64,000 bases of DNA from positions 43,670 to 107,669 of the forward strand of contig JAUZOD010000008.1 of the NCBI GenBank assembly GCA_030706635.1, in the 5' to 3' direction. The stretch's first letter is position 1. Every line of letters begins with the position of its first letter. Of the stretch, positions 1-64,000 are shown one piece after another. The translations under genes and the position numbers were made by a program. This DNA is from Bacteroidota bacterium. GTDB taxonomy: Bacteria; Bacteroidota; Bacteroidia; Chitinophagales; Chitinophagaceae. The notes beneath the pieces are model-generated. The model searched no databases. It was given only the letters and a program-made list of their open reading frames with translations, and had not been told where the DNA came from.

Positions 1-1
1 C

Positions 2-949
2 GTACGCAATCCGTTGCTGGAGACAAAATTTGCCGGATTATCGTTTAGGAACAGGGTTGGACTGGCCGCCGGGTTCGACAAAAATGCCCTTTATCTCCAA
101 AGCCTGGAGACACTGGGTTTTGGCTTCGTGGAAATCGGCACAGTAACCCCGCTTCCCCAGAAAGGAAATCCGGTACCAAGGCTGTTCCGTTTAAAAAAAG
201 ATCTGGCGCTCATCAACCGGATGGGCTTTAATAATCAGGGCGCCGACCGGGTGGCTCTGCACCTGAAAAAATGGAAAGAAAAAAAACAGAAATCCGGAAA
301 GCAAGCCCTGATCATCGGCGGAAATATCGGCAAAAACAAAATCACGCCCAATGAAGATGCGTGGAAGGATTACGAGATCTGTTTTCTTAAGCTTTTTCCC
401 TGGGTGGACTATTTTGTTGTGAATGTAAGTTCGCCCAATACGCCAGGTCACCGGGCATTGCAGGAAAAGGAATCCCTGCGGAAAATTCTCACCTGTTTAC
501 AACAAAGCGCCCCGCAGCTGGCGGCGCCCAAACCCATACTACTGAAAATTGCGCCCGATCTGGCTTCGGAACAGGTGGATGAGATACTGGATCTGGCAAT
601 GGAAATCAAACTCGACGGATTGGTGGTAAGCAACAGCAGTATTTCCAGGGAAAACCTGAACTGTCCGGCCGCGCAACTGGAAAAGATCGGAGTGGGAGGG
701 CTTACCGGTAAACCCCTGACGAAACGATCAACAGAACTGGTACAATATATTTCAACAAAAGCCAGGAATCAAATACCGATCATAGCATCCGGCGGGATTT
801 TTAATGCCACAGACGCTTTGGAAAAAATAAATGCAGGAGCAACCCTGGTGCAGGTATGGACAGGATTCATTTACGAAGGTCCGGCGATTGTAAAGAAAAT
901 CTTAAGCGGAATGGAGAAAATCAGCGGTAAAAATTCAAATCAGTTTTAG
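2..949 (+). CDS. pyrD: Dihydroorotate dehydrogenase (quinone), 5' end outside window
   Basis: Frame open to window edge (VRNPLLETKFAGLSFRNRVGLAAGFDKNA...); motifs GLAAGFDKN, NVSSPNTPGHRALQ, SGGIFNATDALEKINAGATLVQVWTGFIYEGP. Confidence 0.95.
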   Translation, partial: VRNPLLETKFAGLSFRNRVGLAAGFDKNALYLQSLETLGFGFVEIGTVTPLPQKGNPVPRLFRLKKDLALINRMGFNNQGADRVALHLKKWKEKKQKSGKQALIIGGNIGKNKITPNEDAWKDYEICFLKLFPWVDYFVVNVSSPNTPGHRALQEKESLRKILTCLQQSAPQLAAPKPILLKIAPDLASEQVDEILDLAMEIKLDGLVVSNSSISRENLNCPAAQLEKIGVGGLTGKPLTKRSTELVQYISTKARNQIPIIASGGIFNATDALEKINAGATLVQVWTGFIYEGPAIVKKILSGMEKISGKNSNQF

Positions 950-1642
950 CAGGGACGCTGCCGCCACAGCAGCTGTTTCTGATCTTAGCCTGTGATCCCC
1001 GAGATGCACGGCAACAAATCCCGCCCGGAAAGCCATATTGATTTCTTCGTCTGTAAAATCCCCTTCGGGACCAACCAGGATCAGCTGGGAAGAAAGACTG
1101 ATATCGATCATTCCGCTCAGCTGCCTTTTTTCCCCGCTCCCGCAATGGGCGATGAATTTCTGATCAGAGACGGCATTCTCGACAAACTCCAAAAAATGTG
1201 CTGGCTCCTGCAATACGGGCATCCAGGACTGCTGCGACTGGATCAGTGCACTCTCCATAATGGATTGCATTCTGTCCATCCGGAATTGCTGCTTTTCTGT
1301 GCGGCTGCATTTTAACGGAATGACTTCCGAAATACCCAGTTCCGTTGCTTTCTCGAGAAACCATTCAAACCGGTTGGTATTTTTTAACAGGGAAAGTGCG
1401 ATGGTCACGCGATTCGCATCAGACTTCTGAAATTTCCTCTCCGATAGCCTTACGCGGCAGCGTTTCTTATGAGCGTCCAGGATGCTGGCCTTTGCCCGCA
1501 AACCCCTGCCATCAGTAAGTATCAGGTGCTCCCCATCCTGCATGCGAAGCACCTGTACAATATGGCGGGAAGCAGCTTCGTCCAATAGGAATTCCTCTGC
1601 AACATGGCTCAGAGAGGCTAAATAAAAATAGGCGCCGGGCAT
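935..1642 (-). CDS. rsmE: 16S rRNA (uracil1498-N3)-methyltransferase
   Basis: RsmE C-terminal SPOUT motif LILVGPEGDFTDEEI...VHLGDHRLRSETAAVAAASLL. Confidence 0.93.
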   Translation of the reverse strand: MPGAYFYLASLSHVAEEFLLDEAASRHIVQVLRMQDGEHLILTDGRGLRAKASILDAHKKRCRVRLSERKFQKSDANRVTIALSLLKNTNRFEWFLEKATELGISEVIPLKCSRTEKQQFRMDRMQSIMESALIQSQQSWMPVLQEPAHFLEFVENAVSDQKFIAHCGSGEKRQLSGMIDISLSSQLILVGPEGDFTDEEINMAFRAGFVAVHLGDHRLRSETAAVAAASLLKLI

Positions 1643-1675
1643 ATCTGTGAATATAACAAGAGGGAAGCAGCGGTA

Positions 1676-3244
1676 TCAGAACGGGTTTTCTTCCTCATCA
1701 TTAAAAGGAATGTCATTCATTTTACTCCCTGCCTGAATATACAATTTGGGTCCGCCCTGGCCGCCCTGATCACCCTGCACAGGCTTCCAGTTGCCGCCCG
1801 GCGGGAGCTGGTCGAATCCGCCGGCACCGTCATCATCCATGAATTTCTGAATATGCAACAGCGCTTTGAGCTTGATGGTTTCCAGTGATCCGTTCCTGTG
1901 CTTGGCGATGCGAACATGGGTTTCCCCTTTATTGCTTTCGCCAAATTCATTGGCTGTAATATCGTAGTATTCGGGACGGTAAAGGAACATCACCATGTCG
2001 GCATCCTGTTCAATGGCGCCCGATTCGCGAAGATCACTCAGCTGCGGCATTTTATTGCCTTCTTTTCTTTTTTCCACCTCGCGGCTCAATTGGGAAAGTG
2101 CAACGATAGGCACCTGGAGTTCTTTGGCCAGTCCCTTCAGGTCCCTGGAAATCCGGCTGATTTCCTGCTCGCGGTTCCCATTCCGGTTTTCTCCTGTGCC
2201 GCTCATCAGCTGCAAATAATCTATAATGATCAGTCCGACATCATGTTTATTCTTCAGCCTCCGGCATTTGGCCCGAAGCTCGAAAATATTTAACGCTGCA
2301 GAATCATCAATGAAGATGGGAGCCTGGGCGAGACGCTGGATGCCTTTGGCATAGAGTTGTTTCATCTCATGTTCTTCCAATTTCCCCCGGGCAATTTTTT
2401 CCAGCCAGATCTCACTTTCAGCGGAAAGAATACGCTGTACCAACTGGCTGGCGCTCATTTCCAGGCTGAAAATGGCTACCGGGGTAGACTTGGTAGGGTG
2501 CAAAGCCGCATTACGGGCCAGATTAAGGGCGAAAGCCGTTTTACCAACCGAAGGGCGTGCTGCCAGGATGATCAGATCTGTTGGCTGCCAGCCATAGGTG
2601 ATCCGGTCGAGCGAAGCAAAACCGGAAGGCACTCCCGATATTTCTTCATTTTTGTTTCTCAGATCTTCAATGCGCTGAATGGTCTTCACCAGCACGGTAT
2701 CTATACTGTCAAAATTCTTGCGTAAGTGATTGTTGGTGATCTCAAAAAGTTTGGTTTCCGCGTCATCCAGCAGATCGAATACATCGGTGCTGTCTTCGTA
2801 AGCATCTCCGATGATTTCCCCCGAAATGCGGATCAATTCCCTTTGAATGAATTTCTGGAGGATAATGCGCGAATGGGCATCAATATTGGCCGCAGAAACC
2901 ACCGAATTGGTTAGGCGGGTAATATAATACGGGCCTCCGGTCATCTCAAGTTCTTCCCTGAATTTAAGCTCTTCTACAACGGTGAGCATATCAATCGGCT
3001 GACTTTTCTGCGCCAGGGATTGCATAGCACGGTAAATCCGCTGGTGGCTTTCCACATAAAAGCATTCCGGTTTCAGAATTTCAATCACGGTATCAAAAGC
3101 TGCTTTTTCCAGCATGATGGCCCCCAGAACCGCCTCCTCCAACTCACGGGCCTGCGGGGGCACTTTGCCGTACATCATGGTGCTGACATCTACCGGCGAC
3201 TTCCGTCGCAGTTTCCGGTCTGTATTCAAATTAGTGAGCTCCAT
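1676..3244 (-). CDS. dnaB: Replicative DNA helicase DnaB
   Basis: PPQARELEEAVLGAIMLE..., Walker A ARPSVGKTAFALN, LIIIDYLQLMSG, LSQLSREVEKR; no intein seen. Confidence 0.97.
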   Translation of the reverse strand: MELTNLNTDRKLRRKSPVDVSTMMYGKVPPQARELEEAVLGAIMLEKAAFDTVIEILKPECFYVESHQRIYRAMQSLAQKSQPIDMLTVVEELKFREELEMTGGPYYITRLTNSVVSAANIDAHSRIILQKFIQRELIRISGEIIGDAYEDSTDVFDLLDDAETKLFEITNNHLRKNFDSIDTVLVKTIQRIEDLRNKNEEISGVPSGFASLDRITYGWQPTDLIILAARPSVGKTAFALNLARNAALHPTKSTPVAIFSLEMSASQLVQRILSAESEIWLEKIARGKLEEHEMKQLYAKGIQRLAQAPIFIDDSAALNIFELRAKCRRLKNKHDVGLIIIDYLQLMSGTGENRNGNREQEISRISRDLKGLAKELQVPIVALSQLSREVEKRKEGNKMPQLSDLRESGAIEQDADMVMFLYRPEYYDITANEFGESNKGETHVRIAKHRNGSLETIKLKALLHIQKFMDDDGAGGFDQLPPGGNWKPVQGDQGGQGGPKLYIQAGSKMNDIPFNDEEENPF

Positions 3245-3418
3245 GTATCCGCTTGATTTTTTGCAGTTCGGAAAGGGGTGGCAATCTATATTAGGGAATG
3301 GTTAATCTATGATGATCCAAATGTTACCAAAAGAGATCAGGAAGGCGAATATAAACCCCCTTGATTCCTCCAAAGAAAAATTTCATTTTTTTAATTTATC
3401 CAGCATACATACACGGGG

Positions 3419-3524
3419 TTATTAACAGGTATTGCCGAGTTATGCACAAATAACTATCGTCTATTCACAATTTAAAAAAGTTTTCCGCTTTCTGAAGAAA
3501 GAAATTCACACTTGTTGTGCATAA
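3419..3524. promoter_or_regulatory. DnaA-box cluster in intergenic region upstream of dnaB
   Basis: TTATGCACA (3440-3448, +) and TGTGCATAA (3516-3524, = TTATGCACA on -) both match TTATNCACA; one-mismatch boxes TTATTAACA (3419-3427) and CTATTCACA (3461-3469). Confidence 0.5.
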
Positions 3525-3602
3525 AGATTTCCGACCGAATATTTTGCAAAACAAGAATCCCTGAATTGTTTAAAATCAACTGTCCTGCGCCGGAGACCCC
3601 AT

Positions 3603-3639
3603 AATAAACCCCGGCCGGTTTACACGGCCGGGGTTTATT
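3603..3639. terminator. Strong, roughly symmetric intrinsic terminator
   Basis: AATAAACCCCGGCCG-gtttaca-CGGCCGGGGTTTATT, 15-bp perfect stem, 22 nt downstream of the - strand gene ending at 3661. Confidence 0.8.
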
Positions 3640-3660
3640 TTAAAAAAAGGGATTGTTATT

Positions 3661-5094
3661 TTAATTCGCTCGTCTTGTTGCCGGTCTTTCTGTTTTTTTG
3701 TCGTCTGGTTTTGGCGGATTACGGTTCACGGGTTGAGGCTGAACCTGCCTTGGCGCCTGCCGTGCAGACTGCGGATTCTGTGCAGGCGCTGCCGGTCTCA
3801 AGTGCATCTGCTGACGATTTGCCGGCGATGGCTGGGGAAGGCTCTGCTGCTGCGCCGGGACGGGGTTTCCGCCTCTTTGATTGAAACGGGAATCCGACGG
3901 CCGGCCGGTTACTGCAGGACTTGGATTCGCCTGCGCAGGTTGCAAAACCGGTGCTGATACCGGTCTGTTACTGTTATTCGGTGTCTGAACGGATGGTTGC
4001 GGCACACGTCTATTGTTGTAGCTGGGATTTTGCAAAGCGGGCTGTGTTGCCGGCCGGTTACTGTTCGGATTCTGAACAGCAGGTTGGGCAACCGGTCTGT
4101 TGTTATAGTTCGGGTTCTGTAAGGCTGGCCGCGTTTCAGGCCTGTTATTATTATTCGGATTCGGTGCGGCAGGTTGGGGTGCAGGCCTGTAATTATTATT
4201 TGGATTCGGTACGACAGGTTGAGGTGCAGGTCTGTTATTATCACCCTGGTTTTGCAGCTGGGGGCGAACATCCCTTAAGGTTTGTACACGCGCGGGTGCG
4301 GGCCTTGATGCTCCCTCCGGGCGGTTGGACGGCGTCGCGTCTATGCGTGGCCGGTAGATGTTGTACTGATTTCCGGAAACCCGGCTTCCCGGGGTATTGG
4401 CTTCCCGGATTTGCACTGGCCGGATGTTCGCGCCGCTGACCCTTCTGACTTCAGCAGGATCAGGACCCGGTGCATAAGCATACCGCGCCCGGTTTGTTCC
4501 ACTGTAATTATTGATGATGGTGGTATTATTGATGATGGTTACATTACGGGACTGATCCACATGATACTGTTGCCAGCGGGGATTTCCCATATAACGGCGG
4601 GGCACAAAATTCCAGTAGTTCATGGGTGGATTATAAGAACCCAGGGCCACATCAACGGAAACATTCGGCCCGAGGGGCGCCCAACCGTAATAATCATTTC
4701 CGCCTCTCCAGCTTACCCAGGCAGGAGCCCATTCATTTCCCGGCACCCACATCCATCCATAACCCCCTTCATAAAACCAACGGCCGTAATGAAAGGTTGC
4801 CCATCCCCAGTTGTAATCTGAAGCCCAGGTCCATCCCGCGTCTGTATAGATCCAATTGCCGTTGGTGCTGTAAGGCATGAAGTCCGGGCCGGCATTCGGC
4901 ATCCATACATAGCCATAACCGGGATGATTGATCCAGGTGCCATAGGGAGAGAGATCATCATAAAAAGACTGATAAGAAACTGCGGGCGCGGGCTCAGGAG
5001 CAGCCTCATAGCTTTCCGTCTGAACAACCTGAACGGGACCGCAGGATGCAATGAGGAACATGCCTGAAATAAGGCATAACATAATATTTTTCAT
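3661..5094 (-). CDS. Secreted lipoprotein-like protein with aromatic (YxWGW/DUF6600-like) N-terminal domain and Pro/Asn-rich repetitive tail
   Basis: Lipobox-like MLCLISGMFLIASCGP; YGTWINHPGYGYVWMP..., WVPGNEWAPAWVSWRGGNDYYGWAPLGP; tail of imperfect NNNRPxxQPxxxNP repeats. Confidence 0.75.
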   Translation of the reverse strand: MKNIMLCLISGMFLIASCGPVQVVQTESYEAAPEPAPAVSYQSFYDDLSPYGTWINHPGYGYVWMPNAGPDFMPYSTNGNWIYTDAGWTWASDYNWGWATFHYGRWFYEGGYGWMWVPGNEWAPAWVSWRGGNDYYGWAPLGPNVSVDVALGSYNPPMNYWNFVPRRYMGNPRWQQYHVDQSRNVTIINNTTIINNYSGTNRARYAYAPGPDPAEVRRVSGANIRPVQIREANTPGSRVSGNQYNIYRPRIDATPSNRPEGASRPAPARVQTLRDVRPQLQNQGDNNRPAPQPVVPNPNNNYRPAPQPAAPNPNNNNRPETRPALQNPNYNNRPVAQPAVQNPNSNRPATQPALQNPSYNNRRVPQPSVQTPNNSNRPVSAPVLQPAQANPSPAVTGRPSDSRFNQRGGNPVPAQQQSLPQPSPANRQQMHLRPAAPAQNPQSARQAPRQVQPQPVNRNPPKPDDKKTERPATRRAN

Positions 5095-5308
5095 GGTTAC
5101 AACTTTAGCGGACTAAACCAGTCCGGTTATTTGATCATAGAACGAGTAGAAAGTACAATTATTTACGATTGATTAACAAAAAATTAAAGTTAAGTGCTTC
5201 CATCTAAAATCCTGCCATACATCATGTAAGGCTTCTTTTTGTTGGTTTAAAGCCGCAGAAACCCCATAAAAACTATCTTTACCGTTCTAAAAAAGAGAAA
5301 ACCTTTTC

Positions 5309-7744
5309 ATGACCATCAGCTATAACTGGCTTTGCGACTATCTTCCGGACAATCTTAAAGTAAAACCCACCCCTGAACAGCTTTCCCGAATGCTCACTTC
5401 CGTTGGGCTCGAGGTGGAGGGCATGACAAAATATGAATCGATCAAAGGCCTCCTGGAAGGATTGGTTGTGGGAGAAGTATTGACCTGTGAGCCACATCCC
5501 AACGCTGACAAGCTGAAAGTGACCCGGGTAAATATTGGCGGACCGGAAACCTTACAAATTGTTTGTGGCGCATCCAATGTAGCTGTGGGGCAGAAAGTGG
5601 TGGTGGCTACCCCGGGTTCCACGTTGCATCCCGAAACAGGCCCCCCATTCAGTATTAAAGCGACAAAGATCCGCTCTGTGGAAAGCGAGGGAATGCTTTG
5701 TGCAGAAGATGAAATTGGCCTGGGGAAAAACCACGCCGGAATTCTTGTACTTGCGCAGAATCTTCGCCCGGGTTCCCCGGTTGCTGATTACCTGAAGCCC
5801 TATTCAGATCATATATACGAAATTGGGCTTACGCCCAACCATATGGATGCCATGAGCCATATCGGGGTGGCCAGGGATATCTGCGCTTATCTATCGCAAC
5901 AGGACAAAAAAGAATTCAGGGTAAAATGGCCTGTTTTACCGCATTTCACAACTGATAACCGCAACCCACCCATAGCCGTGCATATCGAAAACCGAAAAGC
6001 CTGTGGCCGGTATTCCGGCGTAAGCATAAAGGGGCTTAGCATCCAGGATTCTCCCCAGTGGATGCAGAACAGACTCCGGTCTATTGGCGTGAGGCCGATC
6101 AATAACGTGGTAGATATCACCAATTTTGTATTGCATGAAATGGGACAGCCCCTGCATGCATATGATTCTTCCCGGATTAAAGGAAATCAAATCATTGCTA
6201 AGAACCTGCCTGCCGGAACTTCTTTCATTACGCTGGATGGAAAAGAAAGAAAGCTTGACGCTGAAGATCTGATGATCTGCGACGCTGAAGCACCGCTTTG
6301 CATTGCCGGGGTCTTTGGCGGATTAAACAGCGGTATAACCAGTTCCAGCAGCGGCCTTTTCCTGGAAAGCGCCTGGTTCAATCCAACAGGTATCAGAAGA
6401 ACTTCTTTTCGTCATGGCCTCCGGACGGATGCGGCGACCCATTTCGAAAAAGGCATGGACATCAGCGGAACCGTGGCGGCACTCAAAAGAGCCGCCGCAC
6501 TGATCCGGGAATATGCAGGCGGACAAATAGATACCGATATCACGGATGTTTATCCGGAGCCATATCCCAGGGATCAGATCCTGCTTAAGTATCATTACCT
6601 GAAAAAACTGAGCGGCAAAAATTACCACTCGGAAGCGGTTAAGAATATTTTGCTTTCCCTGGGCTTCGATATCCTGCGGGAAGGCATGGACGATCTGCTG
6701 GTTGCGGCTCCCCATCATAAACCGGATATCCAATTACCTGCTGACGTGGTGGAGGAGATCATGCGCATCGACGGATATGACAATATTGAGATACCTGTTT
6801 CCATAACCATCTCTCCTTCGGTGGAAACGGACCGGGACGGTACAGCCCTCCGGGAAAAGATTGCCGGTTATCTTACAGGTTCGGGGTTCAGTGAGATCTT
6901 CACCAATTCCATTACCAACAGCGCCTATTTCAGCGCCGCAGAACTGGATACTGCAGTGCACATGATCAACAGCCTGAGCGCAGAACTCAATATCATGCGA
7001 CCCTCTCTTCTGGAAACAGGATTGGAAAGTATCGCCTGGAACATTAACCGCAAAAACAACGCCCTCCGGTTTTTTGAAGTTGGAAAATCATATCATACGC
7101 ATCAAGCAGGCAATTATCAGGAAATCAACCATTGCTGCCTGTATCTGACCGGCAGTCTGCAACCGGATAGCTGGAAGGGAAAATCTGCAGCAGCAGATTT
7201 TTTCTACCTGAAGGGGATATGCGAAAACATACTGAAACTCGTAAACATTCAGGGAACAGCCGATTTGATGTCTCATCCGAAACTAAGCGCCGGGATGGAA
7301 ATGATTTATGGGAAATATACCCTGCTTCAAGCTGGTCTGGTAAATAATTCCCTCCTGGCCAGATTCGATATCCGTCAACCGGTTTATTATGCTGATCTGA
7401 ACTGGGACAATCTGGTGCTACTGTCTTCCCAGAAACCGGTCCTTTTTACAGAGCTGCCCCGGCAGGTTCCGGTAAGCCGCGATCTGGCTTTGGTGGTTGA
7501 AAAATCCCTACCTTTTGAATCAGTAAAGAAGACGCTGCAGGGAATCGGGCTGGAAAAATTACAACAAGTACAACTATTTGATATTTTTGAAAGCGGGAAA
7601 CTGGGAACAGACAAAAAATCTCTGGCTGTCAGTTTTACTTTCCTCGATCCGGAAAAGACCCTGACCGATAAGGAAATTGACGGGATGATGAGCAGGATCA
7701 TGAAAGCAGCGGAAGAGGAGCTAAAAGCAGAGATCAGGAAATAA
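5309..7744 (+). CDS. pheT: Phenylalanine--tRNA ligase beta subunit
   Basis: MTISYNWLCDYLP..., tRNA-binding domain GEVLTCEPHPNADKLKVTRVNIG, B3/B4 and B5 domains, C-terminal FDX-ACB domain. Confidence 0.97.
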   Translation: MTISYNWLCDYLPDNLKVKPTPEQLSRMLTSVGLEVEGMTKYESIKGLLEGLVVGEVLTCEPHPNADKLKVTRVNIGGPETLQIVCGASNVAVGQKVVVATPGSTLHPETGPPFSIKATKIRSVESEGMLCAEDEIGLGKNHAGILVLAQNLRPGSPVADYLKPYSDHIYEIGLTPNHMDAMSHIGVARDICAYLSQQDKKEFRVKWPVLPHFTTDNRNPPIAVHIENRKACGRYSGVSIKGLSIQDSPQWMQNRLRSIGVRPINNVVDITNFVLHEMGQPLHAYDSSRIKGNQIIAKNLPAGTSFITLDGKERKLDAEDLMICDAEAPLCIAGVFGGLNSGITSSSSGLFLESAWFNPTGIRRTSFRHGLRTDAATHFEKGMDISGTVAALKRAAALIREYAGGQIDTDITDVYPEPYPRDQILLKYHYLKKLSGKNYHSEAVKNILLSLGFDILREGMDDLLVAAPHHKPDIQLPADVVEEIMRIDGYDNIEIPVSITISPSVETDRDGTALREKIAGYLTGSGFSEIFTNSITNSAYFSAAELDTAVHMINSLSAELNIMRPSLLETGLESIAWNINRKNNALRFFEVGKSYHTHQAGNYQEINHCCLYLTGSLQPDSWKGKSAAADFFYLKGICENILKLVNIQGTADLMSHPKLSAGMEMIYGKYTLLQAGLVNNSLLARFDIRQPVYYADLNWDNLVLLSSQKPVLFTELPRQVPVSRDLALVVEKSLPFESVKKTLQGIGLEKLQQVQLFDIFESGKLGTDKKSLAVSFTFLDPEKTLTDKEIDGMMSRIMKAAEEELKAEIRK

Positions 7745-7787
7745 TCCGGAAAAAATCAATTCTCATTTATTAGCAAAAGAATCACTC

Positions 7788-8075
7788 ATGACGAATCCTG
7801 AAATTCAGCTTAAAAGAGTGTATGAAAAGTTTCAGCAACTGGCAAAACTGCACCAGGGTCTGCAGAAGGAAAATGAAAGGTTGAAGGCTGATTTCAAAAA
7901 GATGAGTGTACGTTGTGAGGAGCTTGCCCAGGAAGCAGAAAAATTCCGTCAGCAGACAGAAATCCTGAAATTATCAGGAACTGATATGAACGAAAAGGAA
8001 AAAAAGGACCTTGAGAAAAGGCTAAGCCAGTACGTCAGGGAAATAGATCGCTGCATCGCCCTGCTGAACGAATAG
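7788..8075 (+). CDS. Short coiled-coil protein upstream of zapA (ZapB-like position)
   Basis: 95 aa, high coiled-coil content; between pheT and zapA. Confidence 0.6.
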   Translation: MTNPEIQLKRVYEKFQQLAKLHQGLQKENERLKADFKKMSVRCEELAQEAEKFRQQTEILKLSGTDMNEKEKKDLEKRLSQYVREIDRCIALLNE

Positions 8076-8098
8076 AAAAAGGAAAAGGGGTTTAAATT

Positions 8099-8431
8099 TC
8101 AGATACGCTTCACACAACGCATCTTCATTTCGTCGTCACCCTGGGACACTTCGAGTGTGTACACGCCATAGGGTAGCTCATTGAGGCCGTCCCAGTCAAG
8201 CAATTGCCTGCCGAAGCCACCCAGTTCTTTACTGAGTTCACTGCAGATACTGCCGTGATCATCTTTCAAGACTGCTTTTAATAAGGAATTGTGTGTTTGA
8301 TTGATCTCGAAACTGAGTCGGTCAATGAAATTCGGAGATTTGATTTTCAGAAACATGATACTGGATTTGGATACTGGATTAAATTTCCCCGTTATGGATT
8401 CTTCAGAAGAACTTAGCTTAACTTCGAACAA
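8099..8431 (-). CDS. Hypothetical protein whose C-terminus resembles a T9SS sorting domain but lacks a signal peptide
   Basis: 110 aa; C-term LNELPYGVYTLEVSQGDDEMKMRCVKRI. Confidence 0.5.
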   Translation of the reverse strand: MFEVKLSSSEESITGKFNPVSKSSIMFLKIKSPNFIDRLSFEINQTHNSLLKAVLKDDHGSICSELSKELGGFGRQLLDWDGLNELPYGVYTLEVSQGDDEMKMRCVKRI

Positions 8432-8478
8432 TCGTTATCCGGCGGATTTGAAAACAAGTTAAAACAAGAATTCCAGAG

Positions 8479-8763
8479 ATGCAAGAGCTGATTCCAATAA
8501 ATATTGTGATTGGGGATCGTCCGTTCCGGATCAAGATCAAACCGGAGGATGAAGGGACCGTCCGAAGCACGCTTAAAACCATCAACGACAAGATCATCGA
8601 GTTTAAAACCCAGTTTGCCGGGAAAGATATGCAGGACTATGTTTCCATGGTTGTGCTTTGGTACGCGACGCAGTCCGGCCTGAATGAAAGCGGTTCTATT
8701 TCAGCCGACTTTTCGGGCTCCTTGAGTAAATTGGAAGAACAATTGGATAAGATCCTGTCCTGA
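8479..8763 (+). CDS. zapA: Cell division protein ZapA
   Basis: MQELIPINIVIGDRPFRIKIKPEDEGTVRSTLKTINDKIIEFKTQFAGKDMQDYVSMVVLWYA. Confidence 0.88.
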   Translation: MQELIPINIVIGDRPFRIKIKPEDEGTVRSTLKTINDKIIEFKTQFAGKDMQDYVSMVVLWYATQSGLNESGSISADFSGSLSKLEEQLDKILS

Positions 8764-8869
8764 AGGCAGTTCGACTCCGGCCTTCCCAAAATCCCTTATC
8801 TTCGCTCACCATTCCCATTTCCTTCCGAATGGTAAAAATTTGATTATCAACATTTTAAATTAGGACTAC

Positions 8870-10434
8870 ATGGATGCCAACGTTATATATATCATAATTG
8901 CCGTCGTCGGCGTCATCGCAGGCGTGCTGGTGGGCAAGATGATCTTTTCCAGAAATACCAAAAAACAGATTGAAGAGGCAGACCAGCAAAGCCAGAAAAT
9001 TCTTGCGGATGCCCAGCTTTCCGCCGAAAACCTGAAAAGGAGAAGCTGCTGGAAGCCAAAGAGCGGTTTGTTCAGTTAAAGTCAGAACACGATAAGGAGG
9101 TGCTGGACAGAAACCGTAAACTCAGCGATTCCGAACTTCGGATTAAACAAAAAGAGCAGGGAATCAACCAGCGGATGGATTCCCTGGATAAGCAGGGCAA
9201 GGAAAATGAGGCCATCAAGGAAAACCTGAACCGTCAGATAGAAGTGGTTAATCAGAAACGCACCGAATTGGAAAAACACCAGGAAGAGCATATCCGCCGT
9301 TTGGAAAAAATTTCTGCCCTTACGGCGGAAGAGGCTAAAAACCAGCTGATAGAAAGCCTGAAGAGTGAAGCTCATACCCAGGCGCTTGCCCTCCAGCAGG
9401 AGATCATTGATGATGCCCGTCAAAAAGCCAATAAAGAAGCCCGTAAAATTATTATTCAAAGCATCCAGCGTACCGCTGCAGAACAGGCCATAGAGAATTC
9501 CATAACGGTCTTTAACCTGGAAAGTGATGAAATCAAGGGTCAGATCATCGGACGGGAAGGCCGCAATATCCGGGCCCTGGAAGCAGCTACCGGAGTGGAC
9601 CTGATCGTGGACGATACCCCGGAAGCCATCGTGCTTTCTTCTTTTGATCCGCTTCGCCGCGAAATTGCCAGGCTTGCCCTGCAGCGGCTGGTTGCGGACG
9701 GACGCATCCACCCGGCACGTATTGAAGAAGTGGTGGAGAAAACCCGCCGGCAGATTGAAGAACAGGTTGTAGAGATCGGGGAAAGAACGGTGATTGAACT
9801 GGGAATACACGGTCTTCACAAAGAACTCGTCAGGATTGTAGGTAAGATGCGCTTCCGCTCTTCTTACGGACAAAATCTCCTGATGCACAGCCGGGAAGTG
9901 GCTAATCTCTGTGCCATCATGGCTTCGGAGCTGGGCATGAATCCGAAACTGGCCAAACGCGCGGGATTATTGCACGATATTGGCAAAGTTCCGGACGAAG
10001 AAACAGAACTCAGCCATGCCTTGCTGGGAATGAAGATTGCGGAAAAATACGGCGAAAATCCCGCTGTGGTCAACGCCATCGGGGCGCATCACGACGAAGT
10101 GGAGATGCAATATGTAATTGCTCCCATCATCCAGGCCTGCGATGCCATCAGCGGGGCCAGGCCAGGAGCAAGGCGTGAGATCATGCAGCAGTATATTCAG
10201 CGGATCAAGGATCTGGAAAACCTGGCCCTCACCTATCCGGGCGTTGAAAAAGCCTATGCCATCCAGGCCGGACGGGAATTGCGGGTTATTGTGGAATCCG
10301 ATCGCGTCTCGGATAGTGACAGCGATAAACTGAGCTTCGAAATCGCTCAGAAAATCCAAACCGAGATGACTTATCCGGGGCAGATTAAGGTAACAGTAAT
10401 CCGCGAAAAGAGAGCAGTCAACGTTGCCCGGTAA
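8870..10434 (+). pseudogene. rny: Ribonuclease Y, split by an apparent 1-nt deletion near 9035-9038
   Basis: ORF 8870-9079 has the TM anchor and start of coiled coil; ORF 9100-10434 has the rest of the coiled coil, KH and HD domains. Adding one A to AAAA (9035-9038) restores [33 protein letters not shown]. Confidence 0.85.
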
Positions 10435-10449
10435 CGGACAGCAATAGTT

Positions 10450-10480
10450 TTTGAATTTACCAGAAACCTTGTTAGCTTTG
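10450..10480 (+). promoter_or_regulatory. Bacteroidota-type promoter upstream of rplS
   Basis: TTTG (10450-10453) - 19 nt - TAGCTTTG (10473-10480), matching TTTG/TAnnTTTG. Confidence 0.6.
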
Positions 10481-10499
10481 CATCCCCAAAAATCATGTT

Positions 10500-10856
10500 A
10501 TGAGCACGGCAGTAGCATATATCCACGAACAGTTAACGATAAAAAAAGAACTCCCCAAATTCAAAGCGGGGGATAATATTACCGTTAACTATAAAATCAT
10601 TGAAGGCAACAAGGAACGTATCCAGAGTTTTAAAGGAGACGTAATTAAACGCCAGGGGGTCGGCCAAACTGCGACTTTTACCGTGCGCAAGATTTCCGAT
10701 GCCATAGGCGTTGAAAGAACATTTCCCTTATTTTCACCCCATATTGAGTCCGTATCGGTGAACAAAGTAGGCCGGGTCCGCCGCGCTAAACTTTATTTCC
10801 AACGGGAAAGAAGCGGGAAAAGCGCCCGCATCAAGGAAAAGAGAATCGTTTCCTGA
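10500..10856 (+). CDS. rplS: 50S ribosomal protein L19
   Basis: FKAGDNITVNYKIIEGNKERIQSFKGDVIKRQG...FTVRKISDAIGVERTFPLFSPHIESVSVNKVGRVRRAKLYFQRER. Confidence 0.97.
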   Translation: MSTAVAYIHEQLTIKKELPKFKAGDNITVNYKIIEGNKERIQSFKGDVIKRQGVGQTATFTVRKISDAIGVERTFPLFSPHIESVSVNKVGRVRRAKLYFQRERSGKSARIKEKRIVS

Positions 10857-10886
10857 TTTTTTTATAAATCAACTGTTAATGATCTG

Positions 10887-10915
10887 GCGGAAGTACAATC
10901 CTTCCGCTTTTTTAT
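10887..10915 (+). terminator. Intrinsic terminator of rplS
   Basis: GCGGAAG-tacaatc-CTTCCGC-TTTTTT. Confidence 0.85.
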
Positions 10916-10954
10916 TTTCAAAGGATTATCTTTGGGGTCTTAAAAGATAAGACT

Positions 10955-11236
10955 ATGTTCAGCCATTTCCTGCAGAGTTTATTCCTGTTGTCGGCACCCG
11001 GCGGATCAGAATGGATTCTGATTATCCTTGCGGTACTGATCCTTTTCGGAGGAAGAAAAATTCCTGAATTCATGCGTGGACTCGGCCGCGGGATGCGCGA
11101 ATTCAACGATGCCAAGAACAACGTGAAAAAAGAATTTGAGGATGGAATGAATGAGCCGAGGGAATCAACGCCACCTGTAACGTCAACACCAACGTCTTCA
11201 GCTACCCAAACTTCTGCTAACAACTCAGCGAACTGA
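10955..11236 (+). CDS. tatA: Sec-independent translocase TatA/TatE
   Basis: EWILIILAVLILFGGRKIPEFMRGLGRGMREFNDAKNNVKKEFE. Confidence 0.92.
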   Translation: MFSHFLQSLFLLSAPGGSEWILIILAVLILFGGRKIPEFMRGLGRGMREFNDAKNNVKKEFEDGMNEPRESTPPVTSTPTSSATQTSANNSAN

Positions 11237-11294
11237 TAAACCCGGCTGAACCTGCCGGTCTTTGTACGTTTCGCTGATTGTGTAGTCACCACGC

Positions 11295-12752
11295 TTGTTT
11301 ACCTTCTCCTCCATATGTGAATACCATCAGGCTCTGTTCGCAGGGTCCATTTCCTGCCGGGAAGCAGTTTCTTATTATCTGGAACGGATTCATCGCCTAA
11401 GCCATTTAAACGCCTTTGTATCATTGTACGAAGCGGAGGCATTTTCCGCTGCCGACCGGCTCGACGAGGACAGAAGGTCCGGGCGTCAGCCTGGAAAGCT
11501 CCATGGGGTGGTGATTGGCATTAAGGATGTGCTCTGTTACAAAGATCATCTGGTAACTGCCTCTTCTAAAATTCTCGAAGGTTTTAATCCGCTTTACAAT
11601 GCCACCGCCGTAGAACGGCTGCTGAAGGAAGGGGCTATTTTAATAGGTCACCTGAACTGTGATGAATTCGCCATGGGTTCGAGCAATGAGAATTCCGTTT
11701 ATGGCCGGGTAAAAAACGCCCTGGATCCGGACCTGGTGGCCGGGGGATCCTCGGGCGGATCAGCGGTAGCCGTTCAGGCCGGCCTTTGTATGGCTTCCCT
11801 GGGCAGCGATACCGGAGGCTCTGTCCGTCAGCCGGCCGATTTTTGCGGCGTCATTGGGCTGAAACCGACTTATGGGCGGGTTTCCCGGTACGGCCTGATC
11901 GCTTATGCTTCCTCCTTTGACCAAATCGGGATTTTTGGCAGAACCATTGCCGATACCGCTCTCGTGCTGGAAGTGATATCCGGATTTGATGGCCGGGACA
12001 GTACTTCTTCCCGCCAGCCCGTTCCGGCATTTGCGGCAGGTTTAAAGGATCCTGTTTCCAGGTACCGGATTGCCGTGCTGAAAGAGGCGCTACAGCACCC
12101 GTCATTGGATCCGGAAATCCGGGATCAGCTCACCGGGTTTATTGGCGAACTGAAGAATGCGGGTCATCTGGTGGAAGAAATATCATTCGATCTGCTCGAC
12201 TTCATCGTACCCGCCTATTATATATTGACCACGGCCGAAGCTTCTTCCAATTTATCCCGTTTTGATGGGGTGCGTTATGGAATAAGAACCGGGGATAAGG
12301 AAGCCCGATATCCTGATTTTTACCGGAAAACCAGATCCGAAGGCTTTGGCAAAGAAGTAAAAAGAAGGATTCTCCTCGGAACCTTTGTTTTGAGTTCCGG
12401 ATATTATGAAGCCTATTTTACCAGGGCGCAACAGGTAAGAAAAATTTTAACAGATAGAACGAGATTGATATTCAATCAGTTCGACATAATTCTCACTCCC
12501 ACAGTCCCAACCACCGCTTTTCGCGCCGGAGACAAAATTACCGATCCGGTTGCGATGTATCTCGCTGATTTATATACAGTTTATGCAAATCTGGTGGGCA
12601 TTCCGGGCATTTCTTTACCCCTTTTTCATCATTCAAATGGCATGCCTTTTGGGGTGCAGGCTATGACAAACCAATTTCAGGAATTATCTTTACTCCAGTT
12701 CTCCTGCGAACTGATTCAACAATATAAGTCCTACGAAATTCCGACTTTATGA
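11295..12752 (+). CDS. gatA: Asp-tRNA(Asn)/Glu-tRNA(Gln) amidotransferase subunit A (TTG start)
   Basis: Amidase signature GGSSGGSAVAVQAGLCMASLGSDTGGSVRQPADFCGVIGLKPTYGRVSRYGL. Confidence 0.95.
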   Translation: MFTFSSICEYHQALFAGSISCREAVSYYLERIHRLSHLNAFVSLYEAEAFSAADRLDEDRRSGRQPGKLHGVVIGIKDVLCYKDHLVTASSKILEGFNPLYNATAVERLLKEGAILIGHLNCDEFAMGSSNENSVYGRVKNALDPDLVAGGSSGGSAVAVQAGLCMASLGSDTGGSVRQPADFCGVIGLKPTYGRVSRYGLIAYASSFDQIGIFGRTIADTALVLEVISGFDGRDSTSSRQPVPAFAAGLKDPVSRYRIAVLKEALQHPSLDPEIRDQLTGFIGELKNAGHLVEEISFDLLDFIVPAYYILTTAEASSNLSRFDGVRYGIRTGDKEARYPDFYRKTRSEGFGKEVKRRILLGTFVLSSGYYEAYFTRAQQVRKILTDRTRLIFNQFDIILTPTVPTTAFRAGDKITDPVAMYLADLYTVYANLVGIPGISLPLFHHSNGMPFGVQAMTNQFQELSLLQFSCELIQQYKSYEIPTL

Positions 12753-12859
12753 AAACCGGATCAACGAGCTACAATTTCCGGTAACTACAATCCGCAATCC
12801 ATCCCTTGAAAAATTTATAAGCCGCATTTTCCGGTTTATAAATCTTTAAGCTTTAAGAG

Positions 12860-13924
12860 ATGAAAAGACTTTTATTGTTGGGCTTTGCATTCATTGCCCT
12901 TGTGCTGAATTCCCGTGCAGATGCCTTAAAGAGAGACAAAACTTCCGTTTCACTTTGTTTACCCATCGACACCAGCGACCTCAGTAACGGCTTGGATAAT
13001 CTGTTTCTGGCCTCGGTCAGGGGCAGCAACGGAGCCCTGCTGAATCCCCGTGCGATAAACTATGTGAAGGATTTCATGGCCAAGAACAGGAAAGATCTCG
13101 AGGAAATCCAGTCTGCCGGACGCTCTTATTTAAGACTGATTGACGGTATTTTAAGCCAATACGGGCTTCCCAGCCAGCTTAAATACCTGGCCATGATTGA
13201 ATCCGAACTCAAACCTACGGCAGTTTCCTGCGTTGGGGCAGCGGGTCCCTGGCAATTAATGCCGGCCACAGCCCGCATTTTGGGCCTTAAGGTGAACCGC
13301 AGGGTGGATGAAAGGAAAAACTACCGGAAGAGCACCCAGGCAGCGGCCGCTTACCTGAAAGACCTGTATGCCGAATTCGGCGATTGGCTACTGGTGATTG
13401 CAGCCTATAATGGCGGGGACGGCAATGTTTACCGGGCGATGAAGAGAAGCCATAGCACCAATTTCTGGAATCTTGAGTATTATTTACCCAGGGAATCCAG
13501 GAACCATGTAAAAAAATTCATTGGCACCCAGTATACGCTGGAAGGTCAGGGTAGTGTAACCACCCTTACCAAAAAAGAAGCAGCCGAACAGCTTTCCGGA
13601 TCATCCATGTATGTTTTTACCAGAAAAATAAATAAGGACGAGGATGCAAATGCAAAAACACTTACTGTTTCCGGCAAATATAATGCAACGGCCATTTCCA
13701 AATATGTCCTCATGGATATGGGAGACTTTAACCGTTATAATCCGGATTTCGACAAGGTGATGGCCAGTGATAATAATAGCTATGACCTGAAGCTGCCTGC
13801 TGATAAAATGGATCTTTTTGTATCAGACAAATACCAGATCCTGAATGAGTCCGTGCAGCAGTTGATGATGGAAGAAAATATAGAGGAAAATAACAAGACT
13901 ATTGCAGGAATTGTCCGTAAATAA
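12860..13924 (+). CDS. Lytic murein transglycosylase (MltD/SLT family)
   Basis: IESELKPTAVSCVGAAGPWQLMPATARILGL...AYNGGDGNVYRA. Confidence 0.88.
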   Translation: MKRLLLLGFAFIALVLNSRADALKRDKTSVSLCLPIDTSDLSNGLDNLFLASVRGSNGALLNPRAINYVKDFMAKNRKDLEEIQSAGRSYLRLIDGILSQYGLPSQLKYLAMIESELKPTAVSCVGAAGPWQLMPATARILGLKVNRRVDERKNYRKSTQAAAAYLKDLYAEFGDWLLVIAAYNGGDGNVYRAMKRSHSTNFWNLEYYLPRESRNHVKKFIGTQYTLEGQGSVTTLTKKEAAEQLSGSSMYVFTRKINKDEDANAKTLTVSGKYNATAISKYVLMDMGDFNRYNPDFDKVMASDNNSYDLKLPADKMDLFVSDKYQILNESVQQLMMEENIEENNKTIAGIVRK

Positions 13925-13950
13925 ATAACAAGGTCGCTTTCATTAACCGT

Positions 13951-13984
13951 ACCCCTGGCCTTCACCTTCAGGCAGGGGTTTTTA
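13951..13984 (+). terminator. Intrinsic terminator after the transglycosylase gene, overlapping the pabB 3' end
   Basis: ACCCCTG...CAGGGGT followed by T-run. Confidence 0.65.
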
Positions 13985-15269
13985 GTATTTCTTCCATTGC
14001 GGAGATCTTCATCAGGCATTCTTCATATTCTTTTTCCGGATCACTGCCGGAAGTAATGCCCGAGCCGGCAAAATAAGCGAGATAATGGTTATGCTGGTTA
14101 TACAGCAGACTTCTGATGACCACATTGAAATCAAAATCCTGATTGGGTTTCACATAACCAACAGCGCCTGAAAATAATCCGCGTTTTGTTTTTTCATATT
14201 GCTCAATTAATTCCAGTACCCGTTTCTTGGGCGCCCCGGTCATGGACCCCATGGGAAAGGTAGACGAGATCATCTCCGTCCAGTGCAACCCCGGTTTCAA
14301 CCTGCCTTGTATTGTAGAAATCATCTGATGAACCTGGGGGAAACTATAAATGCCAAAAAGCTCTTCCACTTTTACCGTATCCGGCTTACAAATACGGGAA
14401 AGGTCGTTGCGTACCAGATCAACCACCATTACATTTTCGGCACGGTCTTTTTCGCTGTTCAGCAAACTCTGCCTCAATTCTTCATCCTGCTGTTTGTTCT
14501 GCAGGTCCCTGGGGGCTGTGCCCTTGATGGGTTGTGAGACAATCAGGTCGCCCCTCCTTTTCAGGTATCTTTCAGGGCTGGCGCAGAGTAAAAATTTTCC
14601 TGCCAGAGTATAATAGGCCGAAAAAGGGGATGGAGAAATCCGGTTCAGCGCCTGGAACAGCGGCATCGGATCTATGATTGCCTGTTCTGCATAAAACTCC
14701 TGACAGAAATTAATTTCGTAACAATCCCCGCGTAAAATATGTTCCTTCAACCGCTCAACAATGTGAATATATTCCGCTTTCTGCAAACGTTGACGGATAA
14801 CGGTTTCCGGCAATTGTTCTTTAACTTCTACATGCGCGGAAGCCGCCTGGATTTCACTTAATATCCTGTCATGCTGGTCCTGAAACGATCCGATACTTAA
14901 GCGGTCATGGTTTAACAGGATGATGGTTTCCGGAATAAAAAAGAAAAGGTCGGGAAAGCCGATGGCATCCGGCAGATGAGCAGGAACCGATTCCGTTTCG
15001 GATTTCAGGTCAAACGAGAGATGACCAAAAAGCCAGTCATTCTGTTGTGAAGAAAAATGTTTGAGTTGATTGAAAGCATCGCCTGCCCGAGCCTCCACAC
15101 GGGATCTTTCTCCAACGGCAGCAATACACTCGAAAGAGTGTGTGCTGGATTTGTATTGCTGGTTATCCAAAAAACAACAGGTATTAAACCGGGCTGACCA
15201 ATTTAATACCTGTTGTTTTACTTTATACAGATCGTGTACGGGAAAAGAAACAAAAGCGCGGCTAGCCAT
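13968..15269 (-). CDS. pabB: Aminodeoxychorismate synthase component I / chorismate-binding enzyme
   Basis: ILRGDCYEINFCQEFYA, SPSPFSAYYTLAGKFLLCASPERYLKR, QPIKGTAPR, FPMGSMTGAPKKRVLELIEQYE, YFAGSGITSGSDPEKEYEECLMK. Confidence 0.92.
   Translation of the reverse strand: MASRAFVSFPVHDLYKVKQQVLNWSARFNTCCFLDNQQYKSSTHSFECIAAVGERSRVEARAGDAFNQLKHFSSQQNDWLFGHLSFDLKSETESVPAHLPDAIGFPDLFFFIPETIILLNHDRLSIGSFQDQHDRILSEIQAASAHVEVKEQLPETVIRQRLQKAEYIHIVERLKEHILRGDCYEINFCQEFYAEQAIIDPMPLFQALNRISPSPFSAYYTLAGKFLLCASPERYLKRRGDLIVSQPIKGTAPRDLQNKQQDEELRQSLLNSEKDRAENVMVVDLVRNDLSRICKPDTVKVEELFGIYSFPQVHQMISTIQGRLKPGLHWTEMISSTFPMGSMTGAPKKRVLELIEQYEKTKRGLFSGAVGYVKPNQDFDFNVVIRSLLYNQHNHYLAYFAGSGITSGSDPEKEYEECLMKISAMEEILKTPA
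15119..15161. repeat. 10-bp inverted repeat with nested 6-bp hairpin inside pabB coding sequence
   Basis: CAGCAATACA (15119-15128) ... TGTATTGCTG (15152-15161); nested ACACTC-GAAA-GAGTGT (15126-15141). Confidence 0.9.
15171..15219. repeat. 18-bp perfect inverted repeat inside pabB coding sequence
   Basis: AAAACAACAGGTATTAAA (15171-15188), 13-nt spacer, TTTAATACCTGTTGTTTT (15202-15219). Confidence 0.95.
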
Positions 15270-15283
15270 GGAGGTTACTCCGG

Positions 15284-15751
15284 TTAAAAATCATCCTCTT
15301 CTTCTTCAAAGCCATTGTCATTAAAGAGATCCAGGTTTTTGAATTCATCATCCAGCCCCAGATCATCTTCGTCGCTTCCCTTGGCCGTCTTTTTCCCGGG
15401 AACGGCCGTGCCCCCTTTCTTGGCTTTGGAACGGGGAATATCAAATTCATCAAAATCAGGATCCCATTCCTCATCCTCTTCCACCTTATCCCATTCATCC
15501 ACTTCATCTTCTTCAGAGGCGTCGTCATCGTCGTCTTCGTCCTCATCATCTCCTTTCTTTTTTGATTTTGGAGAAGATGTCTTAGCCGTCTTTTTTGATA
15601 ACGTTTTCGGAGTTTCAACCTCGTCATCATCGTCATCCTCGTCGTCGTCTTCCTTTACTTTTTTTGAGGAAGGTTTCGCGGCAGTTGGCTTCGATGGTGC
15701 AGGTGCGGATTTTTTTGAATCCTTTTTCTCCTTATCAGATTTTGATGCCAT
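15284..15751 (-). CDS. Low-complexity charged protein (Lys/Ala/Pro-rich N-term, Asp/Glu-rich remainder)
   Basis: MASKSDKEKKDSKKSAPAPSKPTAAKPSSKKVKEDDDEDDDDDEVETPK...GLDDEFKNLDLFNDNGFEEEEDDF. Confidence 0.7.
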   Translation of the reverse strand: MASKSDKEKKDSKKSAPAPSKPTAAKPSSKKVKEDDDEDDDDDEVETPKTLSKKTAKTSSPKSKKKGDDEDEDDDDDASEEDEVDEWDKVEEDEEWDPDFDEFDIPRSKAKKGGTAVPGKKTAKGSDEDDLGLDDEFKNLDLFNDNGFEEEEDDF

Positions 15752-15840
15752 ATTCCAATAAGATTAGATTGTAAAATTTCAGCGAAGTTTTTAAACCTCC
15801 AAATTTTTTTAAAAAGATTTTTTGGGTTCGCCGGTCCGGG

Positions 15841-17106
15841 TCAGATATTTTCTATCAGTTGGTTACGACCCGGGCCATTGGATATATAGGAAACTTTAAC
15901 TTTCAGGTATTTATCTATGAAAGAAATATATGCTCTCATCGGTCCGGGCAGCTCTCCGTAGCTCCGGATGGCGGTAATATCCGATTTCCAGCCGGCAAAA
16001 GAGGACAGGATGGGTTTTATGCTATGCTGGAGCATCTGGAAAGGAACCTCAGCAGTCTCTTTTCCATCGATCTGGTATTTGCAGCACACTTCCAGTTTTT
16101 CAAAATCATCCAGCACGTCGGCCTTGGTCATCACCAGGTTGGTAACCCCGTTGAGCATGCAGGCATACCGAAGGGCCACCAGATCAATCCAGCCACAGCG
16201 CCGTGGCCGCCCGGTAGTAGCTCCGAATTCGGCACCGGCCTTGCGGATACGATCGCCCGTTTCGTCAGAAAGCTCAGTAGGAAAAGGACCACTCCCCACA
16301 CGCGTGCAGTAGGCCTTGGTCACGCCAATAACATCCCGGATCTTCTGGGGAGCGATACCAAGCCCGGTACAAACGCCCGCCGAAATGGTGTTGGAAGATG
16401 TAACAAAGGGAAAAGTGCCAAAATCAACATCCAGCATGCTTCCCTGCGCCCCTTCAGCGAGAACAGTCTGGCCCTGACTGATCTTATCGTTGATGAAATA
16501 TTCCCCGGGTACAATTTTAAATTGCCGCATGAATTCCAATGCCTCAAAAAATTCTTCTTCCCAGGCAGAAACATCCTCCTGAAAATGAAGACCGTCCAAC
16601 AATTTCTGATGTTTTAGCCGGAGCCTGATGTATTGTGTCGTGAAACTTTTATCCAGCAGGTCGCCTACCCGCAGCCCGTTCCGACCCGTTTTATCCATAT
16701 AGGCCGGCCCGATCCCCTTTAAGGTGGACCCGATCTTTTCATTTCCTTTTGAAAGTTCGGAAGCTTTATCGAGGGCCCGGTGGGTGGGAAGAATGATGTG
16801 CGCCCGCTGCGCGATGTACAGATTCTTCCGGTAATCGATGCCAAATGATTTTACCGATTCACATTCTCTTTTCAGGGTAACAGGGTCGAGCACTACCCCA
16901 TTACCGATCAGGTTAACGGTATTTTCGTGGAAGATGCCGGATGGTATCTGATGAAGAACGATCTTTTGATCATTCACATAAAGCGTATGCCCGGCATTGG
17001 GCCCACCCTGGAACCGGGCAATAACATCGTATCGGGGTGCGAAATAATCCACAATCTTGCCCTTACCCTCATCGCCCCATTGCAGGCCTAAAATAACATC
17101 AACCAT
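15841..17106 (-). CDS. purA: Adenylosuccinate synthase
   Basis: MVDVILGLQWGDEGKGKIVDYFA, QGGPNAGHTLYV, GIGPAYMDKTGRNGLRVGDLL, TTGRPRRCGWIDLVALRYA. Confidence 0.97.
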   Translation of the reverse strand: MVDVILGLQWGDEGKGKIVDYFAPRYDVIARFQGGPNAGHTLYVNDQKIVLHQIPSGIFHENTVNLIGNGVVLDPVTLKRECESVKSFGIDYRKNLYIAQRAHIILPTHRALDKASELSKGNEKIGSTLKGIGPAYMDKTGRNGLRVGDLLDKSFTTQYIRLRLKHQKLLDGLHFQEDVSAWEEEFFEALEFMRQFKIVPGEYFINDKISQGQTVLAEGAQGSMLDVDFGTFPFVTSSNTISAGVCTGLGIAPQKIRDVIGVTKAYCTRVGSGPFPTELSDETGDRIRKAGAEFGATTGRPRRCGWIDLVALRYACMLNGVTNLVMTKADVLDDFEKLEVCCKYQIDGKETAEVPFQMLQHSIKPILSSFAGWKSDITAIRSYGELPGPMRAYISFIDKYLKVKVSYISNGPGRNQLIENI

Positions 17107-17184
17107 CAGTAGTGATTTGCAGTTTACCGGAAAGCCGCAAAAATAAGTGAATGGAAATCAATGAGAAATTATTTTCATTTTTCA

Positions 17185-19422
17185 TCAGCCGTTTTCCGTG
17201 TCAAACCGGTCAACTGAATGTATTCCACTGAGTTGTTTCAGCCGCCGGACGGCATCGTCCAGTTCTTCCTTATCGTGAACGTAAACTTTGATACTGCCTT
17301 CAAACAATCCTTCTTTGGCTTCTACGGTGAGCGCATTGATGTTGATTCTCAGCTCTCCGGAGATCAGATTGGTAATCTTATTGATCACGCCGACATCGTC
17401 TATCCCCACGATGCGGATACCGGTGAGGAAAGAAATCTCTTTATTCTTGGCCCATTTGGTTTTTACCACCCGGTGGCCATAACTGGAGAGCAGCCTCGTC
17501 GCATTCGGACAATTGGTTCGATGGATCGTCAATCCCTTTCCGGTGGTCACAAATCCGAATACATCGTCACCGGGGATAGGCTTACAGCAATTCGCAAGCG
17601 TATAAACGATCTTATCGCTGCTTTCCCCGAAAATAATCAGCTCGGTATCTTTTCTTTGAGCAGGCGATAAATTGGATTCTGGCCTGGATTCAACCAGGGG
17701 CTTCACCGGTTTCGGTGGCTCCAGCCGGTCTCCCAAAAGCTGAAATTCCTTCAGTTCCTTCAGGTCAATATTTTTAACAGCTGCCTGATAATAAAGATCA
17801 AGTGATGAGCTGAGTTTATAAAAGGTCATCAACGCATCTATATTATGCTGATTGTATGCAGCCCCAAAGTTTTCCAGCTTTTTTTGTATGATGTATTTGC
17901 CTTCATCCGCGATCTTTCGCTTCTCGTCTTTCAGGGAATCCTTTATTTTGCTTTTCGCTTTGGCCGTTACTGCAAAGTTGAGCCAGTCTTCCGTGGGATG
18001 CTGTTTGCTGGAGGTTATAATTTCCACCTGGTCGCCGCTTCTCAGCTTATGACTGATGGGCACCAGTTTATGATTTACTTTGGCGCCGATGCACTGCTCT
18101 CCAATGGCGCTGTGGATGGAAAAAGCAAAATCCAGGGCCGTGGACCCGATAGGCATCATTTTCACATCCCCTTTCGGTGTATAAACGTAAATTTCCTCAG
18201 CGAGAAAACTCATTTTGAAATCCTGAAGAAAGTTGATGGAGTCATTGTCTTCCATGTTCAATACTTCCCGGATCTGTTGGAACCATTTGTCAAACCGGCT
18301 TTCATCACTTGCCCCTTCTTTGTATTTCCAATGGGCGGCAAGTCCTTTTTCTGCGATCTCATTCATGCGTTTGGAACGGATCTGGATCTCCACCCATTTA
18401 CCCTGCGGGCCCATGACGGTGGTGTGGAGGGCTTCATATCCGTTGGACTTGGGATTACTGAGCCAGTCCCGCAGTCTTTCCGGTGAAGGCGAATACTCAT
18501 CCGTGATCATGGAATATACTTTCCAGCAATCCGCTTTTTCCTGCTCAGGCGGGGAATTAATAATGATGCGGATGGCAAACAGGTCGTAAACTTCTTCGAA
18601 ACTGACCCCCTTCTTGCGCATTTTGGTCCAGATAGAATGAATGCTTTTTGGACGGCCGTGAATTTCAAAATCAAAATCAGCCCGTTCCATATTTTCACGA
18701 AGGGGTTTGATAAACTCATTGATATACCTTGACCGTTCGCGCTTGGTTTCCGCCAGTTTGCGCGCGATCTCCCTGTACTCTTCCGGCTCCAGGTATTTCA
18801 TGGCAAGGTCCTCCAGCTCGGTCTTGATATTATAAAGACCCATGCGATGCGCCAGGGGAGCAAACACATAAACCGTTTCCGAAGAAACCTTGAGCTGCTT
18901 GTCCCGCTTCATACTGTCCAGCGTACGCATATTATGCAGCCGGTCTGCCAGTTTAATCAGGATCACCCGGGGATCGTCCGTAAGCGTAAGCAGGATTTTT
19001 TTGAAATTTTCTGCCTGTTGGGAACCGTTCACGTCTATCACATTGGATATCTTGGTCAGGCCGTCCACAATCCGGGCGATCTCACTGCCAAAATCGCGTT
19101 CGATGTCATCCAGGCTGATGTCGGTATCTTCCACCACGTCGTGAAGCAGGGCACAGATGGTGGATCTGACGCCAAGACCGATTTCTTCCACACAGATCCG
19201 GCTAACGGCCAGCGGATGAAGAATATACGGTTCTCCGCTTTTGCGGCGCATGGTCTTGTGTGCCTCTGCAGCAAGCTCAAAAGCGTCCCGGACATGCTCT
19301 TTATCCCCAGCTTTCAATTTCGGTTTCAATGAGCGCAAAAGGGCCCGGTATTCTCTTAAAATCAATCTTTTTTCCTGTTCTTCCGTCAGATTATATTTCG
19401 GAAGGGCCGCGACAGTCTCCAT
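17185..19422 (-). CDS. Bifunctional (p)ppGpp synthetase/hydrolase, RelA/SpoT family
   Basis: HD domain (ALLHDVVEDTDISLDDIERDFG), synthetase domain, TGS (YVYTPKGDVKMMPIGSTALDFAFSIHSAIG), ACT. Confidence 0.95.
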   Translation of the reverse strand: METVAALPKYNLTEEQEKRLILREYRALLRSLKPKLKAGDKEHVRDAFELAAEAHKTMRRKSGEPYILHPLAVSRICVEEIGLGVRSTICALLHDVVEDTDISLDDIERDFGSEIARIVDGLTKISNVIDVNGSQQAENFKKILLTLTDDPRVILIKLADRLHNMRTLDSMKRDKQLKVSSETVYVFAPLAHRMGLYNIKTELEDLAMKYLEPEEYREIARKLAETKRERSRYINEFIKPLRENMERADFDFEIHGRPKSIHSIWTKMRKKGVSFEEVYDLFAIRIIINSPPEQEKADCWKVYSMITDEYSPSPERLRDWLSNPKSNGYEALHTTVMGPQGKWVEIQIRSKRMNEIAEKGLAAHWKYKEGASDESRFDKWFQQIREVLNMEDNDSINFLQDFKMSFLAEEIYVYTPKGDVKMMPIGSTALDFAFSIHSAIGEQCIGAKVNHKLVPISHKLRSGDQVEIITSSKQHPTEDWLNFAVTAKAKSKIKDSLKDEKRKIADEGKYIIQKKLENFGAAYNQHNIDALMTFYKLSSSLDLYYQAAVKNIDLKELKEFQLLGDRLEPPKPVKPLVESRPESNLSPAQRKDTELIIFGESSDKIVYTLANCCKPIPGDDVFGFVTTGKGLTIHRTNCPNATRLLSSYGHRVVKTKWAKNKEISFLTGIRIVGIDDVGVINKITNLISGELRININALTVEAKEGLFEGSIKVYVHDKEELDDAVRRLKQLSGIHSVDRFDTENG

Positions 19423-19466
19423 TATTACGAATTTACGAAAATTACGGTACTTTTGCCGCCTTCGGG

Positions 19467-19574
19467 AGTTGACAGTTGACAGTTGACAGTTGACAGTTGA
19501 CGGATGACGGATGACCGATCTCAGGCTCGAATCCGCAATTAAAGTCGGTCAACCGTCATCCGTCAACCGTCAAC
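19467..19574. repeat. Heptad-armed palindromic element, family A (A1)
   Basis: 5 x AGTTGAC + 2 x GGATGAC (19467-19515), core, then inverted heptad arm GTCGGTCAACCGTCATCCGTCAACCGTCAAC. Confidence 0.9.
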
Positions 19575-19606
19575 CTGAAATTCAAGCTCTTATTCCCTCA
19601 GGCAAA

Positions 19607-19688
19607 GCGGGTGTGGCGAAATTGGCAGACGTATCAGACTTAGGATCTGACGCCGCGAGGCATGTGGGTTCGAGTCCCTCCACCCGCA
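19607..19688 (+). tRNA. tRNA-Leu (anticodon TAG)
   Basis: GCGGGTG...CACCCGCA acceptor; anticodon arm TCAGA-CTTAGGA-TCTGA; long variable arm; T-loop GGTTCGAGTCC. Confidence 0.93.
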
Positions 19689-19700
19689 CTTTCAAAAGAG

Positions 19701-19740
19701 AGGCCGTCCCAAATTAGTTGTGGCGGCCTTTTTTGTTTTG
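19701..19740 (+). terminator. Intrinsic terminator after tRNA-Leu
   Basis: AGGCCG...CGGCCTTTTTTG. Confidence 0.65.
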
Positions 19741-19785
19741 GTAGTCATGGTGGTTACCACAATTCACTGCAATTGACCCTATTCC

Positions 19786-20025
19786 ATGCAGCAAAATAGT
19801 CACAGTTTTCCCTGGTCAATTATGAAAATTCCCATACTTCTTTATCCCAATCCAGTTACAGCAACGATTTTTGCGCAGTTGCCTTCAACTGAAACCAGAT
19901 TTACGATACTGGTCGTGAATATCAATGGGAGAACCATCCGGACGTATAATGGTATTATCGGCGGCCATATTGTTCGCCTCGATGTTTCTTCATTTGACCG
20001 TGGTCATTATATCTTATATAGTTGA
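19786..20025 (+). pseudogene. Orphan T9SS C-terminal sorting-domain fragment
   Basis: ILLYPNPVTATIFAQLPSTETRFTILVVNINGRTIRTYNG...VSSFDRGHYILYS*; no N-terminal cargo or signal peptide; terminal basic K-rich motif missing. Confidence 0.5.
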
Positions 20026-20266
20026 AGTAAACAACGCAACAAGCAAGGCTTTGATTGCAAAATTTAAAATGCAAAAACTATAAAAGCAGCAGCCAGGCCG
20101 TATAAAAGATCGGGCAGGGCGCCTAAAATTTTAGCCTCAGCTGGTTGGAAACGAAATAATAGACGGAGCGGCCGTTAATGTAAAAGAATAACCGGGACAG
20201 ATACATTACATATCCATCCCGGTCAGGGGGCATCCGGAGATGCCAAAAGCTTTATTCAGACTAAGC

Positions 20267-20566
20267 TTATTTGCTGACTTTGTCAACTTCTATCGCATCG
20301 CCGGTCATGGTGCCTGAAATCGTTACTTTCTGACCCAGATACTTAGAAACTTTTTTGGGATCAGTGATGGAATAGACTTTACCGTCTACGACAAACACAG
20401 CCACAGAACCTTCTTTGATGCATTTCTTGGCGCAGGCTACATGTCCTTCCTTGGCGCCATCCGCTCCGCAATGGGAATCACTGATGTATCCGGTCCAGGT
20501 GCCTTTATCAGCAGCAAAAACAGCGACAGAAAAAAACAATACAATCGGCAATAAAAACTTTTTCAT
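20267..20566 (-). CDS. Small secreted hypothetical protein
   Basis: Signal peptide MKKFLLPIVLFFSVAVFA; GTWTGYISDSHCGADGAKEGHVACAKKCIKEG. Confidence 0.75.
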   Translation of the reverse strand: MKKFLLPIVLFFSVAVFAADKGTWTGYISDSHCGADGAKEGHVACAKKCIKEGSVAVFVVDGKVYSITDPKKVSKYLGQKVTISGTMTGDAIEVDKVSK

Positions 20567-20837
20567 ATCGGCAAATTTAAATGTTGAATAATTTTATTTA
20601 ATAAATCCAAATTACGGATTATTCCAGATATGACCAATTCACTTTTTCTGCATAAACCCCGGTCGCTCGCTTTTCTCTTTGTTCGCCGGCTGTCCACTCC
20701 CTGATTCGGGTAAATTTAACAGATGTTCTGTCAAGGGCAGTTTTCTCTTTTTTATTCCTGGATTTTCTTAATTTTGCAGCCCGTTTCGAGCCGGTGGCGC
20801 TGCCTTTCCGGAGGAACGGGCATAAAAAAATTACTAT

Positions 20838-22286
20838 ATGGGTACCGTTACGAGAGAACATATCGGTCTGTTAAACGATAAGATTACCGTTAAGATCGAG
20901 AAAAGCGACTATCTCCCCTCTTTTGAAAAAGCCCTGAAAGAATATGGCAAAAAAGCTAATATCCCAGGGTTCCGGAAGGGTATGGTGCCCACCAGCCTGA
21001 TCAAAAAAATGTATGGCAGTTCTGTTTTCACGGATGAGGTATTGAAAAGTGTGGAGAAAAAACTCACCGATTACATGAGCACCGAGCAACTGGATATTTT
21101 CGCGCAGCCGCTTCCATTGCCGGAGAACGATGCCCGGCAGATCAATATGGGCCAGCCGGATGATTACTCCTTTGCTTTTGAAGTCGGGCTGAAACCCGCA
21201 TTCCAATTACCTGATCTGGCTTCGCTTACGCCAACCCGCTACCAAATCCTGGTAACAGACGAAATGCTGAATAACGAGATTGACCGGCTTCAGGTAAAGA
21301 ACGGAACCATGACCGAACCTGAATCGGTGAGCAGCGACGAGAATGTGTTGAATCTGACTTTCCAGGAAACAGATTCCGAAGGCAATGCGGTAGAAGGATC
21401 TCAGCCAAAGGAGAATTCTTTACTGGTCAAATACTTTTCGGAATCTTTCAGGCCACAACTTCTGGGTAAAAAGAAAACAGACGAAATCGTAGTTCAACCA
21501 GCCAAAGTTTTTGATGACAAGGAAAGAGCCTGGGTACTCCAGGATCTCGGCCTGGATAAGGAAAGCAATACGGACGCCGATAAATATTTCAAACTCACCA
21601 TCACCAAAGTGGGCCTGGTTGAAAAAGCGGCCCTGGACGAGACTTTCTTTAAAAAAATATTCCCTTCCAAAGAAATTAATACAGCCGAAGATTTTCGTGA
21701 TGCGGTGAAGGAAGATATGGCGTCCCAATGGAAAGTACAAACCAGCAGTCAATTACACCACACGCTGTACCATGAATTGCTTGATAAAACCCAGGTGGAA
21801 TTCCCGGAATCCTTCCTGAAACGCTGGCTGCTTAACGGTGGCGATAAACCGAAAACAGCGGAAGAAGTGGAGCACGAGTTCCCTGCCTTCGTAAACGCCC
21901 TGAAATGGAGCCTGATCACGGAAAAAATCAATGCCGACAATGTCTTTGAAGTGGGCGTGGAGGACGTGCGCGGCGCTGCCCGTCAGCAGCTTTTCTCTTA
22001 CCTGGGCGGACTTCCCCAGGGAGGTGATCAGCCCTGGGTGGAAGATTATGTAAATAAAATGATGCAGGATCGGCGGTTTGTGGATGAAACCTATCAACGC
22101 CTCAAAACGGATAAAATGCTGGTTTGGCTGGAATCCCAGGTAAAACCGGTGGATCAGGAGATTTCTGCCGAAGACTTCAATAAGCTTCAGCAGGAACACC
22201 AGCATCTGCATGCCGAAGAACACGTCCACGAAGAACACGGAGAAGGACATGAACACGGAGAGCATGAACACCAGCATCATGACTGA
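20838..22286 (+). CDS. tig: Trigger factor with His-rich C-terminal tail
   Basis: N-terminal ribosome-binding region with KKANIPGFRKGMVPTSLIKKMYG; C-term QQEHQHLHAEEHVHEEHGEGHEHGEHEHQHHD. Confidence 0.88.
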   Translation: MGTVTREHIGLLNDKITVKIEKSDYLPSFEKALKEYGKKANIPGFRKGMVPTSLIKKMYGSSVFTDEVLKSVEKKLTDYMSTEQLDIFAQPLPLPENDARQINMGQPDDYSFAFEVGLKPAFQLPDLASLTPTRYQILVTDEMLNNEIDRLQVKNGTMTEPESVSSDENVLNLTFQETDSEGNAVEGSQPKENSLLVKYFSESFRPQLLGKKKTDEIVVQPAKVFDDKERAWVLQDLGLDKESNTDADKYFKLTITKVGLVEKAALDETFFKKIFPSKEINTAEDFRDAVKEDMASQWKVQTSSQLHHTLYHELLDKTQVEFPESFLKRWLLNGGDKPKTAEEVEHEFPAFVNALKWSLITEKINADNVFEVGVEDVRGAARQQLFSYLGGLPQGGDQPWVEDYVNKMMQDRRFVDETYQRLKTDKMLVWLESQVKPVDQEISAEDFNKLQQEHQHLHAEEHVHEEHGEGHEHGEHEHQHHD

Positions 22287-22296
22287 TAAAATCCTT

Positions 22297-22324
22297 AAAA
22301 ATCCTGCAGATAAGCAGGATTTTT
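22297..22324 (+). terminator. Intrinsic terminator after tig
   Basis: AAAAATCCTGC-agataa-GCAGGATTTTT. Confidence 0.8.
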
Positions 22325-22436
22325 AATTACTCCTGCAACTCTGTCAGTTTTTTGGAAGTTTAGAAGTTTGGACGGAGATTTGAACGGTAAACCCCTGTTA
22401 CTGCCAATCCATCCTCAAGAAAAAATTAAATTTATT

Positions 22437-23132
22437 ATGCATTTAGGATCCGAGTTTGAAAAATATGCCGTAAAACACCTAGGCATTTCAAGTAATACAC
22501 TGGACAGTTACGGGAAACACCAGGTGACCGGTCTAACACCCAATATCATCGAAGAACGCCCCATGAATGTTGCGGTGATGGATGTTTACAGTCGTCTGAT
22601 GATGGACAGGATCATTTTCCTGGGTTATCCGATCAACGATGAGGTAGCGAATATCGTAACGGCCCAGCTTCTTTTCCTGGACAGTACCGACCGCCATCGC
22701 GATATTCAGATGTACATCAACAGCCCCGGCGGAAGCGTGTATTCCGGATTGGGCGTTTACGACACCATGCAATATGTAACGCCAGACGTAGCCACCATCT
22801 GCATCGGTATGGCAGCTTCCATGGGCGCTACCCTGATGTGCGCCGGCACCAAGGGAAAAAGAACGGCCCTGAAACACAGCCGCGTAATGATGCATCAGCC
22901 CAGCGGCAGCATTGGCGGGCAGGCCAGCGATATAGAAATCACGGTAAATGAGATCCGCAAATTGAAGAAGGAGCTTTATGAGATTTACTCCGTTCACACG
23001 GGAAAGACGGTTAAACAGATAGAGAAGGATTCCGACCGCGACTACTGGCTTACCGCCATTGAAGCCAAGGAATATGGTCTGGTTGACGAGGTGCTGGTGA
23101 TCAATCCACGGAAAGAGAAAAAAGAAAATTAA
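22437..23132 (+). CDS. clpP: ATP-dependent Clp protease proteolytic subunit (copy 1); ORF extends 5' to 22368 but start at MHLGSEFEKYAVKHLG is more likely
   Basis: INSPGGSVYSGLGVYDTM, GMAASMGATL, MMHQPSGSIGGQASD. Confidence 0.95.
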   Translation: MHLGSEFEKYAVKHLGISSNTLDSYGKHQVTGLTPNIIEERPMNVAVMDVYSRLMMDRIIFLGYPINDEVANIVTAQLLFLDSTDRHRDIQMYINSPGGSVYSGLGVYDTMQYVTPDVATICIGMAASMGATLMCAGTKGKRTALKHSRVMMHQPSGSIGGQASDIEITVNEIRKLKKELYEIYSVHTGKTVKQIEKDSDRDYWLTAIEAKEYGLVDEVLVINPRKEKKEN

Positions 23133-23153
23133 ATCCATCTTAAAGAACAAACA

Positions 23154-23792
23154 ATGAAGTATTCTAATAAATATCCGGTTCAACCTCTTCGAATGGACGA
23201 TGAACCGGAAGAAGAAAAGGAAGAGAAACCGCAAACGGATCCCGGCATGCTGATGAAGAAGCTGGAGAAGTATTTCTTTGAAACCCGTACCGTTCAGCTC
23301 TGGGGCCCCGTAGACGATCGCTCTGCCAAAGACATCATCAATAAGTTCTTTTTACTCGATTCAGATAAACCGGGAACGGAAATCCGCTTCCTGATCAATA
23401 GCCCGGGTGGCATGGTCACCAGCGGTATGGCCATTTACGATGTGATGAAGATGCTGAAAAGCCCGGTCAGTACCGTATGCATCGGATTGGCTGCATCCAT
23501 GGGATCCATTCTGCTCAGCGGAGGCAACAAGGGGAGCAGATATATTTACCCGCACGGCGAAGTGATGATCCACCAACCCAGTTTGGGTGGTTATATCCAG
23601 GGCGTGAGTGTTGACCTGGAAATACAGGCCAAACAAACCAAAAGGGTAAAAGAGATAGCCGCCAGGATTCTGGCCGAAAACTGCGGTAAAAAATATGAGC
23701 AGATCATAAAAGATTTCGACCGTGATTACTGGATGGATGCCAAAGAATCCCTGGATTATGGGATTGTGGACCACATCAGCACCACTTTATAA
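23154..23792 (+). CDS. clpP: ATP-dependent Clp protease proteolytic subunit (copy 2)
   Basis: INSPGGMVTSGMAIYDVM, GLAASMGSILLSGG, VMIHQPSLGGYIQGVSVDLE. Confidence 0.94.
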   Translation: MKYSNKYPVQPLRMDDEPEEEKEEKPQTDPGMLMKKLEKYFFETRTVQLWGPVDDRSAKDIINKFFLLDSDKPGTEIRFLINSPGGMVTSGMAIYDVMKMLKSPVSTVCIGLAASMGSILLSGGNKGSRYIYPHGEVMIHQPSLGGYIQGVSVDLEIQAKQTKRVKEIAARILAENCGKKYEQIIKDFDRDYWMDAKESLDYGIVDHISTTL

Positions 23793-23906
23793 TCAACCGG
23801 ATCACGGGACTGGGCCCTTTTCCGGAAACGGGACAGGCTCAGTTTTTGCCGATTTCATTGGGATTTGGCGTATAAGTTGATTAATTTTACCTTTTATTTA
23901 AAGTAA

Positions 23907-25142
23907 ATGGCAAAAAACTCACTTCATTGTTCCTTCTGTGGCCGCAGCCGCGACGAAGTCAAGATTCTGATTGCAGGTCAGGAAGGACATATCTGTGAAA
24001 ACTGCGTGGAACATGCCCAGGAGATCATTCAGCAGGAACTGATCGTGAGAGAGGATGCCACGCCGAATTCACAGTTCAAACTCACTGTTAAAAAACCGAT
24101 TGAGATCAAACGGTTTTTGGATGAATACGTGATCGGACAGGATGACGCAAAAAAAGTGCTGGCCGTAGCCGTTTACAATCATTATAAACGTCTCCAGCAG
24201 AAAGTTGCCGACAATGATGTGGAAATTGAAAAAAGCAATATTATTATGGTCGGCGAAACCGGAACGGGTAAAACCTTACTGGCAAAGACCATTGCCAAAT
24301 TGCTGAACGTTCCTTTTGCCATCGTGGATGCAACGGTATTTACTGAAGCCGGTTATGTGGGTGAGGATGTAGAGAGTATTCTGACCCGCCTGCTGCAGGT
24401 ATGTAATTATGACGTAGTCAGTGCAGAGCGGGGAATAGTATACATCGATGAAATTGACAAGATCGCCCGCAAAGGAGATAACCCTTCAATAACCCGCGAT
24501 GTGAGCGGTGAAGGTGTTCAGCAGGGTCTGCTTAAACTTCTGGAAGGAACTGATGTACTGGTACCTCCCCAGGGCGGCAGAAAGCATCCTGAGCAAAAAC
24601 TCATCAAGATCAACACACAGAATATTCTGTTCATCTGCGGCGGGGCTTTCGACGGCGTGGATAAGATCATCGCGAGAAGGATCAACACCAACTCCATTGG
24701 ATTTAATGTAAATAAAGAATTGCAGGATTTTACGAGGAAGAACCTGTTGCAGCACATCAATGCCCCGGATCTTAAATCATTCGGACTGATCCCGGAACTG
24801 CTTGGTCGTTTACCCGTAGTTACCCACCTGAATCCCCTGGATAGTGTTACGCTCCGGTCTATCCTGACCGAACCAAAAAACTCGTTGATCCGGCAATACA
24901 AGAGACTGTTTGAACTGGAAGGTATTCAGTTGAGCATTGACAACGACGTGCTGGAGTTTATGGTGGAAAAGGCAGTGGAATACAAACTCGGAGCACGCGG
25001 ACTTCGCAGTATCTGCGAAAGCATACTTACGGACGCCATGTTTGAACTGCCTTCTTCAAAGGAAAATAAATTCCATCTGGACCTGGAATATGCCCGGAAG
25101 AAATTTGACACCAGTAAGATGAGCTTGTTGAAAGTTGCGTGA
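23907..25142 (+). CDS. clpX: ATP-dependent Clp protease ATP-binding subunit ClpX
   Basis: Zinc-binding [11 protein letters not shown]...[32 protein letters not shown]. Confidence 0.97.
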
Positions 25143-25215
25143 CCGGGTCCACATAATCATAACCCTTCGATTCCAGAATCCCTCTTTTAAAAAAATTTTC
25201 ATACCATAAAAGCAT

Positions 25216-25389
25216 ATGAAAGAACTCATTGAAAAATTAAAGGCTGAGGGGCTGACGGAAGAGCAGGCCTTCAAGGCTGTGGAGATCATGAAGAATTTTG
25301 CCAAATCCAAATTCCCTTTGTTTGGAGGCGCTATTGACAAGTTGTTTGACAAATACAGCAAGCAGCAGGAAGAAGATTTTATGCCTTAA
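25216..25389 (+). CDS. Small ORF (57 aa) downstream of clpX, not in supplied ORF track
   Basis: MKELIEKLKAEGLTEEQAFKAVEIMKNFAKSKFPLFGGAIDKLFDKYSKQQEEDFMP*. Confidence 0.65.
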   Translation: MKELIEKLKAEGLTEEQAFKAVEIMKNFAKSKFPLFGGAIDKLFDKYSKQQEEDFMP

Positions 25390-25443
25390 TGTTGCCGGAT
25401 AGGTAACTTACTTTTTTGGATGGGTTTTGAATGAAAAAAAATC

Positions 25444-26583
25444 TCATCGCAGTACTTCCCTGGCAATCACGATCTTCTGGATCTCCGACGTGCCTTCCCC
25501 GATGGTGCATAATTTACTGTCACGATAAAATTTTTCCACCGGAAAATCTTTGGTATAACCATAGCCACCAAAAACCTGAACTGCATCAGTAGCCGTTTTC
25601 ACAGCGATTTCGCTTGAATAATATTTTGCCATCGCAGCTTCCTTGGATACGCTAAGTCCCTTATTTTTCCGGTCGCCGGCCTGGAGGGTCAGCAACTCTG
25701 CTGCCATGATTTCAGTGGCCATATCCGCCAGTTTAAACGAAATTCCCTGGAAAGCAGAAATGGGTTTGTCAAACTGATGTCTTTCCTTTGAATATTGCAC
25801 TGCCGCCTCATAAGCCCCTTTGGCAATACCAACACCCAGAGCAGCAATAGAAATCCTACCGCCATCGAGTACTTTTAACGACTGTTTAAATCCCGCGCCC
25901 ACTTCACCCAGGCGGCAGCTATCCGAAATACGGCAGTTGTCAAAGATCATCTCGGCCGTTTCACTTGCGCGCATGCCCAGTTTGTTTTCCTTTTTTCCGC
26001 CTTTGAACCCCGGGGTCCCACGCAACACAACAAAGGCCGTTGCATTATTCTTTTCCCTGGGCGCACCCGTTCTGGCAACAACCACGGTGATATTGCTGCT
26101 GATGCCATGGGTGATCCAGTTCTTTGTGCCATTCAGAATCCATTCCCTGCCATCAGGAGTTGCCGTACATTGCATATTCGCCGCGTCACTCCCTGTATTG
26201 GCTTCGGTAAGACCCCAGGATCCGATCCATTCCCCTGACGCCAGCTTAGGCAGATATTCCTTCTTTTGCTGTTCATTACCAAAGGCCAGGATGTGCCCGG
26301 TACAGAGGGAATTGTGGGCAGCCAGACTGAGCCCTATGGAGCCGCAAACCCTGGCTATTTCTTCAATGATGAGAATGTATTCGATATAACCCATTCCCGC
26401 CCCTCCGTATTCTTCCGGCACCACAACACCCATCAGTCCCAGTTTTCCCATGGCATGCATGACCTCTGAAGGGAAATGCTGAGCTTCATCCCATTCCATT
26501 ACATGCGGTTTAATATATTGCAGGGCAAAATCTCTGGCCGTAGCGGCAGCCTGCCGGGAGAGTTCATCAATTTCAAAATCCAT
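25444..26583 (-). CDS. Acyl-CoA dehydrogenase (likely start MDFEIDELSRQ; ORF extends to 26691)
   Basis: GLTEANTGSDAANMQCTATPDGREWILNGTKNWITHG; VFGGYGYTKDFPVEKFYRDSKLCTIGEGTSEIQKIVIAREVL. Confidence 0.95.
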   Translation of the reverse strand: MDFEIDELSRQAAATARDFALQYIKPHVMEWDEAQHFPSEVMHAMGKLGLMGVVVPEEYGGAGMGYIEYILIIEEIARVCGSIGLSLAAHNSLCTGHILAFGNEQQKKEYLPKLASGEWIGSWGLTEANTGSDAANMQCTATPDGREWILNGTKNWITHGISSNITVVVARTGAPREKNNATAFVVLRGTPGFKGGKKENKLGMRASETAEMIFDNCRISDSCRLGEVGAGFKQSLKVLDGGRISIAALGVGIAKGAYEAAVQYSKERHQFDKPISAFQGISFKLADMATEIMAAELLTLQAGDRKNKGLSVSKEAAMAKYYSSEIAVKTATDAVQVFGGYGYTKDFPVEKFYRDSKLCTIGEGTSEIQKIVIAREVLR

Positions 26584-26655
26584 AAGTAAGCATTCAGAAT
26601 GAAAAAGGCAACAACCGGAGTTGCTGCCCTGAAACAGCAAACAATCGTTAACTCT

Positions 26656-26675
26656 GTTTACAAGATTTTGTAAAC
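26656..26675. promoter_or_regulatory. Palindromic operator-like site upstream of acyl-CoA dehydrogenase
   Basis: GTTTACAA-GATT-TTGTAAAC, perfect 8+4+8. Confidence 0.5.
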
Positions 26676-26707
26676 CTGACCTAAGGTACATTTTTTTTAA
26701 AAAATAT

Positions 26708-26723
26708 ACTAACGAATGTTAGT
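26708..26723. promoter_or_regulatory. Second palindromic operator-like site (TetR-type spacing)
   Basis: ACTAAC-GAAT-GTTAGT, perfect 6+4+6; could alternatively be a 3' hairpin of the pirin gene. Confidence 0.45.
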
Positions 26724-26730
26724 TTTTCTT

Positions 26731-27600
26731 TTAGTCCAGCACACCAAACTTACCCGCCTGAAAATCCTTCATGGCTTCATATATTTCATCCTGCGTGTTC
26801 ATTACAAAGGGGCCATAACTGGCTATGGGTTCATTGATCGGTTCACCGCTTAAAAGCAATACAACCGCTTTTTCGGTCGCCCTGATCGTGATTTCTTCGC
26901 CATCGTTATTAAACAATACGAAGCTGTGCTCTTCCGCTTTTTTACCATTCACTTCTATGCTTCCGTTGATCACGAGCAGGGATGCATTTTGCTCTGCAGG
27001 AATGGTTGTGGTCAATTCGCCGTCCTGATTCAATCTTATGTCAAACAAATTAACAGGAGAATAAGTATAGGCAGGTCCCTTCACCCCGTTAAATACGCCC
27101 GCAATTACGTTGACCAAACCACCGTTGCCGGGAAGCTCTGCTTTCCCCATTTGCGAAGCGGTAATAGCCTGGTAGTGCGCCGGTGTTGATTTATCCTTTT
27201 TGGGAAGATTAACCCAAAGCTGCACCATTTCGAACGGACCGCCCTTTTTAGAAAATTCCTTTTCATGAAATTCCTTATGCAGGATGCCCGCGCCTGCCGT
27301 CATCCACTGCACATCACCTGGATTGATGACGCCCCGGCTACCCGCGCTGTCATAATGTTCCACGCTTCCTTTATAGGCAATGGTGACCGTTTCAAACCCT
27401 TTATGCGGATGCACGTCCACACCTCTTATCTTTTCGGACGGGCCGAAATCAAATTCAGCGTTAAAATCCAGCAACAGGAAGGGACTGATTCTCCGCTGTG
27501 AGATATTCGCCCCCGGTATAAAATTGAATACTCTGAATCCGTCCCCAACCATGCCAGGTCTGGCAGGTCGCGGGGTTATTTTTTCTATTGATCTTTTCAT
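26731..27600 (-). CDS. Pirin family protein
   Basis: RISPFLLLDFNAEFDFGPSEKIRGVDVHPHKGFETVTIAYKGSVEHYDSAGSRGVINPGDVQWMTAGAGILHKEFHE. Confidence 0.93.
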   Translation of the reverse strand: MKRSIEKITPRPARPGMVGDGFRVFNFIPGANISQRRISPFLLLDFNAEFDFGPSEKIRGVDVHPHKGFETVTIAYKGSVEHYDSAGSRGVINPGDVQWMTAGAGILHKEFHEKEFSKKGGPFEMVQLWVNLPKKDKSTPAHYQAITASQMGKAELPGNGGLVNVIAGVFNGVKGPAYTYSPVNLFDIRLNQDGELTTTIPAEQNASLLVINGSIEVNGKKAEEHSFVLFNNDGEEITIRATEKAVVLLLSGEPINEPIASYGPFVMNTQDEIYEAMKDFQAGKFGVLD

Positions 27601-27667
27601 TGTTATTACTTTTTTGCCTGTCTTAAAACGGTGATTCAACCATGTTGTGCTCTAAATGTTTCGCCCT

Positions 27668-28048
27668 TTACTGAACAATAATGTTCAGCCCCGCATTTGT
27701 CAACGCGTCATCCACAAACGAAACCGTGGGTTTGTTTTCTTTACTGCGCTTGTTCAATGCTTCCCGTATTTGGTCATGCAATAAGTCCCTGGGCCCGTCC
27801 TCATGCCGAATAATAATTATATCGGGATGCTGATGCTTAAAGATTTTCGTTAGTTTCCGCTCTTCTTCATCCCGGATGCCGTTGATAAAAAGCGCTACGT
27901 CCACAGGGTAGAGGTGAAATTTTTCGATTGCTTCTTCGTCAGTTGATGCAGCAACAACTTCCCAATCCGCATTGCTATGCGCAAGTTCCTTTGCGATTTG
28001 CTGCATCCCTTCGTTGCGGCCAATAGTGAGTATTGTTATTTTGTCCAT
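27668..28048 (-). CDS. Hypothetical protein (receiver-like fold possible)
   Basis: MDKITILTIGRNEGMQQIAKELAHSNADWEVVAASTDEEAIEKFHLYPVDVALFINGIRDEEERKL. Confidence 0.6.
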   Translation of the reverse strand: MDKITILTIGRNEGMQQIAKELAHSNADWEVVAASTDEEAIEKFHLYPVDVALFINGIRDEEERKLTKIFKHQHPDIIIIRHEDGPRDLLHDQIREALNKRSKENKPTVSFVDDALTNAGLNIIVQ

Positions 28049-28190
28049 ACTGTTTCCTTTAAGGTGAACCAAAAGTACATTTTGGGACAGTGCATAACAA
28101 TGATATAGGATAAGGAAATGACTTGATGTAGATTAAACGGAGGGAAACCCGGCTGAAGCGTGTTAGTCATGGAAAACCCTGGAGCACCAT

Positions 28191-29213
28191 TTATTTCACT
28201 TCGAGGTAAGGCTCCAGTTTTTGAAACTTCCCCGAATCCATTTGAGCGAGTTGTTGTAACTCGCCAACCGATTTAAATCCGCCATGCTGTTCCCTGTACT
28301 GGATGATCCCTTTGGCCAACCTCCAACGGATATAGGGATGTGCCTGTAAGGATTCCTGCGCGGCCGAATTCAGGTCAATTTTCTTCAGGTTCGCTGACCG
28401 GATATGTAAGAAAGGTCTGATATTCTCAAAAGTTGAATCCGCCAAACCAAAGGTTTCACGCAACTGATCAACATCGTAAAAACCACCCAGCTTTTCTCTG
28501 AAATGTATGATCCGGGACGCCAGCTTTATGCCTATTCCCGGAAGTTGGCGCCACACAGAAGAATCTGCCTGGTTGATATCCAGGTCTTCCGGTTTTTTTC
28601 TGTCGAAAGCATAGGAGAAATAATTTGACGCATGTTCTGCGCCTGTGTTCTGCTGCTTCCACTGAGCCCCGCTTTTCTGCCCGTGCGGCTGAACTTTGAT
28701 CCGTTGTTCACGAATAGCAGCCGGTTGTTCAGCGATCCTCACATAGGGAAACAGTCTTTCATAGTCCTCGCTTTTCAGACCATATAATTTTCTCAGATCC
28801 GAAGCACTCCGGAAACGGCCTCCCCTTTGAATATAATGCATTATCGTAAACACCAGTTTGTCCTGCAATCCCAAACGATGCCAGTCTGCTCCGGAGATCC
28901 TGTTGGGATCAAAATAAAATGGGGTTGGTTTGTTTTCCATTTCACCGGATACAATATTTTCCCGGGGGCCATAATGTATTGAATCACCGGGCGATCCGGC
29001 TTGCGCGCCGTAGCGCGGTTCTGCTGCTTCGGCAGACCGGAATTTCCGGATACCTTCTCCATATTTCTGATAAGCTTTCTCATCCCGTGAGCCGATGGGG
29101 GGTTGAACAAAATAGGGAACTACGAACAAAATCATAATAACAGCCAGCAATACCAGAATACCCAGACGCTCCTTTCGCGTAAATGTCAAATACGCATAAA
29201 TCTTTTCCCACAT
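28191..29213 (-). CDS. Helix-hairpin-helix (ComEA-like) DNA-binding protein
   Basis: DINQADSSVWRQLPGIGIKLASRIIHFREKLGGFYDVDQLRETFGL repeated HhH units; N-terminal TM segment. Confidence 0.8.
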   Translation of the reverse strand: MWEKIYAYLTFTRKERLGILVLLAVIMILFVVPYFVQPPIGSRDEKAYQKYGEGIRKFRSAEAAEPRYGAQAGSPGDSIHYGPRENIVSGEMENKPTPFYFDPNRISGADWHRLGLQDKLVFTIMHYIQRGGRFRSASDLRKLYGLKSEDYERLFPYVRIAEQPAAIREQRIKVQPHGQKSGAQWKQQNTGAEHASNYFSYAFDRKKPEDLDINQADSSVWRQLPGIGIKLASRIIHFREKLGGFYDVDQLRETFGLADSTFENIRPFLHIRSANLKKIDLNSAAQESLQAHPYIRWRLAKGIIQYREQHGGFKSVGELQQLAQMDSGKFQKLEPYLEVK

Positions 29214-29230
29214 ATTCTTTTTATTAAAGA

Positions 29231-29265
29231 TAAATGGGCATTGCGCCAGGCGCAATACCCATTTA
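29231..29265. terminator. Near-perfect 35-nt hairpin downstream of the OMP gene (- strand)
   Basis: TAAATGGG-c-ATTGCGCC-a-GGCGCAAT-a-CCCATTTA. Confidence 0.65.
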
Positions 29266-29315
29266 GTGGAAAAATAACCACCGTCCTCAATCCGATTGCA
29301 TCCGGCTAACCGGAA

Positions 29316-30026
29316 CTAATAATAATAATATCTGCGTGGACGCGGCGCATGCCTCCGCTGTCTTTCAGTGCGTCTGTACTCGGGCAGGGCGTGTCCTAAC
29401 CCGATAATCAGCCCGGCATTAAGTCCAAATTGATAAATAGAAGGGTTGGAATAATACCCGTTGTGACTTTCCCCAAAACTTCCCAAATAATATCCCGATC
29501 CCTGGTCGGGTGCCGTGCCTGACAGTAATCTCGCGCTTATTCTCAAGCCTACTCTTCTGGTAAAATATATGTTCGCGCCGGTTTGAAGACCCCAGGCTAA
29601 GCCGGCGTTGCTGGAAAGGTCATCCGGTCCGGGCGTGTAAACAGCGGCTCCCAGCAATACACCAAAGAATAAATGAACAGGCGATCCCGGAACCTGTACG
29701 GTTGAAACGGGGCCAAGCATGATATAGTTGATCCCCGCCTGCGTTTGATAGAATGGCGCCCTGTTAATGGGGCTGCCGTAATCATACATCTTTGCTGTTG
29801 CATCAACCCGGTCATACATCAATTCCAAACCAAAATGCCGGTTAAAATTAAACTGGAAAGAACCTCCCAGGTTGATGGCATCACCCAGGCGGCCATAAGA
29901 ATCATTGAAATTGAGTTTCTCGGGAAATGTGTAACCTGCCATCGGGATGAATTCAATGGATGACTGGCCAAAGGAAAGGCCCAGTAGTCCAAACAGGAAA
30001 CAGGTTAACCAGATCGTTTTTTTCAT
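29316..30026 (-). CDS. Outer membrane beta-barrel protein
   Basis: Signal peptide; alternating beta-strand pattern; aromatic C-term YYYY. Confidence 0.75.
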   Translation of the reverse strand: MKKTIWLTCFLFGLLGLSFGQSSIEFIPMAGYTFPEKLNFNDSYGRLGDAINLGGSFQFNFNRHFGLELMYDRVDATAKMYDYGSPINRAPFYQTQAGINYIMLGPVSTVQVPGSPVHLFFGVLLGAAVYTPGPDDLSSNAGLAWGLQTGANIYFTRRVGLRISARLLSGTAPDQGSGYYLGSFGESHNGYYSNPSIYQFGLNAGLIIGLGHALPEYRRTERQRRHAPRPRRYYYY

Positions 30027-30106
30027 AAAGTTTGTTTTGAATCTGCATTGAGACCTGGTATTAACGCAGATGTTTAAGTTTAGTATTGTTAAACCCTTGC
30101 AAAAAG

Positions 30107-30194
30107 AGTTGACGGTTTACGGATGACGGTTGACCGTCTTCAGGTGCGGATTTCCGCCTAAATTCGGTCAACCGTCATCCGTCAACCGTCATCC
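30107..30194. repeat. Heptad-armed palindromic element, family A (A2), overlapping the MBL gene 3' end
   Basis: AGTTGAC GGTTTAC GGATGAC GGTTGAC - core CTTCAGGTGCGGATTTCCGCCTAAATTCG - GTCAACCGTCATCCGTCAACCGTCATCC. Confidence 0.92.
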
Positions 30195-30964
30195 CTTATT
30201 TCCAGTCCATCATATGCAAGCTCCATGCCATCCGGTAATTCCGCCTGCACATCGACATGTTTTCCCAACTGATGGCTGATGTGTGTAAAATAGGCTTTTG
30301 GTATCTGAAGTTCCTGAACAAGGCTAATCGCTTGATCCAGGTTAAAATGGGAGATGTGTTTTTCCCTTCTGAGGGCATTCAGCACCAGCACGTCACTGCC
30401 AAGGATTTTTTTCTTTTCAGATTCCTCTATCCGGTTCGCATCGGTGATGTAAGTAAAATGGCCGAAGCGAAACGCAAGCACCGGCATTTTCAAATGCCAA
30501 ACCTGCACCGGGATCACCTCAATGTCGCCCACCCAAAAAGGCTCTGTCGTCATGGTGTTCAACCGGATCTCCGGAACACCCGGATAACGAAAATCGGTAA
30601 AGGCATAAGGAAATTCGCGGATAATCACTTCCTGCGTCATTTCATTGGCATAGACATCCATCGGCTTTCCGGAGAAATAATTGAATGCGCGGATATCGTC
30701 CAACCCGGCAATATGGTCCTTATGCGGATGCGTAAACAAAACGGCATCCAGCCGGGTAACAGATGCCCGGAGCATCTGGCAGCGGAAATCGGGGGTGGTG
30801 TCTACCACAAGCCGCGTTGTTTCCGATTCAACCAGTATGCTTGAACGCAGCCGTTTGTCTTTTTCGTCTGAAGAGTGGCAGACCGGGCAGGGGCACGCGA
30901 TCATGGGAACACCGCTGCTGGTACCGCTTCCGAGGAAGGTGACTTTTAAAGAGGGATGATTCAC
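30182..30964 (-). CDS. MBL-fold metallo-hydrolase (PhnP-like)
   Basis: FLGSGTSSGVPMIACPCPVCHSSDEKDKRLRSSILVE; FTHPHKDHIAGLDDIRAFN; stop codon inside A2. Confidence 0.9.
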   Translation of the reverse strand: MNHPSLKVTFLGSGTSSGVPMIACPCPVCHSSDEKDKRLRSSILVESETTRLVVDTTPDFRCQMLRASVTRLDAVLFTHPHKDHIAGLDDIRAFNYFSGKPMDVYANEMTQEVIIREFPYAFTDFRYPGVPEIRLNTMTTEPFWVGDIEVIPVQVWHLKMPVLAFRFGHFTYITDANRIEESEKKKILGSDVLVLNALRREKHISHFNLDQAISLVQELQIPKAYFTHISHQLGKHVDVQAELPDGMELAYDGLEIRDDG

Positions 30965-31105
30965 ACACCGAAAATACTTAAAAACTTTCAGGAGAAAGTC
31001 AAACGGGATTTACTCCATGACTAGTGCCGGTCCCACCTTTATAAGAACGCTCAAAGGTTCTGTGTATGGGTTTTATGCATGACCACCCGGCCGTGCAAAG
31101 AAAAA

Positions 31106-31369
31106 TCAAGCCTGCGGTTTAAGAAGATTCTCCAATAACTTTCTGCTTTCCGGGGGCAACTCGTCTGCTTCTATTTTCAACTGGGGAATGATGTCAATCA
31201 GGGTATTGATGCGCCCCTCAAGCGGCAGAAACTTATTGAGTACAAGCACTTTCTTTTCTTCCAGGATGCAATAACCGCTTTGAAAATTGCCTCTTTCATA
31301 CCTGACTACATACCCGGTTTCATGCATGAGTTTTTCAATTTTTTCCAGCGTGCCGGTATTGTATTTCAT
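31106..31369 (-). CDS. Hypothetical protein co-oriented with and immediately downstream of porX
   Basis: MKYNTGTLEKIEKLMHETGYVVRYERGNFQSGYCILEEKKVLVLNKFLPLEGRINTLIDIIPQL. Confidence 0.7.
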   Translation of the reverse strand: MKYNTGTLEKIEKLMHETGYVVRYERGNFQSGYCILEEKKVLVLNKFLPLEGRINTLIDIIPQLKIEADELPPESRKLLENLLKPQA

Positions 31370-31421
31370 CATGCAAAGTTCCTGTTTCAGTTGCATTTGG
31401 AAATGATAGTTTATCCACAAA

Positions 31422-32981
31422 TTACCCTTTCCCCGACATCTTAATCACCGGCACAATCATCTCTTCCATGCTTACGCCCCCATGTTGAAAGCTGTTCCTG
31501 TAATAGTTCGCGTAATAATTATAGTTGTTGGGATAACACAGAAATCCATCGCCTCTGGCAAATATGAAGGACGAATTGATGGTTGGCGCAGGAAGTCCTG
31601 CTTCTTTGGGATCCCGGAAGGCCAGCACTTCTTTTGCTTCATAATTCAAATTCCGCCCGTGCTTATAGCGAAGGTTGGTTGTCGTTTGTTTATCGCCGAT
31701 CACTTTATAGGGCGTTTTTACCCGTACACTGCCATGATCGGTAGCCAGTACAATCGTTATTTTTTTATCCGCAATCTTCTTCAGGGCCTGATGGAGCGGA
31801 GAATGTTCGAACCAGCTGCTGGTGATGCTACGGTAACTCGCCTCATCGCTGGCGAGTTCTTTCAACACTTCCATCTCCGTTCGTGCATGACTGAGCATAT
31901 CCACAAAATTATAAACGATCACATTCAGGTCGTTGCTCATGAGGTTATGCATATTGTTAACCAGATCCTGACCCGCCTGATGGTTCAGCACTTTGGTATA
32001 AGATGTTTTGAGGTGATCCATTTTCAAGCGCTTCAGCTGACTACGGAAAAATTCTTCTTCTGAAAGATTCTTCCCGCCTTCATCTTCATCGTTTTTCCAC
32101 AGCGTCGGAAAGAGGGCATTTATTTCGACCGGCAGAAGCCCCGCGAATATGGCATTGCGGCAATACTGCGTCGCTGTTGGCAGAATACTATAAAAAGTTT
32201 CTTCCGACTGGATCCTGAAATTCCGGGCAAATACCGGCTGTATGGCTTTCCACTGATCAAAGCGCAGGTTGTCAATCAGCACAAAAAACATCGGCACACC
32301 TTTTTCCAGGTTCGGAAAAACTTTACTGCGCAACAGGGTATGGGACATAACAGGCGCGTCGGTGTGTTTTGGATTTACCCATCTGACATACTGCTTCGAA
32401 ATAAATTTAAAAAATTCTGTATTGGCCTCCTGTTTCTGGGTTTGAAATACTTCCTGCATTTCGGGACTGTTGCTTTTCTCCATTTCCAGTTCCCAGTACA
32501 CCAGCTTTTTATACAGATCCATCCATTCGTTGTAATCCGGATTGTCGTTCAGTGTCATAAACAGTTCGCGGAACTGCTGTTGGTATGCTGTAGTGGTGGT
32601 TTCTCCAACCAGTCTTTTGTTATCTATGATTTTTTTCAGGCTCAGCAGCACCTGGTTCGGATTCACGGGCTTAATCAGGTAATCGGTGATCTGACGGCCA
32701 ATGGCCTCGTCCATCAGATTCTCCGTCTCATTCTTGGTAATCAGCACCACCGGTATCTGCTGGTTGGCTTCTTTGATTTTGGCCAGTGTTTCCAGTCCGC
32801 TGATGCCGGGCATCGTTTCGTCCAGCAACACCACATCCACCGGATTTTCCTTCACAAAGTCTATTGCATCCAGGCCATTGGTGATTGCCGTCACTTCATA
32901 TCCCTTATTTTTCAAAAAAAGAATATGCGATTGCAGGCTCTCGATCTCATCGTCCACCCAAAGTATCGTTCCTAATGCCAT
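31422..32981 (-). CDS. porX: PorX-type response regulator with PglZ/alkaline-phosphatase-like domain (T9SS regulator)
   Basis: Receiver domain ILWVDDE...DVVLLDETMPGISGLETL...LITKNE; PglZ-like FFVLIDNLRFDQWKAI...TQYCRNAIFAGLLP...VLATDHGSVRV. Confidence 0.9.
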   Translation of the reverse strand: MALGTILWVDDEIESLQSHILFLKNKGYEVTAITNGLDAIDFVKENPVDVVLLDETMPGISGLETLAKIKEANQQIPVVLITKNETENLMDEAIGRQITDYLIKPVNPNQVLLSLKKIIDNKRLVGETTTTAYQQQFRELFMTLNDNPDYNEWMDLYKKLVYWELEMEKSNSPEMQEVFQTQKQEANTEFFKFISKQYVRWVNPKHTDAPVMSHTLLRSKVFPNLEKGVPMFFVLIDNLRFDQWKAIQPVFARNFRIQSEETFYSILPTATQYCRNAIFAGLLPVEINALFPTLWKNDEDEGGKNLSEEEFFRSQLKRLKMDHLKTSYTKVLNHQAGQDLVNNMHNLMSNDLNVIVYNFVDMLSHARTEMEVLKELASDEASYRSITSSWFEHSPLHQALKKIADKKITIVLATDHGSVRVKTPYKVIGDKQTTTNLRYKHGRNLNYEAKEVLAFRDPKEAGLPAPTINSSFIFARGDGFLCYPNNYNYYANYYRNSFQHGGVSMEEMIVPVIKMSGKG

Positions 32982-33076
32982 GGTATTGTATTTCGTAATT
33001 CTAAAGGTAGTTTATCAGCCAGTCATTCCTAAATTTGGGTCTGGATTTGATTTCTTTTAACAAAACCAAATGAGCA

Positions 33077-34285
33077 ATGGGCGCAGGTTCTCAGAAAATC
33101 ATCAATGATCCGGTTTATGGTTTCATCACCATCGACTCTCCGCTGATCCTGGAGCTGATCCGGCACCCTTTTTTCCAGCGGCTTCGGCGCATTCAGCAAA
33201 TGGGTTTCGCTCATTTAGTTTACCCGGGCGCTGTTCATACCCGCCTGCATCATGCGCTTGGCGCTTATCACCTGATGGGGAATGCGCTGAACACGCTGAA
33301 AACGAAGGGTATTGAGATCAGTGAATCCGAATCGCTGGGCGCCAGGGCAGCCATTCTGCTGCACGACGCCGGGCATAGTCCTTTTTCCCATTCCCTTGAA
33401 AACAAACTGATCGACATACAGCATGAAACAGTTTCTCTCCAGATCATGCAACAGCTCAATAAAGAACTGGATGGTCAGCTGACAACAGCCATTAATATTT
33501 TCACCGACCGATATCCCAAACGATTTTTGCATCAGTTGGTTTCCGGTCAGCTGGATGTGGACAGAATGGATTATCTCAACCGGGACAGTTTTTTTACCGG
33601 TGTATCCGAGGGAGTTATCGGGTATGACCGCATACTGCATATGCTAACGGTTCATCATGGGGAATTAATGGTTCAGGAAAAAGGAATTTATTCTATTGAA
33701 AAATTTCTGGTCGCGCGACGACTGATGTACTGGCAGGTTTACCTGCACAAAACGGTAGTCAGTGCGGAAAGCATGCTGGTAAAGATAATTCAGCGTGCAA
33801 AAGAGCGGATCGCATTTGGTGAACACCTGTATTCGGGATCTTCAGCACTGGATTATTTTCTTTCGCATTCTCCAAAGGATCCGCTGGAATACCTGGAACT
33901 TTTTGGCCTGCTTGATGATTACGATGTTATGGGCGCTTTAAAATTATGGATGAATCACGAGGATAAAGTATTGTCGATACTCAGCAGTATGCTCATCAAC
34001 CGTCGCCTGCTCAAAGTAAGATTACAGGCCGAACCATTCGATGAAAAAATGCTGGAATTCCACCGGGCCCATGCGATGCGGACACTAAACCTGAATGCCG
34101 GAGAAGCAGCCTATTTTGTTTTTAACGGAGAACATGCCAACACCACCTATAACCCCGAGGACGAAAAAATAAACATTCTTTTCAAAGACAATTCGATACG
34201 GGACATCTCCCAGGTTGACAATGCCCTGATCAGCCGGAGTCTGGCAACAGCCGTGAAAAAATTCTATATTTGTTATGTTGCCTGA
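33077..34285 (+). CDS. HD-domain phosphohydrolase (dGTPase-like)
   Basis: RLRRIQQMGFAHLVYPGAVHTRLHHALGAYHLM...LLHDAGHSPFSHSLE...DVDRMDYLNRDSFFTGV. Confidence 0.9.
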   Translation: MGAGSQKIINDPVYGFITIDSPLILELIRHPFFQRLRRIQQMGFAHLVYPGAVHTRLHHALGAYHLMGNALNTLKTKGIEISESESLGARAAILLHDAGHSPFSHSLENKLIDIQHETVSLQIMQQLNKELDGQLTTAINIFTDRYPKRFLHQLVSGQLDVDRMDYLNRDSFFTGVSEGVIGYDRILHMLTVHHGELMVQEKGIYSIEKFLVARRLMYWQVYLHKTVVSAESMLVKIIQRAKERIAFGEHLYSGSSALDYFLSHSPKDPLEYLELFGLLDDYDVMGALKLWMNHEDKVLSILSSMLINRRLLKVRLQAEPFDEKMLEFHRAHAMRTLNLNAGEAAYFVFNGEHANTTYNPEDEKINILFKDNSIRDISQVDNALISRSLATAVKKFYICYVA

Positions 34286-34323
34286 GAACTCAGGCAGGAC
34301 CGTTTTATTCCAAATAAATCATT

Positions 34324-35385
34324 ATGCAATTTTCTGCTGAGCAGATCGCGGCGCTGATAAATGGCAAAGTAGAAGGAGATCCGAATATTTCTGTGGATTC
34401 CTTTGGAAAGATCGAAGAAGCAAGGCAGGGACAGCTCGCGTTTCTGGCGAATCCAAAGTATGAAGATCATCTCTATACAACGAAGGCATCGGTGATCCTG
34501 GTGAATGACAGCCAGGCGCTCAGGGAAAAAATATCGTCCACGTTGATCCGGGTACCGGATGCTTATCTTGCCTTTGCCGCTTTACTTTCGAAGTACCAGG
34601 AAATGATGAAACAGCAACTCACCGGCATTCAGGAACCTTCCTATATTTCCAAATCAGCCATACTCGGTGAGCATATTTTTGTCGGCGCGTTTGCGTTTAT
34701 CGGCGAGCAGGTGAAGATTGGAAATAATGTAAAGATCTACCCTCAGGTTTATCTGGGCGACCGGGTAACCATCGGGGATGATACCATCATTCTACCCGGT
34801 GCGAAGATCTATTCTGATTGTGTGATCGGAAAAGAAGTGCTGATCCACGGCGGCTGCGTGATCGGCAGTGACGGATTCGGCTTTGCCCCGCAGCCGGATG
34901 GCAGTTTCAAAAAGATCCCGCAGATGGGCAATGTGGTGGTAGAAGATTTTGTGGAAATCGGCGCCAATACAACAATTGACCGCGCCACCATTGGGTCCAC
35001 TTTAATTCACACGGGCGCCAAACTGGACAATCTCATCCAGATTGCGCACAATGTGGAAATAGGCAATAATACCGTTATCGCTGCACAGGCGGGCGTTTCC
35101 GGAAGTACTAAACTCGGAAAGAATGTGATGGTTGGGGGCCAGGCGGGCATCGTGGGTCACATCCATATTGCTGATGGCAGCAAGATCAATGCACAGAGCG
35201 GCGTCACAAAATCCTTGAAGACACCCAACAGTGCCGTAACAGGAAGTCCCGCTTACGATTATACCAGTGCTCTGAGAAGCCAGGTGGCTAACCGCCATTT
35301 ACCGGATTTCGAAAAACGTATCCAGGAGTTGGAGAAAAAGCTGCAGGTATTACTGGATAGTGGACAGTTGACAATAGACAGTTGA
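34324..35385 (+). CDS. lpxD: UDP-3-O-(3-hydroxymyristoyl)glucosamine N-acyltransferase
   Basis: Left-handed beta-helix hexapeptides; GADGFGFAP-like [46 protein letters not shown]; last residues SGQLTIDS encoded by heptad repeats. Confidence 0.95.
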
Positions 35386-35393
35386 CAATGGAC
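35359..35393. repeat. Single-armed family A heptad array (A3) over the lpxD stop codon
   Basis: AGTGGAC AGTTGAC AATAGAC AGTTGAC AATGGAC; lpxD TGA at 35383-35385 inside. Confidence 0.85.
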
Positions 35394-35473
35394 GATGCAG
35401 CGCTGAGCGTGGGGAAGCTGAGCATTGTGCCGGGAGTTTTTTTATTTTTTTTACTTTTAATTTAATCACCCTT

Positions 35474-37024
35474 ATGTCTGATCAGACCAGCTTCTTAAAC
35501 ATCGTAAAAAATGGTTACAGCTTCCAGAGTGAATCGGTGAAGATCGGCATCGGCATGCTCGATGGAAAGCCCGTTTCGGGGGCAAACATCAATCTGCCGC
35601 TGAAAACGATGAACCGTCATGGGCTGATCGCGGGCGCCACCGGTACCGGTAAAACGAAAACGCTGCAAATGATTACGGAAGCGCTGAGCAATGCCAGCGT
35701 TCCGGTACTGGTCATGGATATCAAGGGCGATCTCAGCGGCCTCGGCGCAGCCGGCACGGCCAATGACAAAATCAACAGCCGCTGCCAAAGCATGGGAATA
35801 ACTTTTAAGCCCCAGGCTTTCCCCGTAGAATTCATGACCCTGAGCCAGGAGAAGGGCGTTCGTTTACGCGCAACCGTGAGCGAGTTCGGACCGATCCTGC
35901 TGTCCAGAATACTGGAACTTAATGACACACAGGAGGGGCTGGTGGCCATGATCTTTAAATACTGCGACGATAACAAGTTGCCCCTGCTGGATCTCAAAGA
36001 CTTCATCAAGGTGCTTCAATACATTACCAACGAGGGCAAGGCCGAAATACAGCAGGCCTATGGTTCCATCGCCACCACATCCACCGGAACGATTCTGCGG
36101 AAAGTGATCGGCCTGCAGCAGCAGGGCGCAGATACTTTTTTTGGGGAGAAAAGCTTTGAAGTCGGCGACCTGATGCGTATTGCTGACGATGGTCGCGGCA
36201 TGGTGAATGTGTTGCGGGTAACGGATCTTCAGGACAAGCCGAAATTGTTTTCCACTTTCATGCTCCAGCTGTTGGCAGAATTATACGGATCCTGTCCCGA
36301 AGAAGGCGATCCTGACAAACCCAAACTGGTGATGTTCATTGATGAGGCACATCTGGTATTCGAAGAAGCCAGCGATGCCTTATTGAAGCAGATCGAGACC
36401 ATCATTAAACTGATCCGCTCCAAAGGGATTGGCATCTTTTTCTGTACACAAAATCCTACGGATGTGCCTTCCGGCATTCTGGCTCAGCTTGGATTAAAAG
36501 TGCAGCATGCTTTACGCGCCTTTACCGCCAATGACCGCAAGGCCATCAAACAGGCGGCAGAGAATTACCCGACGACTGCCTTCTATAAAACGGAGGACCT
36601 TATTACCCAACTGGGTATCGGGGAAGCCCTGGTAACGATGCTGGATGAAAAAGGTGTTCCCACACCCCTGGTTCATTGCATGATGGCTCCGCCTGAGAGC
36701 CGAATGGATATTCTTGCGCCAGCAGAAATTGACGCAATTGTGTCAAAATCCAAACTCGTTCCAAAATACAACCAGGTGATTGACAATGAAAGCGCCTACG
36801 AAATCCTGACGCAGAAACTGCAGGATGCGGCAAACAAAGGACAAACGGATCCGGCCAAACCCCAGCCTGGCGGAGCGAAACCGCAACCCTCCACCCTGGA
36901 AAAGATCCTCAGCAGCGGAGCGGCAAGGCAGGTGGAAAGAACTGCGGCCAGCGTAATCACCCGCGGATTGCTCGGCGCGTTGGGACTGGGCGGAAGAAGC
37001 AGTTCAAAGAAGGGTTGGTTTTAG
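35474..37024 (+). CDS. HerA/DUF853-type ATPase (helicase HerA-like)
   Basis: MNRHGLIAGATGTGKTKTLQMITEALSNASVPVLVMDIKGDLSGL; LVMFIDEAHLVFEEAS; FFCTQNPTDVPSGILAQLGLKVQHALRAFTANDRKAIKQAAENYP. Confidence 0.92.
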   Translation: MSDQTSFLNIVKNGYSFQSESVKIGIGMLDGKPVSGANINLPLKTMNRHGLIAGATGTGKTKTLQMITEALSNASVPVLVMDIKGDLSGLGAAGTANDKINSRCQSMGITFKPQAFPVEFMTLSQEKGVRLRATVSEFGPILLSRILELNDTQEGLVAMIFKYCDDNKLPLLDLKDFIKVLQYITNEGKAEIQQAYGSIATTSTGTILRKVIGLQQQGADTFFGEKSFEVGDLMRIADDGRGMVNVLRVTDLQDKPKLFSTFMLQLLAELYGSCPEEGDPDKPKLVMFIDEAHLVFEEASDALLKQIETIIKLIRSKGIGIFFCTQNPTDVPSGILAQLGLKVQHALRAFTANDRKAIKQAAENYPTTAFYKTEDLITQLGIGEALVTMLDEKGVPTPLVHCMMAPPESRMDILAPAEIDAIVSKSKLVPKYNQVIDNESAYEILTQKLQDAANKGQTDPAKPQPGGAKPQPSTLEKILSSGAARQVERTAASVITRGLLGALGLGGRSSSKKGWF

Positions 37025-37032
37025 CAGGCCGG

Positions 37033-37275
37033 ATGAAAGAGTATAATTTAAGGATTAGTGAAGAACGCGATTACAACCCGAACTTACAGCGCTATGTGGA
37101 CACTTTGAGCAGGAAAGCACCATCGATCTAAAAAAATAGCCAGAGAATTAACGTCTAAGGCATTTAATAAAAATTTGATGCCAATCGAAAGATTGCTGAC
37201 GCTCAATTAGCAGGTAAACAGGATTTGGAAGAGTTTGAACGATTGGAACAACAAATCAAATCACAGAAGTAAGAT
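37033..37275 (+). pseudogene. Decayed small-gene remnant(s) between the HerA-like gene and fumC
   Basis: MKEYNLRISEERDYNPNLQRYVDTLSRKAPSI* (37033-37131), then open segment KFDANRKIADAQLAGKQDLEEFERLEQQIKSQK* without a start. Confidence 0.35.
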
Positions 37276-37355
37276 GATCTTAAGAAATAAAGACTCAACC
37301 TCTATTTGGGTGTTCCAATTTGTGGCTAATTTTGGATTTTAAAATAATAATTCAC

Positions 37356-38753
37356 ATGGATTTCCGGATAGAAAAAGATACGATGGGCGAGGTAAAAGTA
37401 CCGGCTGACGCCTATTACGGCGCACAGACCCAGCGCAGTATAGATAACTTCAGGATCGCACAGGATATCAACCGGATGCCCAGGGAGATTATCTATGCTT
37501 TTGCTTACCTCAAAAAAGCAGCCGCGCTGACTAATCTGCAAGCCGGCGTGCTTACAAAAGACAAGGCGGAACTGATTGGGAAAGTGTGTGACGAGATCCT
37601 GGAAGGCAAGCTGGATGCGTATTTCCCGCTGGTGGTATGGCAAACAGGAAGCGGAACGCAAAGCAATATGAACGTGAATGAAGTAATTGCTTACCGGGCG
37701 CATGTGCTTCAGGGCGGCAGACTTTCCGACAAGGAAAAGTACCTGCATCCCAATGATGATGTAAACAAATCCCAATCTTCCAACGACACGTTTCCGACAG
37801 CCATGCATATTTCAGCATATAAAATACTCGCGGAAACTACGATACCCGGTATCGAAAAACTACGGGATACGCTCGCCGAAAAAAGCAGGAAATACATGCA
37901 GGTCGTTAAAATCGGCCGCACCCATTTCATGGATGCCACCCCGCTGACCGTCGGTCAGGAATTCAGCGGCTATGCATCACAGTTAACGCACGGACTGAAA
38001 GCCATCAGGAATACCCTGCCCCACCTGGCCGAACTGGCCCTGGGCGGCACAGCCGTAGGCACAGGCATCAACACGCCGGAGAACTATTCCGGGCAGGTTG
38101 CCGCCCAGATAGCCCGGCTCACCGGACTTCCTTTTGTTACTGCCGAAAATAAATTTGAGGCCCTCGCGGCGCACGACGCGATAGTGGAAACCCATGGCGC
38201 ATTAAAAACCGTGGCCGTAAGCCTGATGAAAATTGCCAATGACATTCGCATGCTGGCTTCCGGCCCGCGCAGCGGAATCGGGGAATTGCATATTCCTGAT
38301 AACGAACCCGGATCATCCATTATGCCTGGCAAGGTGAACCCTACCCAGTGCGAGGCCCTGACTATGATCTGCGCGCAGGTGATGGGCAATGATGTGGCGA
38401 TTAATATCGGCGGGGCAACGGGCCATTTTGAGCTGAATGTTTTTAAACCAGTGATCATCTATAATTTCCTGCACAGCGCACGGCTGATCGGCGACGGATG
38501 TGTAAGCTTTAATGATAAATGTGCCGTGGGCATAGAACCTATTGAAGCCAATATTCAAAAGCATGTGAACAATTCTTTGATGCTGGTGACCGCGCTAAAT
38601 ACAAAAATCGGTTACTATAAATCTGCCGAGATTGCCCAGAAGGCTCATCAGCAGGGAACCACCCTGAAAGAGATGGCGGTTAAGCTCGGCTATCTCACGC
38701 CGGAACAATTCGACGAATGGGTGGACCCGCGGAAGATGGTGGGGAAGATATGA
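37356..38753 (+). CDS. fumC: Class II fumarate hydratase
   Basis: [64 protein letters not shown]. Confidence 0.97.
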
Positions 38754-38756
38754 GAT

Positions 38757-38822
38757 GGATGACGGTTGACCGATTTCAGGTGCGGATTCGCACGTAAAGG
38801 CCGTCAACCGTCATCCGTCATC
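38757..38822. repeat. Heptad-armed palindromic element, family A (A4), between convergent stop codons
   Basis: GGATGAC GGTTGAC - CGATTTCAGGTGCGGATTCGCACGTAAAGGCC - GTCAACCGTCATCCGTCATC. Confidence 0.92.
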
Positions 38823-40620
38823 TGCTGATCACCAGGATTTTCTTGATAATCACCAGCGTTCCCTGGGCGTCAAACAAACGGAATACATATAATCCTTCAC
38901 GGATGTTTTGCAAAGGCACGTCAAAATTATTTGCAAAAAATGTTTGTGTCAGCACGTTTCTTCCCGACATATCAAACATCTGTACATGGAAGGGAGCTTG
39001 TAAAAAATCCCTGCAGAGTACATGAATGTGATCCGTCGCCGGGTTCGGAAATACCAGGGTGGTATTTATCTTCTCCGGCTTCGGAGCAGGTGGAAGTTTT
39101 GCCCCTTCGGGAAGGATAGTCAGGTAGATCATCCGCAAAATATACCCGGGTGTTTTGGTTGCTATGGTAGTTCCGGTGAACCCCCCTGTAGGTCCCGAGG
39201 TAGAGCCGCTGCTGTCAATCGCCAGAAAAAGAGTATCTCCTGTTGGCGCAATGGCCAGGTCCCGTATCCGGTATTCGTGCAGGTAGGGAATGGTGTCCGT
39301 TATCTGAGCCGTACTGGAGCTATCCACCGAACTCCCGTCAGTCTTGAGTTTCAACCGGTACATGCCCAGTTTGAGCGAAGTCACCAGCAGGGAGTTATTC
39401 CAGCCGGGAATATAGAACTTATCATAATAATCAATGCTGGAAGGAGCAATTGTGGGCCAGGTATAATTGGAAGAACCACTGGATGGGACTGCTGATCCGT
39501 TGACATTGAAGAAGGAAAACAAGGGCTCAGCGATATTATTTGCCGAGCAAAAACTGCGTTCATTGTGAATGGTCTGATTCGCCAGTTTATCGTTGTTCGG
39601 ATTTGCATCGGTGTCATTATAATTATCATCGCACATCCCCGCCACTTTGGGCCAGCCATAATTTCCGCCGGCCCGGATCACATTCACTTCATCATCTGAC
39701 TTATCGCCGTGTTCCGAATTAAATAAAACAAACTGTGACCCTATGTGTGCCCATACGAGGCCCTGGGCATTCCGGTGACCATAGGAGTACACCGCATTTA
39801 TTTTTCCACTCACTGAATTCTGAACGGGATTGTCGTTGGGGATCCATTGACTAAATGCCCCGTCGTCCGAATCGCCGTCAGTTTCTGTATTCAGCCGCAA
39901 TACTTTTCCTTCATATACATCTTTGTTTTGAGCGTTGTTCGTTCTCAATCCATTATTGAACTGACCGGCACCCTGATCGCCGATCGTATAGTACAAATGA
40001 TATTTCCCGTCGCTTTCCGGAACGGGGCTTATTTTGAGTCTTCCGGAATTGTGATCATTGCTTCCCATCAGATTATCCATCACAATAGTGGGTGACCCAA
40101 GACTGTGCGAGACGAGATCATAAGTGTACCGGATGATCTTGGTTTTGTAATAACATGGATTATTCGTTACGGAACCACTCCCGCTGCAATAGCTGTTGTT
40201 GGGCGTGCCGGTTGTCGGATAAACATCGTATACCATGGCAACATAAACATAAGGCTTTCCGGAAAGCAGGAGCGGGTGAAGGGCAAGACCCATGAGTCCT
40301 CCCTGCGGTGCAGGATACCCGTTCGGCGGATTATAATAATTAAAGGTAGTAAAGCTGCTCAGATCCAGCAATACCCGGTTGCCTTTGTTACCCGGATGAA
40401 TTTTCCATATCCTGTACCGGTGCGCCTCGGTAATCCAAAGTGAATCATCCGGACCATACGTGATCTCCCAGGGGAAACTGAGTCCTTTATTATGGGATGG
40501 GATATCGTATAACGGATAAAGGGTATCTATCTTAAAATATTCCCCGTTAAAAGAAACGATTTGTCCGTAACCGATAATTGATAATAGTATAAATGAAAGA
40601 ACCGTAAGGCACTTTTTCAT
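38818..40620 (-). CDS. Secreted PQQ-dependent sugar dehydrogenase-like protein with T9SS C-terminal domain
   Basis: SFPWEITYGPDDSLWITEAHRYRIWKI; HNSGRLKISP; YSYGHRNAQGLVWAHIGSQFVLFNSEHGDKSDDEVNVIRAGGNYGWP; CTD LVFPNPATDHIHVL... Confidence 0.88.
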   Translation of the reverse strand: MKKCLTVLSFILLSIIGYGQIVSFNGEYFKIDTLYPLYDIPSHNKGLSFPWEITYGPDDSLWITEAHRYRIWKIHPGNKGNRVLLDLSSFTTFNYYNPPNGYPAPQGGLMGLALHPLLLSGKPYVYVAMVYDVYPTTGTPNNSYCSGSGSVTNNPCYYKTKIIRYTYDLVSHSLGSPTIVMDNLMGSNDHNSGRLKISPVPESDGKYHLYYTIGDQGAGQFNNGLRTNNAQNKDVYEGKVLRLNTETDGDSDDGAFSQWIPNDNPVQNSVSGKINAVYSYGHRNAQGLVWAHIGSQFVLFNSEHGDKSDDEVNVIRAGGNYGWPKVAGMCDDNYNDTDANPNNDKLANQTIHNERSFCSANNIAEPLFSFFNVNGSAVPSSGSSNYTWPTIAPSSIDYYDKFYIPGWNNSLLVTSLKLGMYRLKLKTDGSSVDSSSTAQITDTIPYLHEYRIRDLAIAPTGDTLFLAIDSSGSTSGPTGGFTGTTIATKTPGYILRMIYLTILPEGAKLPPAPKPEKINTTLVFPNPATDHIHVLCRDFLQAPFHVQMFDMSGRNVLTQTFFANNFDVPLQNIREGLYVFRLFDAQGTLVIIKKILVISR

Positions 40621-40684
40621 CGGGTAAAGGATTTTCGAAAATGCCTGAAGCCAGGCCAGACGGATAATCCCTAAACATACGAAA

Positions 40685-40722
40685 TCCGGCTGGCAGCCGG
40701 AATAGAAAAACCCCCTTCGGGG
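40685..40722. terminator. Tandem short hairpins between lspA and the sugar dehydrogenase gene
   Basis: TCCGGCT-ggc-AGCCGGA (40685-40701) and CCCC-ttc-GGGG (40712-40722). Confidence 0.45.
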
Positions 40723-40840
40723 AACCGTAATTTAACGTAGAAAATGTGAATATAAGTTATTGATATATAATCCGTTAAGAATTGAGCAGCGACGATTGCC
40801 AACTAGTTGTCTTTTCGGGATGAATACGCACTCGGTACCA

Positions 40841-41545
40841 TCAACTCTCAACTGAACTGGGTGTTAGTCTTTCAGCCCGATCCGTTTCCGGATGATTTTT
40901 TTTTACAAATCGTTTCTGGAAAAGAAAAAGGGCAATCACCCCCACGGAAATCGAAGCATCGGCAATATTAAAAACGGGACTGAAAAATTCAAACTCATCG
41001 CCGCCAACAAAAGGAATCCAGTGGGGGTAGTGACTTTTAATGAGCGGAAAATAAAGCATATCCACAACCCGTCCGTGAAGGAAACCGGCATAACCATGTG
41101 CCGGAAATAATTTAGCCACGTGGTCGTAGGTACTTTCTTCAAAAATGAGGCCGTAGAACATACTGTCGATCAGATTTCCGAGTGCACCGGCAAAAATTAA
41201 ACCTGCGCAGATAATATACCCGTTGTGATAATTTTTCTTAATGAGCGTCCGGATATAATACACGCCAAAAATAACCGCGGCAAGCCGGAACAGGGTAAGA
41301 AACATCTTTCCGAAATTCCCGCCAAACTTCCAGCCCCAGGCCATGCCTTCATTCTCTACAAAAAACAACTGAAATTTTTTACCGAGTACCTGGATACCGC
41401 TTTCATAAGGAGAAACCGGCAAACGGTAATAGGCTTCCCAGGTATGGCTTAAAGGCATATGTGTTTTGATCCAGATTTTCAACACCTGATCCGCCACGAT
41501 GATCAGCAGTACAATAAAAATGATCTTTCTTTCTTTAATATTCAT
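40841..41545 (-). CDS. lspA: Lipoprotein signal peptidase
   Basis: VLLIIVADQVLKIWIKTHM; FFVENEGMAWGW; GALGNLIDSMFYG; GRVVDMLYFPL...FNIADASISVGV. Confidence 0.92.
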   Translation of the reverse strand: MNIKERKIIFIVLLIIVADQVLKIWIKTHMPLSHTWEAYYRLPVSPYESGIQVLGKKFQLFFVENEGMAWGWKFGGNFGKMFLTLFRLAAVIFGVYYIRTLIKKNYHNGYIICAGLIFAGALGNLIDSMFYGLIFEESTYDHVAKLFPAHGYAGFLHGRVVDMLYFPLIKSHYPHWIPFVGGDEFEFFSPVFNIADASISVGVIALFLFQKRFVKKNHPETDRAERLTPSSVES

Positions 41546-41599
41546 AATGAGCCGCAAATATAATAAACGTCCGCTTAAGCTTTTGCTAAAGCGAAATTA

Positions 41600-41678
41600 G
41601 TCGACGGTTGACCGTTGACGGACTTCAGGCGCGGACTCGCAATAGAAGTTGGTCAACCATCAACGGTCAACCGTCAAC
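41600..41678. repeat. Heptad-armed palindromic element, family A (A5), abutting the murF-alr stop codon
   Basis: GTCGACGGTTGACCGTTGACGGA - CTTCAGGCGCGGACTCGCAATAGAAG - TTGGTCAACCATCAACGGTCAACCGTCAAC. Confidence 0.9.
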
Positions 41679-44156
41679 TTATTCATAATAAACCCTTTTC
41701 ACCCGCTGGGAAATGCCCGCCAGCAGTTCATAGGGGATCGTTCCTGCCCAATGGGCCACCTGTTCAACCGGAAGTTCGGGTCCGAATACAATCAGTTCAT
41801 CCCCTTCCCTGGCCCCTTCAATGCCCGTAATATCCATCATGCTCATATCCATACAAAGACTGCCGATGGTTGGAACAAGCTTCCCCCTGTACCACATTTT
41901 ACCTACTCCGCTTCCCAGTGTCCGCGGATAACCATCGGCATACCCCAGCCTCACGGTAGCGATTTGCATGGAACGGTCTGCCACGCCCCTGCGGTTATAT
42001 CCTACTGTTTCTCCTGCGGCGATGGATTTAATTTGTGCAATCGTAGTCCTTAATGTTCCAACCGGTTTCAAATCCAGCAGATGAGAAGCAGCAGGATCAA
42101 TCCCGTATAGGCCAATACCCAGCCTCACCATATCCAGTTGTAAGGCAGGACTTCTGACCACGGCGGCAGAATTGGAAATATGTTTCAGGAAAGGATGCGG
42201 CAAGCGGCGCCCGAGTTGCTCCACCATAATATTGTATTGCTGAAACTGTTTCTGTGTAAACGCATCCTGCTGCAATTCCTCGCTGGCGGCGAGGTGACTG
42301 AAAACTGACTGCACATGAAAGCTTGAAAGGGAAAGGCTTTCCAGCAGCTCCGGAATCTCTCCGGCTGCAAAACCCAGGCGATTCATGCCAGTTTCCAGTT
42401 CAATATGAACGGGAAACATACTGATGGCTTCACGTTTCAGTCGTTTTGCCATAGCGCGCAGTATGGGAAAAGAATACAGCACAGGCTCCAACTGATGTTC
42501 CACCAGGGCATCCAATGCGGATTCCTCGGTATTCATAACGAGGATCGGTAACCGAATTCCACGTTGACGCAGCGCAACGCCCTCATCCGCGTATGCAACG
42601 GCCAGATAGTCTACTTTATGAAATTCCAGCAACCGGGCAATTTCAAATCCACCGCTTCCATAGGAAAAAGCCTTCACCATCGCCATAATGCGGGTGGAAG
42701 GCTTAAGCAATTGCTGATACTGTTTCAGATTATGCGCCATGGCCTCAAGGTTCACTTCAAGCGTGGTTTCATGAACCTGCAGGGAAAGCAGCCGGTCTAT
42801 ACGCTCGAAGCCGAATACCCTGGCGCCTTTCAGCAGAATGGCTTCATTCCGGAATCCATAAGATTGAAAGGACGAAATAAATGCGTCTGTGGAAGTATGG
42901 AATTCCTGGTCTTTTACAGAATCGTTGTCAAACAGACGACGATTTTCCGAAATCTGACTGCCGATGGCGATCAGCCGGTCCACTTTATATTTTTTCATCA
43001 GCATCGCGACCTCCCCATAAAGGTTTTCCGGCGAACGACCGCTCTCCAGAATATCCGACAAGATCAGGGTGCGTTTAGGGTGCTGTTGCTGCAGGGACAA
43101 AAACTCCAGTGCCATGTTCAGTGAACTGATGTCTGCGCTGTAACTATCATTGATAACTGAACAATGATTAATGCCGGTCTGGATTTCCATACGCATGGCC
43201 ACCGGGCTAAGCCGAAGCAATCTCGCAGGCAGCTCCGAAACGGATATGCCAAGATATAAAAGAACGGTTACCACCGTCAGCGTATTCTGCAGGGCAGCAT
43301 CATGCACAGAATTGATGCTGAGCGGCCATTGCTTTCCTTCATAAGAAAGCAATAGCTCCGTGGAATTAATTTCTTTCTGCAGGGAAAGCACCTGCAGAGC
43401 AGAACCTTTCTTCCCGAACGAAAAAAGTTTCACACGGGGATATCCAATTCGCCAGGTCTGTATCGTGTCGTTGAGCAATACATCATCCGCAGGGTAGATT
43501 AACGCTGCCGAATCTTCAAACAAACGGAGCTTTTCAAGGATTTTGGATTCCGTATTTTCAAATCCCTCATCATGGGCCCGGCCAATATTGGTAAATATCC
43601 CCAGGGACGGCCGGATGATCTGTGCCAATGTCTGCATCTCTCCCGCTCTGGAAATGCCAGCCTCGATTAATGCCAGTTCATGGGTCGATTGCATCTGCCA
43701 CACGCTCAGGGGTACGCCGATCCTGGAATTATAGCTTCTCGGACTACGCACGACGCGATATTTATCCTCGAGCAACTGGTTCAGCCATTCCTTCACGATC
43801 GTCTTTCCATTGCTGCCCGTAATGCCGATCACCGGGTAATCAAATTGCTGCCGGTGAGCGGCCGCGAGCCGCTGCAATGCCTCCAGACTGTCTTTCACTA
43901 AAATAATATTGGCTTCAGGAAATTCTTCCAGATCCACCGACTGATAAACTATAAAATTCCGCACTCCGCGACGGTAGAGATCATGTATAAAAGCATGGCC
44001 GTCTCTCCGGGGGCCAAACAAGGCAAAGAATAAAGAAGTTTCCGGAAATACCAGGCGCCGGCTATCGGTCAGCAATTGTTCAATTACATCATCCTGCCGG
44101 AATTGCAGCAGCGACCCATTCACAAGAGAAGCGATATGCCGGATGGTATAACCCAA
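41679..44156 (-). CDS. murF-alr: Bifunctional UDP-N-acetylmuramoyl-tripeptide:D-Ala-D-Ala ligase / alanine racemase
   Basis: MurF ITGSNGKTIVKEWL...NDSYSADISSLNMALEFL; Alr LEVNLEAMAHNLKQYQQLLKPSTRIMAMVKAFSYGSG...MVRLGIGLYG...SLCMDMSMMDITG. Confidence 0.95.
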   Translation of the reverse strand: MGYTIRHIASLVNGSLLQFRQDDVIEQLLTDSRRLVFPETSLFFALFGPRRDGHAFIHDLYRRGVRNFIVYQSVDLEEFPEANIILVKDSLEALQRLAAAHRQQFDYPVIGITGSNGKTIVKEWLNQLLEDKYRVVRSPRSYNSRIGVPLSVWQMQSTHELALIEAGISRAGEMQTLAQIIRPSLGIFTNIGRAHDEGFENTESKILEKLRLFEDSAALIYPADDVLLNDTIQTWRIGYPRVKLFSFGKKGSALQVLSLQKEINSTELLLSYEGKQWPLSINSVHDAALQNTLTVVTVLLYLGISVSELPARLLRLSPVAMRMEIQTGINHCSVINDSYSADISSLNMALEFLSLQQQHPKRTLILSDILESGRSPENLYGEVAMLMKKYKVDRLIAIGSQISENRRLFDNDSVKDQEFHTSTDAFISSFQSYGFRNEAILLKGARVFGFERIDRLLSLQVHETTLEVNLEAMAHNLKQYQQLLKPSTRIMAMVKAFSYGSGGFEIARLLEFHKVDYLAVAYADEGVALRQRGIRLPILVMNTEESALDALVEHQLEPVLYSFPILRAMAKRLKREAISMFPVHIELETGMNRLGFAAGEIPELLESLSLSSFHVQSVFSHLAASEELQQDAFTQKQFQQYNIMVEQLGRRLPHPFLKHISNSAAVVRSPALQLDMVRLGIGLYGIDPAASHLLDLKPVGTLRTTIAQIKSIAAGETVGYNRRGVADRSMQIATVRLGYADGYPRTLGSGVGKMWYRGKLVPTIGSLCMDMSMMDITGIEGAREGDELIVFGPELPVEQVAHWAGTIPYELLAGISQRVKRVYYE

Positions 44157-44170
44157 TGTTGAATATAATT

Positions 44171-45106
44171 TTAGGAAGAAGGATGTTTTTTATTCCAAAC
44201 CAGAGAAATCAGGATAGAGCTGAGAATGCACACCAGAATCACCACCAGCGAAACGGCAACCGATATTTTTATGTGTACCAGCTCACTCAGCATTTTCAGT
44301 CCGATGAACACCAGCACGGTAGCAATTCCCTGTTGCAGGAAACGGAATTTATGCACAGCACCGCGCAAAAGAAAAAACAAAGAGCGGAGACCCAGCACAG
44401 CAAAAATATTGGAAGTGTAAATCACCAGCCTGTTCTGGGTTATCCCGAATACAGCCGGAATGGAATCCAGTGCAAATATGATGTCTGTCGTAGCCAGCAA
44501 AACAATAACGACAAACAGGGAAGTATAAAATTTCCTGCCCTCTATCCTCAGGGTCAGTCTGCCATCTCCATCGGAGGAAGTCAGTGGCAAAAACCGTTTC
44601 AGAAAACGATAAACCTTATTTCCCTCCAGGTTAACTTCCTGCTCTTTTTTGGCAAAGAACATCGTGAGTCCCGTGTACAGGAGTATCGCTCCAAAAATAT
44701 AGAGCAACCAACTAAACTCCTGCACCAATGCAATACCGGCTGTGATAAAAATGATCCGGAAAAAAACAGCCAGCAAAATACCGATCAGCAGTATGCGGGA
44801 AAAATGAGTCTCCTTTACGCCAAAAAAGGTGAAAATAAGAATGAAAACAAAAATATTATCAATACTGAGACTCCACTCCATCAAATAGGCGCTGAGATAT
44901 TCGAAGGCCACATGCCTGTCTTCATCAAACCATAAAAATAAAAAGAAGGCCAGGGCGAGCACAACCCAGAATGCGGTCAACAGCAAGGCCCTTCTGATGG
45001 TAATGACAGAGCCTTTTTTACTGAGCAAGCCCAGGTCAAAAACCAGGGCCAGCACAAGCACGATGCCGAATATGAGATAGGCCAGTTGAGAATGATTCAA
45101 AACCAA
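44171..45106 (-). CDS. TerC family integral membrane protein
   Basis: MEWSLSIDNIFVFILIFTFFGV; ALDSIPAVFGITQNRLVIYTSNIFAVLGLRSLFFLL. Confidence 0.93.
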   Translation of the reverse strand: MVLNHSQLAYLIFGIVLVLALVFDLGLLSKKGSVITIRRALLLTAFWVVLALAFFLFLWFDEDRHVAFEYLSAYLMEWSLSIDNIFVFILIFTFFGVKETHFSRILLIGILLAVFFRIIFITAGIALVQEFSWLLYIFGAILLYTGLTMFFAKKEQEVNLEGNKVYRFLKRFLPLTSSDGDGRLTLRIEGRKFYTSLFVVIVLLATTDIIFALDSIPAVFGITQNRLVIYTSNIFAVLGLRSLFFLLRGAVHKFRFLQQGIATVLVFIGLKMLSELVHIKISVAVSLVVILVCILSSILISLVWNKKHPSS

Positions 45107-45125
45107 TAAAATTTAATACTCTTTA

Positions 45126-46838
45126 TTATCCGATGCTGTATTTCCTTTTTCTTATGAATTGAAAGATAACACCACAAAGCAGGATAACCAACAAAGGACC
45201 GGCAATGTTGACCATCTGCCAGAATGTTTTGTTTTCCTCTGTTTTCTCCGGATCCAGAAGTCGCAGGGTATAGTTTTTGGACCTTGCTTCCAGTATGCCG
45301 GACGGGCTTACGCAATAATCCAGGCAATTCTCCAGAAAATCTGTATTCGCGAAAGTATAATTAATATCCTTGCTAAATCCAAGTGGCAGCGGGCCGCGTT
45401 CACTCAGTTCATTCATCACCACGTCGGCGTCCGCGCAAACAATAACCCGGGCGGTTTTTTCTCCGGATCTTAAAAATGGCTGGTGAAAGATCCTGGCCAG
45501 ACTGTCTTCTGTTGCAGCTGAAATCCTGTTGGCATACAGGGAACTGAACTTCCCTTCCAGTAAAACAGCGACGGGAATGTTTTGTTTGTCAAAAGTTCTG
45601 GGATCACCTGCTGTTTTAATACTTTCCAGCGTGATCATGGCGGGCGTGGAGATGGTTCGCGCATTCGGGGAGCTCTGTAAAAGAATAGATTTCCGGATGC
45701 CGGGCGCATTTACCGTATCCACGGAGTTGGCGAACCGCGAAAAAACAGGATCCAGGTTTTTTGAAATGGAACTGGATGGGTTTCCGTCAAGTAACGGATA
45801 GTAGGGCCAGGGCATTAACTGAAGCTGCGGTTTTCCACCCTGGGAACCCACCACGAGGTTGATGCTTGCATTCTGCATATCTTCCACCAGATCCTGGTTG
45901 ATGCGCACGCCGTAGTGGAACAGCAGGTCGTCCAGATTTAGCCCACGGTCATAGGCAATCACTTCTTTACTGGCCTTCAGGCTGTCTGATTCAGCATATA
46001 AGTTATCAATCATGCAGACCAGACTTCCTCCCCGCATGACAAACTGATCCAGCTTGCGTTTTTCCCCATCCGAAAATTTGAGGGATGGCTTAACCATGAT
46101 GAGTGCATTTAGCTGATCCGGAATTACCGGAACACTATCTAAACGCACAATGCCAAACCGGAAATTTCCGCGCAGGTAGTTTATCAGAGCATACACGCGG
46201 AAGTCGAGCGGCTCGCCATTCCCCATCAGGTAACCAACAAACGGAAGAGAATCTCTCACCAGTTTATCAATGGCATTCGCAAATTTATATTCAAGCAGGG
46301 TTTCCGCATTCAGGTAAAGTTGCTCAGGAGATTGCCCCTCACGGCTTCGCTGAACACCCTTGAGCAGATCTACCGGGAAAACCTTATTCTTATATTTTAC
46401 CATGGCTGCCGGGATTACAATCCGCTGGCTTTGCTCTTCGCCTTTTTTTGCCTGGGCAACCACCGTCATTGGCTGGATGCCCATCCGGCTGAGGGAATCC
46501 AGGATCATCGCGCGGGTGGTATCATCTCCTCCTGCCACCGGATCCACGAAACGATAGTGGATATTCCCGTCAGCATAATCATTGAAGTCCTGCAAGACGG
46601 CCTCTGTACTGTTCCGAAGCTTACGCAGGCCAGACTTCAGATTACCCTGGAGATAAATATCAATGTTCACTTCATCGTGCACATTCCTGAGCATTTGTTT
46701 TACCGGAGCACTCAGGGTATATTTTCTCTCACTGCTCAGATCGAAACGCAAAGACCAGAAGGACGCACCGATATTAATGACCAGCAACACGATCAGCAGA
46801 TAGAACCAGCCTGATTTGGAAGAGAATATCTTTTGCAT
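45126..46838 (-). CDS. gldG: Gliding motility-associated ABC transporter substrate-binding protein GldG
   Basis: RFDLSSERKYTLSAPVKQMLRNVHDEVNIDIYLQGNLKSGLRKLRNSTEAVLQDFNDYA; C-terminal TM. Confidence 0.92.
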   Translation of the reverse strand: MQKIFSSKSGWFYLLIVLLVINIGASFWSLRFDLSSERKYTLSAPVKQMLRNVHDEVNIDIYLQGNLKSGLRKLRNSTEAVLQDFNDYADGNIHYRFVDPVAGGDDTTRAMILDSLSRMGIQPMTVVAQAKKGEEQSQRIVIPAAMVKYKNKVFPVDLLKGVQRSREGQSPEQLYLNAETLLEYKFANAIDKLVRDSLPFVGYLMGNGEPLDFRVYALINYLRGNFRFGIVRLDSVPVIPDQLNALIMVKPSLKFSDGEKRKLDQFVMRGGSLVCMIDNLYAESDSLKASKEVIAYDRGLNLDDLLFHYGVRINQDLVEDMQNASINLVVGSQGGKPQLQLMPWPYYPLLDGNPSSSISKNLDPVFSRFANSVDTVNAPGIRKSILLQSSPNARTISTPAMITLESIKTAGDPRTFDKQNIPVAVLLEGKFSSLYANRISAATEDSLARIFHQPFLRSGEKTARVIVCADADVVMNELSERGPLPLGFSKDINYTFANTDFLENCLDYCVSPSGILEARSKNYTLRLLDPEKTEENKTFWQMVNIAGPLLVILLCGVIFQFIRKRKYSIG

Positions 46839-46846
46839 GTTTCAGG

Positions 46847-47569
46847 CTATCTATTAAACAAATTATTTCTGGTAAGCGTTAGAAAAAACAGGATCACACT
46901 CAGGAAATAAATCAGATCCCGCATGGTGATCAGACCACGGCTCATGTTACGATAATGGAAATCGATGCCGAGCATATCAATATAATAGTCGGCTCCTGCA
47001 GGAAAAGAAGAAATGCCGCTGATGGCATGAAAGCCCGTATAGATCAGAAAGCACGCAAATCCGGATGTGATAAAGGCAACGATGGCATTGCTGGTAAAAC
47101 TGCTGCAGCAAAGGGCTATCGCAGCAAAAACTGCGGTCAGCAGGAACAGGCCGATGTATGCGCCACAGGTTGCGCCCATGTCCATCCCGGATTGTGCAGC
47201 CAGTTGCTGAACAGAAAAAAAATAAATCCAGGTCGGTATCAGGGCGATTCCAATCACCAACAGGGCAGCCAGGTACTTACCATTTACAATCTGCCAAAGC
47301 GTAAGCGGCCTGGATTGAAGGATTTCAAAAGTTCCACTTCTGAACTCTTCTGAAAAACTGCGCATGCTGATGGCGGGAATTAAAAGTAAAAGCACCCAGG
47401 GAGCCAGATCGAAAAATTTTTCAAGACTGGCATAGCCAAAATCCAGGATGCTGCTGTCGGGAAAAACGAAGAGAAGAAGACCTGTAACGAGCAAAAAAAC
47501 GATGATGGCGATGTAGCCGGTTAAACTGCTGAAAAACTGCCTGAATTCCTTTTTGCAAACGGCCCACAT
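46847..47569 (-). CDS. gldF: Gliding motility-associated ABC transporter permease GldF
   Basis: MWAVCKKEFRQFFSSLTGYIAIIVFLLVTGLLLFVFP; SMRSFSEEFRSGTFEILQSRPLTLWQIVNGKYLAAL; adjacent gldG. Confidence 0.92.
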   Translation of the reverse strand: MWAVCKKEFRQFFSSLTGYIAIIVFLLVTGLLLFVFPDSSILDFGYASLEKFFDLAPWVLLLLIPAISMRSFSEEFRSGTFEILQSRPLTLWQIVNGKYLAALLVIGIALIPTWIYFFSVQQLAAQSGMDMGATCGAYIGLFLLTAVFAAIALCCSSFTSNAIVAFITSGFACFLIYTGFHAISGISSFPAGADYYIDMLGIDFHYRNMSRGLITMRDLIYFLSVILFFLTLTRNNLFNR

Positions 47570-47718
47570 AACACGAAAATAACGAGGGAAAGACTGAATT
47601 GGTAAATAATTTTTTTTAACAAATCATTTTCTTCTATATTCGCCCCGCATTAAAAAACAACCTGGAAGAATAATTTTAAAAACCCTGGCTATAGCTTATA
47701 ACCATCCCTACTTGCTTA

Positions 47719-47748
47719 AAAATCCCGCTTCGGCGGGATTTTATTTTT
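47719..47748. terminator. Terminator with TTCG tetraloop, near-symmetric
   Basis: AAAATCCCGC-TTCG-GCGGGATTTT then TATTTTTTG. Confidence 0.85.
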
Positions 47749-47749
47749 T

Positions 47750-47828
47750 GTTGACAGTTGACGGTTGACCGATCTCAGGTGCGGATTCAAACCTAAAGTC
47801 CGTCAACTGTCAACTGTCAACCGTCAAC
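47750..47828. repeat. Heptad-armed palindromic element, family A (A6), in 3' UTR of the 47843-50164 gene
   Basis: GTTGACA GTTGACG GTTGACC - GATCTCAGGTGCGGATTCAAACCTAAAGTCC - GTCAACTGTCAACTGTCAACCGTCAAC. Confidence 0.92.
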
Positions 47829-47842
47829 AAAAATATATCGGG

Positions 47843-50164
47843 CTATTCTACCTTCTTAATAAGCTGCTTTGTAATCATCTGATCTTTATAAAGCACCTGC
47901 AATACGTACATACCGCTCTGCAGATTGCTCAAACTGCTGAGGTCATAGTGATTCAGTCCTTTATAGGCGGCATGGGATGTTTTTGTCAGCAGTCTGCCGT
48001 AAGCGTCATACAGGCTTATGGTCATATCATGATCTTCAGGCGCAGTCATATTGAATGAAATCGAACTGCTGAAGGGATTCAGGAGACCGCTTATTTCCAG
48101 CGGAATATCGCGATTACTCAACAGAATGACCTTACTATAGGCCTGAAACTGCTGATCATTGATACGGATGCGGTACAGCACCTGGCCAACCATGGATTGC
48201 GGGTCCTGAAACTGGTACACGGCCCCATTTCCACCGAACGCCTTACCCGGAACGGTTCCGATAGTGCTGTAATGCATGCCCTGGTCGTCACTTCGCTCAA
48301 CACTATATACGATGTTTTCTGTTTCCTGGGAACTGATCCACTGCAATTGCGCAAATCCATTGCTGACATTCCCCTTTAATGTTACTACGGTGGGGAGCAC
48401 GATCAGGCAATTTACAGTGTACACATACTTAGGGGAAGATGTAATGTATCTGCAATTGGGATCATTCAGACTGCCTGTAGTAGATGCGAGTATGAGCCGG
48501 TAAATAACAATTGGATCCACATTGTTCAGCCTGTAATAACGGGTCACAAGATACTCATACAGGGATGTCACGGGATTGTAGACCGGTATGGAAGAACCGG
48601 AGGCTGCATTTCCCAGGGTATCCAATCCGGGAGAAGTCCAGGTAACGCCGCCATCCACACTTTTTTCAAGCCGCCATTCAGTATAATTATTGAAAAAAGC
48701 GGAGACCTTAAAGCGCACGGTGTCATCGGAACCCTGGCAAAGTGTATCCGGCTTATCGGGGGTCAGGGAGATATTCGGCGTACAGGTTGCTACTCCGATG
48801 TCGTCAATAGCCCAGTCATTCCCGCCGCCACCAGGTGCATTGTTGCGGATATAAATAATCATACTGGTTTGTGTAGGCCCGGTTAAATACGTAAACCCCT
48901 TCCGAATCCACTGCCCGGTATATAAAAGATCGCCTGTCGTATAATAATCGTATCCGTTCACATTGAATGTAAGATTGGGATGAACTCCGGAGGAATCGCC
49001 CGGGCCTGTTGGTTTATAGCCTGTTTTATCAGGAGAATTCCCATTCGAATCGCAGGCGCAACGGGAACAGATATTCCTGAACCAGGCATAATATTGATAA
49101 TAGGTGTTCGGACAAAGATTATTTATCGTATCCATAAAAGCAATCCCTGTTCTGTACGAAGAGTTAATGACAGCCATATATCCTCCCGTACTGTTAACGG
49201 TATCAGCAGCCGGGTTTCCCAGTAAAGGATTGGTTGCTCCCGTATGGTCGCCGATAATATCCCAGATGCCGAATACGCGGTGTGTTTGGGTGGTAGGCGG
49301 AATATTCACATCCGGAATGGGCCAGGTATTCAACGTGGTGTAACCTACGCCGCCCGTACTTGTATTGTTGGAAATATTATAATAATAGTCCTGGGGAGAA
49401 TTCGGTCCAAACAGGTTATATATGTAGTTGCCTGAATTGTCCACTTTTGCGGAAGGGGTTCTATTCTTTGCTTTACCCGAACCGAAAGTCCCGCCGAATT
49501 CGGAAAGAATGGAATTGGTTCCGGATGTATTGGTGCAAATGCCGAGATTTTTGAAGATCATTACATTGTCCATTGCAAATGTATTAGTCAATACACCAAT
49601 GGTTGTAGAAGCATTGGGTCTGTAAGTGATGGATCCGCCGCCCAGGCTGACGGTGTTTCCGTAGGCGCCGGTAACGGTTACGCGGTAACTCGCGATCATA
49701 ATACAGGTGCTTCCGTAAAAAGATGGCTTATCATTGTATGAGACCCGTCCGCGAACAAATGCGGTGGCCCGGGGAGCCGTTTTAAATCCCAGGTTAATCC
49801 TGACATTGCTGCCACTGACATAACCCGCGTCGTCGCCTGTAGCATCGGTAAAACTTTTATATATCTTGCCTTCATTCGTGAGGACGGCCAGTGACCCGGT
49901 AACGTAAGAGGTATTGGCCGGAATAACATCAAAATATCCGCAGCTGTCGGCAAATCCGGTTCCCCCGACCACAAATGTGGCACGGATTTCCAAAACATCA
50001 CCGGGTTCGATGGTTCCTCCAGTCACACCCTTGGTGACATTGACATAACTCTTTCCGAAATCAAAATTTGGAATTTGGGCCTGGGCAGAATAAGCACAAA
50101 ATGCAGGGAGCATCAGGATGCTTAAGATCCGCGAAGTAATCATACTGCGGGTACAGGTTTTCAT
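47843..50164 (-). CDS. Large secreted surface protein with T9SS C-terminal domain
   Basis: Signal peptide; LSLTPDKPD-type domain; CTD PLEISGLLNPFSSSISFNM...LYDAYGRLLTKTSHAAYKGLNHYDLSSLSNLQSGMYVLQVLYKDQMITKQLIKKVE. Confidence 0.82.
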   Translation of the reverse strand: MKTCTRSMITSRILSILMLPAFCAYSAQAQIPNFDFGKSYVNVTKGVTGGTIEPGDVLEIRATFVVGGTGFADSCGYFDVIPANTSYVTGSLAVLTNEGKIYKSFTDATGDDAGYVSGSNVRINLGFKTAPRATAFVRGRVSYNDKPSFYGSTCIMIASYRVTVTGAYGNTVSLGGGSITYRPNASTTIGVLTNTFAMDNVMIFKNLGICTNTSGTNSILSEFGGTFGSGKAKNRTPSAKVDNSGNYIYNLFGPNSPQDYYYNISNNTSTGGVGYTTLNTWPIPDVNIPPTTQTHRVFGIWDIIGDHTGATNPLLGNPAADTVNSTGGYMAVINSSYRTGIAFMDTINNLCPNTYYQYYAWFRNICSRCACDSNGNSPDKTGYKPTGPGDSSGVHPNLTFNVNGYDYYTTGDLLYTGQWIRKGFTYLTGPTQTSMIIYIRNNAPGGGGNDWAIDDIGVATCTPNISLTPDKPDTLCQGSDDTVRFKVSAFFNNYTEWRLEKSVDGGVTWTSPGLDTLGNAASGSSIPVYNPVTSLYEYLVTRYYRLNNVDPIVIYRLILASTTGSLNDPNCRYITSSPKYVYTVNCLIVLPTVVTLKGNVSNGFAQLQWISSQETENIVYSVERSDDQGMHYSTIGTVPGKAFGGNGAVYQFQDPQSMVGQVLYRIRINDQQFQAYSKVILLSNRDIPLEISGLLNPFSSSISFNMTAPEDHDMTISLYDAYGRLLTKTSHAAYKGLNHYDLSSLSNLQSGMYVLQVLYKDQMITKQLIKKVE

Positions 50165-50488
50165 GGTATCGGACTTTTCTGGTTTATCAATACACCAGAA
50201 TGGGTTTAGTCAGTCTAAAAGTAGTGACTCGGCCCGCCAATTCAAATCGTAAATCTACCTTTTGGGGATAACTAGAGCAGGATTAGTGCCATCCATCGAA
50301 AAAATTTGCCTGTCGAAATGCTTAAGTGAAGACATTAGTATTAGAAAATCAGGGACCTATAGAACAGGTGTTCAAGGCAGCCCGCAGAATACACTGGAAG
50401 TCAGCGAAATAGCGATATTCCGGGAATCAAAAGGCTGATACGTCAACCCTCGTGCAGCCAAAACGACCGGATCATTCCGGGTTCCGCG

Positions 50489-50821
50489 TCAAACTGCAAA
50501 ACTTTCCCCGCAGGCGCAGGACCTGCTGGCATTGGGATTACTGAAGAAAAACCCTTTTCCGCTTAACCCCTCGGAAAAATCAAGGGTGGTGTTTACGAGA
50601 TACAAAAAGCTTTTCAGATCGGTTACCACCTTCACGCCATTGTCCTCAAATTCCTGATCCATGGGCTTTTTTTCCTTATCGAAATCCATCTTATAACTTA
50701 GCCCCGAGCAGCCGCCACTCACTACAGATACCCGCAGAAAATATTCCGGTTTATCCGCAATAGCGGCTTCCTCCATGAGGCGCTTTACTTTTTCCTTTGC
50801 TTTTTCAGATACGTATATCAT
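50489..50821 (-). CDS. iscA: Iron-sulfur cluster assembly accessory protein (HesB/IscA family)
   Basis: FLRVSVVSGGCSGLSYKMDFD...NPNASRSCACGESFAV. Confidence 0.92.
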   Translation of the reverse strand: MIYVSEKAKEKVKRLMEEAAIADKPEYFLRVSVVSGGCSGLSYKMDFDKEKKPMDQEFEDNGVKVVTDLKSFLYLVNTTLDFSEGLSGKGFFFSNPNASRSCACGESFAV

Positions 50822-50844
50822 GGTGATAATGTAAAGTAATGATC

Positions 50845-50944
50845 AATGTGCTTATGTGAAAATGTGTAAATGCCCCGAGTTACTCCCTCTGAAAATGAAT
50901 TGTCCTCCATTTTCACATGAGCATATTTCCACTTTTACACATTA
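50845..50944. repeat. Octad-armed palindromic element, family B (B1), between iscS and iscA
   Basis: AATGTGCT TATGTGAA AATGTGTA AATG ... CATT TTCACATG AGCATATT TCCACTTT TACACATT; iscS stop inside. Confidence 0.88.
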
Positions 50945-52101
50945 TTTATCTCTTCCCTCAAACGCTTTACCATCCCCGTAACTTGTTCGATGGTAAAGTT
51001 TATTTCTTCCTCGCTCGTATATTTCCCGAGACCAAACCGTAAAGAACTGTGGGCCAGTCCGTCTTCTATTCCCATTGCCTTCAAAACATAACTGGGTTCG
51101 GGCGAAGCCGAGGTACAGGCAGAACCGGATGATACAGCAATTTCTTTACTCAAACCCATCATCAGCCTGTTGTCATCCACATATTTGAACGAAATATTGC
51201 TAACCTGGGGAAGCCTGGATCCGGTGTTTCCATTTACCTGCGTTTCTTCAATATTTAACAAAGCAACCTCCAGTTTGTTGCGCAGAGCTTTTATCCGGAG
51301 ATTATCCCCCTCCATCTCGTTCATACAGATTTCACAAGCCCTTCCAAATCCCACGATGCCCGGAACATTCAGTGTGCCGCTGCGCCTGCCGTCTTCGTGG
51401 CCGCCCCCGTCCATTTGGGCAGAAAGACGGACACGCGGATTTTTCCGGCGCACATACAATGCTCCCGTCCCCTTTGGACCATAAATTTTATGTGCGCTAA
51501 AGGCCATGAGGTCAATCCCGTCGCGAATCACATCAACCGGCACTTTTCCAACCGCCTGGGTTGCATCAGAAAAGAAAAGGATACCGTGCTTTTTTGCGAT
51601 CCTGCTGATTTCCTGAATCGGTTGCAGAACGCCAATTTCATTGTTGGCATACATCACTGCTATCAATATCGTTTCCGGCCTGATGGCTGACTGCAATTCT
51701 TCCAGATCAAGGAGACCATCCTGCTTAACTCCAAGAAAACTAACGTCTGCGCCCAATTTTTCAACGTGTTTACAGGTATCCAGCACAGCCTTATGTTCGG
51801 TAGCGACTGTAATAATGTGATTTCCTTTTGCCGCATACATCTCGAATACCCCCTTGATGGCAAGGTTGTCGGCCTCCGTGGCACCAGACGTAAAAACAAT
51901 TTCCTCCGGCAGCGCATGGATCAGCGCGGCCACCTGTTCCCTCGCCCATTTTACGGCTTCTTCTGCCTGCCAGCCAAAAAAATGATTGCGGCTGGCTGCA
52001 TTTCCAAACTTTTCGGTGAAATAGGGCAACATAATGTCCAATACCCGCGGGTCACAGGGCGTGGTAGCGTTATAGTCCAGATATACCGGCAGTTTGAGCA
52101 T
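50935..52101 (-). CDS. iscS: Cysteine desulfurase IscS/NifS (likely start MLKLPVYLDYN; ORF extends to 52248)
   Basis: YLDYNATTPCDPRVLDIMLPYFTEKFGNAASRNH; FFSDATQAVGKVPVDV..DLMAFSAHKIYGPKGTGALYVRR; SSGSACTSASPEPSYVL. Confidence 0.95.
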   Translation of the reverse strand: MLKLPVYLDYNATTPCDPRVLDIMLPYFTEKFGNAASRNHFFGWQAEEAVKWAREQVAALIHALPEEIVFTSGATEADNLAIKGVFEMYAAKGNHIITVATEHKAVLDTCKHVEKLGADVSFLGVKQDGLLDLEELQSAIRPETILIAVMYANNEIGVLQPIQEISRIAKKHGILFFSDATQAVGKVPVDVIRDGIDLMAFSAHKIYGPKGTGALYVRRKNPRVRLSAQMDGGGHEDGRRSGTLNVPGIVGFGRACEICMNEMEGDNLRIKALRNKLEVALLNIEETQVNGNTGSRLPQVSNISFKYVDDNRLMMGLSKEIAVSSGSACTSASPEPSYVLKAMGIEDGLAHSSLRFGLGKYTSEEEINFTIEQVTGMVKRLREEINNV

Positions 52102-52119
52102 GTACAAAATTACTGAGAA

Positions 52120-52182
52120 AATGGAGGAATGCGGAAATGTGCTGATGTGGAAATCCTTTGCCTGCCGAAGCCTGGCGAAGGC
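52120..52182. repeat. Family B octad left arm plus 27-nt core (B2), upstream of iscS
   Basis: AATGGAGG AATGCGGA AATGTGCT GATGTGGA AATC + CTTTGCCTGCCGAAGCCTGGCGAAGGC (52156-52182). Confidence 0.85.
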
Positions 52183-52256
52183 AGATGAAAATGCCCCCCC
52201 GGAAGCCGATCCACCACCTCTTAAAAATCGTTCGTTCTTTTTCCTCAACTTTGGGA

Positions 52257-52664
52257 ATGCAAAAAATTGATCACATAGGCATTGCCGTTAAAAACCTGGC
52301 CAGTTCAATTCTTCTCTTCGAGAAATTACTGAACAGGTCCTGTTATAAGATTGAAACCGTGGAATCAGAAGCGGTAAAAACGGCTTTTTTTGCATTGGGT
52401 AACGATAAACTGGAACTGCTCGAAAGCACGGACCCTGACGGAATCATTGCCAAATACATCGCAAAACACGGAGAAGGCGTGCACCATATAGCACTAGCCG
52501 TGACAGATATTGAAGCGGAGATGAAAAGACTTGCCGAAGATGGATTTCAGCTTTTACAGGACCGGCCCAGGCCAGGCGCAGATCATAAACTGGTTTGCTT
52601 CCTGCATCCGAAATCAACGAATGGGGTGCTGATTGAACTATGTATGGAGAAGGTCGACGGTTGA
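52257..52664 (+). CDS. mce: Methylmalonyl-CoA epimerase (likely start MQKIDHIGIAVK)
   Basis: IDHIGIAVKNLASSILLFEKLL...GEGVHHIALAVTDIEAEMKRLAEDGFQLL...KLVCFLHPKSTNGVLIELC. Confidence 0.92.
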   Translation: MQKIDHIGIAVKNLASSILLFEKLLNRSCYKIETVESEAVKTAFFALGNDKLELLESTDPDGIIAKYIAKHGEGVHHIALAVTDIEAEMKRLAEDGFQLLQDRPRPGADHKLVCFLHPKSTNGVLIELCMEKVDG

Positions 52665-52673
52665 CTGTCAACC
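52659..52673. repeat. Minimal family A palindrome (A7) carrying both convergent stop codons
   Basis: GGTTGAC-t-GTCAACC; mce TGA 52662-52664 and rnc stop (tca) 52668-52670. Confidence 0.8.
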
Positions 52674-53402
52674 CTCCTCTCCCTCCATCTTATTCAGACC
52701 GAGCTTTTCCATGGCCTGCTGGGCCGCTATCTGGCTGGCATCTTTTTTATTATAGGCGCGGCCCTGGGCGATCAGTTCTCCGTTCACTACGGCACCAACG
52801 GTAAACAGCCGGCGTCCACCCTCCATATGTTCATCCAGAGTTTCAAATTCCAGGTTTTTCCCATTCTTATTCGCCCAGCCGTAGAGCTTATTCTTGTGGT
52901 TGATCTCCAGATTTTCCAGATCCTCCATAAAAAGGTAAGGCTGTATAATTCGCTCCATGATCCATTGGCGGCATTTATCATATCCCTTATCGAGGTAAAT
53001 AGCGCCCACCACAGCCTCCAGTGTATTTCCAAAGATCTGGCTCATTTTCAGGGAGCCATCAAACTTGTTGAAGTAGCTGATTTTGCGGAGACCCATTTTC
53101 ACAGCAATATCATTTAACTGCACGCGGTTCACCATTTTGCTGCGCATTTCCGTAAGAAAGCCTTCTTCCTTATATGGATATTTTTTAAAAAGAAAATCGG
53201 CAATTACAGCGCTGAGAATAGCATCTCCGAGATACTCCAGTCTTTCGTTGTTCTGATCTGAGCTTTCTTTTACCGAGCGATGGGTAAGGGCCGTTTTATA
53301 TAACACCGCATTCCCGGGCACAAAACCCAGAATGTTTCGCAGTTGTTTACGGAAAGAAACAATAGACGAGTCTCCCTTGAAAAGCCTATCTAAGAATCCC
53401 AC
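52668..53402 (-). CDS. rnc: Ribonuclease III
   Basis: NERLEYLGDAILSAVIADFLFKKYP; GNTLEAVVGAIYLDKGYD; C-terminal dsRBD. Confidence 0.95.
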   Translation of the reverse strand: MGFLDRLFKGDSSIVSFRKQLRNILGFVPGNAVLYKTALTHRSVKESSDQNNERLEYLGDAILSAVIADFLFKKYPYKEEGFLTEMRSKMVNRVQLNDIAVKMGLRKISYFNKFDGSLKMSQIFGNTLEAVVGAIYLDKGYDKCRQWIMERIIQPYLFMEDLENLEINHKNKLYGWANKNGKNLEFETLDEHMEGGRRLFTVGAVVNGELIAQGRAYNKKDASQIAAQQAMEKLGLNKMEGEEG

Positions 53403-53423
53403 AGAGTCAAAAATACTTATTCT

Positions 53424-53609
53424 AATGTGAAAATGTGGAAGAGAATGTGTAAATGTGCTGATGTGCTAATGTGAAAATAGCTGAAAAACGTGAATTAAGT
53501 GTCTGATGAGTGTAAATCATCGGCCGTCATTTACACCCGCCTTCGCCAGGCTTCGGCAGGCAAAGCATTTTCACATTAGCACATTTTCACATCAGCACAT
53601 TTACCCATT
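53424..53609. repeat. Octad-armed palindromic element, family B (B3), between fabF and rnc
   Basis: AATGTGAA...AATGTGTA AATGTGCT GATGTGCT AATGTGAA AAT ... core GCCTTCGCCAGGCTTCGGCAGGCAAAG (53539-53565) ... CATTTTCACATTAGCACATTTTCACATCAGCACATTTACCCATT. Confidence 0.9.
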
Positions 53610-54860
53610 GGCCTCAAATTTTTTAACGATCACACAAGCATTATGCCCCCCGAAACCGAAGGTGTTGCTCAGTGCAGCGTTAACTGGTCTTTTTTGAGAC
53701 TTGAGAAAAGTAAAATTCAGGCGGGGATCCAGATCGGGATCATCGGTAAAGTGATTGATGGTAGGGGGAACGATATCGTGTACCACACTCATGATACAGG
53801 CGATAGCTTCCACTACGCCGGCAGCGCCAAGACAATGACCGGTCATGGATTTGGTAGAGCTGATATTGATTTTGAGCGCATGTTCTCCAAATACATCCAT
53901 GATGGCCCTTATTTCGGAAATATCCCCGAGTGGTGTTGAGGTGCCGTGGGTATTGATATAGTCAATATCAGCCGCCGTCATACGGGCATCCCGCAAAGCG
54001 GCATTCATTACATTCTTCGCGCCCAGGCCCTCAGGATGTGGCGCTGTGATATGGTGCGCATCGGCGGTAGCACCACATCCGGCGATCTCGCAATATATTC
54101 TGGCGCCCCTGGCCCGTGCATGTTCGAGCTCCTCCAGGATAACGGCTCCGGCGCCCTCCCCCATAACAAATCCATCCCGGTCTTTATCGTAAGGCCGGCT
54201 GGCCGTTTTAGGGCTGTCATTTCTTTCACTTAAGGCCTTCATGGCGTTAAATCCTCCAACACCCGCTTCACTAATCACACTTTCTGCCCCTCCCGCCAAA
54301 ATAATGTCGGCCATACCCAAACGGATCAGGTTGAAAGACTCCATAATGGCATTCGTGGATGAGGCGCAGGCGCTGACCACTGCAAAATTGGGTCCCCGGA
54401 AACCATGACGCATGGAGATTTGCCCTGCCGCAATGTCCAAAATCATTTTCGGAATGAAAAAAGGATTATAGCGCGGCGTACCGTCTCCTTTTGCAAAATG
54501 CACCACTTCCTCCTGAAAGGTGATCAGACCGCCGATACCGCTGGCGAATACGACGCCCACCCGGTCGGGGTCCACATTTTGTTTATTGATTCCGGCATCA
54601 GCTACCGCCTGATCGCTAACACCTACCGCCGTCTGGGCAAAACGGTCCAGTTTGCGTGATTCCTTTTTTTCGAGAAAACTGAGCGGATCAAAATTTTTCA
54701 GTTCGCAGGCAAAACGGGTTTTGAATTTGGTTGCATCGAAGAGGGTTATGAAATCAGCGCCGGAAACACCCTGTAGCAGGGCATTCCAATAATCATTCAA
54801 ATTATTACCCAGAGGAGTGAGCGCTCCAATTCCAGTAACTACAACTCTTTTCAATTCCAT
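53601..54860 (-). CDS. fabF: Beta-ketoacyl-ACP synthase II
   Basis: VVVTGIGALTPLGNNLNDYWNALLQGVSGADFIT; SACASSTNAI; THGTSTPLGD; SMTGHCLGAAGVVEA; NTFGFGGHNA. Confidence 0.96.
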   Translation of the reverse strand: MELKRVVVTGIGALTPLGNNLNDYWNALLQGVSGADFITLFDATKFKTRFACELKNFDPLSFLEKKESRKLDRFAQTAVGVSDQAVADAGINKQNVDPDRVGVVFASGIGGLITFQEEVVHFAKGDGTPRYNPFFIPKMILDIAAGQISMRHGFRGPNFAVVSACASSTNAIMESFNLIRLGMADIILAGGAESVISEAGVGGFNAMKALSERNDSPKTASRPYDKDRDGFVMGEGAGAVILEELEHARARGARIYCEIAGCGATADAHHITAPHPEGLGAKNVMNAALRDARMTAADIDYINTHGTSTPLGDISEIRAIMDVFGEHALKINISSTKSMTGHCLGAAGVVEAIACIMSVVHDIVPPTINHFTDDPDLDPRLNFTFLKSQKRPVNAALSNTFGFGGHNACVIVKKFEANG

Positions 54861-54961
54861 AATTCGTATTGCGCGGAAAATAAATAATGTGATAAATCCG
54901 CCTTCTCGGACTTAACGCCTTCGAAAAGCGGATTAACTAACATGCGCAGCACAAGACTTGC

Positions 54962-55198
54962 CTATTTGGCGTGTTCCTCCAGGTATGCAATCGCCTGCCC
55001 GACGGTAGTAATAGTTTCTGCCTGTTCATCGGGAATTGAAATATTGAATTCCTTTTCGAACTCCATAATTAATTCCACCGTGTCAAGCGAATCGGCGCCC
55101 AGATCGTTCGTAAAAGACGCCTCATTGGTTACCTCAGCTTCTTCTACTCCTAACTTATCCACTATAATTTTTTTGACTCGTGTAGCGATGTCTGACAT
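54962..55198 (-). CDS. acpP: Acyl carrier protein
   Basis: [42 protein letters not shown]. Confidence 0.96.
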
Positions 55199-55345
55199 TT
55201 TTGTAAAGTTTAGTTACGGGTGCAAAAATATAATTTTTGAACTAAACACAACCAACAAGGCAATCCAATTTTATTTTTTGATTTGGATTATATACCGGAA
55301 TTTGCAATTTCCACTGTAAGATAGCAAAAATCAACCCATTACCGC

Positions 55346-55774
55346 ATGGCGCTCAGGCTAATTGATTACGGCTCTCCGGAGTATGAACAAATGGTTCGTT
55401 TACGGTACGAAATGCTGAGAAAGCCGCTGGGCCTGAGTTTCAAAGAGGATGAACTGGAAAAGGAAAAGGGGGATGTGCTCATGGGCGCCTTCGAAGATGA
55501 CCGCATTCTGGGATGCTGCCTCCTTACCCCGGAGGGTTCCGGAACCCTCCGCCTCCGCCAGATGGCTGTGCCCAATAATCTCCAGGGTAAAGGAATCGGC
55601 CGCGCATTGATGATTTTTGCCGAAAATATAGCCCGGGACATGGGTTATCGCACCCTGATGATGCATGCCCGTATTACTGCCATCGGATTCTACGAGAAAC
55701 TGGGATATGTTAAAAAAGACGGAGAATTCACGGAACTGACTATTCAGCACGTGATCATGGAAAAAAAACTCTAA
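55346..55774 (+). CDS. GNAT family N-acetyltransferase
   Basis: LRLRQMAVPNNLQGKGIGRALMIFAENIARDMGY. Confidence 0.88.
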   Translation: MALRLIDYGSPEYEQMVRLRYEMLRKPLGLSFKEDELEKEKGDVLMGAFEDDRILGCCLLTPEGSGTLRLRQMAVPNNLQGKGIGRALMIFAENIARDMGYRTLMMHARITAIGFYEKLGYVKKDGEFTELTIQHVIMEKKL

Positions 55775-58700
55775 CTACTCTCCAACAGCCACGCTGGCTT
55801 TTAGCTCACCCGTAAGTTTTACCGCCCGGTGCATGTGCTGCATGAACTCCAGCAATTTTTTCATGCCATCCATATCACTCACCATGAGCATGAACAGTTT
55901 TCCATTCTGTTTTAACCTCGCCTTTCTGGTCTGCTCCTGAATGAAGCGCAGCAGATTCCGGAATATATCCGACTCAAAATATTTTGAATCGGGGCGATTG
56001 ATAAAATAAAGACGCACTCCTTTATCTTTAAAGATCAGCTTCTCAAAACCCATATCCACAGCCAGTTTGCGGATGCGCACCGCATCAAACAGATCATTCA
56101 CTTCTTCGGGAACCGGGCCAAACCGGTCCTGTAATTCCTGGTGAAATGCAATCAGTTCTTCTTCCGTTTCACAATTGTCTAACCGGGTATAAAGTGACAG
56201 GCGTTCCGTAATACTTTCCACATAACTATCCGGAATGAGTATCTCCAGGTCTGTATCGATGCTGCAATCCTGCGCCTGCTCCTCCTGCCGCGCAATCTCT
56301 TCCTTAAATAAATCTTTAAACGACGTTCTCTTCAATTCCCGGATTGCCTCATCCAGTATTTTCTGATACATTTCAAACCCCATTTCCACCATAAAACCGC
56401 TTTGCTCACCCCCCAGCATATTCCCCGCCCCACGAATATCCAGATCACGCATGGCGATCTGAAAACCACTCCCCAGATCGCTGTGTTGTTCCAGGGTCTG
56501 GAGCCTTTTCCGGGCATCTGCGGGCAAACTGGCCATGGATGGCGCCAGCAGGTAGCAAAAGGCCTTACGGTTGCTCCTGCCCACCCTTCCGCGCAGCTGG
56601 TGCAGATCACTCAGTCCGAACTGATGCGCGTTATTTACGATAATGGTGTTCACATTCGGAATATCCACGCCACTTTCCACAATATTGGTACAAACCAGCA
56701 CATCGTATTTTTTATCTATAAAATTCATGATCCGTTGTTCGAGGTCATGCCCTTCCATTTGCCCATGGGCATAACCGATGCTCAGATCCGGGCAAAGTTC
56801 CTGCAACAGGCCGGTGATTTCTTTCAGACCCTGGATCCGGTTATAGATGAAGAAGACCTGACCACCCCGTTCCACTTCGTAGTAAATGGCCTCGCGAATA
56901 ACATCTTCATTATATACCTGCACTTCCGTTTGGATGGGCTGCCGGTTTGGCGGCGGCGTATTGATGATGCTCAGATCTCTTGCTCCCATGAGACTGAACT
57001 GCAGGGTTCTGGGAATCGGCGTTGCCGTCAGCGTGAGGCAATCCACATTCGTTCGCAGGGTTTTTATCTTTTCCTTGTGTGCAACCCCAAATTTTTGTTC
57101 TTCGTCAATCACCAGCAAGCCAAGGTCTTTAAATTTCACCTCTTTACCCAGGATGGAATGGGTGCCGATGATGATGTCGATCCTGCCTTCCGCCAGCCGC
57201 TGATAAGTTTCCTTTTTCTCCCTGGCCGATTTAAACCGGTTCACATAATCGACGGTCACCGGGAACTCTTTGAGTCTTTCTCCAAAAGTTTTGAAATGCT
57301 GAAAGGCGAGAATGGTGGTGGGAACAAGTACTGCCGCCTGTTTCCCATCCAGACAAGCCTTAAATGCCGCCCGGATGGCTACTTCCGTTTTTCCAAATCC
57401 TACATCTCCGCAAACAAGGCGGTCCATGGGAGAAGCAGATTCCATATCCTTTTTTACATCCGCGGTGGACTTGCTCTGGTCAGGCGTATCCTCATAAATA
57501 AAAGACGCTTCCAGCTCCGTCTGCATATAATTGTCCGGCGAAAAGGCAAAGCCCTGCTGGGCTTTGCGGGCTGCATACAGTTTGATGAGATCGAAAGCGA
57601 TCTCCTTGACGCGGGTCTTCGTTTTTTCCTTAAGTTTCTGCCAGGCGTCACTGCCCAGCTTACTTACTTTGGGTGAGCTGCCCTCTTTCCCGGTATATTT
57701 TGAAATCTTATGGAGCGAATTGATGTTTACATACAGAATATCGCTGTCCTTATACAAAATCCTTACGGCTTCCTGCAACCGGCCATTCACTTCCATCTTC
57801 TGGAGACCGCTGAATATACCCACACCATGGTCAATATGCGTAACATAGTCACCGGGCTGCAATTCACGCAGCGTACGGAGGGTTATGGCCTTGCTTTTGT
57901 TATAGGCCTGTTTGATCTTATACTTGTGATAGCGTTGAAATATCTGATGATCCGTATAGCATACAATCTTCAGATCCTCGTCAATAAATCCTTCGTGAAT
58001 CGATGTGGCGACAGGATCGAACACGATGCCGGATTTCAGGTCGTCAAAAATAGTATGCAGTCTCTCCAGCTGCTTGGGATTCTCCGCAAAAAGAAATATC
58101 CTGAACTTTTTAGATTCCCAACTCTCCAGGTCGCGGATCAGCCGGTCAAATTGCCGGTTAAATACAGGCTGCGGCCGGGTGTGGAACTCAATGGAAAAGG
58201 ATCCGGGATCCGGCGACTGTGGATATCCGAATTCAATGAGGTGTTTGGATACCGTGGCTTCCTTCAGGGAATCCGCAGAAATGAAGTCCTCTGCAGATAT
58301 TGATTTTCTTAAAAGCCCCCCTTCAGCAGCATCAGTTTCTTTTCCTGATTGCGATTCAAGATATTCTTTTAGTTCCCGGGTCTGAATCTCCAGTTTTTCA
58401 AGGACAAAGCGGCGGTCATGCATCCAGATTACCGTGTTCGCCGGCAGGAATTCAAAGAGGGATATTTTTTCCTCCGTCTCAAATTGCGTTTCAATATTGG
58501 GAATAATATTTACCAGGAGAAGTCTGCGCTCACTCAATTGGGATTCGGGATCAAAAATGCGGATTGAATCCACTTCATTTCCGAAAAGTTCAATCCGGTA
58601 AGGTTTTTCATTTCCAAAAGAATAGATATCCAGAATTCCTCCCCTTAAAGCAAACTGACCCGGTTCATAAACAAAGTCAGTCCTTTCAAAGCCATAGCCC

Positions 58701-59194
58701 ACCAGGGATTCCATGAGCCCCTCCGGATCAATGGTTTCTCCGGATTTCAGGCGGATCCTGTTCCCTTCAAGGGTTTCGGGAAGCACCACTTTTTCAAACA
58801 GTGCTTCCGGATAGGTCACCATCATCTTCTTATTACCCCCACCGCTCCAGCGGGTCAGGGCTTCGGTGCGAAGCATCACATGACTGCTGTTGATTTCATG
58901 ATAGGTTTTGCTATTCTTAAAGGAAGAAGGGAAATAGAAGATATCCAGGCCTTTGCTGAGGTTTTCTATCGAATTATGCAGATAAGCCGCAGCTTCCGCA
59001 TCTTCACAAACCACCAGATGGTTGAGCTGGCTGGCCGTTTCCAGATTAAAGATGCCGGCAAGAATAAAAGCAGGGGCGCTTCCGTGGAGATTCTTCAGCA
59101 GGATGTGCTGGGGGCTGGACATGGTAATCCTGTCCCCCAATTGAAAAAGGCGGGATGAATTTTCATACAAGTTCAATAACACCTCATTGCTCAT
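55775..59194 (-). CDS. mfd: Transcription-repair coupling factor (likely start MSNEVLLNLYE; ORF extends to 59299 through repeat B4)
   Basis: GDYVTHIDHGVGIFSGL; DRLVCGDVGFGKTEVAIRAAFKA; VLVCTNIVESGVDIPNVNTIIVNNA; QLRGRVGRSNRKAFCYLL. Confidence 0.96.
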   Translation of the reverse strand: MSNEVLLNLYENSSRLFQLGDRITMSSPQHILLKNLHGSAPAFILAGIFNLETASQLNHLVVCEDAEAAAYLHNSIENLSKGLDIFYFPSSFKNSKTYHEINSSHVMLRTEALTRWSGGGNKKMMVTYPEALFEKVVLPETLEGNRIRLKSGETIDPEGLMESLVGYGFERTDFVYEPGQFALRGGILDIYSFGNEKPYRIELFGNEVDSIRIFDPESQLSERRLLLVNIIPNIETQFETEEKISLFEFLPANTVIWMHDRRFVLEKLEIQTRELKEYLESQSGKETDAAEGGLLRKSISAEDFISADSLKEATVSKHLIEFGYPQSPDPGSFSIEFHTRPQPVFNRQFDRLIRDLESWESKKFRIFLFAENPKQLERLHTIFDDLKSGIVFDPVATSIHEGFIDEDLKIVCYTDHQIFQRYHKYKIKQAYNKSKAITLRTLRELQPGDYVTHIDHGVGIFSGLQKMEVNGRLQEAVRILYKDSDILYVNINSLHKISKYTGKEGSSPKVSKLGSDAWQKLKEKTKTRVKEIAFDLIKLYAARKAQQGFAFSPDNYMQTELEASFIYEDTPDQSKSTADVKKDMESASPMDRLVCGDVGFGKTEVAIRAAFKACLDGKQAAVLVPTTILAFQHFKTFGERLKEFPVTVDYVNRFKSAREKKETYQRLAEGRIDIIIGTHSILGKEVKFKDLGLLVIDEEQKFGVAHKEKIKTLRTNVDCLTLTATPIPRTLQFSLMGARDLSIINTPPPNRQPIQTEVQVYNEDVIREAIYYEVERGGQVFFIYNRIQGLKEITGLLQELCPDLSIGYAHGQMEGHDLEQRIMNFIDKKYDVLVCTNIVESGVDIPNVNTIIVNNAHQFGLSDLHQLRGRVGRSNRKAFCYLLAPSMASLPADARKRLQTLEQHSDLGSGFQIAMRDLDIRGAGNMLGGEQSGFMVEMGFEMYQKILDEAIRELKRTSFKDLFKEEIARQEEQAQDCSIDTDLEILIPDSYVESITERLSLYTRLDNCETEEELIAFHQELQDRFGPVPEEVNDLFDAVRIRKLAVDMGFEKLIFKDKGVRLYFINRPDSKYFESDIFRNLLRFIQEQTRKARLKQNGKLFMLMVSDMDGMKKLLEFMQHMHRAVKLTGELKASVAVGE

Positions 59195-59243
59195 CCGGCC
59201 TGCAAAGGTAAGCAACCGGGGGCTTAGTTTTGGAGTATAGATT

Positions 59244-59332
59244 AATGTGAAAATGTGCTGATGTGGAAATGTGTAAATGGAAGACGCCGGTTTCCCCATT
59301 TACACATCAGCACATTTCCACATCAGCACATT
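59244..59332. repeat. Octad-armed palindromic element, family B (B4)
   Basis: AATGTGAA AATGTGCT GATGTGGA AATGTGTA AATGG ... CCATT TACACATC AGCACATT TCCACATC AGCACATT. Confidence 0.93.
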
Positions 59333-59786
59333 AATACGTCGCGGCATAGTCCACATTCACATTAACCTGTGTGACTTTGCCAGGAATTACCTTAACAGGC
59401 GCCACGTTATTCTGACCGTCAAAATAATTGGCATAGAATAAGGCGTCTTTTTTGGTGAAAAGGGAATATTGACCGGGGGGAAGCGACACCGAGAAATAAC
59501 CACTGGTATCTGATTCTGTGGTTCGAACGAGCCGGGTTTTGATACCGCTGTAAAAAGCAGACTCGTCAACGCGGGTCAGCTGGTTGAGGTTGGTCAGTTC
59601 GTAAATATATAATGTGGCCTGGATGCCCTTGGGGGGACTGAGTTTAACGTCAGGAGACGGCATCCGGTTGCCGGAAACCCAGAAGATATATCCTTCGATG
59701 CCTGTTTTTTTCGCCTGTTTGAATGCCGGAAACAGCAGAATGGGCAGCCATACGACCACAAGCATCATATGTTTTTTAGGTAGCAT
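59331..59786 (-). CDS. Secreted hypothetical protein (carboxypeptidase-regulatory-like fold likely)
   Basis: N-terminal hydrophobic segment; VRTTESDTSGYFSVSLPPGQYSLFTKKDALFYANYFDGQNNVAPVKVIPGKVTQVNVNVDY. Confidence 0.65.
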   Translation of the reverse strand: MLPKKHMMLVVVWLPILLFPAFKQAKKTGIEGYIFWVSGNRMPSPDVKLSPPKGIQATLYIYELTNLNQLTRVDESAFYSGIKTRLVRTTESDTSGYFSVSLPPGQYSLFTKKDALFYANYFDGQNNVAPVKVIPGKVTQVNVNVDYAATY

Positions 59787-59873
59787 TATGCTGATATCTA
59801 ATGAAATGGAAGGTAAATCAAAAAAGCGGGCGCTGGTTAAAAATCAGTAATTTTAAACGGTATTTATCATTTA

Positions 59874-62800
59874 ATGGACCCCATGATCCAAAAGAAGCTA
59901 ACCCCCCTTGTCCTGGTCGCGCTGTTCGTTTTTTCCAGAGTTCCTGCTCAGGTTAAAACCAATGTTGCGGAATTAAGACGGGCCGCTATTCAATCTTCTG
60001 CCAGATATCAGGAGATGGCTGCACGCCTGCTCCGCCTTTCCAAACAGAATGGATGGCCACTATTTATCTCCATGAAGGGAGGGAACCGGGCCGTATTATA
60101 CGGTATCGACCCCCGCGGTCTGCCCCTCTACGTGGCCACTAACGATAATATTATTTCGGCGGCGACCATCGGCACCAGCAAGTTATGGCCGGGCGGCAGT
60201 ACCGGACTAAATCTCAGCGGCTCGTCACCGGGTCTTAAAGGAAAAATCGCGCTCTGGGACGGCGGTAAGGTGAGGGACACCCACCAGGAATTAACGGGAA
60301 GGGTGGTTCAGAAGGACGGAGCAAGTGTTTTGAATGACCATTCCACCCATGTTTCCGGAACCCTGATTGCTTCGGGTGTTAACCCGGCGGCAAAAGGTAT
60401 GAGCTTCGGCGCTCAGCAATTACTGGCATACGATTTTAACAATGACATCACCGAAATGCTCACGGAAGCGCCAAACCTGCTGATTTCCAATCATTCTTAT
60501 GGAACCATCGCGGGCTGGAATCTCAATACAGACAACAATCACTGGGAATTTATGGGAAACCCGGGGGACACGGTGGACTATAAATTCGGATATTATAATG
60601 ATCAGGCGCAAGCCTGGGACTCAATAGCCTATAATGCCCCCTATTATCTGATCGTAAAATCTGTTGGTAATAACCGGGATGTCAACGGCCCTGCAGTAGG
60701 GCAGCCTTATTACCGGCCCAATGCCGCCGGAGTTCTGATTTCTGCCGGGAACAGACCTGCCGGCATCAGTAACAACGATGGATATGATATTATACCCACC
60801 TACGGGAATGCGAAGAATATTATGGCCATCGGGGCAGTCAATCCCATCCCCGGCGGCTATAGCCAGCCCGGTGACGTAGTACTGGCCGAATTCAGCAGCT
60901 GGGGACCTACCGATGACGGAAGAATTAAACCCGACCTGGTAGCGGATGGCATCAATGTATTATCCAGCGTCAGCACTTCGGATAACGCCTATGCTATTTA
61001 CAGCGGCACTTCCATGTCTTCTCCTGCGGCGGCCGGTTCTTCTTTCCTGCTTCAGGAATATTACGCCAAACTCCATGGAGGGGCTTTCATGCGGTCTGCA
61101 ACCCTAAAGGGCATCCTGATCCATACGGCTGACGAAGCCGGTCCCGCAGACGGCCCTGATTATCAATATGGGTACGGACTCATTGATATGCCTAAAGCCG
61201 CTTCCGTGATAACCTCAAATAATACTGATCAGTTAATTCTGGAAAATAATTTAACCAATGGAAGCAGTTTTTCCCTGCCTGTAATAGCATCAGGGAAAGG
61301 TCCCCTGGTGGTAACCCTGAGCTGGACAGATCCGGCAGGAAAAGTGGACGAAGTGAACCTGCTGAATAATCCGGCGCGTAAACTGGTCAATGATCTCGAT
61401 CTGCGGGTAATTGGTAACAGCACCACCTATACGCCGTGGATCCTGAATCGCAAAAATCCCGGCAATGCAGCCACCAACGGGGACGATACCCTGAATAACC
61501 TGGAAAAAATACAGATCAGCAACGCTATTCCCGGTAAAACATATACCCTCCAGGTAACCCATAAAGGCACACTCCAAAAGGGCGCGCAGGCTTACTCTCT
61601 CATTGCTAGTGGCGTGGGCGGACAGAATTACTGCAGCTCCGCAGCGACCAGCAGTGCCGGCACACGGATAGACCAGGTCATAATTGACAATGACAGCAAT
61701 ATTGTGACCAATCCTCCGGGCTGCACCACTTATACGGATTATACCAATAAAACCATCCATCTGCAATCTTCGCGGGCCGCATCATTCGCCGTTAAACTCA
61801 GCAGTTGTGATGCTTCCACGGCTCAGCGCGTTGTGAAGGTTTATATTGATTACAACAACAACGGCAGTTTTACAGATTCCGGAGAAATGGTTCTTGTCAG
61901 TCCCGTGCTCAGTGGCGGAAGTATTACTTATTCTTCCGGCGCCATCCCCGTTCCTGAGGGATTGAAAACCGGCAGCAGCACCCTTTTGCGGATCGTGGTG
62001 CAGGAAACCACGGATACATCGGCTGTGCATCCGTGCGGAAGTTACGGGAACGGCGAAACAGAAGACTACCGGGTACAATTTGTAGCGCCTTCCAATGATG
62101 TTGCATTGAGTGGTATTGTGGATCCGCTTCCTTCTTTCTGTCAGGCGGATTCCGAAAGAATTTCTGTCAGAATCAAAAATGCGGGAACCAGCGGTCAGGA
62201 GAATTTCCCGGTTTCGCTCAGGGTCAGCAGCGGAGGCATTACCCTCGTGGATGTATCCACCATTTATCCGGATACTGTTTTAGCCAACGGCAATTCGACT
62301 TACACCTTCCAGCCAACTTTTAACGCGGAGGCCGGGAAAACATATATTGTCACGGCCAGCACAAAACTCGCAAACGATCAGGATACGACCAACAATACCA
62401 TTACCGACACCTTGACCGTAGGTTCGGGCAGCGCAACATCGGTCACGGGCGATGCGGAGATCTGCAGTACCAATCCGCCGCAGGCGGGGTTGAAAGCAAA
62501 TGTCAGCGACAGCTCCGACGCCATATTGTGGTATGAAAGTCAAACTGCTACAACGCCCCTTGCAGCAGGCGTGCAGGCAACCACTTCTGTGATCCCCTCA
62601 GACAAAACCTATTATCTCGGGGTGAATGATCTCAATACTTCGGTCGGTCCAAAATCAAAAATGGAATTCGCCAGCGGGGGCTATAATTTCTTTCAGGGCA
62701 ATTTCATTCGTTTCAGCAACAAGGTTCCGCTCACCATTACTTCCTCGAGATTGTACGTGGGCAATGGCGGTAAGGTAACTTTTATAGTAGCAGACCTGGC

Positions 62801-63665
62801 CAGTTTTGATTCCTGTACGGGTGCTTACAGTTATTATCCCATTTCCAGTAACACCATAGATGTCTATCCCACCACACCCAATCCACAGGCCGGTGCGGTA
62901 ACTGGAAATTCAGCCAGCGATACGGGTGCAGTATTCCTTCTGAACTTATCCGTTCCGACACCAGGGAACCATGTCCTGATTATAGTAGCGGACAACGGCG
63001 CCACCTTATTCCGGAATAACAATATTACTTCGAACAACTATCCTTTCGGGATTCCTGGCGTGTTTTCCATAACCGGCAACAGCGCGATTGACCAGGCAAA
63101 TTGCAAGGACACTACATTCTATCAGAGTTATTATTATTTCTTATACGATCTGAGGCTGACCCTGAATAAATGTCCTTCCCCGCGCATTCCCGTGCTTGCA
63201 AAAACTCCAACAGCAGCCGTGATCACCCTGGCAGGAAATCTTTTATCCAGCAACTATTCATCCGGCAACCAATGGTACTTTAATGATACCCTGATTGCAG
63301 GCGCAACAGGCCCGACAGATTCCGCTTTTATTCCCGGAGTTTACAAGGATGTTGTGTTTGACAGCCTGGGCTGCTCGCTGGTCTCAAATGAAATTTCCTA
63401 TTCACTGGGAAGCGATATTGGCCTGAAAACAACACCCAATCCGAATAATGGAACCTTCCACCTTCAGTTCTATGTTGCCCAAAGTGCAAACACCGGAGTG
63501 AGCGTGGTGAATGCCCTGGGCCAGAAAATTTATGAGGCCGATTATCCCGCCTTCGGAGGCTTTTTCAGTAAAACCATTAGCCTAGGCCCTGTGAGTGCGG
63601 GCATGTATGTGCTGAAAGTACAGATTGGAGGGAAGAAGTATGTGAGGAAGATCATGGTTTATTAA
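59874..63665 (+). CDS. Secreted S8 (subtilase) family serine peptidase with GEVED-like domain and T9SS C-terminal domain
   Basis: Signal peptide; LKGKIALWDGG; NDHSTHVSGTLIASG; YSGTSMSSPAAAGSSFLLQ; GNGETEDYRVQF; CTD KTTPNPNNGTFHLQF...SAGMYVLKVQIGGKKYVRKIMVY. Confidence 0.92.
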   Translation: MDPMIQKKLTPLVLVALFVFSRVPAQVKTNVAELRRAAIQSSARYQEMAARLLRLSKQNGWPLFISMKGGNRAVLYGIDPRGLPLYVATNDNIISAATIGTSKLWPGGSTGLNLSGSSPGLKGKIALWDGGKVRDTHQELTGRVVQKDGASVLNDHSTHVSGTLIASGVNPAAKGMSFGAQQLLAYDFNNDITEMLTEAPNLLISNHSYGTIAGWNLNTDNNHWEFMGNPGDTVDYKFGYYNDQAQAWDSIAYNAPYYLIVKSVGNNRDVNGPAVGQPYYRPNAAGVLISAGNRPAGISNNDGYDIIPTYGNAKNIMAIGAVNPIPGGYSQPGDVVLAEFSSWGPTDDGRIKPDLVADGINVLSSVSTSDNAYAIYSGTSMSSPAAAGSSFLLQEYYAKLHGGAFMRSATLKGILIHTADEAGPADGPDYQYGYGLIDMPKAASVITSNNTDQLILENNLTNGSSFSLPVIASGKGPLVVTLSWTDPAGKVDEVNLLNNPARKLVNDLDLRVIGNSTTYTPWILNRKNPGNAATNGDDTLNNLEKIQISNAIPGKTYTLQVTHKGTLQKGAQAYSLIASGVGGQNYCSSAATSSAGTRIDQVIIDNDSNIVTNPPGCTTYTDYTNKTIHLQSSRAASFAVKLSSCDASTAQRVVKVYIDYNNNGSFTDSGEMVLVSPVLSGGSITYSSGAIPVPEGLKTGSSTLLRIVVQETTDTSAVHPCGSYGNGETEDYRVQFVAPSNDVALSGIVDPLPSFCQADSERISVRIKNAGTSGQENFPVSLRVSSGGITLVDVSTIYPDTVLANGNSTYTFQPTFNAEAGKTYIVTASTKLANDQDTTNNTITDTLTVGSGSATSVTGDAEICSTNPPQAGLKANVSDSSDAILWYESQTATTPLAAGVQATTSVIPSDKTYYLGVNDLNTSVGPKSKMEFASGGYNFFQGNFIRFSNKVPLTITSSRLYVGNGGKVTFIVADLASFDSCTGAYSYYPISSNTIDVYPTTPNPQAGAVTGNSASDTGAVFLLNLSVPTPGNHVLIIVADNGATLFRNNNITSNNYPFGIPGVFSITGNSAIDQANCKDTTFYQSYYYFLYDLRLTLNKCPSPRIPVLAKTPTAAVITLAGNLLSSNYSSGNQWYFNDTLIAGATGPTDSAFIPGVYKDVVFDSLGCSLVSNEISYSLGSDIGLKTTPNPNNGTFHLQFYVAQSANTGVSVVNALGQKIYEADYPAFGGFFSKTISLGPVSAGMYVLKVQIGGKKYVRKIMVY

Positions 63666-63835
63666 GTGAGATGGTAATGATGTATCGTGGATGGTATATA
63701 GTTTATGGTGAATGGGCTTCATTGGCGTATCCGCACCTGATATCATCCACTATAATCATTAACATAGTATCGGGGTATTTCACCTGATATCCATCTGCCA
63801 TGAACGATATACCATCCACGATGCATCAACCATAC
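63666..63835. repeat. Palindromic element, family C (C1), AT-rich heptad-like arms
   Basis: ATGATGTATCGTGGATGGTATATAGTTTATGGTGAATGGG ... GCCATGAACGATATACCATCCACGATGCATCAACCAT; internal GTATCCGCACCTGATATC matches the family A core on the other strand. Confidence 0.8.
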
Positions 63836-64000
63836 AATTCAAGATGAATCGCCTTCTTATCATACCCCAGTGCCAGAATCCGCAATTTGGCTTCGTCGAT
63901 CATATTTTTCCATCCGCATAAATAGAATTGAGCCGGCTTTATATTTATAGATGAAGGGAGATCCGATAAAACAGGAGGAGTATTCCTTCTGCAAATTTCC
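63826..64000 (-). CDS. C-terminus of a ferredoxin/flavodoxin-reductase-like NAD-binding oxidoreductase (5' end outside window)
   Basis: EICRRNTPPVLSDLPSSINIKPAQFYLCGWKNMIDEAKLRILALGYDKKAIHLELYG*; YLCGWKNMIDEA motif. Confidence 0.6.
   Translation of the reverse strand, partial: EICRRNTPPVLSDLPSSINIKPAQFYLCGWKNMIDEAKLRILALGYDKKAIHLELYG

Follow-up and report, generated by a model that had tools for sequence, protein, structure and literature searches.

A conserved RNA hairpin within the pabB coding sequence of Chitinophagaceae, possibly acting as an intragenic attenuator

Attenuators of the leader-peptide and TRAP types control tryptophan and folate genes. The TRAP attenuation of the trp operon has been described (PMC3913778). 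In E. coli, Term-seq found premature RNA 3' ends to be widespread inside ORFs, and some of these sites, such as aceK int, are predicted to be intrinsic and affect the host gene (PMC7815308). A translating ribosome blocks an intrinsic terminator hairpin, as observed with a pyrL reporter (PMC5021804), and terminators that closely follow a gene are repressed, with the distance to the end of the upstream gene being important (PMC4824070).

The window analyzed here is a 64,000-nt stretch of a 4.58-Mb genome from Chitinophagaceae, a family living in soil and water. The features of its pabB locus are as follows.

13968-15269, minus strand: pabB (aminodeoxychorismate synthase component I), 433 aa, from ORF, Pfam and NCBIfam analysis; host ORF of the hairpin
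15284-15751, minus strand: gene for an acidic, low-complexity protein of 155 aa, preceding pabB at the Chitinophagaceae loci examined
15171-15219, minus strand: whole 18-bp perfect inverted repeat, codons 17.3-33.3, from repeat detection, comparison and folding
15198-15213, minus strand: 5' arm of the conserved upper stem, codons 19.3-24.3, from covariation
15193-15197, minus strand: terminal loop of 5 nt, codons 25.1-26.2, from the alignment; loop sequence not conserved
15177-15192, minus strand: 3' arm of the conserved upper stem, codons 26.3-31.3, from covariation
15169-15176, minus strand: U-rich tail UGUUUUUU straight after the stem, codons 32.1-34.2, from T enrichment and the terminator scan
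15119-15161, minus strand: second palindrome, of 10 bp, containing a nested hairpin; present, not conserved and judged to lie outside the element

The pabB product matched Chorismate_bind of Pfam at 3.3e-83, and TIGR00553 pabB was the best NCBIfam model for the ORF, with 303 bits, just below the cut-off of 328. The start codon of pabB in the window is at 15267-15269. ORF-based calls at 93 loci gave GTG in 51, TTG in 22, ATG in 14, and no such codon in the remaining 6. Chitinophagaceae pabB thus mostly lacks an ATG start, which suggests that weak initiation is conserved, or that some species use a rare start codon. An internal start within the stem, at the ATG of codon 21 present in most relatives, was considered and dropped, as the window clade has GTA there. 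The acidic gene sits between purA and pabB in Chitinophagaceae and stops 43-173 nt ahead of the hairpin in the loci examined. The acidic protein, whose C-terminal end reads ...DDEFKNLDLFND..EEEEDDF, had no match in Pfam or NCBIfam.

Like the termination sites mapped in E. coli, the pabB hairpin lies inside an ORF; those sites were RNA-mapped in a single species, whereas the pabB hairpin is known from family-wide covariation and keeps a constant place in one gene (PMC7815308). It shares with the terminators of PMC5021804 and PMC4824070 a hairpin and U-rich tail near translated sequence, where ribosome position would set read-through, but in pabB both belong to the conserved coding sequence of the very gene that would be regulated. 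Attenuation logic in chorismate-utilising pathways would be common to this element and to leader-peptide and TRAP-type attenuators; unlike those, it is located inside pabB, and neither a leader peptide nor an alternative antiterminator was found there. As a covarying cis RNA it resembles the cis-regulatory families of Rfam, but the hairpin region had no Rfam match at gathering score; the only one nearby was the trpB motif RF04312, which lies in antisense and scores 24 bits where 59 are required. In the literature searched, including for coding-sequence RNA motifs of Chitinophagaceae, no account of such an element was found. The kinship with ORF-internal attenuators is one of resemblance in the proposed working. 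What is distinctive is the extent to which RNA pairing has steered the synonymous codons and amino acids of a metabolic enzyme across a family.

A preliminary description of this DNA had reported two consecutive palindromes early in pabB, and both were recovered exactly where it had placed them. The first has perfect 18-nt arms (15171-15188/15202-15219) and a 13-nt spacer. The second has perfect 10-nt arms (15119-15128/15152-15161), a 23-nt spacer, and the nested ACACTC-GAAA-GAGTGT. Both are in-frame coding sequence within codons 17-51 of minus-strand pabB. The 18-bp stem is indeed improbable by chance, with ~3e-5 perfect arms of at least 18 nt (spacer of at most 30) expected per 64 kb of window composition. 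For arms of at least 10 nt, ~2 are expected, so that the second palindrome is unremarkable by itself. Moreover, the second palindrome is broken from the nearest relative, L009, onward and in Chitinophagaceae at large, and was rejected as part of the element for that reason. The two palindromes, described together, therefore both exist but should not be treated as one feature, since only the first is conserved. In the sense RNA, the first hairpin folded at -28.1 kcal/mol, with a z of -7.4 against shuffles.

Only one other 18-nt perfect pair was found in the window, at 30119-30182, inside a tandem-unit repeat array. Facing heptamer arrays (GTTGACG/GATGACG) form hairpins at 19489-19574, 30096-30205, 38754-38819, 41595-41683, and 47739-47833. 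They belong to a dispersed repeat family, for which the 15-mer GTTGACGGATGACGG gave 69+68 genomic matches at no more than 1 mismatch and the reversed control gave 0. A separate second family consists of facing octamer arrays (AATGTGCT/GATGTGCT) at 50845-50927, 53444-53601, and 59241-59335; its 14-mer gave 69+66 genomic matches, and the control 1. The idea that the pabB hairpin is a dispersed element was rejected: its arm had no further genomic copy at fewer than 2 mismatches, and the top match of the covariance model was pabB in the genomes that have pabB.

The comparison was made on a codon alignment of pabB from ~95 Chitinophagaceae, thinned at 97% identity, in which many relatives are metagenome-assembled and the nearest is 76% identical in protein. 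The same codons (18-33) of these genes form a predicted hairpin of ~16 bp with a 5-nt loop, and in the family consensus the G-C pairs cluster near the loop. The lower stem is perfect in the window and in L009, where the 18-bp stem is intact; in most relatives, a 2x2 internal loop at codons 19/32 separates the upper stem from a lower stem of 3 bp. The preliminary description had also suggested that the palindrome was produced by template-switch (quasipalindrome) correction, that is, by mutation in the window lineage. Arms that are perfect over 18 bp solely in the window and L009 agree with such an origin, but across Chitinophagaceae the core persists through compensatory changes, and the relatives already have the 5' arm CAACAGGTATTA unchanged. 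Because the hairpin is maintained, with covariation, throughout the family, rather than being lineage-specific and absent in close relatives, we found no support for template switching and rejected it as the main cause, considering it extremely improbable. It might still account for the final few base pairs added to the lower stem.

Across the arms, third codon positions oppose each other, which leaves the wobble bases free to covary. Positions 1 and 2 of the codons for K-Q-Q-V-L-N pair automatically with those for F-N-T-C-C-F, and synonymous sites and pairing-preserving changes are therefore the telling evidence. The compensatory synonymous changes that the preliminary description had proposed to look for were present family-wide. 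At 20.3-30.3, the counts were GC 20, AT 65, GT 8, and AC 0, with synonymous CAG accompanying ATC and CAA accompanying ATT. At 22.1-29.2, Leu TTG occurs with Asn AAC and Leu CTG with Ser AGC, and at 22.3-28.3, TTA occurs with TTT and TTG with TTC. Amino-acid pairs also swap together, with GTN and ACN (Val-Thr) on one side and ATG and ATY (Met-Ile) on the other; L101 carries ACG...GTC where most carry ATG...ATY, a change from T-A to C-G at two amino-acid-changing sites. With codon backgrounds derived from pabB itself, the F28 codon was TTC in 82/95 sequences compared with 29% elsewhere in the gene, and the N29 codon was AAC in 60/65 compared with 33%.

Covariation was then scored for every one of the 840,456 column pairs in the gene; the logic and pitfalls of such tests, coding alignments included, have been discussed (PMC11234323). 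In an APC-corrected G-test, hairpin pairs ranked 1, 9, 28, 66, 87, and 130. When compensatory double changes were counted on the branches of a tree from which the hairpin codons had been left out (simple Fitch/FastTree), six hairpin pairs ranked 1, 2, 3, 7, 9, and 27, and the branch-based helix score was 27.9 compared with 3.6 for the best unrelated helix. In the named structure, 94.7% of cells were paired, compared with 37-54% in slid registers, and 101 cells were double-changed, compared with 32 in shuffles. RNAalifold recovered 14 of the hairpin pairs unprompted. Under an R-scape-like phylogenetic null, which spreads changes evenly over sites and produces high-scoring pairs in greater number than pabB itself shows, one pair (21.1-30.2) was significant among all column pairs, above every null pair. 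Five further pairs reached E values of ~0.0005-0.03 when testing was restricted to 19 pairs proposed from the window (null counts multiplied by 19/840,456), pairs that grew from the window's own palindrome. Furthermore, when 99 genes, mainly family members with a few outgroups, were recoded synonymously with each gene's own codon usage, 92% were more stable than the recodings at p<=0.05, with a mean z of -3.0. We conclude from this comparison that Chitinophagaceae pabB almost certainly carries a conserved RNA hairpin selected for base pairing.

If the hairpin had no RNA function, codon bias, coevolving amino acids, and the protein motif QQVL...NTCC would have to produce the complementarity. 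The motif is conserved, and the automatic pairing of positions 1 and 2 of K-Q-Q-V-L and N-T-C-C-F is what this explanation predicts. It does not predict synonymous-synonymous covariation at 20.3-30.3, the covariation of Leu TTG/CTG with Asn/Ser, F28 and N29 codon choices that run against the habit of the gene, or folding energies exceeding those of synonymous recodings. The synonymous covariation and the recoding nulls led us to reject this protein-only explanation, for which we see hardly any chance.

The strand was judged at the core pairs that covary, namely 20.1-31.2, 20.3-30.3, 21.1-30.2, 21.3-29.3, 22.1-29.2, and 22.3-28.3. At these six, A-C combinations were observed 0 times against ~56 expected, and G-U combinations 21 times against ~78 expected. 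Since A-C is absent but G-U is tolerated, the structure is assigned to the sense RNA, and by this comparison such a pattern would not be expected from an operator or from an antisense element. An inverted repeat with a short spacer is also what an operator palindrome or a single-stranded DNA hairpin would look like. However, the sequence varies freely while pairing stays, unlike in an operator, and it is the sense strand that tolerates G-T and not A-C; a DNA-level element is very unlikely.

Judged by sequence comparison, the hairpin is found in most Chitinophagaceae and is generally lacking from the other families of the order. The mean z was -3.15 for 11 further Chitinophagaceae members and -0.46 for 37 sequences from other families, 16% of which reached p<0.05, a mild excess; an origin older than the family was rejected on this basis. 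One further family member, G117, has the acidic gene and no significant hairpin, as does the outgroup locus L033. At four outgroup loci (L025, L123, L128, and L029), a purA-like gene directly precedes pabB, and the acidic gene and the family hairpin are both absent. Because the acidic-gene context is nearly constant, the dependence of the hairpin on that gene is hard to test. The divergent Chitinophagaceae pabB of G060 (L180/L184), one of the 11 further members, has a strong hairpin over the same codons in a shifted register (z -3.5), as if position were more important than the particular pairs.

The preliminary description had suggested that the palindromes may be an mRNA structure controlling pabB translation. 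The mRNA structure holds for the first palindrome, with its compensatory changes and G-U tolerance; the anatomy points at least equally to transcription attenuation. We consider intragenic attenuation, in the manner of an intrinsic terminator, to be the most likely function of the hairpin, with a probability of about 0.47. It is favored because of the U-rich tail, the mostly GTG/TTG starts, and the lack of a visible terminator after the acidic gene: the terminator scan of the window found no terminator-like site between the acidic gene and the hairpin. The hairpin is a stable stem-loop with a short loop, as in intrinsic terminators, and was the sole minus-strand site flagged by the scan in 13800-17200, a region with no overall excess of sites. 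A d'Aubenton-Carafa-style terminator score was passed by 62/95 sequences compared with 1.5% of recodings, mostly through the stem. The stem runs straight into UGUUUUUU or a comparable sequence. T at codon position 32.3 was present in 93/95 sequences compared with 46.2 expected (z = 10.1), making it the most T-enriched position of pabB (rank 1 of 421); 31.3 was clearly enriched as well (rank 16). In a covariance-model search of 40 genomes, the non-pabB matches in G009 and G051 were canonical intergenic terminators, which were among the strongest such matches; the G011 match resembles a canonical terminator, and the G000 match (C125) is within a long ORF. Three genomes without pabB keep the acidic gene and follow it with a canonical hairpin-plus-T terminator, which fits the attenuator, although it is also expected of any operon end. 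The short distance from the acidic gene and the four outgroup loci lacking both gene and hairpin likewise agree with an attenuator.

Several observations speak against the attenuator. The window stem is A-U rich for a terminator, with 6 G-C among 20 pairs, about one-third of the 95 sequences do not pass the terminator score, and G117 lacks a significant hairpin despite having the acidic gene. U enrichment past 32.3 is weak (33.3, z = 1.6; 34.1, z = 2.0), and the T enrichment after the stem is partly confounded with pairing to codons 18/19 of the lower stem. However, where 18.3 is G, with which C would pair equally, 17/18 sequences keep T at 32.3, so pairing with codon 18 is not the whole reason for this T.

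Two other RNA-level explanations are live rivals to the attenuator. In the first, which is unlikely on balance, the hairpin would slow the first ribosomes or bind a protein or small RNA, tuning PabB without ending transcription. A coding-region hairpin near a weak start codon, conserved in its helix and not in its loop sequence, would suit this role. The hairpin begins ~45-57 nt past the start, outside the footprint of an initiating ribosome; neither the loop nor the flanks hold a conserved motif to which a ligand or protein could bind, and T at 32.3 when 18.3 is G is left unexplained. In the second, which appears rather improbable, a nuclease would cut the hairpin, or the hairpin would guard the 3' end of the acidic-gene mRNA, so that the cistrons differ in stability. 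The conserved two-gene context and a double helix conserved without its loop sequence are in keeping with mRNA processing, but selection for a U tail is not predicted by it.

We commit to the attenuator because ribosomes block terminators, terminators at gene ends are repressed, and premature 3' ends within ORFs are widespread in E. coli. From the hairpin, its covariation, strand, family restriction, U-rich tail, and syntenic context, all of which come from comparison and computation, we infer termination, its coupling to translation, and a physiological purpose as follows. RNA polymerase would read through the acidic gene into pabB and transcribe the hairpin and then the U-rich tract, where a fraction of transcripts would end. 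By this partial termination, the acidic gene would be made in excess over pabB, and PabB would be kept relatively low. A ribosome starting promptly at the usually weak pabB start would cover the 5' arm, allowing the polymerase to read on, so that translation of pabB would relieve the attenuation.

At somewhat less than even odds, a family-wide regulatory RNA in pabB may both drive the coevolution of PabB residues and set the ratio of acidic protein to PabB through translation-controlled internal termination. Val21-Thr30 versus Met21-Ile30, and Gln20-Cys31 versus Lys20-Phe31, may then coevolve via codon pairing and not residue contact. Residue coevolution can stem from RNA pairing, which is a warning for its interpretation. 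Structured-RNA searches usually omit coding regions, and the pabB hairpin offers a test case of regulatory RNA written over protein sequence, even driving amino-acid substitutions. In Chitinophagaceae, pabB holds a second message, which is probably a volume control of its own expression.
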